From a virus, in IMG/VR virus record IMGVR_UViG_3300042882_000849, positions 1 through 31,002 of that record: a stretch of DNA of 31,002 nt. The stretch is one strand, 5' to 3'. Every line of letters starts with the position of its first letter. The stretch's first letter is position 1. Below the pieces are notes generated by a model. It did no database searches and was not told the origin of the DNA. It was given only the letters and a program-made list of their open reading frames with translations. This document shows, piece after piece, positions 1-31,002 of the stretch. The position numbers and the translations under genes are program-made.

Positions 1-2
1 AA

Positions 3-92
3 GCCATCTTAAAAGATGGTGAAAATATAGAAGGCGTGGAAGCAGTACCAGCTTGTGAGAAAATGTATTTGCAATTCGGGGGGAAAGAATGA
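3..92 (+). CDS. C-terminal fragment of an upstream gene (partial)
   Basis: An open frame enters the window at base 3 and stops at 90-92, giving the last 29 residues of a protein that begins outside the window. Its stop overlaps the start of the ERF gene (ATGA), so the two are translationally coupled in one operon. The tail (…GENIEGVEAVPACEKMYLQF…) faintly resembles the C-terminus of siphovirus Gp157-type proteins, which often sit next to ERF genes. That is only a guess from a short stretch. Nothing else can be said without the upstream sequence. Confidence 0.6.
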   Translation, partial: AILKDGENIEGVEAVPACEKMYLQFGGKE

Positions 93-616
93 GCCTTTAC
101 GAAAAACTCCATAAAATCCAGCAAGCTTTAAAAGTTCCTAAAGATGCTGTAAACAAGTTTGGTAATTATAATTACAGAACAGCAGAAAGCATTTTAAGAG
201 CTTTTAAGGATAAAAACGAAGAATTAAATTTAGGATTGAATTTAATTTTGACCGATGAAATTGTTTTTATTGAATCGCCAAGTGAGATAACTAGAATCCC
301 AGACGAAAAAGATTCAAGTAGTAACATTAAAACCAGTGGTAGATTTTACGTTAAGGCAACGGCTATGTTGTCAGATGGTAGCATGTCGACTACTCATAAC
401 AGAATTGAAACTATCACTGCCTCAGCTTATGCTAGAGAAGCAGAGAGTAAAAAGGGAATGGACGAAGCACAGGTAACAGGTGCAGCTTCTTCTTACGCTC
501 GTAAATATGCCTTAAATGGCTTGCTAGCCATAGATGACGGCAAAGACCCAGATTCACAAGAGCCAACGGCAGAAGCAAAGCCAGCGGCAAAAATAAAACC
601 AGTTGTAAATTTCTAA
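89..616 (+). CDS. erf: ERF-family single-strand annealing recombinase
   Basis: ERF-superfamily protein of 175 aa. These proteins bind single-stranded DNA and promote annealing of complementary strands in phage recombination. Family hallmarks are visible: an N-terminal helix (YEKLHKIQQALK), the NYNYRTAESILRAF motif at about residues 26-39, and the highly characteristic block near residues 123-150 that includes GMDEAQVTGAASSYARKYAL followed by NGLLAIDD. The C-terminus (about 155-175) is a low-complexity Glu/Ala/Pro/Lys tail, as is common in the family. The ATG overlaps the upstream stop, and the ribosome site is the G-rich stretch at about 79-84. The SSB-tip protein follows after a 16-nt gap, and a RusA resolvase lies further down the same operon, so a recombination module is likely. 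Confidence 0.93.
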   Translation: MSLYEKLHKIQQALKVPKDAVNKFGNYNYRTAESILRAFKDKNEELNLGLNLILTDEIVFIESPSEITRIPDEKDSSSNIKTSGRFYVKATAMLSDGSMSTTHNRIETITASAYAREAESKKGMDEAQVTGAASSYARKYALNGLLAIDDGKDPDSQEPTAEAKPAAKIKPVVNF

Positions 617-632
617 AAAGGAGAAAATATAC

Positions 633-1304
633 ATGAAAGCACAAAACGTAATAATCGGAATAAGAAAAAATGAAGCAGAGGAATACGAAGGCTATTTCTA
701 TTACAAAGAAAAAGCTATCGCCTCAGTTAAAGGACAAAAAAAAGTTACTAAAAATGGTAAACAGTTGATCGAGCTTTTCTTAGAAGGCAAAGAGCCTGAA
801 ATGCAAACTATCACTAAGGATGATGGCACTACTTACGAGATCGAGAAGCCAGATGTTACTTTGTTTGTTAATCAAACAGAAAAAGGAAGTGTTAGCATAG
901 GTGGTGATCTAATTACTGATTTTGGTTTATATTTCCCAATTCAAGGCTGGTTAGACAAAGAGAGGTTATCGGTAAGACTAGAAGGGAATGATTATATTTC
1001 AGCTAAATTTTTAGAGTCATTTGGCACACCAGTAACAAGCATTCCCGATATTGATTTTTCAGATGAGGATTTAGCACAGTCTGATGAGCTTTTTCCTGAT
1101 GCAGCTAGCTTCTATGAGAAATATGTAATTTCTAAAAAGGATGCAAGGTTTACTGAGAAGTTAAACAAACAAGCTCCTAGAATTATGCCTAGTTCAGTTA
1201 AGAAAGCTCCTGTTACTCAAGGACAGTTAGATTTAGCTAAGGATAATTTGGTTAAAGCTAGGGTAGCAGGAACAGCAGTAGAGACCGAAGAGGTGCCGTT
1301 CTAA
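633..1304 (+). CDS. Possible phage single-stranded-DNA-binding protein (SSB-like tip)
   Basis: Protein of 223 aa that I do not recognise as a whole. Seen directly: it ends in ETEEVPF, an acidic stretch closed by Pro-Phe. This is the hallmark of the SSB C-terminal tip, which docks repair and replication enzymes (E. coli SSB ends DDDIPF). The N-terminal 120 residues are predicted beta-rich (IIGIRKN…GYFYYKEKAIASVKGQ; DVTLFVNQ; SVSIGGDLI), compatible with an OB-like fold, and a Lys/Ala/Gln-rich linker precedes the tip. It follows ERF by 16 nt with a good ribosome site (AAGGAGAA, 618-625). ERF/SSB pairing is common in phages. Inference: an ssDNA-binding partner of ERF. The fold is not established from the sequence alone. 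Confidence 0.5.
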   Translation: MKAQNVIIGIRKNEAEEYEGYFYYKEKAIASVKGQKKVTKNGKQLIELFLEGKEPEMQTITKDDGTTYEIEKPDVTLFVNQTEKGSVSIGGDLITDFGLYFPIQGWLDKERLSVRLEGNDYISAKFLESFGTPVTSIPDIDFSDEDLAQSDELFPDAASFYEKYVISKKDARFTEKLNKQAPRIMPSSVKKAPVTQGQLDLAKDNLVKARVAGTAVETEEVPF

Positions 1305-1564
1305 TGGGAAGATTTAAACCGAGTGATGAAGAGATGGCTTTAGTTAATCTTATTGTTAAAAGAGTTATCTACATAAACAAGGGCGGAGCCATTGATGTAA
1401 ACCTAGAAATAGACGAACACGGTTTACGCTTATTTGCAATTCTACCCAATGAGCCACAAATAAGCTGGAACAGATGCGAGGCGGCAAGCACAGAGGAAGA
1501 GCTAAGAAACATGGGTGATTGGCTTTTAGAGCAGGAGATGAAAGCAATTGAAACTAAACAATGA
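1304..1564 (+). CDS. Small unknown protein, paralogue A of a tandem pair
   Basis: Unrecognised 86-aa protein. Its ATG shares one base with the upstream stop (TAATG arrangement). It is visibly related to the next gene: both have an N-terminal hydrophobic helix followed by a basic-aromatic turn (LIVKRVIYIN against LFNRVIDFN), a short central beta pair (HGLRLFAILPN against KGIYLFFNFDH), a TEEELRNMGDWLLEQ / TEKQLAEMISWLDEK helix, and a closing Ile/Glu stretch. This points to gene duplication. The protein is acidic with no membrane segment. Nothing in the sequence assigns a function. The location inside the recombination operon suggests an accessory role in DNA metabolism, but that is conjecture. 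Confidence 0.75.
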   Translation: MGRFKPSDEEMALVNLIVKRVIYINKGGAIDVNLEIDEHGLRLFAILPNEPQISWNRCEAASTEEELRNMGDWLLEQEMKAIETKQ

Positions 1565-1838
1565 CATGAGATGCCTGATCGAAACTCTTTTTAATCGAGT
1601 TATTGATTTTAACGAAAGCTCAAAAGTTGAACAAGCAGCAATTCACTTAACAACAAAAGGGATCTATTTATTTTTCAATTTTGACCACTGGGAAGATTCC
1701 TCAGGGATTTGGGCGACTACGGAAAAACAGCTAGCCGAGATGATTTCTTGGCTAGATGAAAAAATAGCCATTGTCGAGAAAAACGAAATAGACCCTAAAG
1801 CCGAGGCTCAGAGAGAATTAGATAGGGAACAGATATGA
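1548..1838 (+). CDS. Small unknown protein, paralogue B of a tandem pair
   Basis: Unrecognised 96-aa protein, paralogous to the preceding gene over residues 8-75. It starts inside the 3' end of its paralogue (17-nt overlap). The ribosome site is the GGAGATGAAAG stretch just upstream, so the two should be translationally coupled. The C-terminal 20 residues (NEIDPKAEAQRELDREQI) are an extra charged extension absent from copy A. There are no membrane segments, cysteine clusters or catalytic motifs. Within the pair, the W of the final helix (GDWLLEQ / ISWLDEK) and the central aromatic strand are the best conserved parts and probably form a small alpha/beta fold. Confidence 0.75.
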   Translation: MKLNNDMRCLIETLFNRVIDFNESSKVEQAAIHLTTKGIYLFFNFDHWEDSSGIWATTEKQLAEMISWLDEKIAIVEKNEIDPKAEAQRELDREQI

Positions 1839-2137
1839 AAAAAGTTAGAATAGTCAATCTAGAAATAAACTCAGTCGAGAAGTACAAAGTCAAGAATAAT
1901 AAGCTTCCTGATAATTTTTTGACTGTTTTGATTGCCAAATACAAAGCAGGAGAAATTAAGCCTGTGTATAAAAAAGTTGAAAAACAAGACAGGGTACGCC
2001 ACGGACTAACAGCTACTGATGAGGAATGGCGTTTTCTGAAAAGAGAAGCATTAAAAAAAGGCGTTAAGATCGAAGCAGAGGGAAGGGCTGGATTGGTTAG
2101 GGCTTTGATAAATGGAGATAAAGGCAATGGAAACTAA
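1835..2137 (+). CDS. Small basic unknown protein
   Basis: Unrecognised 100-aa, lysine-rich protein that begins at an ATGA overlap with the upstream gene. The N-terminal half (VRIVNLEINSVEKYKVKNNK) is strand-rich. The second half contains RHGLTATDEEWRFLKREALK, a charged helical stretch similar in flavour to small DNA-binding or ribbon-helix-helix-type proteins, but no defined motif can be claimed. The start is preceded by GGGAACAG (1826-1833), a usable ribosome site. The organisation (4-nt overlap, same strand, same composition) places it in the same polycistronic message as ERF and its neighbours. Confidence 0.7.
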   Translation: MKKVRIVNLEINSVEKYKVKNNKLPDNFLTVLIAKYKAGEIKPVYKKVEKQDRVRHGLTATDEEWRFLKREALKKGVKIEAEGRAGLVRALINGDKGNGN

Positions 2138-2456
2138 CTTTTGGGACAATGGAATCGACTTAATATCTCTAGTTAAAGATATATGGCAGGAGCCAACGCC
2201 ATTAAAACTAGAAATTTTAAGAATTAAAATGAATGAAGAGATAAAAAGAAGGACAAAGGGAAAGACAGAAAATGCTATTAGCACCCTTGAATATTCAAGA
2301 GAAAGACTAAGATTTATCCAGAACGAAGATGAAACCCCTATTCGATTGTTCCTTTATGCTTTTTTCCCTCACAAGTTAATTCAAACAAACAATGGGCATT
2401 TAGAATTATCAAAGAATCCTGAGAATTGGATTAGCTCAAGTGAGGTGAATAAATGA
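2127..2456 (+). CDS. Small unknown protein
   Basis: Unrecognised 109-aa soluble protein. I chose the ATG at 2127 rather than the one at 2112, because GGAG at 2114-2117 sits 9 nt before 2127, an ideal ribosome-site distance, while the 2112 ATG has no such site. Its start therefore overlaps the 3' end of the previous gene by 11 nt. The sequence is helical and charged (LKLEILRIKMNEEIKRRTKGKTENAI) in the first half and aromatic in the second (IRLFLYAFFPHKL). No conserved motif identified. It ends in an ATGA overlap with the next gene. Confidence 0.65.
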   Translation: METNFWDNGIDLISLVKDIWQEPTPLKLEILRIKMNEEIKRRTKGKTENAISTLEYSRERLRFIQNEDETPIRLFLYAFFPHKLIQTNNGHLELSKNPENWISSSEVNK

Positions 2457-2683
2457 TTCACATTAACAGATCACACTTAGAAGATTCTTTAAAACTCGTA
2501 AATGAAATGAGTTTAAAAGCTATAGCGGATGGAGACACCAGTACCGTAATAGGACTTGGAAATATTAAGAGCTATCTTAACTTTTTAAATTCAATCACTA
2601 TATGCCAGTTTGATTTAGAAGCTTTTGAGCAAGCGGAAAAAGAGGCGGTCATCGAAAGGTTAAATAGGTGTTTTAAATTATGA
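2453..2683 (+). CDS. Small unknown helical protein
   Basis: Unrecognised 76-aa protein, probably all-helical (LEDSLKLVNEMSLKAIA; YLNFLNSITICQFDLEAFEQAEKEAVIERL). The start overlaps the upstream stop (ATGA), and GAGGTG at 2443-2448 supplies the ribosome site. The stop overlaps the following ATG in the same way. It has no membrane segment or metal-binding cluster. Context only: part of the recombination operon. Confidence 0.65.
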   Translation: MIHINRSHLEDSLKLVNEMSLKAIADGDTSTVIGLGNIKSYLNFLNSITICQFDLEAFEQAEKEAVIERLNRCFKL

Positions 2684-3030
2684 AAAAAGAAGAAATAAAC
2701 GAAATGGCAATGGACTTAATTAAAGTTAATCCTGAATATACTTATAGATTATGGGATTCCGAGAATAAGCGAATCCTAATAGCGACTGGAGCCAATTTAG
2801 CAGAGTACCCAGAAGAGGTAGCTATTCTTTGCGTAGAAGAGAATCAGCAAATATGCTTATCGAGTTCAGAGTTAATGCAGCCAGAATCTAAAATCTATTT
2901 TCAGTCAAAAATAAAAAAAGCTTTTAACGCAAAAGAAGCTTTAGATGTGATGAATAAACACATAGAAGATTTGAAAGAATTAATCAGGCAGATGGAAATG
3001 TTTGAACAACTAAAAGAATTAAATTTATGA
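2680..3030 (+). CDS. Small unknown protein with C-terminal coiled coil
   Basis: Unrecognised 116-aa protein. The N-terminal ~65 residues look alpha/beta (YTYRLWDSENKRILIATGANL; EEVAILCVEENQQICL). Residues ~78-116 form a continuous amphipathic helix rich in Lys, Glu and Leu (KAFNAKEALDVMNKHIEDL…), likely a coiled coil that mediates oligomerisation. It overlaps both neighbours by 4 nt. Nothing identifies an activity. Confidence 0.65.
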   Translation: MKKEEINEMAMDLIKVNPEYTYRLWDSENKRILIATGANLAEYPEEVAILCVEENQQICLSSSELMQPESKIYFQSKIKKAFNAKEALDVMNKHIEDLKELIRQMEMFEQLKELNL

Positions 3031-3410
3031 AAAAAATAACATATCCCGAGTATATTCCCGATTGGAGTGGTAGCCGTTCTAGGCAGTACCCCGAGGAAAG
3101 GCAACTGGTAAAAGCTAATCCTAAACTGATAAACATGTCGGAAAAAGAGAGGAAGACATTGCAACGCCACCATATCGACTTAGATCGAATGAATGGCAAC
3201 GCTCACAATATAGATATGTTAGACGATGACACTCACAAAGCTGTTCACTGTCAGGAACGTGCTTTATCTTCTGAGCTGATTAAAAAAGGAATAGTTGGCT
3301 ATGATCGCAATGATCCCCATTATCTTGTCAAAGATGTAAATGTTAGGGACATATTGAGAGGGAAAACAAAACCTGAAACAGAAGCAATTGAGCCTGCGGA
3401 GCTTTGGTAA
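3027..3410 (+). CDS. HNH-type endonuclease-like protein
   Basis: Protein of 127 aa with an HNH/ββα-metal signature: tandem histidines in QRHHIDLDRMNGNAHNIDML (H48, H49, N61), then DDDTHKAVH (H70, H74). This spacing follows the HNH pattern HH…N…H…H, in which the first His activates water, the Asn orders the loop and the last His binds the metal. The cysteine knuckles of zinc-stabilised HNH enzymes are absent. Family members in phages nick or cut DNA during packaging, replication or homing. Here the gene lies in the recombination operon, far from the terminase, so a role in DNA processing or recombination is more likely than packaging. It starts at an ATGA overlap, and the next gene's ATG follows its stop directly. 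Confidence 0.65.
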   Translation: MKKITYPEYIPDWSGSRSRQYPEERQLVKANPKLINMSEKERKTLQRHHIDLDRMNGNAHNIDMLDDDTHKAVHCQERALSSELIKKGIVGYDRNDPHYLVKDVNVRDILRGKTKPETEAIEPAELW

Positions 3411-4313
3411 ATGCAAAAAAATAACTTCAAAAAAATAGTCTTAATAGTTTTCGTTTTGTATTTTGCATTAGCAGCTATACTGTTTGCTTTAATTGTGTTA
3501 CCTAGCAGTGGAGCAGTCCATCACTGGTCGGAAGGGAAAAAAGCTTACTGGGCAGGTACGAAGCCAGTGCAATTAGTGATTGACACTGAGTATCCACAAG
3601 AAGTGATTAACAGAGTATTTGAGATACTAGAGCCGTACCCATTCGTTTTAAAAGAAAGAAAGAATATCGATCTAGCCTATGACCCTTTAACGAATGAAAC
3701 AGCCGTAGCTTATGCCAGTATTTACAATAATACAGGAGCTTCATTCTTAGACCCTGCTTACAGATTATCAGATGGCGGGCTTAATCGTGGCTTATGTGCC
3801 GCTGGTACTGCTTCTAATGCAGAGCGTTTAGCGTGGATTCTCGTTCACGAGATATTTCATTCTATCGGGATAGATCATATACAGCCGTTTAAAGCAGGCG
3901 AAGGGTCAGCACAACCAAGAGGATTAATGACCAGCTTTAAACCGAATCAAGGATTACTGCATGATGATATCAGGGCTTTATCCGAAACCCTAAACGAGCG
4001 TTATTTAAGCGACACGGTTACTGTAACTGGTACTATTCCAGTTCTTAAAGGCATGGTATTGAACTTTGTAAATGTAGATAACCCCGAGGATTCAGCCCAA
4101 ATCGTACCTAGTTATTCTTTTGAAGAGAACACCGAGTATGAGATCAAGAGGTTAAAGAAAGGCAGATATTATATAAATGTTACGCCTGCCACAAGCGGAG
4201 CAGGGATTATAAACTTATTTCCTAAACCATCTACTTATTCCAAGATTAGGTATTTTAGGGGAAAGAGAATAATAAACATTGATAAAGACAGGATTTTAAA
4301 CTTAGAGTTTTAA
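3411..4313 (+). CDS. Membrane-anchored metzincin (matrixin-like) metalloprotease
   Basis: Protein of 300 aa. Residues 8-30 form a single strongly hydrophobic segment after a Lys-rich N-terminus, predicting a signal anchor with the rest outside the membrane. Residues 145-156 read VHEIFHSIGIDH, a complete metzincin zinc motif HExxHxxGxxH (H146, E147, H150, G153, H156). RGLMTSF (M173) fits the Met-turn, and LLHDDIRALSETLNERY resembles the closing helix of matrixin catalytic domains. Residues ~200-300 are strand-rich (VTVTGTIPVLKGMVLNFVNV; YYINVTP) and look like a beta-sandwich. Inference: a secreted or envelope-tethered zinc endopeptidase. The substrate is unknown; lysis, superinfection exclusion or host envelope remodelling are possible. 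Such an enzyme inside a phage recombination operon is unusual. The ATG abuts the previous stop. Confidence 0.8.
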   Translation: MQKNNFKKIVLIVFVLYFALAAILFALIVLPSSGAVHHWSEGKKAYWAGTKPVQLVIDTEYPQEVINRVFEILEPYPFVLKERKNIDLAYDPLTNETAVAYASIYNNTGASFLDPAYRLSDGGLNRGLCAAGTASNAERLAWILVHEIFHSIGIDHIQPFKAGEGSAQPRGLMTSFKPNQGLLHDDIRALSETLNERYLSDTVTVTGTIPVLKGMVLNFVNVDNPEDSAQIVPSYSFEENTEYEIKRLKKGRYYINVTPATSGAGIINLFPKPSTYSKIRYFRGKRIINIDKDRILNLEF

Positions 4314-4324
4314 AGGATTTGAAA

Positions 4325-4516
4325 TTGAAAAAACCAAAGCCACCGATTAGAACTTTAGTCCTTCAAACACAGCAGGAACTAGACAGAATTAAAGAGATGT
4401 ATTCAGAGTCAGATTTCATTAGGTGTCTCAAATGGGTAGAATTAAGATTACCCGAAGGAGCTTCACTTACGATTAACGGAAAAGATTATCACCGCTTTAG
4501 ACTGGAGAATAAATGA
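4325..4516 (+). CDS. Small unknown basic protein, TTG start
   Basis: Unrecognised 63-aa, lysine-rich protein. No ATG is available near the 5' end. Two in-frame TTG codons lie at 4319 and 4325. I prefer 4325 because AAAGGA (4312-4317) lies 7 nt upstream of it but only 1 nt from 4319. The N-terminus is Lys/Pro-rich (MKKPKPPIRTL), followed by a helix (QQELDRIKEMYSESDF) and a short beta pair (GASLTINGKDYHRFRL). It overlaps the RusA gene start by 4 nt, so it probably couples to it. Confidence 0.6.
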   Translation: MKKPKPPIRTLVLQTQQELDRIKEMYSESDFIRCLKWVELRLPEGASLTINGKDYHRFRLENK

Positions 4517-4977
4517 TTAAACTAAAAATAGACATGAATCCCGCTGGGAAAAAGAACCCGCTTAAAGGAAGATATGGATTTTACACTCATCCTGAAACAA
4601 AAAAAAGAGAAGATGTTATTCTAGCAGCTTGGAAAACGCAATCTCAAATGAGTTTTGAAAAGGGGATTCCCTTAAAACTAACTTTAATCTTGGGTTATCC
4701 AATTCCAAAAGCCACACCTAAAAAACAAAAAGCTTTAATGCTTGATGGACTGATTAGACCTACTGTAAAGCCAGATGTCGATAACGTCATAAAACTTGTA
4801 TTAGATTCACTAAAAGGTCATGCCTTTTCAGACGATAATCATTTTGTGTCTTTCAAAGAACCCTTTTGCAAGTTTTATGCAGAAACACCCTTTATTGGTG
4901 TGATAATTGAAGAACTTAAAGAAGAAGAGTCTAGATTAGAAGTTGATTTAGCTAAAAGGATTTTTGATGCTAATTGA
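4513..4977 (+). CDS. rusA: RusA-family Holliday-junction resolvase
   Basis: RusA-type endonuclease of 154 aa. RusA enzymes are metal-dependent dimers that cut four-way DNA junctions to resolve recombination or replication intermediates before packaging. The diagnostic block is present: RPTVKPDVDNVIKLVLDSLKG at about 82-102, with D88 and D90 matching conserved acidic active-site residues, followed by FSDDNHFVSF (D107/D108) and a C-terminal strand. The length is slightly above the E. coli enzyme (about 120 aa) through an N-terminal and a C-terminal extension. It completes the recombination set with ERF and the SSB-tip protein. Start at an ATGA overlap with the upstream gene. Confidence 0.92.
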   Translation: MIKLKIDMNPAGKKNPLKGRYGFYTHPETKKREDVILAAWKTQSQMSFEKGIPLKLTLILGYPIPKATPKKQKALMLDGLIRPTVKPDVDNVIKLVLDSLKGHAFSDDNHFVSFKEPFCKFYAETPFIGVIIEELKEEESRLEVDLAKRIFDAN

Positions 4978-5200
4978 AAAATTTAAAGAAAAACTAAGAG
5001 AAATCATAGAGCCAAGTTTAAAACTTAATGCGATTAAGGCTTACCTAAGTAGCCACCTTGAAAGCTTTGTAGAAGCTATGATTGTTACAGGCTCTAGCGA
5101 CCACATGAAGAAGATTGATGAGACTTATAAATACAATTCTAATGGCTATCAGTTTGAAATTAGCGTTAAGTTTGAAAAGGATTTGGGGTTTAAGAAATGA
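4967..5200 (+). CDS. Small unknown protein
   Basis: Unrecognised 77-aa protein that starts inside the last codons of rusA (11-nt overlap; ATG at 4967, with an in-frame TTG just before). AAAGGA at 4956-4961 serves as ribosome site. The N-terminal part is helical and basic (LIEKFKEKLREIIEPSLKL), the centre is mildly hydrophobic (SFVEAMIVTGSS), and the end is beta-like (YQFEISVKFEKDLGF). Its tight overlap suggests co-translation with rusA, but no functional motif is seen. Confidence 0.6.
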   Translation: MLIEKFKEKLREIIEPSLKLNAIKAYLSSHLESFVEAMIVTGSSDHMKKIDETYKYNSNGYQFEISVKFEKDLGFKK

Positions 5201-5478
5201 GAGAACCTAATTTAGACCCAAACGGTTGCACTGAAATATTATTTACTGGTTTTAAATATCTTAAAAACAAACCAACAAATAACAAAGAAGAATGGGTAAA
5301 AGCTCAAATGGCAGACGTAATTATTCTTCAACAAATTTTGCGACAAGTTGAAGGACCTTTTCGTTGGCTTAGCGATAACTACGTCTGGAATGGAAAGGAC
5401 TACAAAACAAGAAATAAAAAAAAATATAATTATTGTAAAATGTTTTTAGAAAGAAAATATGATGAGATTTTTAATTAA
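5197..5478 (+). CDS. Small unknown protein
   Basis: Unrecognised 93-aa soluble protein, ATGA overlap with the upstream gene. It contains a helix with a QMADVIILQQILRQVEG core and an aromatic segment (PFRWLSDNYVWNGKDYKTRNKKKYNY) that is rich in Lys/Tyr and may bind nucleic acid. No catalytic motif or cysteine cluster. Its 3' end overlaps the first of three small membrane-protein genes by 20 nt. Confidence 0.6.
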   Translation: MREPNLDPNGCTEILFTGFKYLKNKPTNNKEEWVKAQMADVIILQQILRQVEGPFRWLSDNYVWNGKDYKTRNKKKYNYCKMFLERKYDEIFN

Positions 5479-5647
5479 CTTTATAAAAGCATTGACTGTT
5501 TTTCTCGTGTATGGCATTGGTACATATTTAGTTTTTGAGCTTTTAAAGACCTATAATGTGTCGCCTTGGGTACCTTTCGGGCTTTTAGTTATTTGCATTT
5601 GTGCTTTAGCCGCTTCTTTTGCTTGCCATGTGGAGGGTAAGAAATGA
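5459..5647 (+). CDS. Small two-helix membrane protein 1
   Basis: Protein of 62 aa (or 61 aa from the second ATG of ATGATG) with two predicted membrane helices at about residues 6-29 and 37-57, joined by a short loop (KTYNVSPW), and a charged C-terminus (HVEGKK). Length and topology fit a class II holin or an antiholin. They also fit any small phage membrane protein. It is the first of three consecutive mini membrane genes upstream of the endolysin, which is suggestive of lysis control. It starts within the previous gene and ends in a 4-nt overlap with the next. Confidence 0.6.
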   Translation: MMRFLINFIKALTVFLVYGIGTYLVFELLKTYNVSPWVPFGLLVICICALAASFACHVEGKK

Positions 5648-5796
5648 CTAAAGAACTCGTATTACAAACTATAGCTATGTTTTTATTGTCATGGCTTTAC
5701 TGCTATGCCCTTTCAAAAGAACCTTGGCTTAGTATGATTGCTGCAGCATTGATGGCGTTACTTTCTGTCATCAGTTATTACTTTAGAAAAAAATAG
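5644..5796 (+). CDS. Mini membrane protein 2 (50 aa)
   Basis: A 50-aa open frame too small for routine ORF cut-offs. It begins at an ATGA overlap and has a usable ribosome site (GGAGGGTAAGAA, 5633-5644). The translation is MTKELVLQTIAMFLLSWLYC followed by YALSKEPWLS and a second hydrophobic stretch (MIAAALMALLSVISYYF) ending RKK. Two short membrane helices with a basic tail give an N-in/C-in hairpin. Together with its two neighbours it forms a run of three tiny hydrophobic proteins, a pattern typical of holin/antiholin cassettes. Function is not proven. Confidence 0.6.
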   Translation: MTKELVLQTIAMFLLSWLYCYALSKEPWLSMIAAALMALLSVISYYFRKK

Positions 5797-5798
5797 TA

Positions 5799-5804
5799 TA
5801 TAAT
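5799..5804 (+). promoter_or_regulatory. Candidate -10 element upstream of mini membrane protein 3
   Basis: TATAAT in an AT-rich run just after the stop at 5796. The gene downstream starts at 5834 with its own ribosome site (AAAGGACAAAAC). The matching -35 (TTATTA/TATTAC around 5775-5781) is poor, so this may be weak or activator-dependent. Confidence 0.35.
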
Positions 5805-5833
5805 TTCTCAACAAAAAAACAAAAGGACAAAAC

Positions 5834-6040
5834 ATGATACCAGCGATAATTACTTTCTTAGGAATATTGGGTGTATTATTTGAGTTACTATCAATAATTG
5901 TAATTAGCTATTCAATCGCTACGCTTGGACTTACAGATATATTGTCTATTAAATTGACTTTATCGCTTCTCTGCTTAGTAATTAATATCGGTGGTGTTGT
6001 AATGTTAATAAAGTTCCAAGAAATGAAAAATGATCTATAA
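5834..6040 (+). CDS. Small two-helix membrane protein 3
   Basis: A 68-aa hydrophobic protein with two predicted membrane helices (about 4-30 and 38-60) and a short charged C-terminal tail (KFQEMKNDL). It is separated from the previous gene by 37 nt containing a TATAAT, and has a clear ribosome site (AAAAGGAC, 5821-5828). Candidate holin, antiholin or superinfection protein. The only support is size, topology and the location upstream of the M15 endolysin. Confidence 0.6.
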   Translation: MIPAIITFLGILGVLFELLSIIVISYSIATLGLTDILSIKLTLSLLCLVINIGGVVMLIKFQEMKNDL

Positions 6041-6041
6041 T
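6036..6041 (+). promoter_or_regulatory. TATAAT exactly 6 nt before the 22-aa peptide ATG
   Basis: TATAAT-TTCTTT-ATG. With normal -10 to start spacing, the transcript would begin at or beside the ATG at 6048, i.e. leaderless. The -35 region is weak. The same spacing occurs at several other operon starts in the window. Confidence 0.4.
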
Positions 6042-6047
6042 TTCTTT

Positions 6048-6116
6048 ATGAAGATTAAATCAAAAGCACCTAAAAAATCTATGCCAGCTCCTAAGACTAG
6101 TAAAAAATGTAAATGA
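6048..6116 (+). CDS. Possible 22-aa lysine-rich peptide
   Basis: A short ATG-TGA frame encoding a very basic peptide: MKIKSKAPKK, then SMPAPKTSKK, then CK. About 40% lysine, with proline/alanine and one near-terminal cysteine. It lacks a Shine-Dalgarno site but has TATAAT exactly 6 nt before the ATG. The intergenic gap it fills (6041-6138) is otherwise empty in a region where genes overlap. Could be a DNA- or membrane-binding micropeptide, or simply a chance frame. Confidence 0.35.
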   Translation: MKIKSKAPKKSMPAPKTSKKCK

Positions 6117-6138
6117 TGGCATTTTTTGCTAGGAGAAA

Positions 6139-6540
6139 ATGCTAGAATTTAGCGAATTTGATTTCAAACAAGACTTGGAGCCTGATTTCTCGCAAGTCAG
6201 ACTTATGATGCGTGTTAAGAGGCACTATCACGCTAAGGTAACTAAACCTAAACATAAGCTGCATGGTGTTGAAGCAGTAGTTCCTAAAGACTATCTAACC
6301 GATGGAATGAGCATACCCAAATGGCTACAACCTATCGTTGGTGAACCGTTTGAGGGCAATACTTTAAGAGCTGCTTTATTCCACGATGTCCTGTGCTGCT
6401 ATCAGATCAAGAGCCAAGAAGTTACTCATAAATTATTTGAACTTATTTTAAAAGCAGATGGCTTCCCCTTTTGGAGACGCAAAGCTGCTTACCTTGCAGT
6501 TGTTAGTTACAATAGATTAAAGAATCCAAAATGGAAATAG
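6139..6540 (+). CDS. DUF1353-family protein
   Basis: Protein of 133 aa. The central motif VPKDYLTDGMSIPKWLQPIVG (about 49-69), followed by LRAALFHDVLCCY (about 78-90), matches the DUF1353 signature (hydrophobic-x-x-TDGxSIP…AALxHDxLC). This family is widespread in phages and prophages, frequently near lysis or tail genes, and has no known activity. The conserved Asp, Ser and His-Asp suggest a small enzyme or metal site. Ribosome site AGGAGAAA (6131-6138). The C-terminal part (FWRRKAAYLAVVSYNRLK) is basic and helical. It overlaps the next small gene by 10 nt. Confidence 0.75.
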   Translation: MLEFSEFDFKQDLEPDFSQVRLMMRVKRHYHAKVTKPKHKLHGVEAVVPKDYLTDGMSIPKWLQPIVGEPFEGNTLRAALFHDVLCCYQIKSQEVTHKLFELILKADGFPFWRRKAAYLAVVSYNRLKNPKWK

Positions 6541-6686
6541 ACGAACTAGCCGAAGAATTAAACCATCTTTACAGTCATCTCTATGATTGTGCCATTAAAC
6601 AAGATCAAGAAGAAGATGAGATCATTAACAGTCTTTCAGGAGAACAGTTTGATTTTCTTGGAGACCTAGAAAACTTCTTAGCTTAA
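6531..6686 (+). CDS. Small acidic protein (51 aa)
   Basis: A 51-aa frame that starts inside the end of the DUF1353 gene (10-nt overlap) and ends at TAA 6684-6686. It is strongly acidic and helical: MEIDELAEELNHLYSHLYDC, AIKQDQEEDEIINSLSG, then EQFDFLGDLENFLA. The acidic helix content recalls small DNA-mimic or anti-host-factor phage proteins, but nothing specific can be assigned. It is the last gene before a 250-nt structured gap. Confidence 0.55.
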   Translation: MEIDELAEELNHLYSHLYDCAIKQDQEEDEIINSLSGEQFDFLGDLENFLA

Positions 6687-6936
6687 TGTCATCGCTCTGC
6701 ATGGTCTTTAAAAACCATATTAACCACACGGGCAATATGGTTAGAACCTAATCACTGATTACCTTTTGTCGTTGGTATGTCGTTGGAATTGTCAGGTATA
6801 GTTCAGGTTTAAGACGGGTATGACTGAACCTGAATCAAATAACCATCAAATAAGCAAACGCTGATAACTAAAGGGTTTTATTGACCGTCGGTATTACCGA
6901 CACCCTGTTAAATCAAATAAGGGGTAAAATATAAGC
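6687..6936 (+). other. Non-coding gap with three stem-loops
   Basis: 250 bp without a plausible gene. Three inverted repeats are visible. 6713-6721 with 6734-6742 (AACCATATT/AATATGGTT, 9 bp). 6802-6809 with 6827-6834 (TTCAGGTT/AACCTGAA, 8 bp). 6887-6892 with 6896-6901 (GTCGGT/ACCGAC), itself flanked by AGGGT/ACCCT (6872-6876, 6902-6906). It may be a small RNA, a leader, or a recognition site for replication proteins. The last hairpin overlaps a TTGACC that could act as a -35 box. Confidence 0.45.
6925..6930 (+). promoter_or_regulatory. -10-like TAAAAT, 6 nt before the endolysin ATG
   Basis: GGGG-TAAAAT-ATAAGC-ATG. This closely matches the tail-fibre start (GGGT-TATAAT-TTAAGC-ATG). The G-run at about 6921-6924 is 12 nt from the ATG, too far for an ordinary ribosome site, so a leaderless start is possible. 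-35 not convincing. Confidence 0.4.
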
Positions 6937-7353
6937 ATGACGATTTTAAACCGCCAAATAACACCTAACATAAGCCTCTATGAATTGCTTTTTACTCCGA
7001 CTGTGACTATGCGTGAAATCCTGCCATTCATTGAGCAGGCGTGGAGCATAGAAGTAGACAGGAATTTAACTAGAACCGCTACTGCCATCCAAATAGTTAG
7101 AGACTATTATAATAAGCCCGTAATCATCACCAGTGGCTATAGACCCACTGCGTGGGAAATTAAACAAGGTCGCAAAGGTGGAAGCCAGCATACTACAGGT
7201 TTAGCTGTTGATTTTTACGTGGTAGGCGTTCCACTTGCAGAAGTCTATGCTTTTATTAATGCTACTTTTAAAAAAGGCGGTAGAGCTATAAACCCTAAAG
7301 CAAAATTTATTCACTTAGATTTAAGACCAGATTATGCCACTTGGAGTTATTAA
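6937..7353 (+). CDS. Endolysin, peptidase M15-type (D,D/L,D-peptidase)
   Basis: Zinc peptidase of 138 aa in the M15 (Peptidase_M15_3-like) family, which cleaves peptidoglycan peptide cross-bridges. Visible motifs: IITSGYRP (63-70), GGSQHTTGLAVDF (81-93) giving zinc ligands H85 and D92, and FIHLDLRP (124-131) giving H126 with D128 nearby. The length is normal for the single-domain family. There is no signal peptide or cell-wall-binding domain, so a holin would be needed for export. The gene is alone after a structured gap and is followed by a terminator at 7401-7430. Unlike the T7 plan, this lysis enzyme lies on the strand opposite to the virion genes. Confidence 0.88.
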   Translation: MTILNRQITPNISLYELLFTPTVTMREILPFIEQAWSIEVDRNLTRTATAIQIVRDYYNKPVIITSGYRPTAWEIKQGRKGGSQHTTGLAVDFYVVGVPLAEVYAFINATFKKGGRAINPKAKFIHLDLRPDYATWSY

Positions 7354-7400
7354 CCAAACCTTAAACCCCATCGGGTAAAAGAAAAGAGTACAACTTAATC

Positions 7401-7437
7401 AGCCCTGCTTGCCCCCAGCTTTGCAGGGCTTTTATTT
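7401..7437 (+). terminator. Rho-independent terminator after endolysin
   Basis: Stem AGCCCTGC (7401-7408) / GCAGGGCT (7423-7430), 8 perfect base pairs, followed by TTTATTT. Ends the + strand gene block. Confidence 0.8.
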
Positions 7438-7499
7438 GTGTGCTATATTATTTATGAAACCTCTTAAACGGTTTTTTTCTTTCCTTCCAAAACACAAAA

Positions 7500-7538
7500 G
7501 CACTAGGTTTTTCAATTTTTCCCCTAGTGCTTTTTTTT
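7500..7538. terminator. Bidirectional terminator between convergent blocks
   Basis: GCACTAGG (7500-7507) pairs with CCTAGTGC (7523-7530). It is followed by eight T on the + strand and preceded by AAAACACAAAA, which gives a U-rich tail for - strand transcripts. It can stop + strand read-through and the tRNA transcripts. Confidence 0.75.
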
Positions 7539-7545
7539 GTAAAAA

Positions 7546-7632
7546 TGGTGGGCAGAGCTGGATTTGAACCAGCGTAGACAAAAAGCCAATAGATTTACAG
7601 TCTATCTCCATTAACCACTCGGACACCTGCCC
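7546..7632 (-). tRNA. tRNA-Tyr (anticodon GUA)
   Basis: Complete type II tRNA on the - strand, 87 nt including an encoded CCA. Acceptor GGGCAGG/TCTGCCC with discriminator A; D-stem TCC/GGA; anticodon stem ATAGA/TCTAT with loop CTGTAAA giving anticodon GUA; long variable arm; T-arm GCTGG-TTCAAAT-CCAGC. The folding is canonical. The gene probably supplements host tyrosine decoding during infection. It is preceded by its own extended -10 promoter and a 47-nt leader. Confidence 0.95.
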
Positions 7633-7636
7633 TTAA

Positions 7637-7679
7637 AGCTATTAAACTTTCCCCGCTCCGCAGTTAAAACTCAATAGCT
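7637..7679 (-). other. Hairpin leader of the tRNA-Tyr precursor
   Basis: On the - strand, AGCTATT (7679-7673) pairs with AATAGCT (7643-7637), enclosing a GC-rich loop. It starts at the predicted transcription start and ends four bases before the mature tRNA. Likely a 5' precursor structure removed by RNase P. Confidence 0.4.
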
Positions 7680-7694
7680 AAAAGTATTTTAACA
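7680..7694 (-). promoter_or_regulatory. Extended -10 promoter of tRNA-Tyr
   Basis: - strand TGTTAAAATACTTTT: TG-T-TAAAAT (hexamer at 7691-7686), then ACTTTT, then the predicted start. It is a near-perfect copy (14/15) of the element at 7780-7794. Confidence 0.55.
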
Positions 7695-7707
7695 TAAAAT
7701 TTTTAAA

Positions 7708-7779
7708 GGGACGGAGGTAGGATTCGAACCTACTTCCTGATCACGTGTACTCAAGACATTTAATGTTCCAACCCCGTCC
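7708..7779 (-). tRNA. Aberrant tRNA-like element
   Basis: Read on the - strand, 72 nt. The outer parts are textbook tRNA: acceptor GGACGGG/TCCGTCC (7 bp) and T-arm GTAGG-TTCGAAT-CCTAC. The 39 nt between them do not make normal D and anticodon arms. The best hairpins are ACATT/AATGT (loop of 1, or 4 bp with loop of 3) and CTTGA/TCAGG with a 10-nt loop. No anticodon can be called and CCA is not encoded. It begins exactly one -10 distance (6 nt) after an extended TGTTATAAT, so it is probably transcribed. Possibilities: degenerate tRNA, tRNA mimic, or remnant of an attachment site. No integrase is present in the window. Confidence 0.55.
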
Positions 7780-7794
7780 AAAAGTATTATAACA
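7780..7794 (-). promoter_or_regulatory. Extended -10 promoter of the tRNA-like element
   Basis: - strand TGTTATAATACTTTT, with TATAAT at 7791-7786 followed by six bases and then the first base of the tRNA-like element. The TG one base before the hexamer is an extended -10. It abuts the stop of the winged-helix gene. No clear -35. Confidence 0.6.
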
Positions 7795-7799
7795 CAAGG

Positions 7800-8309
7800 C
7801 TATATTAAAGCATAATAGTTAATCTTCTTCTTACCCGTTGTGCCTATCTTGCTTCTACCTTCTCCAACTCTCTTAATAATGCCATGCTTCTGCAAGACGT
7901 GTAATTGAGAGTGAATTGTACTGTCTATTCCTTCCAAATTAGTAAGAACAGATTTAATCGCTTCCTTCGCATCTGATCTTGTGAACCATTCACCATTAGC
8001 ACCCAGTTTTAAAATACAGTCTTTCACCGCTTGGCTTTCGGGCTTTAAAATGGTCGTTCTTCTGCCAGTCCAAACAGGCAAAGGCTTATTTTTTTGGAGA
8101 TTCTCTATCTTAGTTTGTCTTCTTTTTTCGATTTTAGCTTCTTGTGTTGGCTTATCTTCATTAATTAGCTCAGCTACTTGAGCAAATAGATTAGGTTTCT
8201 CTCTAAAAATACCATCTCCATACTGCTTTTTAATTTCTTCAATAACGTCAAAATATAACTCTTGCGTATAATCTTTTTTTCTTTTCGTTTCCATGTTTGC
8301 AACTTTCAT
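7800..8309 (-). CDS. Winged-helix DNA-binding regulator (putative)
   Basis: Protein of 169 aa, strongly basic. The C-terminal half (about 91-169) has the layout of a winged helix: a first helix (SQAVKDCILKLG), FTRSDAKEAIKSVLTNL, a recognition-type helix (STIHSQLHVLQKHGIIKRV), then a wing with Gly/Arg/Lys (GEGRSKIGTTGKKKINYYAL). The N-terminal half is charged and coiled-coil-like. It stands alone between the late operon terminator and the tRNA genes, with a strong promoter whose -10 ends 6 nt before the ATG. This suggests early, host-polymerase-driven, leaderless expression. Plausible role: transcription regulator of the phage late operon or of the tRNA block. The targets are not known; the paired CTATAG sites are one candidate. 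A second in-frame ATG lies at codon 6. Confidence 0.6.
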   Translation of the reverse strand: MKVANMETKRKKDYTQELYFDVIEEIKKQYGDGIFREKPNLFAQVAELINEDKPTQEAKIEKRRQTKIENLQKNKPLPVWTGRRTTILKPESQAVKDCILKLGANGEWFTRSDAKEAIKSVLTNLEGIDSTIHSQLHVLQKHGIIKRVGEGRSKIGTTGKKKINYYALI

Positions 8310-8345
8310 ACAAATACTATAAAAGGCTTTACATATTTATTGCAA
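8310..8345 (-). promoter_or_regulatory. Sigma70-type promoter of the winged-helix gene
   Basis: On the - strand: TTGCAA (8345-8340), 18-nt spacer, TATAGT (8321-8316), six bases ATTTGT, then ATG at 8309. Good match at both boxes. The spacing puts +1 at the start codon. Confidence 0.65.
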
Positions 8346-8352
8346 ATAAAAA

Positions 8353-8387
8353 ACCCTCTAGTTTTTAATTAGAGGGTCTTTTATTAC
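8353..8387. terminator. Bidirectional terminator at the end of the late operon
   Basis: ACCCTCTA (8353-8360) pairs with TAGAGGGT (8370-8377). There is an A-run before it (giving U-rich 3' ends for - strand RNA) and CTTTTATT after it. It separates the virion operon from the winged-helix gene. Confidence 0.75.
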
Positions 8388-8409
8388 CACTGGTGCTGAG
8401 TCTGGTAGA

Positions 8410-8472
8410 TTAACACCTTAGATGTTGATTTATTTGTTCCTTAATAAAATTGTGGTCGTATTTAGTACTCAT
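8410..8472 (-). CDS. Possible 20-aa peptide
   Basis: A tiny frame with a good ribosome site: GAGGTGG lies 9 nt before the ATG. It encodes MSTKYDHNFIKEQINQHLRC. An upstream sequence around 8524-8533 (GCTATACTTTT) resembles the tRNA promoters, and the terminator at 8353-8377 follows. It may instead be part of a short non-coding RNA of about 150-180 nt. Weakly supported. Confidence 0.3.
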   Translation of the reverse strand: MSTKYDHNFIKEQINQHLRC

Positions 8473-8551
8473 TTCTACATACCACCTCTTTATTATCTTA
8501 AGAAATAAAGTGAGCATATGCTTAAAAGTATAGCAAACCTTCGATATCTAA

Positions 8552-8878
8552 TCAAGAATGCTTATCCTCTTCTCTTTGTCTTTTTCTTTCTTCTCTATCT
8601 ACAAACTTTTTAAATTCTTCTTTTAAATCTGAAACACCTTTTTCTATCGCATTAAGCGTAACATCTACCTTAATCATAGATTCTCTTAAACTTCTAATGT
8701 CTTCATCATAGCGGTTGTGTTTTACTTCAAAAGCAATTACCTTGTCCTCTAACGTCTTAAATCGTGGATTATTGACTAAGGCATTAAAAACCATTAAGCC
8801 AGTAAAAACACTACCAATAATCGCAGCAATTATACTGGTGATCTCATAGGTCTTAAAGGCAATCTCGACGTCACTCAT
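8552..8878 (-). CDS. Membrane-anchored coiled-coil protein, possible holin/lysis accessory
   Basis: Protein of 108 aa. One clear membrane helix at about residues 14-34 (SIIAAIIGSVFTGLMVFNAL), then a long charged helix (about 45-105: KVIAFEVKHNRYDEDIRSLR… to KKFVDREERKRQREEDKHS) with heptad character, predicting a parallel coiled coil on the far side. Topology resembles XhlA-type lysis proteins or an i-spanin. Last gene of the virion operon, after the tail genes, the same place where T7-like phages carry holin and Rz genes. There is no lipobox and no o-spanin partner nearby. Lysis role inferred from position and topology only. Confidence 0.55.
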   Translation of the reverse strand: MSDVEIAFKTYEITSIIAAIIGSVFTGLMVFNALVNNPRFKTLEDKVIAFEVKHNRYDEDIRSLRESMIKVDVTLNAIEKGVSDLKEEFKKFVDREERKRQREEDKHS

Positions 8879-8889
8879 GCTTTACTTAA

Positions 8890-9195
8890 TTATAAACTAA
8901 CATCAGGAAACCACCCTTCGCCTTCAAGAACATCATGGCTCACCAAGTCATCCGTGGTGATAATAAAATCACCATTTTGATAAAGGGTTTTAACTGTTTC
9001 ACCTTCTGCAAGTTCCGTTTCCTCATCAGGGATTGCTAAAGCTGCTTCATTTAAAATCGGTCTCTTTACTACACTCCACCAAAAAGCAGTTACGCCAGTG
9101 CATCCCATTTGCTGAGCTTTAATAGCCGATACCCCTTGTGCTAATTCTTGTGCTATTTCTTGTGCTATTTGCTGTTGTGTTCTATAATATTTCAT
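8890..9195 (-). CDS. Small tail-operon protein of unknown function
   Basis: Unrecognised 101-aa protein. The N-terminus is an Ala/Gln/Ile-rich amphipathic repeat (QQQIAQEIAQELAQGVSAIK), which may trimerise as in fibre stalks or chaperones. A central segment contains GCTGVTAFWWSVVKRPIL. The C-terminus is acidic and strand-like (FIITTDDLVSHDVLEGEGWF). It follows the adhesin gene by 19 nt with a strong ribosome site (AAGGAGAT) and precedes the candidate lysis gene. Possibly a fibre-associated or chaperone protein. Confidence 0.6.
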   Translation of the reverse strand: MKYYRTQQQIAQEIAQELAQGVSAIKAQQMGCTGVTAFWWSVVKRPILNEAALAIPDEETELAEGETVKTLYQNGDFIITTDDLVSHDVLEGEGWFPDVSL

Positions 9196-9214
9196 AATTT
9201 TTATCTCCTTGTTT

Positions 9215-10087
9215 TTAAGCTACTGTAATTCCATAGTAACCGCCCTGATTACGCTCAAGGGTTTCGCGGTCTGTGGTGGAGATGACGCCACCAATAAGTA
9301 TAATTTCCGATGCCAGTGCATTTGCTATATAGGCGTTTTCACTTTCTGCTCCAATGGTGAGAGAGTAAGTGCTTGTTGGGAAAGAAGTATCATTTACAGT
9401 AGAAATAGTGCTTCCGTTTAATGAGATTCGCCACTGTGTTGGGGTTTTCGTGTATACGGCTTGATAAGGTGTGTTAATCGGTACTAATGATCCGTTTCCT
9501 AAAGTCACATTTGATCCTGTTCCCGCCCATCCAATTCCGTCATTCGTAAAATTTCCTTGCCCGAAAAGACCCCAACGTACACCTGTTGTTCCCGCAACGC
9601 CACCAGAACCTAAAAAAACGGTATACTTTCTAGTGAGAATTTGGGTAACACCAAAAAAACTGATATTATTTTGATTAGCAAGAGAAGGGATTGTTGCTTG
9701 CAAATTATCGTTTACACCATCGTAACTGATTGCAGGACGACCGTTCTGTGTGATGATTGCCCCATTAACGACAATGCTCGGCTGCGATCCTGCCGTCGTC
9801 TGCGTAGCATTGCGACCATTGCCTGATTGGTCATACCAAGTGGTGACAAAGCCGTTACCAGCTCCGACATGAGCTAACAGGGCAGTGGTATCCAAATCGC
9901 CACTGCTAGTAAAACCAATATTTGTTTCAGCACTATCACTTGAACGCCTTACTCTAATAGCATTACCAGTATAAGCAGTTCGTAATTTTCTTAAAGAATA
10001 CGCAGCTGCACCAGAAACGCTTAAGGAATCTAAAACGCCACGCCTAGCCGCATTACGAATCCCTAAGTTAAGTCTTAAATCGAGCAT
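9215..10087 (-). CDS. Tail adhesin with arabinofuranosidase-B-like / LamG-like fold
   Basis: Protein of 290 aa. Residues about 27-100 (AAAYSLRKLRTAYTGNAIRV, RRSSD, FTSSGDLDTTALLAHVGAG, TTWYDQSGNGRNATQ) match the N-terminal part of the alpha-L-arabinofuranosidase B catalytic-domain family, a laminin-G/concanavalin-like jelly roll often reused in phage and surface proteins. The rest is a beta-rich lectin-like domain (GRPAISYDGVNDNLQ; WRISLNGSTIS; ALASEIILIGGVIS). Most likely a carbohydrate-binding receptor-recognition protein. Enzymatic activity cannot be judged from this. It lies downstream of the tail fibre and small structural genes. No signal peptide. Confidence 0.7.
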   Translation of the reverse strand: MLDLRLNLGIRNAARRGVLDSLSVSGAAAYSLRKLRTAYTGNAIRVRRSSDSAETNIGFTSSGDLDTTALLAHVGAGNGFVTTWYDQSGNGRNATQTTAGSQPSIVVNGAIITQNGRPAISYDGVNDNLQATIPSLANQNNISFFGVTQILTRKYTVFLGSGGVAGTTGVRWGLFGQGNFTNDGIGWAGTGSNVTLGNGSLVPINTPYQAVYTKTPTQWRISLNGSTISTVNDTSFPTSTYSLTIGAESENAYIANALASEIILIGGVISTTDRETLERNQGGYYGITVA

Positions 10088-10090
10088 CTA

Positions 10091-10408
10091 CTATTCGTCT
10101 GTTGAATAAACTATTCTTAAGCTTCCTGCTGCCCCAATTCCAGCAATAAAGCGGCTGGTAAGTGGTAACACTAAAGGAGTCATAGACCCACTAAATAACT
10201 TAAGCGGGTCAGTAGCTACCGCAGTTATCCCACTATTTCCAATATCAACAACAATATCACCGCCATCCGCAATTAATAAAACCGCTAAAACTCTAGCAGG
10301 GATTTCCGTTGATCTTACATTTGACCCCGTCATTGGCAATACTTGCCCTTGCCCTTTAGTGCAAAAGCCTTGAATTGGTGTGCCTTCTGTGTTCTTAGGT
10401 TGTCTCAT
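10091..10408 (-). CDS. Small beta-rich structural protein (unknown)
   Basis: Unrecognised 105-aa protein. Pattern of short strands (IPARVLAVLLIADGGDIVVD; FIAGIGAAGSLRIVYS) with Gly/Pro/Thr loops, suggesting a small all-beta domain such as a fibre cap or decoration. Overlaps the upstream gene by 14 nt and ends 3 nt before the adhesin gene starts, so it is probably made with it. No motif. Confidence 0.55.
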   Translation of the reverse strand: MRQPKNTEGTPIQGFCTKGQGQVLPMTGSNVRSTEIPARVLAVLLIADGGDIVVDIGNSGITAVATDPLKLFSGSMTPLVLPLTSRFIAGIGAAGSLRIVYSTDE

Positions 10409-10757
10409 TACCTACCCCTACCTTTTTATCTTCTTTTTTGTCTTCTTTCTTGTCTTCTTTCTTGTCTTCTACCGCAAAAGCTTTCTTAACTTTTTCTGAA
10501 AATAAAGCCGCTCCGACCTCAACTAATTCTTTCTCGTTAGTCTCTCCGTCAATAACGCCATTAGTTTTAACATAAGTAGCAAAAAAAGTATTATCCTTAT
10601 AAGTAAAAGTCGTTAAACCTTTCTTTTTATCTTTTTTAAGTCCTTGAAAGACTTTAGATAAAGTATCCCCTTGGTCAAATTCAGTAAAGATTAGAGTTTC
10701 TAAATCTAAATCTACTCCGTTAATTTTTACTATTTCTTGTTTTTTGTATGTTTCCAT
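10395..10757 (-). CDS. Unknown protein with Lys-Glu-Asp repeat tail
   Basis: Protein of 120 aa. The N-terminal ~90 residues are alpha/beta (EIVKINGVDLDLETLIFTEF; GLTTFTYKDNTFFATYV). The C-terminus contains four KKED/EDKK units encoded by a 12-bp tandem repeat, then a short tail. It has a good ribosome site (CAGGAGAC). It sits between the propeller-like gene and small fibre proteins, so a structural or chaperone role is possible. The repeat number probably varies between relatives by slippage. Confidence 0.6.
   Translation of the reverse strand: METYKKQEIVKINGVDLDLETLIFTEFDQGDTLSKVFQGLKKDKKKGLTTFTYKDNTFFATYVKTNGVIDGETNEKELVEVGAALFSEKVKKAFAVEDKKEDKKEDKKEDKKVGVGNETT
10423..10470. repeat. 12-bp tandem repeat in coding sequence
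   Basis: About four imperfect copies of TCTTCTTTCTTG (read on the + strand), encoding EDKK units of the gene on the - strand. Low-complexity slippage-prone sequence. Confidence 0.8.
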
Positions 10758-10787
10758 TTATTTGTCTCCTGTTTTTAATTTTATAAT

Positions 10788-12047
10788 TTATAGTATTGGT
10801 CTGAACCCTAAAGATAGATTGAATACGTTAGTCTGTGAGGATGCTGGGAAAATAATAGCATCTATTTTAGTCCTAACATCTGTAACGAAATCCAGTGGTA
10901 CTTGAATCAAATTTCTTATGTTTTGTGTAGGCTCAAACGCCATGAAATCTATATTATTGATACCATTGTAAGCTGTTAAATTTGGTCCAGTGCTAATATT
11001 TATGTTCTTTAATCTAGTCTCACCAGATACAGAACCGTTAAACCTTATACCCATTAAAAAATTACCTATCCAAAAACCTTTTGGTTTAAGATTTAATAAT
11101 GTTCTAGCTATGGTTGGTGCTGATGCATCCCCGTAAAGTATAAGGTTTTTATTAGTATCATAAGTGTCGGAAGCTTCTATTCCTGCAATCGCACCTCCTG
11201 TAGGCAGGTTAACTCTAGTAAGTCTACCCTGAGAAGCACCGCTCAGGAGTAAGTCATCAGATAAATTTAACTCTCTTATTAATTCTTGCCCGCCACCAGT
11301 TTGCGTGTAAGCTACCAGTAACCGTGTATTGTTATTCGTAGCGGTAAACCCTCGAATATTAGAAAATCCTGGGCTAGTTATTAACGAACTTAGGTTTATA
11401 TTAGTGTTGTAAGTTACAGACGTTAGATTATATAAAGAGCCTAATGTGTACTGGAAAATGGAATCGTTAGCATCACCAAAAGCTAGTAAACGCAAACCAT
11501 TTTTGGAAATTTTTATATGTCTCATCTGCGTATCTTGGCTATTTATAGAGTGGCTTCTAGACTGGTAAACAGAACTAGATATTAACCAAGGCGTACTAAG
11601 AGTGTACTCGTATAAAGTGTTAGCCGAGGTATTACCCAAGACTATTAACTTAGTACCATCCTCTGAGATATCGAAGTCATAAGCAGTACCCACCACACCG
11701 TTGACAGCAAACGACCCTATAAAACTAGCAAAACTCACATCGTAAGCTACAGATAAATTATATTGAAATATAGTAGATGTAGAACCTCTTAGTACATATA
11801 ATCTGGTACCATTATTCTTTATTTTCATTGCAGTAATAGCTGAAACATTGGCTGCTAAGTCTACTGATGTACTTACATAAGGGCAGCTAATACCACTGTC
11901 AATATCGGGGGTGCGGTCAAAAACGTTTATAATATTATCCGTGCTTCCTGTAAAAGCTGGATTTAAAAACCCGTCAAAATTCATAGGGCCCATTTTTACA
12001 TCACTGCCACCAATCCACGGATATAATTCTGTTGCATTAATACTCAT
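10788..12047 (-). CDS. Beta-propeller-like tail-associated protein
   Basis: Protein of 419 aa. At least four related blocks of about 40 aa are visible at roughly residues 71-108, 123-161, 176-214 and 231-268. Each has the form hydrophobic-strand, NNG/EDG/KNG turn, T/L-x-L-x-V-L-strand, then xxIFQYxLSxxYDVSS. Examples are TAMKIKNNGTRLYVLRG… and RHIKISKNGLRLLAFGDA…. This is the signature of propeller blades seen in phage and bacterial surface proteins. The N-terminal 60 residues differ and may attach to the fibre. The C-terminal third (KGFWIGNFLMGIRFNGS…) is beta-rich and distinct. It directly follows the T7-type fibre gene (4-nt gap). Likely a receptor-binding or fibre-tip component. Confidence 0.6.
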   Translation of the reverse strand: MSINATELYPWIGGSDVKMGPMNFDGFLNPAFTGSTDNIINVFDRTPDIDSGISCPYVSTSVDLAANVSAITAMKIKNNGTRLYVLRGSTSTIFQYNLSVAYDVSFASFIGSFAVNGVVGTAYDFDISEDGTKLIVLGNTSANTLYEYTLSTPWLISSSVYQSRSHSINSQDTQMRHIKISKNGLRLLAFGDANDSIFQYTLGSLYNLTSVTYNTNINLSSLITSPGFSNIRGFTATNNNTRLLVAYTQTGGGQELIRELNLSDDLLLSGASQGRLTRVNLPTGGAIAGIEASDTYDTNKNLILYGDASAPTIARTLLNLKPKGFWIGNFLMGIRFNGSVSGETRLKNINISTGPNLTAYNGINNIDFMAFEPTQNIRNLIQVPLDFVTDVRTKIDAIIFPASSQTNVFNLSLGFRPIL

Positions 12048-12051
12048 AAAA

Positions 12052-13377
12052 TCACCTTACCCAAGTCCATCCTGTTGTATCGTCAATATACCTAAAAGTA
12101 AAAGATAAACCATTTTGACTAATCACTAAATTCTGTGCCACACCTTCTAATTTTTTAGGATTGAAAACTATTGTGCAATTATTTGTAGCAAATGTACCCT
12201 TATGATCTACTACGGTAAATTCATCACCTATTTCAGGCCAGTTAGCACCATAGGGAGCATCTATACTTCTAGCACCGCTAGTGCTATCAACATAAATATA
12301 ATCACCAGGTCTAACTTCACTACCAGAGCCAGATGTTAAATTACCCGCTACTTGTCTAAATTTTTTAGGAGCTTCATTGTAATTGAGCCATACCCACTTG
12401 GTTAAAGTAGGGTCATACTTAAGTTTTAAGAACCCTACTCTAGTAATAATTAAAGGGTTAGTTTCATAACCAGATACAGCTACTGGGCTATTAGAAATTG
12501 TTAATGGGTTATCATCAGTAGCATTAGTGAATATTTCCACCTCTGTTAAAACACTTGGACTACTTGGTAAAGTAACAGTTATACCATTACTGGTAGTATC
12601 TGCAAAATATCTACCGCCATATACCGCAGTAAAATTAGATGTTCTACTTTCCCACGCTAAATAAACGCCTGCCGTCAAATCATCTACCGCTTCAATCAAA
12701 CCTGCTGCTAATAAATACTGATCTTCTGCCTTGTTTCTCCAATGAAGAGCCGAATAACCAGAGCCACCTGGTACTAAATTGTCTTCTGCATAGCTAGCGT
12801 AATTACCCGCTAAAGTAGCTGAGGTACTAGCAGAACTAGCTGAACTGCTAGCATTGCTTGCTTGAGTAGTCGCTATCCCCGCTTGAGTTGTTGCGGTACT
12901 TGCTGAACTGCTAGCACTCGCCGCACTTGCTGCCGCTGCACTTACATCGCCAGCAATAGCCGCTTCTGCTGCTGTTACCGCTGCACTAATAGCACTGTCT
13001 ACCACTTGATTAGCACTATCCACTGAATCTTGAGCGATAATAACAACTTTATCTAAAGTAGTTTCTACATCAGTAGTATTAAGCTGCGTTACATTAGAAA
13101 TATCTGTATTCTGAACTGCTGTTACCCTTCTTGATATTCTTACGTTTAAAGAACCAGCTACAGGAGCCGTAACAAAAACAATGTTTGCACCTGGATATTT
13201 ACCTTCTGATAGTGAACCAGTAGGATTTACAGAATAATGAGTTGTTAAAGTTTGAAGCGTATCACCGATATAAACTTTAAAATCAGTATTTGCAAAATAA
13301 GGATAGGCAAAATTAAAGCTCGTCTGTGAGCCGTTACCATTGAATCTTTGAGTCGTAGCAACACTTGCGACGGTCAT
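12052..13377 (-). CDS. T7-type tail fibre protein (gp17-like N-terminus)
   Basis: Protein of 441 aa. The first ~120 residues match the T7 tail-fibre N-terminal domain, which anchors fibres to the tail: QRFNGNGSQTSFNFAYPYF, FKVYIGDTLQTLTTHYSV, then a beta-strand with NVRISRRVTAVQ and a helical VTQLNTTDVETTLDKVV stretch. Residues about 125-190 are an Ala/Ser/Thr-rich stalk. The remainder is beta-rich, with EVRPGDYIYVD and a C-terminal WTWVR. It is shorter than T7 gp17 (553 aa), and receptor-binding work may be shared with the downstream proteins. The start has TATAAT six bases before ATG and the CTATAG pair upstream, in line with a separate late promoter as for gene 17 of T7. Confidence 0.85.
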   Translation of the reverse strand: MTVASVATTQRFNGNGSQTSFNFAYPYFANTDFKVYIGDTLQTLTTHYSVNPTGSLSEGKYPGANIVFVTAPVAGSLNVRISRRVTAVQNTDISNVTQLNTTDVETTLDKVVIIAQDSVDSANQVVDSAISAAVTAAEAAIAGDVSAAAASAASASSSASTATTQAGIATTQASNASSSASSASTSATLAGNYASYAEDNLVPGGSGYSALHWRNKAEDQYLLAAGLIEAVDDLTAGVYLAWESRTSNFTAVYGGRYFADTTSNGITVTLPSSPSVLTEVEIFTNATDDNPLTISNSPVAVSGYETNPLIITRVGFLKLKYDPTLTKWVWLNYNEAPKKFRQVAGNLTSGSGSEVRPGDYIYVDSTSGARSIDAPYGANWPEIGDEFTVVDHKGTFATNNCTIVFNPKKLEGVAQNLVISQNGLSFTFRYIDDTTGWTWVR

Positions 13378-13383
13378 GCTTAA

Positions 13384-13415
13384 ATTATAACCCTAAAGTC
13401 TATAGTAGACTATAG
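13384..13415 (-). promoter_or_regulatory. Tail-fibre promoter with CTATAG pair
   Basis: On the - strand: CTATAG at 13415-13410 and at 13405-13400 (starts 10 bp apart), forming an 8-bp inverted repeat TCTATAGT/ACTATAGA, then CTTTAGGGT, then TATAAT (13389-13384), six bases, ATG. The layout equals that before tail tubular A. The CTATAG pair occupies the -35 region. ACTATAG also equals the core of T7/SP6-type phage polymerase promoters. Confidence 0.55.
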
Positions 13416-13417
13416 AG

Positions 13418-16045
13418 TTATTCAAATATTATTTCACTGCCTTGCTTTTCTGCTGCCTTCTCCATACGATCTGAATAATTCTCATCCCATAATTCAAAGA
13501 ATGAATCATAAACTGTTGCTTTCAAAGTTCTTGCTAAAAAATGACCATATAAAGCAGGTCCAATAATTGGGGCATTAGTTACAATATCCATCGCTGCTTT
13601 ACCTGCATCTTCCCCTTCAAGATTCCCAAGCCCAAGAGTGCCACCGACTATAGTACCTGCACTTAATCCAGTCTTAATTAAATTAGCATTAAGTGGTCCA
13701 GCTATACCTAAAAGGGTACGTCCTGCCTCCATGCCTGCCGCCCCTGTTCCTTCCGTTGCCGCTGTTGCGACTGCCTGTACTATCTCTTGCGTGAAAGGTA
13801 CACCCACTGCTGCCCCAAGAATACCCGACCAGTTCTTTAAAACAGTTCCAGTATCCTCATCTCCATCTATCCATAAATCACGAGGCGTTTTGTTAGATAA
13901 CAAATCCTGAACTACCCTCAATCCAGTCCATAAAGCGATAGAAGTCGCCGCAAAAGTACCTAAAGCAAAATGCTGCTTTCTTGCTAAAGCTGGTCCTATA
14001 ACCTGCTGAACTAAAGCGACTGGAAAAGATTTAAGCTGTGCAAAACCTCTAGCGATTTCACCTGATACCGTGCCTCTTTGGTTTGCACCGAATACATGAG
14101 TTGTCTTAGCTCTAACTGTTGCACCTGGTGTTATTACTCTATTATCCGCTTCCTGTCCAAAAGCTGCCTGCCAGTTAGTTTTTAATTCTCTCTTTGCTAA
14201 ATCCATGCCTGATTTACTTGGGTCTTTAACACCACGCTTAGAAAGAAAAACCTTAATTTCATCATCAGTCAAATTATCTAAAGCATCAGGAGTAACGTAA
14301 GTTCTGCCATTTTCTGCTTTAGCCGCTTTAGTTCTGATAAAATCCCACTCATCGGGTCTAATCTTCAAATCGGTTAGCATTTGCTTTTGAACATCGGGTA
14401 ATTGATTATAAGTCCTAGCTGACATCATCCCGAAATCACGCCCAATGCTGACATAAGCACCTTTCTTAGAGGCTAAAGTCATTTGCTCCATGAAATTGAA
14501 TTTATACATTATGTCGCTAAACTTATCGACTGCATTTAAAGTTTTATTGGCTATCCCGTGATTATATTTTCCGCCTACTTCTGCTGCGGACGTTCCAATA
14601 TCTGCAAATCTATACTGCCTAGACAAATCAAAGATAGTATCTTCTAATTGTTCTTGAGCTGTCTCAAAAATTTGCCTTGCGATCTCATCTCCATATTGAG
14701 CCTTAACGAGCTTAAAACTATCAACAAGTTCACCTGTAAAGGCTTTTAGTTGACTTACTGGGCTTCCTCCTGCTATAACTGCCTTACGCATTGCCTTTAC
14801 TGGAACGTCCGCAATTTGAGCAATCGCACTGCCACCTAAAGCCACTGTCGCAGATAACTTTCTTCCTGTCGCTGCTACTCTTGCAAGCATAAAATCATTA
14901 GGCTTATCGTATTCTCCAATTAATTCGCCAAACTGTTTACGCTCAGTACTAGTATCCAAGAAATCACCAAGAACCTTAATTTCAGGATTTTGGGCTTTAT
15001 AAGCATCCATAATATTTTCTATCCCTGCTTTTGGATTTGTACCAAAATTATCAATCAAAGCTAGGTTTTTAGCTGTCCTTGCCATCGCTTCTTGTAAGCC
15101 AGTAAGAATATCACCGCCTCCAAACTCCTGCTGCATTTCATCCCAATATTCAGCTTTAACGTGAATCTGTCTTGACTGTGTTAAAAGGTCTTGATAATCA
15201 CCCGCCCCGCTTCGGTTTGCCTGTTTAGTCTTTAAATTCTTAATTTGAAAGACCGCCAAATCACTAGCTTCTTCTGTAGTACCATTTTGCACTTGATCAA
15301 AGAAATCATCTAGCCATTTCGTTTTTGCTTCTGTAGATAAGTTCCCCATGCTCATTCGCTGCCAATCAAAGTTACTTAAAGCCTTTGCGATAAAGGTATC
15401 TTTATTCCCTGCCATTTTGATGGCATCCCAAGTTTGATAGCCTATCCTCCCTGCTAAATATTTAACGGGGATCCCTGCGTATTCTTGCCTTACTCTGATC
15501 TCGTCCTGAGTTGCTTTAATGACTTTAGCCATTTTGTAAAGTGCTTGATCTTCCTCTGATAGACTGTTTACGGCTCTCTTTCCACCATCTGATAATTCAG
15601 CTACAAATTGAGCTAGCTTTTTGGTATCGTGCTTTTTTCCAGGTGTAAAAAATTCATGCAAGCCGCTATCTTTTCCAAATATCTTTTGGTAATGCCCCGC
15701 AATGATTTGCTCAAATTGATTTTTATAAGACATCGTTCTAGCTTCGGTGTTCCTGATAAGGTTTTGATAACCCATCTTAAAAGCTGCCTCGGATTTACCT
15801 TCTGCTAGTAAAAAAGATACCGCTTTCTTTTCAGCAAAACTATTACGAATGTAACCAATCTGCTTTACTAACTTAGATTGAGCGGTCTTCTTTAAAACGC
15901 CCATCTCTATTTCAGCTAAACGATCTGCTCCGACCGCATCAAGTTCTTTAACCATCGCCTCTAATAAAGCTCTAGCTTCAAACTCATTAAGCTGCCCGTC
16001 AGAGGATTTTCTTATACCTTCGATACATTTATCAAACTTTGACAT
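13418..16045 (-). CDS. Large internal virion / DNA-ejection protein (gp16 position)
   Basis: Protein of 875 aa, unrecognised by motif but in the position of T7 gp16. The N-terminal half is helical and charged (LLEAMVKELDAVGADRLAEI…). The C-terminal third (about 660-860) has alternating helical hydrophobic segments (AVGVPFTQEIVQAVATAATE, LSAGTIVGGTLGLGNL, NAPIIGPALYGHFLARTL), as expected for a protein that inserts in the envelope to make the ejection channel. There is no transglycosylase motif; the lysozyme domain is in the 946-aa protein instead. It begins 1 nt before the stop of the preceding gene. Translocation role inferred from synteny. Confidence 0.65.
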   Translation of the reverse strand: MSKFDKCIEGIRKSSDGQLNEFEARALLEAMVKELDAVGADRLAEIEMGVLKKTAQSKLVKQIGYIRNSFAEKKAVSFLLAEGKSEAAFKMGYQNLIRNTEARTMSYKNQFEQIIAGHYQKIFGKDSGLHEFFTPGKKHDTKKLAQFVAELSDGGKRAVNSLSEEDQALYKMAKVIKATQDEIRVRQEYAGIPVKYLAGRIGYQTWDAIKMAGNKDTFIAKALSNFDWQRMSMGNLSTEAKTKWLDDFFDQVQNGTTEEASDLAVFQIKNLKTKQANRSGAGDYQDLLTQSRQIHVKAEYWDEMQQEFGGGDILTGLQEAMARTAKNLALIDNFGTNPKAGIENIMDAYKAQNPEIKVLGDFLDTSTERKQFGELIGEYDKPNDFMLARVAATGRKLSATVALGGSAIAQIADVPVKAMRKAVIAGGSPVSQLKAFTGELVDSFKLVKAQYGDEIARQIFETAQEQLEDTIFDLSRQYRFADIGTSAAEVGGKYNHGIANKTLNAVDKFSDIMYKFNFMEQMTLASKKGAYVSIGRDFGMMSARTYNQLPDVQKQMLTDLKIRPDEWDFIRTKAAKAENGRTYVTPDALDNLTDDEIKVFLSKRGVKDPSKSGMDLAKRELKTNWQAAFGQEADNRVITPGATVRAKTTHVFGANQRGTVSGEIARGFAQLKSFPVALVQQVIGPALARKQHFALGTFAATSIALWTGLRVVQDLLSNKTPRDLWIDGDEDTGTVLKNWSGILGAAVGVPFTQEIVQAVATAATEGTGAAGMEAGRTLLGIAGPLNANLIKTGLSAGTIVGGTLGLGNLEGEDAGKAAMDIVTNAPIIGPALYGHFLARTLKATVYDSFFELWDENYSDRMEKAAEKQGSEIIFE

Positions 16046-17929
16046 TTATAATCCTCCCAAGACACAACGTGCCGCTTCTGCCATACCTTGATATTTAGAA
16101 TCAGTCTTGAGAATATCTTGGTATTCGGCACTGCTTTCTATTTCAGCTTTAAACGCTGCCAGCTCTTCCTCTGGGATGTTCATATCTTTCAAAATGCCGT
16201 CTAAATCTTTATTCTCTAAACTGCTTACAACCTTCTGCATCTCTTCTGTTTCTTTGCCTAGCTGTGCTACTGCTTCATTAAAGGTCTCGTCTGCCTGCTT
16301 GAAAGTGCCTTTTAAAATTCCTTGTGCTTCTTCTAATGATGATGAATTTAAGATTTGCCTTCCGTGTAACTGTTTAGTGTAAGCTGCTTTTAGCTCATCA
16401 TCTGTTAATTTAAGCAAATCCTGAAAGTTGAAATTGTTTTCCACTGGGTCAATTAGCCTAAAAAGCTTTGCTATATTGACTTGTGTCTTCCTGTGCATTT
16501 TTAAAAAATTAGAAAGAGTTTTTATTTTTTTTGTTCTAACATTGTTTGCTGCAAGTTTGTACTCTTTTAAAAACTCATCAAAAGTTAAATCACTAACTTC
16601 CCTTGCCGTAACAGGAATAAAATCTTCACCAGTCCTAACCGCTTTAGTAAAGCCTTCCTCCGCTGTTTCTCTTAATACTGCTTGAATAATCCTGTTAAAT
16701 TCTTGATTTCTAGTTGCATTAATTGCGTTTTTTTCGTCTAAAGCTTCGTCTATTTTCTTTTGGATAATCTCTACAACTCTAGGGTTGTCTGCGTTTAAGG
16801 CTTTTTGCGTTTCAAGATTTGATATTTTAGTTTCTATATCATCAAGATATTGAACAAATGCCTGAGACTCTACGCCTGCTTGTTGTTTCAAGTAAGCTTT
16901 AAACTTTAAAGTGTTTGCGACTTTTTGCAATTTAACATCATCAAGCTTATCTAATTCAGCCTTTGAAATAATCCCGTCTAGATAACCACTTTCAAAAAGA
17001 TTATCCATCTTGCTTCTTAGAGCTGTTCCATAATCAACCCTCAACGCTGCATTAACTGTTTTCGGGTCAGTGATTACGCCTGAATTAATATCAGACATCA
17101 TCTTAGACATAATAGAAGCTTGCCCGTCTCTTGTTATAACTCCCGACTCGACTAAATCGTCTAAAGCCGTTTCAAAGTTTTTAACAGTGCTTGCTATATC
17201 ATCGGCTTGCTTCCCAAGAAAAAAACCACCTAATCCACCGCCTGCACTACCTAAAGCAATACTCGCTAAACCCCATAGAATGTCATAATCATAGCCGTTT
17301 CTATCTGCTTGAGCTTTAATCCCTACCTGTAAAAGGGTTTCATAAGCACCTTCACCAACTGCACCCCTAACGATTCCAGTCGTTGCACCTGAACCAAAAG
17401 CAAAAGGACTAATTAAAGCCGCCTCTATCGCCTCCCCTGCTGCACCATATTTAGCAAGCTGTGCCGCTTTTATTAAGAATGGAGCCGCCCCACTAACCGC
17501 AGCAAAACCAAAGCCTGCCTCGGCTATCGCTGGAAGATTACCAGCTAATCCCTGTAAAAAGTATTCTAAGCCCTTATTATCCTGTTCTGCTTGGCTTAAA
17601 ATCTCTGATCTTGCTTCGTAATTAACGTGCTTGTTATATCTTAATTTAGCCACTGATTCGGGCATTGCTTCATTAAAAGATAACTTCCCTTCTACGCCAT
17701 AAATCTTATTTGCTTCATCTGCGGTAAGCATTTTGTCATCTCTGCCTAAAGCTTGTAAACCCCTTAAAGCTGCCTCTTCTGCTGTTTGTAAACCCCAAGC
17801 GATACCCGTGTTTGTTTCAAAACCCTGCTGTATTCTTTGTTCTGTTTCAACCCCTCCCCCAATCGAAAGAAGGCTAAAATCTTCTTGGACTGGGGTATCT
17901 TGGAATGTAGCTAAATTAATATCTACCAC
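16046..17929 (-). CDS. Internal virion protein, membrane-active and coiled-coil
   Basis: Protein of 627 aa. Residues about 120-240 form a Gly/Ala-rich hydrophobic region (FGFAAVSGAAPFLIKAAQ; LWGLASIALGSAGGGLGGFF), which may insert in or traverse the host membrane. From about 250 onward it is long charged helices with heptad character (NLETQKALNADNPRVVEIIQ; KKIDEALDEKNAINATRN). It overlaps the upstream gene by 7 nt and sits between the GH24-bearing protein and the gp16-position protein. Most likely part of the ejected internal core or ejectosome. No sequence-level identification beyond that. Confidence 0.6.
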   Translation of the reverse strand: MVDINLATFQDTPVQEDFSLLSIGGGVETEQRIQQGFETNTGIAWGLQTAEEAALRGLQALGRDDKMLTADEANKIYGVEGKLSFNEAMPESVAKLRYNKHVNYEARSEILSQAEQDNKGLEYFLQGLAGNLPAIAEAGFGFAAVSGAAPFLIKAAQLAKYGAAGEAIEAALISPFAFGSGATTGIVRGAVGEGAYETLLQVGIKAQADRNGYDYDILWGLASIALGSAGGGLGGFFLGKQADDIASTVKNFETALDDLVESGVITRDGQASIMSKMMSDINSGVITDPKTVNAALRVDYGTALRSKMDNLFESGYLDGIISKAELDKLDDVKLQKVANTLKFKAYLKQQAGVESQAFVQYLDDIETKISNLETQKALNADNPRVVEIIQKKIDEALDEKNAINATRNQEFNRIIQAVLRETAEEGFTKAVRTGEDFIPVTAREVSDLTFDEFLKEYKLAANNVRTKKIKTLSNFLKMHRKTQVNIAKLFRLIDPVENNFNFQDLLKLTDDELKAAYTKQLHGRQILNSSSLEEAQGILKGTFKQADETFNEAVAQLGKETEEMQKVVSSLENKDLDGILKDMNIPEEELAAFKAEIESSAEYQDILKTDSKYQGMAEAARCVLGGL

Positions 17930-20763
17930 CCTTGAAACATCTCCAATACTTTAACTGTTGTTTTGTCTATCTTAGGCGGCGGAGTATAAGACCCTGCTGT
18001 CTTCGCATCAACTTCAAAATATTTAAAATTCCCACTTTCACGCCCGATAGGTAAAGGATAAGCTTTAGTTACGCTTAGTCCAGGTATCATATAATTGACG
18101 TAAAGCCTAGCCCTGCCAGTGTTCCCTACTGGTCTAAAAGTTCCCTTATCACGAATAGCCGTTTCAATTACACGGCTTGTAACTTCTTCTCTTAGGTTTA
18201 CTAGCTTTTCTTGTTCAGGAGTTAGCTTAACCACCGCATCTAATTCTTTAGCTCCCTCTGCGTATAAGTAAGACTCTTTACTTCTCCTTGCAATCAAAAC
18301 CGCATCTTGCCTAGTTTGTCCGCCTCTTGTGGATTTATCGTATGTTCTAAAAAGCTTTTCGGCTTCTGCATCATTTCCCCTGATAACGGCTGATCTCAAA
18401 CTAGGCATTCCACCTTCGCCATGATTATAAATAAAACTAACTAATGCATCATATTGTTTTTGGCTTAAGCCTTTGCCTGTCCTAGATATTCTTTCATCTT
18501 GAATGCGATCTACTGCTGCTGTTCTACCTTTGATATCTTCTCTAAACCTTCTCTCGGCTTCTTCTGCCGTGATAACCTCTCCCTCAAAAGATTTCGTACC
18601 AAAACCAATACTAAAACGCCCGTCTGTATCTGGGTAAGCTTTAAGCTCTGGTTTACCTTTAACCGTTTCTAAATTTTTTAAAAAGCTCATTCCTGTATCG
18701 CTTAATGTTTTTGGCTTAAAAGAATCAGCTACCCCAATATTTTCTAAATCAAGATTATCTGTATTAATCCCTCTTTTTGTTGCCTCTAATTTTAAATTCT
18801 TCATTACGTCATCTTTAATGAACTTTCCAAAGCCGCCAAATTCATCACCTCTTTGAGAAGCCGTGTGAATCCCCTCCCAAACCTTTTTACCAAAAAGATT
18901 ACTAAGAGCATAAGAAGTTTGTTTGTTTTTATCCCCTAAAAAAGATAAATAGCCTTCGCTTGCATATTCTTTCTGTATCGTAACTGAATTGGAGCCTTTG
19001 TTTTGTGTAACGTATTTATCCTGTATCGTTAATCGCATAGCTTCGGCTACTGCTTCGCTTGCTTTCCCTTTCATGCTTGGGTTAAGCTCGGCTATTTGAT
19101 ACGCTAATCCTCGCACTATATCCTTATTTGCTACAATCCAGTTACCAGCACCGCCTGCTAAATCAGCTTGCTTTTCAAAACCTAAAACATAAGGCTTTAT
19201 AACCTTTTCAATCGCCTTATTAACTTCTTCTTTTTTTAAACTGCTGTTATCTGCACTGATAGGCGTTTTAAGATACTTCATTAAAGTACCACGCTTAAGA
19301 TCATTGTCTCCGTACCAAAGTAGAGCTAAAGCCGATCTATCGCCTGTTTTTTCTGTCTGCTTTATAACATCTTTAGAAATTTCATTGATAATAATATCCA
19401 TTGGGGTAGTATCATCTTTTAACAAATCAGTCTTAATATTCCAACTTTCAAGTCCTTTAATGGCTCTGCCAACTTCATCAGGAGAACCATTAACTAAGGT
19501 GCTAATTAATCTTGCTTTTTCAGCCGCAGGAATAGGCATCAATTTATTAGCTGGGGTCATCATCCCAAACTTAGTAACTAAACCTCTAAAGAATTTTTCT
19601 TTATCTCCCTCTTGGTAAGCTTGCTGCAATATTGCATCATTAGCTATTGCTGTTCCTGCTGGGTCTTCTTTGATGGCTTTAATCATGGCCGTGCCGCCTT
19701 GCTGAATAGCACTTGCTGCTTCTAAAAGCTTTTGTGCTTCTTCGTAATTACCAGCACTTGAAGCCGTCTCCGCTCTTCTGTTTAAATCCGTTACAGTGTC
19801 CGATACTGAACCAATATCGCCATTTAAAACAGAGGTAGCCGCTTTGCCTTTTTCTAAAGCAATGTTATATTCTCTTTGGATTTCTTCTTTCTGCTCTGCT
19901 GTCTTGCCAAGTTTTAAAGCTCTATTTAACAGATTAGGGTCTTCGACTGCTTCGCCCTTCGCTGCTAAATCAAGATATGACTTAAATCTCTTTTCAATTA
20001 CTCCGTCATTGTAAGCCTTAAGCTGGTTTAGAGCCGTTATCTTCTTAGCACTAACCTGATCTATAAGCCTTTGCCTAAGCTCAGTGCTGCCAATAAATTC
20101 AGGACTATTAATAGTATCTCCAAGTTCATCAAATCTTTTAGCGACTGTTTCCTCGTCAATATCCCCAGTAACATAATCATTTTGTATTTTTCTTGTAATG
20201 CCATCAACACCCGATAAAACAAATTTATCTTTAACTTGCTGTACTGCTTTAATTCGTTCCTCTACTGGTAAACCTGAATATGAAGCAGTCATTCTACCCA
20301 CTTGAGCATCAACCTCTGCAAGAGTAGCTGCTATATCGCCTGTATTCTCTGCTATGTTTGACACATAGCCAGAGCTTACAGATTCAATATCCATCGCATC
20401 CTGTTTAATTCTTACTCGCTTGGCTTCCGTCTCCCATAGAGCTGACTTGCTCATATAGTTGCCCTTGTCTTTTGTTGCAAGAGCTTCAAATTTTAACCTT
20501 ACGTTTTTATTCTTAATGTTGTTTAAATATTGACTTTTAAGAGTATCAAAACTTTGGCTTTGCCTTTGAACAAAATTACCATCCAAAGGATCTTCTTCTT
20601 GAGCTTTTGCCCATGATTGTTCATAGGCTACATTCAATTCATTAGATAATTTAACAGCTTCAATGCCCTGCTCCATCTCGACACGCCTATCAACCATCGC
20701 ACCGATTCTATCTATACTATCGCTTAAGCCTTCTGCCGCTCCACCAAAAAAAGCATATCCCAT
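17923..20763 (-). CDS. Large internal virion protein with GH24 lysozyme domain
   Basis: Protein of 946 aa in the gp15 position. Residues ~1-680 are mainly helical and coiled-coil, suited to an internal-core protein. Residues ~690-840 are a GH24 (T4-type) lysozyme domain: FLKNLETVKG with E699, LKAYPDTDGRFSIGFGT (D712, S718), AEEAERRFREDI, LSQKQYDALVSFIYNHGEGG, and a closing TRQDAVLIARRSKESYLY. Such a virion-associated muralytic domain would open peptidoglycan during DNA entry. In T7 the wall-degrading domain sits at the N-terminus of gp16, so its location here is different. The Glu-Asp gap is 12 residues rather than the 8 of T4 lysozyme. Residues ~845-946 form a C-terminal domain of unknown role. 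Confidence 0.8.
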   Translation of the reverse strand: MGYAFFGGAAEGLSDSIDRIGAMVDRRVEMEQGIEAVKLSNELNVAYEQSWAKAQEEDPLDGNFVQRQSQSFDTLKSQYLNNIKNKNVRLKFEALATKDKGNYMSKSALWETEAKRVRIKQDAMDIESVSSGYVSNIAENTGDIAATLAEVDAQVGRMTASYSGLPVEERIKAVQQVKDKFVLSGVDGITRKIQNDYVTGDIDEETVAKRFDELGDTINSPEFIGSTELRQRLIDQVSAKKITALNQLKAYNDGVIEKRFKSYLDLAAKGEAVEDPNLLNRALKLGKTAEQKEEIQREYNIALEKGKAATSVLNGDIGSVSDTVTDLNRRAETASSAGNYEEAQKLLEAASAIQQGGTAMIKAIKEDPAGTAIANDAILQQAYQEGDKEKFFRGLVTKFGMMTPANKLMPIPAAEKARLISTLVNGSPDEVGRAIKGLESWNIKTDLLKDDTTPMDIIINEISKDVIKQTEKTGDRSALALLWYGDNDLKRGTLMKYLKTPISADNSSLKKEEVNKAIEKVIKPYVLGFEKQADLAGGAGNWIVANKDIVRGLAYQIAELNPSMKGKASEAVAEAMRLTIQDKYVTQNKGSNSVTIQKEYASEGYLSFLGDKNKQTSYALSNLFGKKVWEGIHTASQRGDEFGGFGKFIKDDVMKNLKLEATKRGINTDNLDLENIGVADSFKPKTLSDTGMSFLKNLETVKGKPELKAYPDTDGRFSIGFGTKSFEGEVITAEEAERRFREDIKGRTAAVDRIQDERISRTGKGLSQKQYDALVSFIYNHGEGGMPSLRSAVIRGNDAEAEKLFRTYDKSTRGGQTRQDAVLIARRSKESYLYAEGAKELDAVVKLTPEQEKLVNLREEVTSRVIETAIRDKGTFRPVGNTGRARLYVNYMIPGLSVTKAYPLPIGRESGNFKYFEVDAKTAGSYTPPPKIDKTTVKVLEMFQGW

Positions 20764-20764
20764 G

Positions 20765-21181
20765 TTATTTATCCTCTGCTTGTTTTATCTTGTACTCGGC
20801 TACTGTACCCGTCGCATCTCCAAGTCCTTTACCAAGTGCCGCCAGTGCCGCCTCTGAACCTAAAGCTAAAGCCTTTTGTTTTTCTGCTTCGATCTGCCGC
20901 TTCTGTGCTTGCTTCTGTAATGTTCCATCAAAAGCAGTATCTAAGGCTAAGTCCATAATTGAGCCTGAAAAACTAACTCCTCGATCACCCAAGCCGCCTA
21001 CGACTTGCCCCACTGATTCAGTTATCTTTCTGTTCCATTGGATTGAAAGCATTTTAGATTGTTCATCTAATTGCTTACCAACATAAGCAGCTCTTTTTTT
21101 TGCGGCAATAGCACCAAACATGCCTTTGGCAAAATCTACTGTTGCTTTCGCCGCCATTGCTGCTGTTACTGGGTCTACCAT
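20765..21181 (-). CDS. Small internal virion protein (gp14-like)
   Basis: Protein of 138 aa, rich in alanine, lysine and glutamine, almost wholly helical: MVDPVTAAMAAKATVDFAKG, AAKKRAAYVGKQLDEQSKML, GVSFSGSIMDLALDTAFDG, KQKALALGSEAALAALGK. Composition, size and place (between the gp13-like gene and the first large internal protein) match T7 gp14-type internal proteins, which help form the ejection channel in the outer membrane. Overlaps the upstream gene by 7 nt; the next ATG lies 1 nt beyond its stop. Confidence 0.65.
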   Translation of the reverse strand: MVDPVTAAMAAKATVDFAKGMFGAIAAKKRAAYVGKQLDEQSKMLSIQWNRKITESVGQVVGGLGDRGVSFSGSIMDLALDTAFDGTLQKQAQKRQIEAEKQKALALGSEAALAALGKGLGDATGTVAEYKIKQAEDK

Positions 21182-21528
21182 ATATAACCATTATACTCGT
21201 GAATTTCCCCTGCGGGTCTAAAACCAAGCCACTTTAATAAACGATTTTCCTTAATTCCTTCTTTTTTACAAAAAGCAAAGATACTTTCCTCTGTAAATTT
21301 CAGGCTTTTTTTAATTTCCTTAAGAAATTTAAGTTTACCTAAGCTTGATAATTCTTCCAATAAAATAAAATCACAAGTAAAATCGGAATAAATAGTAGCA
21401 ATCGCAAGCAGTTTATCCCCATCTTCTAAAGCTAAAGTTTCAACGCCTCGCTCCCTTAATCTATCTTGAACATAAGGATCATCTATTTGATTTAATTTAT
21501 CACTTGATCTCGTTAATATTAATGTCAT
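21175..21528 (-). CDS. GNAT-like gp13-type protein (putative)
   Basis: Protein of 117 aa. Alternating strands and helices (VETLALEDGDKLLAIATIYS; FILLEELSSLG; IFAFCKKEGIKENRLLKWLGFRPAGE) resemble the GNAT-like fold of small proteins encoded between tail tubular B and gp14 in T7-like phages. KWLGFRPAGEIHEYNGYIW is the typical C-terminal GNAT strand-turn ending (‘xxLGFxxxGxxxxxxGY'). The acetyl-CoA loop (Q/RxxGxG/A) is not evident, so it is probably not an active acetyltransferase. Starts 29 nt inside the tail tubular B gene. Confidence 0.6.
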   Translation of the reverse strand: MTLILTRSSDKLNQIDDPYVQDRLRERGVETLALEDGDKLLAIATIYSDFTCDFILLEELSSLGKLKFLKEIKKSLKFTEESIFAFCKKEGIKENRLLKWLGFRPAGEIHEYNGYIW

Positions 21529-23635
21529 AGCTTACTGAGTTTACTTGGAATGGTACATTTTTTGTTTGCTTGATTAATAGAGTAGGCTTAAAAGTTTGAG
21601 TTGAACCATAATCTATTTCTTTTTCTCCCGTAAATAAAGCTGGTGGAGTAGTTATATTACTGTTTGCATCCCAAAACTTAACATCTTTCCATACTAAAGC
21701 CCCCTCAAGAATAGTATTTTCTTCTGCTATTTGAAATTCGCCTGAATCTACTAAATTAAAAAATATTCTTTGAAATGATTTTAAATCTTTTTTATTTGAG
21801 GTTTGAGATTGAATATAATCTACTGGTTTCAACCTCATAGAAGCATAAAAGCTCGCCCCTACTTGGTAATCATTTGCTGGTGTAATAGTTTCAGATTTAG
21901 TTAAATAGTTTGCATAAGTTGTTTTATCGACTAAACAGTAAGTAGATGGCAAGCCCGAAAGATCATAAGGAGAGCCAGCATTTGCATCTAAAGCTAAATC
22001 TACAACGTATTCTCTTGGCTTATAAGCAGTAGTCGCATAATAAGGCGGACTGTCCGTATTAGTCAAACGGCTTGTACTTATGCCTTTTCTAACTGTAATA
22101 TCCCCAAAACTTAAAAGTAAACTTTCCTCTGTCAAAACATAAATTGTCGGCTTAGAAGGGAAATCGTAATCTTCATTTACTGTGAAAATATAACGAGCTT
22201 TATAATTATTCGCTAAAACAATTTTTGACCACGCAAAGACCTTTTCCTCATCATCTATCGTGCAAACTGCAATAGTGCCATCTTCCAGTGTCGCCCAAAT
22301 CATTTTCCACGGGAAAGCTACAAAAGTCATATCCCTTACACCTGGAAATAGAATATCTCTATCGCTCTCCGTAATTTCTTTAGGCAAAAAAGCATTATAC
22401 AAATATTGATATTCAAGTCTGTAAAGCTTTTGCCTTGAGCTATCCACAAAATATAAATAGTTAGCTAATACAGGTTTTACATTAGAACAAGGCAAACCGT
22501 GCTGCCTTGCAATACTTACAGTGCTTGGAGTTATCCCGCTATAAGTGCTTTGTCCTTGTATAATTTGCCCGCCTCCATCTAACCCAACGTGCAAGGCTTG
22601 ATAGCTTACCGCCCATTGAGTTGTAGTAGTAGTCGGATTAATGCCTTCAACTGCAATACCTGAATCATTAGTAACTTGATAAGTGTCGTCATTTAAACTT
22701 GGTATAGAAGGGCTAAAGGTATCTAAATTACTTCCCATTGTCGCCCATGACCAACCATCACGGAAAAACCATAATCTATCTTGATGAAGTGCTACCCTGT
22801 CAGGGTAATTGTTTGGATACCATGCACTTAACCGCCAATTTTTAGAATGATGATTAACTCCCGCAAGTAAAAAAGGATATTCGGGGTCTACCGTAACATT
22901 TACGTCTGTTGTATTTTTAGAATTAATTGTAAATACCGCCCATTTTTCTTCGGTCGGGTTATTAGGATTATCTACTTGCCTAAATCTAATTTTTCTTCCT
23001 GCACTAAAAGCATCAAATAAGGCTCCCGATGTACCAATCCAATTTACAGGATTATCGTTTTTATTTACGATTTTTAAACCCCCCGTACCAATAAATCCGC
23101 CTCCACTAGATGGTACTGGGTCCCAGTTGCTAGCATTATCCGCCTCTGGTCTAAACTTGTATTGAGAATTTAAATTTAATTCTTCCCATGGTCCATCTTT
23201 AAAAACCCAATCGTTAATACTCCACGTGCCATTACTTGCACGTTTTAATTCTTTTGGAGCAAAAGAACGATGAACAATAATCAAAGAACTTCTAACCTTT
23301 GCATAATCAAATTCATGCGTTGCTGCACCAGTAATGCCACTTGAAAAAAATTGGCTTCCGCTAGGGTCAATAATCTGTATATTACCGTCAGGCTCAAATA
23401 TTAATTTAGCTGCCGTGCCTGCCGTAATCTGAAATCCTATTGACCTAGAATAATCATCATAATTCTGCACTAGCTTTGTTCCTGGTCTTCTGACCGCTCC
23501 GCCTTCGGGTCTAACTATTACATTAGTTAATTCTAAAGCTCCCTCTAAGTATTCTTTAGAATCATAACGCCCCGCAAAGTGTTTAGAAATTTGACCTTGA
23601 GTGAAATTAGTTTGATTGATTGAAATTCGAGGCAT
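21500..23635 (-). CDS. Tail tubular protein B / tail nozzle (gp12-like)
   Basis: Protein of 711 aa. The N-terminus is diagnostic for podovirus nozzle proteins: TNFTQGQISKHFAGRYD, SKEYLEGALELTNVIVRPEG, GAVRRPGTKLVQNY. The middle and C-terminal parts are beta-rich with a propeller-like character (HQDRLWFFRDGWSWATMGSN; KPVLANYLYFVDSSRQKLYR; RSIGFQITAGTAAKLIF). It assembles as a hexamer below tail tubular A and gates DNA exit. It shares one base with the end of the tail tubular A gene. Length is close to the T7 gp12 family (about 790 aa). Confidence 0.88.
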   Translation of the reverse strand: MPRISINQTNFTQGQISKHFAGRYDSKEYLEGALELTNVIVRPEGGAVRRPGTKLVQNYDDYSRSIGFQITAGTAAKLIFEPDGNIQIIDPSGSQFFSSGITGAATHEFDYAKVRSSLIIVHRSFAPKELKRASNGTWSINDWVFKDGPWEELNLNSQYKFRPEADNASNWDPVPSSGGGFIGTGGLKIVNKNDNPVNWIGTSGALFDAFSAGRKIRFRQVDNPNNPTEEKWAVFTINSKNTTDVNVTVDPEYPFLLAGVNHHSKNWRLSAWYPNNYPDRVALHQDRLWFFRDGWSWATMGSNLDTFSPSIPSLNDDTYQVTNDSGIAVEGINPTTTTTQWAVSYQALHVGLDGGGQIIQGQSTYSGITPSTVSIARQHGLPCSNVKPVLANYLYFVDSSRQKLYRLEYQYLYNAFLPKEITESDRDILFPGVRDMTFVAFPWKMIWATLEDGTIAVCTIDDEEKVFAWSKIVLANNYKARYIFTVNEDYDFPSKPTIYVLTEESLLLSFGDITVRKGISTSRLTNTDSPPYYATTAYKPREYVVDLALDANAGSPYDLSGLPSTYCLVDKTTYANYLTKSETITPANDYQVGASFYASMRLKPVDYIQSQTSNKKDLKSFQRIFFNLVDSGEFQIAEENTILEGALVWKDVKFWDANSNITTPPALFTGEKEIDYGSTQTFKPTLLIKQTKNVPFQVNSVSYDININEIK

Positions 23636-24210
23636 TAATAATTATTCCTGTTTCTTAACCAAGTAGTGTTTTGCTCCCAGTTCCTTTGACTTCTCCCAAT
23701 GGCTTTACTTGCTGCTACCGCCTGCTTCTTTTGCCCCGTGCTTGAAATATAATCAGTCTTAGAATCTGAATGTTGAACAGATGGAGCTGCTAAAGCTGCT
23801 ATTCGCATTGCTAAAGCTTCGCAAAACGTTGCATCATATTTCCCGTAATCTGTCTGCAAAAAAGTATACTCAATAAAAACCCTATCTGAACTTGTCGCTA
23901 ATCCTCGGCTATCTTTTGAGTAATCTAAATCCTCGCCTTCAACGTCGTAAACTCTCCATATCTCTATACAATCATTGGGGATTGAATAAAGCTTAATAAA
24001 TTCCTCATTTAATAAATCTTGAATAAAAGTTAATTCCTGCTTTTGAATTGCAAAATCCCATCTATGCGATTGAAGTAAAGATTCTAAAGCCATTTGCTCA
24101 ACTGCTCTTAACTTCGCTAACTCAACAGTATGAGTATTAACATCAACTACGGGGTCTTTACCTAATTGCATTAAAGCCAAATTAAATACATTAAGCCTGT
24201 TTACTAGCAT
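23635..24210 (-). CDS. Tail tubular protein A / head-tail adaptor (gp11-like)
   Basis: Protein of 191 aa matching T7 gp11 in length (196 aa) and in the N-terminal pattern (VNRLNVFNLALMQLG…), a helix start typical of the family. It continues with ALESLLQSHRWDFAIQKQEL, a central turn with SIPNDCIEIWRVYD, and a C-terminal conserved helix (ATFCEALAMRIAALAA). It joins the portal to the nozzle. Its start is distinctive: TATAAT lies six bases before the ATG with CTATAG pairs upstream, directly after the capsid terminator. This reproduces the T7 arrangement of terminator after gene 10 followed by separate expression of gene 11. Confidence 0.88.
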   Translation of the reverse strand: MLVNRLNVFNLALMQLGKDPVVDVNTHTVELAKLRAVEQMALESLLQSHRWDFAIQKQELTFIQDLLNEEFIKLYSIPNDCIEIWRVYDVEGEDLDYSKDSRGLATSSDRVFIEYTFLQTDYGKYDATFCEALAMRIAALAAPSVQHSDSKTDYISSTGQKKQAVAASKAIGRSQRNWEQNTTWLRNRNNY

Positions 24211-24216
24211 ATTTAC

Positions 24217-24276
24217 ATTATACCCTTAAACTCTATAGTGGACTATAGACTTATTAAACCCTATAGTCAGCTATAG
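24217..24276 (-). promoter_or_regulatory. Tail-operon promoter with two CTATAG pairs
   Basis: On the - strand: pair A CTATAG at 24276-24271 and 24266-24261; pair B at 24248-24243 and 24238-24233, with starts 10 bp apart within each pair and the pairs 28 bp apart. Then GTTTAAGGG, TATAAT (24222-24217), six bases, ATG at 24210. Pair A contains ACTATAGGG, identical to the core of T7 promoters. Pair B contains CACTATAGA, identical to the core of SP6 promoters. Confidence 0.6.
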
Positions 24277-24286
24277 AGTTATGGGT

Positions 24287-24322
24287 AATAAAAAAAACCC
24301 TCGGGGTTTATGCCAAGGGTTT
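24287..24322 (-). terminator. Rho-independent terminator after the capsid gene
   Basis: - strand stem AAACCCTTGG (24322-24313) with CCGAGGGTTT (24304-24295), 10 pairs (one G-U), 8-nt loop, then a T-rich run (24294-24287). Corresponds in position to the T7 late terminator. Confidence 0.85.
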
Positions 24323-24356
24323 AAGGTTTATGATGAAAGAATTACTTAATTATACA

Positions 24357-25334
24357 TTAAGAAGCATCAACAAGACCGCTAGAAGTTCTAATTTCAACCA
24401 TTTTAACTTCTTCAATACGGACCGCACCGATACCACCAGAAATATAAATAGTCGGAACCATTCTTCTTTCAGGGTTTGGACGAATATCAACTTCTAAATT
24501 GTTACCAATGTAAGCACCTAGTCCACTTGTAGGAAACATTAAACATGATCTATAGTGGTTACTTGCACCCGCTGGGTCAGTATCCGTTAAAAGAACTGAT
24601 CTGTAGAAGTCAATACCTAACCATGTGCCAATGTACGGCTGATAAATCATTTGTTTATCAAAAGGTCTTTGATCGCTAAAGTCTCTATTCTTATATTCAG
24701 GAATACCCATTAACTCAGTTTCTTCCGCTGTACCGACAACACAATTAAGTCTATCGCCTGCCTCTAAACCGAAAGAAGCTAAAGTTAATTCTCTTCCCTT
24801 TAAGATTTTAGCTAAAGTAAAACCAGATTGAGCTCTGTTAGTCCAAGTACCAGTACCATTGCCTGCACCTACTGGGTTACCATCAATGTAATTAACATCA
24901 ATTGTTCTAGTAGCTGTAGGGAATGCTGTATCAGTACCTCTAGTTTTACCATCTTTAGCAATACCTAAAGCTGCTGCAATACAAACCTCATCAATCTTAC
25001 GCTTCCAAGCTGCAACACCTAACTTGACATAAGAGCTTGTCGGGTCAGTTAGCATTCTAGAAACATCAAGCTTTCTATCAACATAAAGAGCTACATCATA
25101 TTGCGTAAAATCAACAGAACGCATCGTATGTGCAACGTCAGAATATGAAGTTGTTTGATTTGGTGTAGTGTTTGCGGACATCGAAATCGAGCCGATACGT
25201 GGGAAAAATTTAAATTCTGAATTAATATCACCTTTTTTAACAATGCCCTCAAATACTGAGTCCATTTGCTGAGACAAAATATGTAAATTTGCCTCGTATG
25301 TATTAATCCAGTTCTGATCAACTGAATAAACCAT
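24357..25334 (-). CDS. Major capsid protein (gp10-like)
   Basis: Protein of 325 aa at the position and approximate length of T7 gp10A (345 aa). Visible features: the N-arm (LHILSQQMDSVFEGIVKKG), SEFKFFPRIGSI, VDFTQYDVALYVDRKLDVSRML, the central variable loop, TLASFGLEAGDRLNCVVGTAEETELMGI, and a C-terminal strand (VDIRPNPERRMVPTIYISGG, IGAVRIEEVKMVEI) typical of HK97-fold capsids. It has its own ribosome site (GAGGTAAATA) and a structured ~125-nt leader, and is followed by a strong terminator, so it is likely expressed as an abundant monocistronic message. Context: preceded by scaffold, followed by tail tubular A. Confidence 0.88.
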   Translation of the reverse strand: MVYSVDQNWINTYEANLHILSQQMDSVFEGIVKKGDINSEFKFFPRIGSISMSANTTPNQTTSYSDVAHTMRSVDFTQYDVALYVDRKLDVSRMLTDPTSSYVKLGVAAWKRKIDEVCIAAALGIAKDGKTRGTDTAFPTATRTIDVNYIDGNPVGAGNGTGTWTNRAQSGFTLAKILKGRELTLASFGLEAGDRLNCVVGTAEETELMGIPEYKNRDFSDQRPFDKQMIYQPYIGTWLGIDFYRSVLLTDTDPAGASNHYRSCLMFPTSGLGAYIGNNLEVDIRPNPERRMVPTIYISGGIGAVRIEEVKMVEIRTSSGLVDAS

Positions 25335-25356
25335 TATTTACCTCTATTAAATTTGT

Positions 25357-25374
25357 GTTACTCAAAAGAGTAAC
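25357..25374 (-). other. Leader hairpin before the capsid ribosome site
   Basis: Perfect 7-bp stem GTTACTC/GAGTAAC with a 4-nt TTTT loop (read on the - strand), about 22 nt before the capsid start codon. Could stabilise the transcript or gate translation. Confidence 0.6.
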
Positions 25375-25397
25375 GTATAACTAATTTCTTCTAACAA

Positions 25398-25449
25398 GAA
25401 CTACCCGTAACACGGATTCTTAAACAATGAACTACCCGCTAGCGGATTC
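25398..25449 (-). repeat. Two-copy hairpin repeat in the capsid leader
   Basis: Two direct copies (25398-25419 and 25429-25449) of GAACTACCCG-N4/5-CGGATTC (+ strand reading), starting 31 bp apart (about three helical turns). Each forms a small hairpin (ATCCG…CGGGT on the - strand). The loop differs (TGTTA against CTAG) while the flanks are identical. Confidence 0.75.
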
Positions 25450-25465
25450 ATTGAGAATTAATTAT

Positions 25466-25494
25466 ATATTACACTATTTTTAATAAAGATTCAA
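25466..25494 (-). promoter_or_regulatory. Sigma70-like promoter of the capsid gene
   Basis: - strand TTGAAT (25494-25489), 17-nt spacer, TAATAT (25471-25466). Predicted start about 25459, giving a ~125-nt leader that holds the hairpin repeats. Confidence 0.55.
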
Positions 25495-25501
25495 AATTTC
25501 T

Positions 25502-26314
25502 TTAGTTTCTTATATACTTCCCGATCTCTTTAGGGTTTGATTTATTAATCGCTTCTTGCAATTCCCTTCTTACGCTTTCAGGCATATTACGACCAGCATT
25601 AGTATAGTAATCATTAAAATTACTCTTGTCGCTTAATATTCTTCCTGCTACCTGTTCAGGTGTTTCTTTAGCTGATAAATTCGCTTGAGTTTGCCCGATA
25701 TCTTTAGGCGTATTCGTTAAAGCTACATCCTTCATAAATTTAAACAAATTATTATCAGTATCAATTAAGCTCTTAAGCTTTTCGTAATCTTCTACATTTT
25801 TAGTATTTTGCTTTAAAAATAAATCAACTTTTGTTTCAGTCGTCGATAAATCTTCCCATTTACTGCGTTCCGTTTTAACTGCTTCTAATTGTGCTGCTTT
25901 AGAAGATTCTAAAACTTCCATTGCTTCCCTAGACATCTTAGCGATAGAGCCGATAACCTTATTTGCTTGAGTCTTAGTTAAGCCTGCCTCGTGAGCTGCC
26001 TTCTTAATTTCTTTTAAAACATTATCGTCAAACTTATAATCAGGTGTTTCAATCTCATAGCCATCTGCATTTTCAGGTCTGCCTAAACGGTTAAATAATT
26101 TATCCCATTCTTCTGGAGCTGATTTTTCGTTAGGTAAATTTACTTTAGAGCCTACTGCTTTTTGTGCATGAACGTAACTTGTAACTAAACTTTGAACATC
26201 CTTTATCGGCTCTAAATTCTTTTGAAATGTTTCCCTTTCAGTAGGGTCTTGAATATTCCCTAAATATTGAGTTTTAAACTCGCTAAAATTAAATGCTGGT
26301 GCTTCTTCGTTCAT
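25502..26314 (-). CDS. Scaffolding / capsid assembly protein (gp9-like)
   Basis: Protein of 270 aa, very charged and helical, directly upstream of the capsid as in T7. Shows the family block PNEKSAPEEWDKLFNRLGRP followed by ENADGYEIE, common in podovirus scaffolds. It has an N-terminal acidic region and a C-terminal helical basic section (ESVRRELQEAINKSNPKEIG), which binds capsid subunits in T7-like scaffolds. Starts 1 nt after the Bbp19-like gene. Expected to be internal to the procapsid and released on packaging. Confidence 0.82.
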   Translation of the reverse strand: MNEEAPAFNFSEFKTQYLGNIQDPTERETFQKNLEPIKDVQSLVTSYVHAQKAVGSKVNLPNEKSAPEEWDKLFNRLGRPENADGYEIETPDYKFDDNVLKEIKKAAHEAGLTKTQANKVIGSIAKMSREAMEVLESSKAAQLEAVKTERSKWEDLSTTETKVDLFLKQNTKNVEDYEKLKSLIDTDNNLFKFMKDVALTNTPKDIGQTQANLSAKETPEQVAGRILSDKSNFNDYYTNAGRNMPESVRRELQEAINKSNPKEIGKYIRN

Positions 26315-26315
26315 A

Positions 26316-26585
26316 TTAATATTCTCCTAAATTTGCTAAAAAATCTTTTTCTGTTAATTCCTTGTTCGCTAAAAGCCTTAATACTACTGCTCTTTTTCCT
26401 TCGATAAAAGGGGTAAATTTTTCATCCCAACAAGGCTTATTAAATTCAGCGTAAAGCATTAAATCTGAAATAATTAAATCCCATGTTTCGGCTGAAATAC
26501 TTTCATAAGCCTGCTTAACCCTTTTCTTATAATCATCTTTGCTTTTAAATAATGTAGCCACATAACGGCTTATCGTCTTTATCAT
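26316..26585 (-). CDS. Bbp19-like small structural protein
   Basis: Protein of 89 aa between portal and scaffold. YESISAETWDLIISDLMLYA and FIEGKRAVVLRLLANKEL resemble the ‘DLxxF…EGxRxVVLxI' pattern of phage Bbp19-type proteins, which sit at the same place in other podoviruses; function unknown. Overlaps the portal gene end by 4 nt. Assignment is by pattern and position. Confidence 0.6.
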   Translation of the reverse strand: MIKTISRYVATLFKSKDDYKKRVKQAYESISAETWDLIISDLMLYAEFNKPCWDEKFTPFIEGKRAVVLRLLANKELTEKDFLANLGEY

Positions 26586-28204
26586 ATTACCCCTTGTTGT
26601 AAAGCTACTGCTTGGCTTAAATCTTTTGCTGCTCCTGCTGCACCTTGCATATTCGCTACTTGAGCCGATTCCTCTCTCTTCGCCTTCGCTTCTTCTAATT
26701 CTGCTGGTGATTTTAACACGCTTAAATCAGCACCAATTTTCTTAAATACATATTGTATAAACTTCTCTTCTTTAATCGCTTCTAATACAGATGGGTCTAT
26801 AGATTTAGTATTCGCTAAAGTTATTAATGCTCTTTCAAGTAAAGTAATTGATTGAGCATTTGAAGCTTCATATAAAGCACTTGTAAAATCAACCTTTAAT
26901 TCCATATCATCAGGAAAATCTAACATCTTCCATTCTTTAAGCTGATTGAAAACAAATAAAAACGCAGGAGCTAAAAAGTCATCCTGAATGCGTAATATAT
27001 AATTTGTTAATTTTCTCACTCTTGAATTTTCACGCATGCTTGTTTCAGTTGCGGACATTTCAGCATTCTTAAAATCGACTAACAAATCAGAAAAGAAACT
27101 TTGTGCAATCCCGTTACGCCTGCGATCTTCCATCTCTAAGCTAACTGGTAAATTCGTCACTGTAACTAAAGGCTCAGGCTTGATAATCCCTGTTGCTAAA
27201 GAAGCCTCTTGCATTGATAAATAAGTCATCGCTTTAGGGCTTAAATCTAAAGCCTTTCCAGTATCGACCAATAAATCATAAGGTACTGCCATTGGCGGCG
27301 TAACCATCGCCTCGGCTGCACCTAAATTTGATTCGATCATGCTATTTAAAACTTTAATATCAGGCAAAGCTTTATGCCCTGGACCACGCCCATAAGAAGA
27401 ACCTGCTTTACGCTTCCAAGATGGAGCGACTATAGGAAATTGAGAATAACCATCTTCCCATATCTTGATTTTCGTATCATAAATAAAATAACAAGACACA
27501 TAAGGATTAGTAGTAGTTATCTTGCACCCTAAAGATTTAGCGTATTCGGTTTTCATTATTGAATGCAATATATCTACGTTTTTCTTTCCGCTTTCCTTAA
27601 GCTGCTTTTTATCGTAATCCGTGCATTCTGCTTTCTCTAAATTATCAAACTCAGCTAACAAGACATCTAAATCCAACTTATATTTTCTAAAAAAATAAAA
27701 TACATCCCCATAGCTATTTCTTTTAATATAACAATCTTGAGGCGGCAAACGGCAAAAGCGAACATAGCTAGATTTGCCTTCAATCGTTGAGTGCATATAG
27801 CCATAGCCTTGACCATACAAAACTAAATCATCAGCAATATCTCCAAATGTTGTATAAAAATTTGCTTTGCTGCGGCTTAAATGCTGCAAAACTAAATTAG
27901 TACCAATCTGCAAGTTTTTACTTAATTCAAAATCTTCTTCTTCACTAAATCCTTCAATGTTTAAGCTTCCCCATTTTTTGCTTTCCGTTGCAAGCATGGA
28001 TACTAAAGCACTGCTTAAATCTTCGGCTGCCCTTTCTGGGGTCGAGTCTTGAATTTTTGTTTGATCTACAAATCCGTCAGAAGAACTTGTATTAAAACCC
28101 CTTGATTCAGGGCTTAAATGTTCAGATATTGCCCGCCATTCGTTATCATAATTAGAGCGATCTGCGGCACAATTGCTAAAAGCTTTAAATAATTTTTCGT
28201 TCAT
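26582..28204 (-). CDS. Portal / head-tail connector protein (gp8-like)
   Basis: Protein of 540 aa matching T7 gp8 in length (536 aa) and in the conserved N-terminus: YDNEWRAISEHLSPESRGF, then SSALVSMLATESKKWGSLNI. Other recognisable stretches: YGQGYGYMHSTIEGKSSYVR followed by FCRLPPQDCYI, FPIVAPSWKRKAGSSYGRGP, MSATETSMRENSRVRKLTNY and IQDDFLAPAFLFVFNQLKEW. Forms the dodecameric DNA channel at the capsid vertex. It overlaps the upstream small gene by 20 nt. Confidence 0.9.
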   Translation of the reverse strand: MNEKLFKAFSNCAADRSNYDNEWRAISEHLSPESRGFNTSSSDGFVDQTKIQDSTPERAAEDLSSALVSMLATESKKWGSLNIEGFSEEEDFELSKNLQIGTNLVLQHLSRSKANFYTTFGDIADDLVLYGQGYGYMHSTIEGKSSYVRFCRLPPQDCYIKRNSYGDVFYFFRKYKLDLDVLLAEFDNLEKAECTDYDKKQLKESGKKNVDILHSIMKTEYAKSLGCKITTTNPYVSCYFIYDTKIKIWEDGYSQFPIVAPSWKRKAGSSYGRGPGHKALPDIKVLNSMIESNLGAAEAMVTPPMAVPYDLLVDTGKALDLSPKAMTYLSMQEASLATGIIKPEPLVTVTNLPVSLEMEDRRRNGIAQSFFSDLLVDFKNAEMSATETSMRENSRVRKLTNYILRIQDDFLAPAFLFVFNQLKEWKMLDFPDDMELKVDFTSALYEASNAQSITLLERALITLANTKSIDPSVLEAIKEEKFIQYVFKKIGADLSVLKSPAELEEAKAKREESAQVANMQGAAGAAKDLSQAVALQQGVI

Positions 28205-28427
28205 TCTTTTTACCCTTAGGCAGGATTAACCCCCCACCAAATTTATTAATTTCATCTTGCTTCGCTTGTTCAAGCGGCGTTAATGGAATATTTGTATCAA
28301 AATCGCTTATCGTTTTTCTTTCTGCCAATAAAGAAAGCTGCTTTAAAGCCTGCTTATTAGCTTTACGCAAGGCATAAGCTGCCGTTTCTTCTTCGCTTAA
28401 TTCTTTTGGAACGCCACCTGACACCAT
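28185..28427 (-). CDS. Small unknown protein between terminase and portal
   Basis: Unrecognised 80-aa, Lys/Glu-rich helical protein (LSEEETAAYALRKANKQALK, PLTPLEQAKQDEINKFGGGL). Ends in a basic tail. It lies 4 nt after TerL, and its 3' end overlaps the portal start by 20 nt. Comparable small genes sit between terminase and portal in other podoviruses, with no assigned role. Confidence 0.6.
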   Translation of the reverse strand: MVSGGVPKELSEEETAAYALRKANKQALKQLSLLAERKTISDFDTNIPLTPLEQAKQDEINKFGGGLILPKGKKNERKII

Positions 28428-28431
28428 GCTC

Positions 28432-30000
28432 TTATTTTACACCACGTTTATACTTTGCAAAGCTTGGTAACTCAATCATTTTTTTATGCCTCTGTAAAGA
28501 ATGAACAGGAATTACATCTGTTTTATAAGCACTTGCCATACAGCGAACCGCATCTGCATTATGCGAATGCTTATCATGCACTGGAACTTTAGTAAAAACT
28601 CCCTCTGCATTTTTCTTTCGCTTATAATTCCGCAAATCATTAATTAATCTGCGGCATCTTTCCTTATCAAAAAAACAATAAGCTAAAACTTCTTGTACCC
28701 ATTCAATATTCCCCGCTAAATCATTTGTTTTCGGGATAATAACAATCTTTAAGCCCTTTTGTTTCCTTAACGTTTCCGCCCTTGATTGCAATTTATCCAT
28801 TTTATCTTGGCGTTTTGTTGCATCCCACGGCAAAAACCATACATCAATTGTATATTTATTGCGTATCATGTCCGTAAACTGCCCACTTGCCATATCTTTA
28901 GAAACAAAATTATCAACAATATGTATCGTGTTCTTATCAGGATGTTGATGTATTACAGCAGTCATCAAATCTTCCCCCTCCGCTAAATCTAAACTTGCAA
29001 AAGTCTGCAAATTTGAATTATGCGGTACATGCGTTATCCTGCCCTCTTCATCTATAGCGTGCATTTGATGTTTAAAGTAAGAACCGCTAGCACTTGCCTT
29101 GAAAGAACAATAAAATTCTTGCATCGCAATTTCAGGGTCCATGCCTTTAGCGATTAATTCATCAACATACTCTTTAGTAATTACTGGGTCGCCATCGTTG
29201 TAGTAAGTATCCTCAATCCCATATAACCAAGCACGCTTCTTATCCGATTCATGCTCAAGGTTATACATATAATCCCTGTGTGCATGATTTTCACCCTTAG
29301 GAGTGCCAACCTTAAAACTAAACCCTCCATTCTGTGCAAGAATTGGAGAAAAAATCTCTTCAAAAACCCCACTTCGCCATTCAGGGTACTCATCGCATAT
29401 AACCCCAATCGGATTTAAACCCCTTAAATGGTTAGCCGTTCCATCTGCACCAACTACCCCAACTAAACGATAAACTGAACCATTAACTAACTCTAAAGTC
29501 ATCGCATGGTTATCTTTACGCTTCCAAAGCTTTTTAGGGAATAACTCCAAGTAAGGTATCGCTTGCTCATCAGGATCACGTGTAACCCTACCTAAACCAT
29601 TCCATATCGCCGCCCTTGCTTGCGTTAAACTCGGGAAAGCATGAATATATAAACCCCTATCCTCTAACATTCGAGGCAACGCAATACATAATGGGATAGC
29701 CGTACTCTTCCCCGCACGCCTATGAACTATAGCAATCCCATCTAAATGCCTCTTTAACCGCCCTTTATCATCACGCTGATTAAAAAACTTAAACCACTCA
29801 AACTGATAAAACGTTGGCTCAAACTTCCCCCAAAGATTACCTAAAATCTCATTGCATTCCTCAGCAGTTACCTTGCTATCAAACGTCTCAACAGGAGCTA
29901 CATACTCGCTCGCATCATAAACATTCTGATAATGCAAAGGGTGATTCTTATCTTCTGCAATCTCACGCCAATTACTAACTTTAGAAAGTTCATCACTCAA
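28432..30000 (-). CDS. terL: Terminase large subunit
   Basis: Packaging ATPase/nuclease of 522 aa. Walker A HRRAGKST (93-100); Walker B GVICDEYPEW (199-208, D203 E204); coupling motif FKVGTPKG (229-236). The RNase-H-type nuclease domain carries acidic residues in SLDLAEGEDL (D338), FLPWDATKR (D393) and SHNADAVRCMA (D483). All key residues are intact. It pumps DNA into the procapsid and cuts concatemers. Overlaps the presumed small subunit gene by 8 nt. Preceding portal/scaffold/capsid, its order (TerL before portal) is like epsilon15/BPP-1-type phages; in T7 the terminase lies at the other end of the module. Confidence 0.96.
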   Translation of the reverse strand: MSDELSKVSNWREIAEDKNHPLHYQNVYDASEYVAPVETFDSKVTAEECNEILGNLWGKFEPTFYQFEWFKFFNQRDDKGRLKRHLDGIAIVHRRAGKSTAIPLCIALPRMLEDRGLYIHAFPSLTQARAAIWNGLGRVTRDPDEQAIPYLELFPKKLWKRKDNHAMTLELVNGSVYRLVGVVGADGTANHLRGLNPIGVICDEYPEWRSGVFEEIFSPILAQNGGFSFKVGTPKGENHAHRDYMYNLEHESDKKRAWLYGIEDTYYNDGDPVITKEYVDELIAKGMDPEIAMQEFYCSFKASASGSYFKHQMHAIDEEGRITHVPHNSNLQTFASLDLAEGEDLMTAVIHQHPDKNTIHIVDNFVSKDMASGQFTDMIRNKYTIDVWFLPWDATKRQDKMDKLQSRAETLRKQKGLKIVIIPKTNDLAGNIEWVQEVLAYCFFDKERCRRLINDLRNYKRKKNAEGVFTKVPVHDKHSHNADAVRCMASAYKTDVIPVHSLQRHKKMIELPSFAKYKRGVK

Positions 30001-30349
30001 TTAACTTCATCTCCTCAGTATTCGCCTTAGTCGGAACTAAACGTATCCTGCCATGCTCATCCTTAATCTCTCTAAACGTCGGAATGAAAAACTTAACATT
30101 GCTATTATCTGCCTGCTTACGAGTAGCCTCTATAGCAATCTCAATCTTTTCCTCTGCATAAATCGAATTCTGCATATCATTCAATAACTTTATCCTTGAA
30201 CCCTTAGCATCTAACAAAACCTTAGCAGCATTTACTGGGTCTAATTCCTCAGCAGCATCCTCTAAACGCTTTAAACCTTCATATAACTCCAACCTCTCAG
30301 CCTGAATGCTGAAATCTTTTTTCTTGAAAAAATCCTTAGATTCGCTCAT
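29993..30349 (-). CDS. Candidate small terminase subunit
   Basis: Protein of 118 aa, charged and mainly helical (YEGLKRLEDAAEELDPVNAA; KVLLDAKGSRIKLLNDMQNS), with a basic segment before an acidic end. It directly precedes and overlaps TerL by 8 nt, which is where the DNA-recognition subunit is usually encoded. No helix-turn-helix is obvious, so the call rests on position and size. Confidence 0.5.
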   Translation of the reverse strand: MSESKDFFKKKDFSIQAERLELYEGLKRLEDAAEELDPVNAAKVLLDAKGSRIKLLNDMQNSIYAEEKIEIAIEATRKQADNSNVKFFIPTFREIKDEHGRIRLVPTKANTEEMKLIE

Positions 30350-30945
30350 CTTCTTGACTCAACAACCCCACAAGCTATATCTAAACGCTTATTCCTAAAC
30401 AAATCATCAATAAACTTACTATAAAACCCAGTACGCTTTTTAAACTTCATCCACAAACTAAACCAAAATCCCTCATATCCAGCACAATATAAAACCTCAT
30501 CCGTGCATATAACAAAATTATTATCATCCTCGCCCTGAATATAAGCAATAATCGCCTTCATCTCAGGACTTAAATGTTTAATCTTATGAGACAAGGGCAG
30601 TAGATAACCCATCTTTGTTCGATAACACTTATCCTCAACTCCAATTATTGGAGCGTTTTCTATCATCCACTCAATAAACTTTAAATATTCAGGCTCTAAA
30701 CTCAAAGAATGATAACCAACACCAAACACTTGATGTAATTCCTTAGCATTAATGTCATAAATAATATTCCGATCCTCACCAAGACTAACCAATTTGTAAA
30801 GGCAATACTTCCTTGTCGCTAATTTTATGTGCTTTGATAAACTAGAAGCCGTCGTCTCCCTTAATTCAGCAATATCAGGGTAATCAACCACCTCTGCATA
30901 TTCATCATAAAACTTAATTTCCGATACTTTCTTCTCATTTCCCAT
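30346..30945 (-). CDS. Unknown protein, first gene of the packaging operon
   Basis: Protein of 199 aa that I do not recognise. Mixed alpha/beta with helical segments (SSLSKHIKLATRKYCLYKLV; MKAIIAYIQGE) and a basic C-terminal helix (FKKRTGFYSKFIDDLFRNKR). It overlaps the next gene by 4 nt. It may take part in packaging initiation or be an additional DNA-binding protein; this is inferred only from place. The start codon has TATATT exactly six bases upstream and no ribosome site nearby, matching the other operon starts. Confidence 0.55.
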   Translation of the reverse strand: MGNEKKVSEIKFYDEYAEVVDYPDIAELRETTASSLSKHIKLATRKYCLYKLVSLGEDRNIIYDINAKELHQVFGVGYHSLSLEPEYLKFIEWMIENAPIIGVEDKCYRTKMGYLLPLSHKIKHLSPEMKAIIAYIQGEDDNNFVICTDEVLYCAGYEGFWFSLWMKFKKRTGFYSKFIDDLFRNKRLDIACGVVESRR

Positions 30946-30951
30946 AATTAC

Positions 30952-30957
30952 AATATA
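30952..30957 (-). promoter_or_regulatory. -10-like TATATT 6 nt before the packaging operon start
   Basis: - strand GTGG-TATATT-GTAATT-ATG. It closely parallels the tail tubular A start (AGGG-TATAAT-GTAAAT-ATG). No CTATAG pair is visible here, and the -35 is unclear. Confidence 0.4.
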
Positions 30958-30960
30958 CCA

Positions 30961-30997
30961 CCGCTCGGCGGAACTTTATACCCCTAGCTCTCGCTAG
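30961..30997 (-). other. Two hairpins upstream of the packaging operon
   Basis: CTAGC-GAGA-GCTAG (30997-30984, - strand) has a GNRA-type tetraloop. CCGC-CGA-GCGG (30971-30961) follows. They could be transcript-processing or terminator remnants, or packaging recognition sequences. The window ends here. Confidence 0.4.
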
Positions 30998-31002
30998 CCT
31001 GC

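Follow-up and report, generated by a model that had tools for sequence, protein, structure and literature searches.

A putative exported metzincin-type protease gene with exchangeable leaders in a podovirus-like phage

In this work, a gene of a podovirus-like phage was compared with its relatives in eight other viral records, and its product is probably a zinc endopeptidase of the metzincin type. An export-type leader was recognized in the sequences of all relatives. The comparisons indicate that leader and protease body are exchanged separately, and that the gene is an accessory one which moves between phages. We hypothesize, giving it about an even chance, that the gene encodes an exported metzincin-type accessory protease, which would trim proteins of the host envelope during phage multiplication.

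Setting of the gene and possible link to lysis

The window (the whole stretch of DNA analyzed) is a 31-kb virus record. A podovirus-like module of virion genes occupies the minus strand and comprises terminase, head-tail connector, major head protein, several tail proteins and a virion protein with a lysozyme-like stretch. The connector and capsid share about 23-32% identity with their counterparts in phages that include those of Pelagibacter and Alteromonas, and capsid relatives were found in 19 of the 289 genomes of the class of MAG G012, the one class searched. A 946-aa protein of this module (17923-20763, minus strand) contains a lysozyme-like stretch (phrog_7, residues 667-844) and may be ejected in order to breach the cell wall. 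The plus strand carries ERF, an HNH-like gene, the protease, RusA, small membrane proteins, DUF1353 and an M15 peptidase (Table 1), and a tRNA-Tyr gene (7546-7632, minus strand) separates the M15 peptidase from the next gene on the minus strand. The gene that follows the protease (4319-4516) begins with a charged stretch. The original prediction described this block as a recombination operon. The ERF, HNH and RusA genes do share the strand of the protease, but so does the M15 peptidase, which is also found in the same-strand block of L001, L002 and L008. Moreover, a GH24 lysozyme is encoded in the block of seven of the eight relatives (L001-L004, L006, L008, L009), and therefore the block is not purely a recombination operon.

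Table 1. Positions of the protease gene, its parts and its neighbours in the window, and of two archaeal ORFs compared with it.
Feature	Position	Strand	Remarks
ERF single-strand annealing protein	89..616	+	same block as protease
HNH endonuclease-like gene	3027..3410	+	ends at the base preceding the protease start codon; absent here in L001/L002
Metzincin-type protease gene	3411..4313	+	ATG start, 300 aa
Leader, residues 1-35, export signal with long hydrophobic core	3411..3515	+	
Catalytic domain, residues 36-200	3516..4010	+	
Zinc motif HEIFHSIGIDH, residues 146-156	3846..3878	+	
Met-turn GLM, residues 171-173	3921..3929	+	M173 unchanged across the eight-protein alignment
Closing-helix segment HDDIRALSETLNERY, residues 184-198	3960..4004	+	helix in low-confidence model
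C-terminal domain, residues 201-300, probably beta-sandwich	4011..4310	+	low-confidence model, sub-threshold Pfam matches
RusA-like Holliday junction resolvase	4513..4977	+	same block as protease
Small two-TM protein, possible holin	5459..5647	+	hydropathy only; same block
M15 peptidase (endolysin-type)	6937..7353	+	same block
Pacearchaeota metzincin ORF	L022:1250-2161	-	
Pacearchaeota metzincin ORF	L023:84-992	+	

The lysozyme and M15 peptidase genes of these blocks bear on a second possible role, a lysis aid, in which late cutting of envelope proteins would speed disruption by the lysozyme or M15 peptidase together with a holin. This role has a precedent in Mtz of Listeria (LMRG_00713), a phage-associated protein that carries HExxHxxGxxH/D as well as a Met-turn, is exported and acts outside the membrane. 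Its gene is followed by that of Tim, a TIMP-like lipoprotein which Mtz cleaves, the pair is located in prophages of Gram-positive hosts near holin-lysin genes, and Mtz-Tim was reported to sensitise cells to phage lysis (PMC8235301). Compared by features, the window protein is likewise a phage-associated protein of the metzincin type, with export predicted from its sequence. However, Mtz has a Sec/SPI signal whereas the leader of the window family alternates between two types, and the window phage is podovirus-like. The lysozyme in the relatives' blocks fits a lysis role equally well as envelope trimming. On the other hand, the window protease is directly flanked by the HNH gene, RusA and small ORFs. 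Furthermore, the L005 gene is located between nrdB and nrdA, with no window-type lysis genes within the ~10.8 kb examined, and no TIMP-like or lipoprotein partner was consistently present downstream of the protease in the relatives, where inspection by eye gave variable genes, none with a lipobox. We consider the lysis aid rather unlikely, and tentatively favour envelope trimming during replication over lysis, at slightly less than an even chance.

Probable assignment to the metzincins

The 300-aa ORF at 3411-4313, the HExxHxxGxxH motif, the Met-turn and the N-terminal hydrophobic segment were all found as originally predicted. The HE..H..G..[HD] motif occurs only once in the window (14,617 aa of stop-to-stop frames of at least 60 aa), residue shuffling within these frames gives 0.001 such motifs expected per window, and the motif arises in 5e-6 of the shuffles of the window protein itself. 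M173 is located 17 residues past H156, the third zinc ligand, and HDDIRALSETLNERY comes directly after GLM (171-173). In the alignment of eight proteins, H146, E147, H150, H156 and M173 are invariant, with the caveat that the third His of L006 is placed one residue early, so the exact HExxHxxGxxH is kept in seven of them. The original prediction had been staked on the zinc triad in homologues; apart from the shifted spacing in L006, the triad and the Met-turn are kept down to 56% identity and also in the second protease family described below (family B). The dN/dS values were mostly 0.03-0.3 (0.05-0.30 for the catalytic part and 0.03-0.09 for the C-terminal part, where dS was estimable), and purifying selection is indicated for both domains.

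The extended zinc motif and the Met-turn methionine, both present as judged by the residues, are features of the metzincin superfamily (MEROPS clan MA(M)). The assignment to the metzincin type is accepted because of motif and conservation, and it does not extend to membership in the matrixin family. With matrixins (PF00413/MEROPS M10) the window protein shares HExxHxxGxxH, the Met-turn and a closing segment resembling DDIxxIQ..Y, and they gave the best sub-threshold Pfam match. However, the matrixin profile scored only 13.4-17.1 bits (window 14.8, L009 17.1), under the cut-off of 24. Among the families weakly matched in Pfam by the catalytic parts are the metzincin families M10, M66 and M12B; the match of L009 to M10 (E 0.0053) extends through the segment corresponding to residues 184-198 of the window protein. 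By comparing the family with bacterial matrixins in hhalign, a score of 38.5 was obtained, against 34.1 +/- 3.2 for 200 controls in which the alignment columns were shuffled and the zinc motif was held fixed. The real score was reached by 17 of the 200, which means that the likeness beyond the 11-residue motif is not above shuffles. Searches including PDB sequences and Pfam gave no significant match to a family with a solved structure or a curated profile. A cysteine-switch propeptide is a feature of animal matrixins. It is absent from the window protein, in which 17 residues separate the leader from the first strand (as positioned in a low-confidence model) and the sole Cys is residue 129, inside the catalytic domain.

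Structure prediction, proposed earlier as a check, gave a partial answer. The order of elements fits the zincin fold in both AF2 models, built from 6 and 8 sequences, but their confidence is low (pLDDT 40 and 43, respectively), and Foldseek with the low-confidence model returned no metzincin and nothing credible among the matches listed. The same applies to the beta-rich C-terminal domain of the original prediction: strands are predicted in the C-terminal half, though by a low-confidence model, and the sub-threshold Pfam matches of this domain are Ig_J and, in L009, CarboxypepD_reg. The YbeY RNase was considered for the sub-threshold matches and rejected, because YbeY would be cytoplasmic and all relatives carry export-type leaders.

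It is very unlikely that HExxHxxGxxH is fortuitous or belongs to a catalytically dead zinc-binding domain. The poor structure models, the matrixin similarity within the range of motif-kept shuffles and the broken spacing in L006 would agree with such a reading, but the tiny expected number of motifs per window, the low dN/dS and the retention of triad and Met-turn at 56% identity and into family B argue against it.

Outside viruses, the Pacearchaeota MAG proteins L022 and L023 have a similar layout, i.e. an N-terminal hydrophobic segment, a metzincin domain (HE[IV]FHxLGFDH) and then a C-terminal domain. They differ in being cellular archaeal (DPANN) proteins, of which mainly the zinc motif and the Met-turn align well with the window protein, and L022 differs also in its clear Astacin/Matrixin match and C-terminal CARDB domain.

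Relatives and distribution

The proposed search for homologues in other phages, with comparison of their neighbours, led to the eight IMG/VR records, each with one copy. Six of them belong with the window protein to family A, at 80-88% identity (L001-L005) and 56% identity (L009). The other two, L006 and L008, form family B, which is ~25% identical to family A; a profile comparison of the families gave E 1.7e-10, a value from that single comparison and partly owed to a shared leader. Relatives of neither family were found by tblastn in 50,697 phage records, and none was found in the genome contigs scanned with the family alignment. Of the eight loci that a motif scan of genome contigs yielded, none could be shown to be related. 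In the class to which the alphaproteobacterial MAG G012 belongs, 385 genomes were searched by profile, without a positive control, and no relative was found.

The connector protein of the window is present in the L003 record (98%) and was not found in the other seven, some of which are short fragments and four of which exceed 40 kb. Terminase and portal genes were found in three of those seven (G005, G007, G008) and are different from those of the window. Moreover, the protease gene of L005 (G005) is inserted between nrdB and an intein-bearing nrdA. These differences and this location are the grounds for regarding the gene as accessory. In L005:3117-9487, the nrdA intein is accompanied by a LAGLIDADG domain, and an S4-domain protein is encoded directly upstream. 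A different metzincin ORF adjoins nrdB in L069. In L003, the homologue of the HNH-like gene of the window (3027-3410) is located after the protease, not before it.

The family B protein of L006 (5001-6005) reads HEWGH-GYLGHED, with its third zinc His one residue early, while L008 has a perfect HEDGHLDGLGH. The leader and first half of these two proteins are diverged and the second half is nearly identical in protein. The break point is at the zinc motif, which is shorter by one residue in L006. The L006 protein may have arisen by recombination, with a site that is altered or dead.

Leader types and their exchange

Hydropathy gives a single N-terminal hydrophobic segment in the window protein (residues 4-38). 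This long type of leader is also found in L009, where it has diverged, and in L006, whereas L001-L005 (MKKIT..LNQAQA↓A) and L008 have a short leader of the signal-peptide type. Both leaders are thus carried by family A and by family B, and all four combinations exist. The membrane anchor of the original prediction was upheld as a hydrophobic segment but not as a family trait, because L001-L005, whose short signal peptide is probably cleavable, carry that type instead of the long hydrophobic one. A possible signal-peptidase site is present even at the end of the long core (SSGA↓V in the window; SSGA or SSQA among the window, L006 and L009), and the window leader may be either an uncleaved anchor or cut at SSGA↓V.

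Positions 3411-3514 of the window (104 nt) are 97% identical to L006 5001-5101, and BLAST found no match of L006 to the window upstream of the leader (2119 to 3411) or downstream of it to 4967. The window departs from L002 in the HNH gene, in the leader and in the body, which is 90% identical, while the block is otherwise ~97% identical. The leader sharing across families, the break between L006 and L008 and the L002 comparison together point to separate exchange of leader and body. The exchange point is at the putative signal-peptidase site, which suggests that the two leaders are equivalent export signals. In the window, leader replacement coincides with the arrival of the HNH gene directly upstream, and therefore the exchange may be driven by co-conversion beside a homing-type endonuclease. 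Within the body, window positions 3591-3770 (codons 61-120) have 100% nucleotide identity to L002, the body elsewhere being 77-90% identical, and this stretch appears to be a recent local exchange. Pattern scans of the viral collection found the long TM leader only in L006 besides the window, and the signal-peptide leader only in L001-L005 (family A) and L008 (family B). A general leader cassette was rejected, since neither leader was found on other proteins in the scanned viral collection.

The location of the protease and its target seem to be combined in different ways in these phages. It is doubtful, though conceivable, that the slot is a modular system in which the leader cassette would set the location (tethered or free) and the protease body the substrate, the two being swapped separately. 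The accessory distribution, the leader and body exchange and the two interchangeable families in one slot also form the pattern of an arms race, as would be expected of superinfection exclusion, in which an exported protease would destroy a receptor or secretion component and block the entry of competing phages. However, the variation of family A is under purifying and not diversifying selection, and superinfection exclusion is an unlikely role.

Exported metzincin-like ORFs in viral contigs

The original prediction found such a protease unexpected in a phage, which was too strong. In IMG/VR viral contigs, some of which are possibly misclassified as viral, the motif HExGHxxGLxH was found in at least 120 stretches, corresponding to at least 96 ORFs of at least 120 aa. 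Among the matches listed, 77 ORFs are complete, and simple rules assign a leader of the lipobox, TM or signal-peptide type to 42 of the 77. Their neighbours include genes for baseplate (L058), endolysin (L097), RNA ligase/tail fiber attachment (L099) and nrdB (L069). From these counts and neighbours, phage-borne exported metzincins do not appear to be rare. The ORFs of L058, L075, L093, L097 and L099 are likewise small and combine a lipobox or TM leader with HExGHxxGLxH, but they belong to other sequence families with only weak profile matches to the window family. In the literature, one studied case of a phage-associated metzincin was found, the Listeria Mtz-Tim system (PMC8235301).

Proposed role

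In the envelope-trimming role that we favour, the gene would be an accessory one within the non-structural block, and its expression would probably fall in the replication phase. The leader would take the protease through the Sec pathway, placing the catalytic domain and the C-terminal beta-sandwich outside the cytoplasmic membrane. An uncut leader would tether the protease there, whereas cutting of the leader would leave it free in the periplasm. Zinc would be held by H146, H150 and H156, with E147 as the general base, and host envelope proteins would be trimmed as the phage multiplies. Recombination in the block would swap the leader and the protease body, and thereby change the location and probably the substrate.

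Phage proteases which act on the host envelope have hardly been studied, the Listeria work being the one study found. The family described here is a natural experiment, with one protease under two leaders and one leader on two proteases, and these combinations make the effect of tethering and the protease target directly testable. Since the survey suggests that exported metzincin-like genes are common in phages, a function established for this family may apply more widely.
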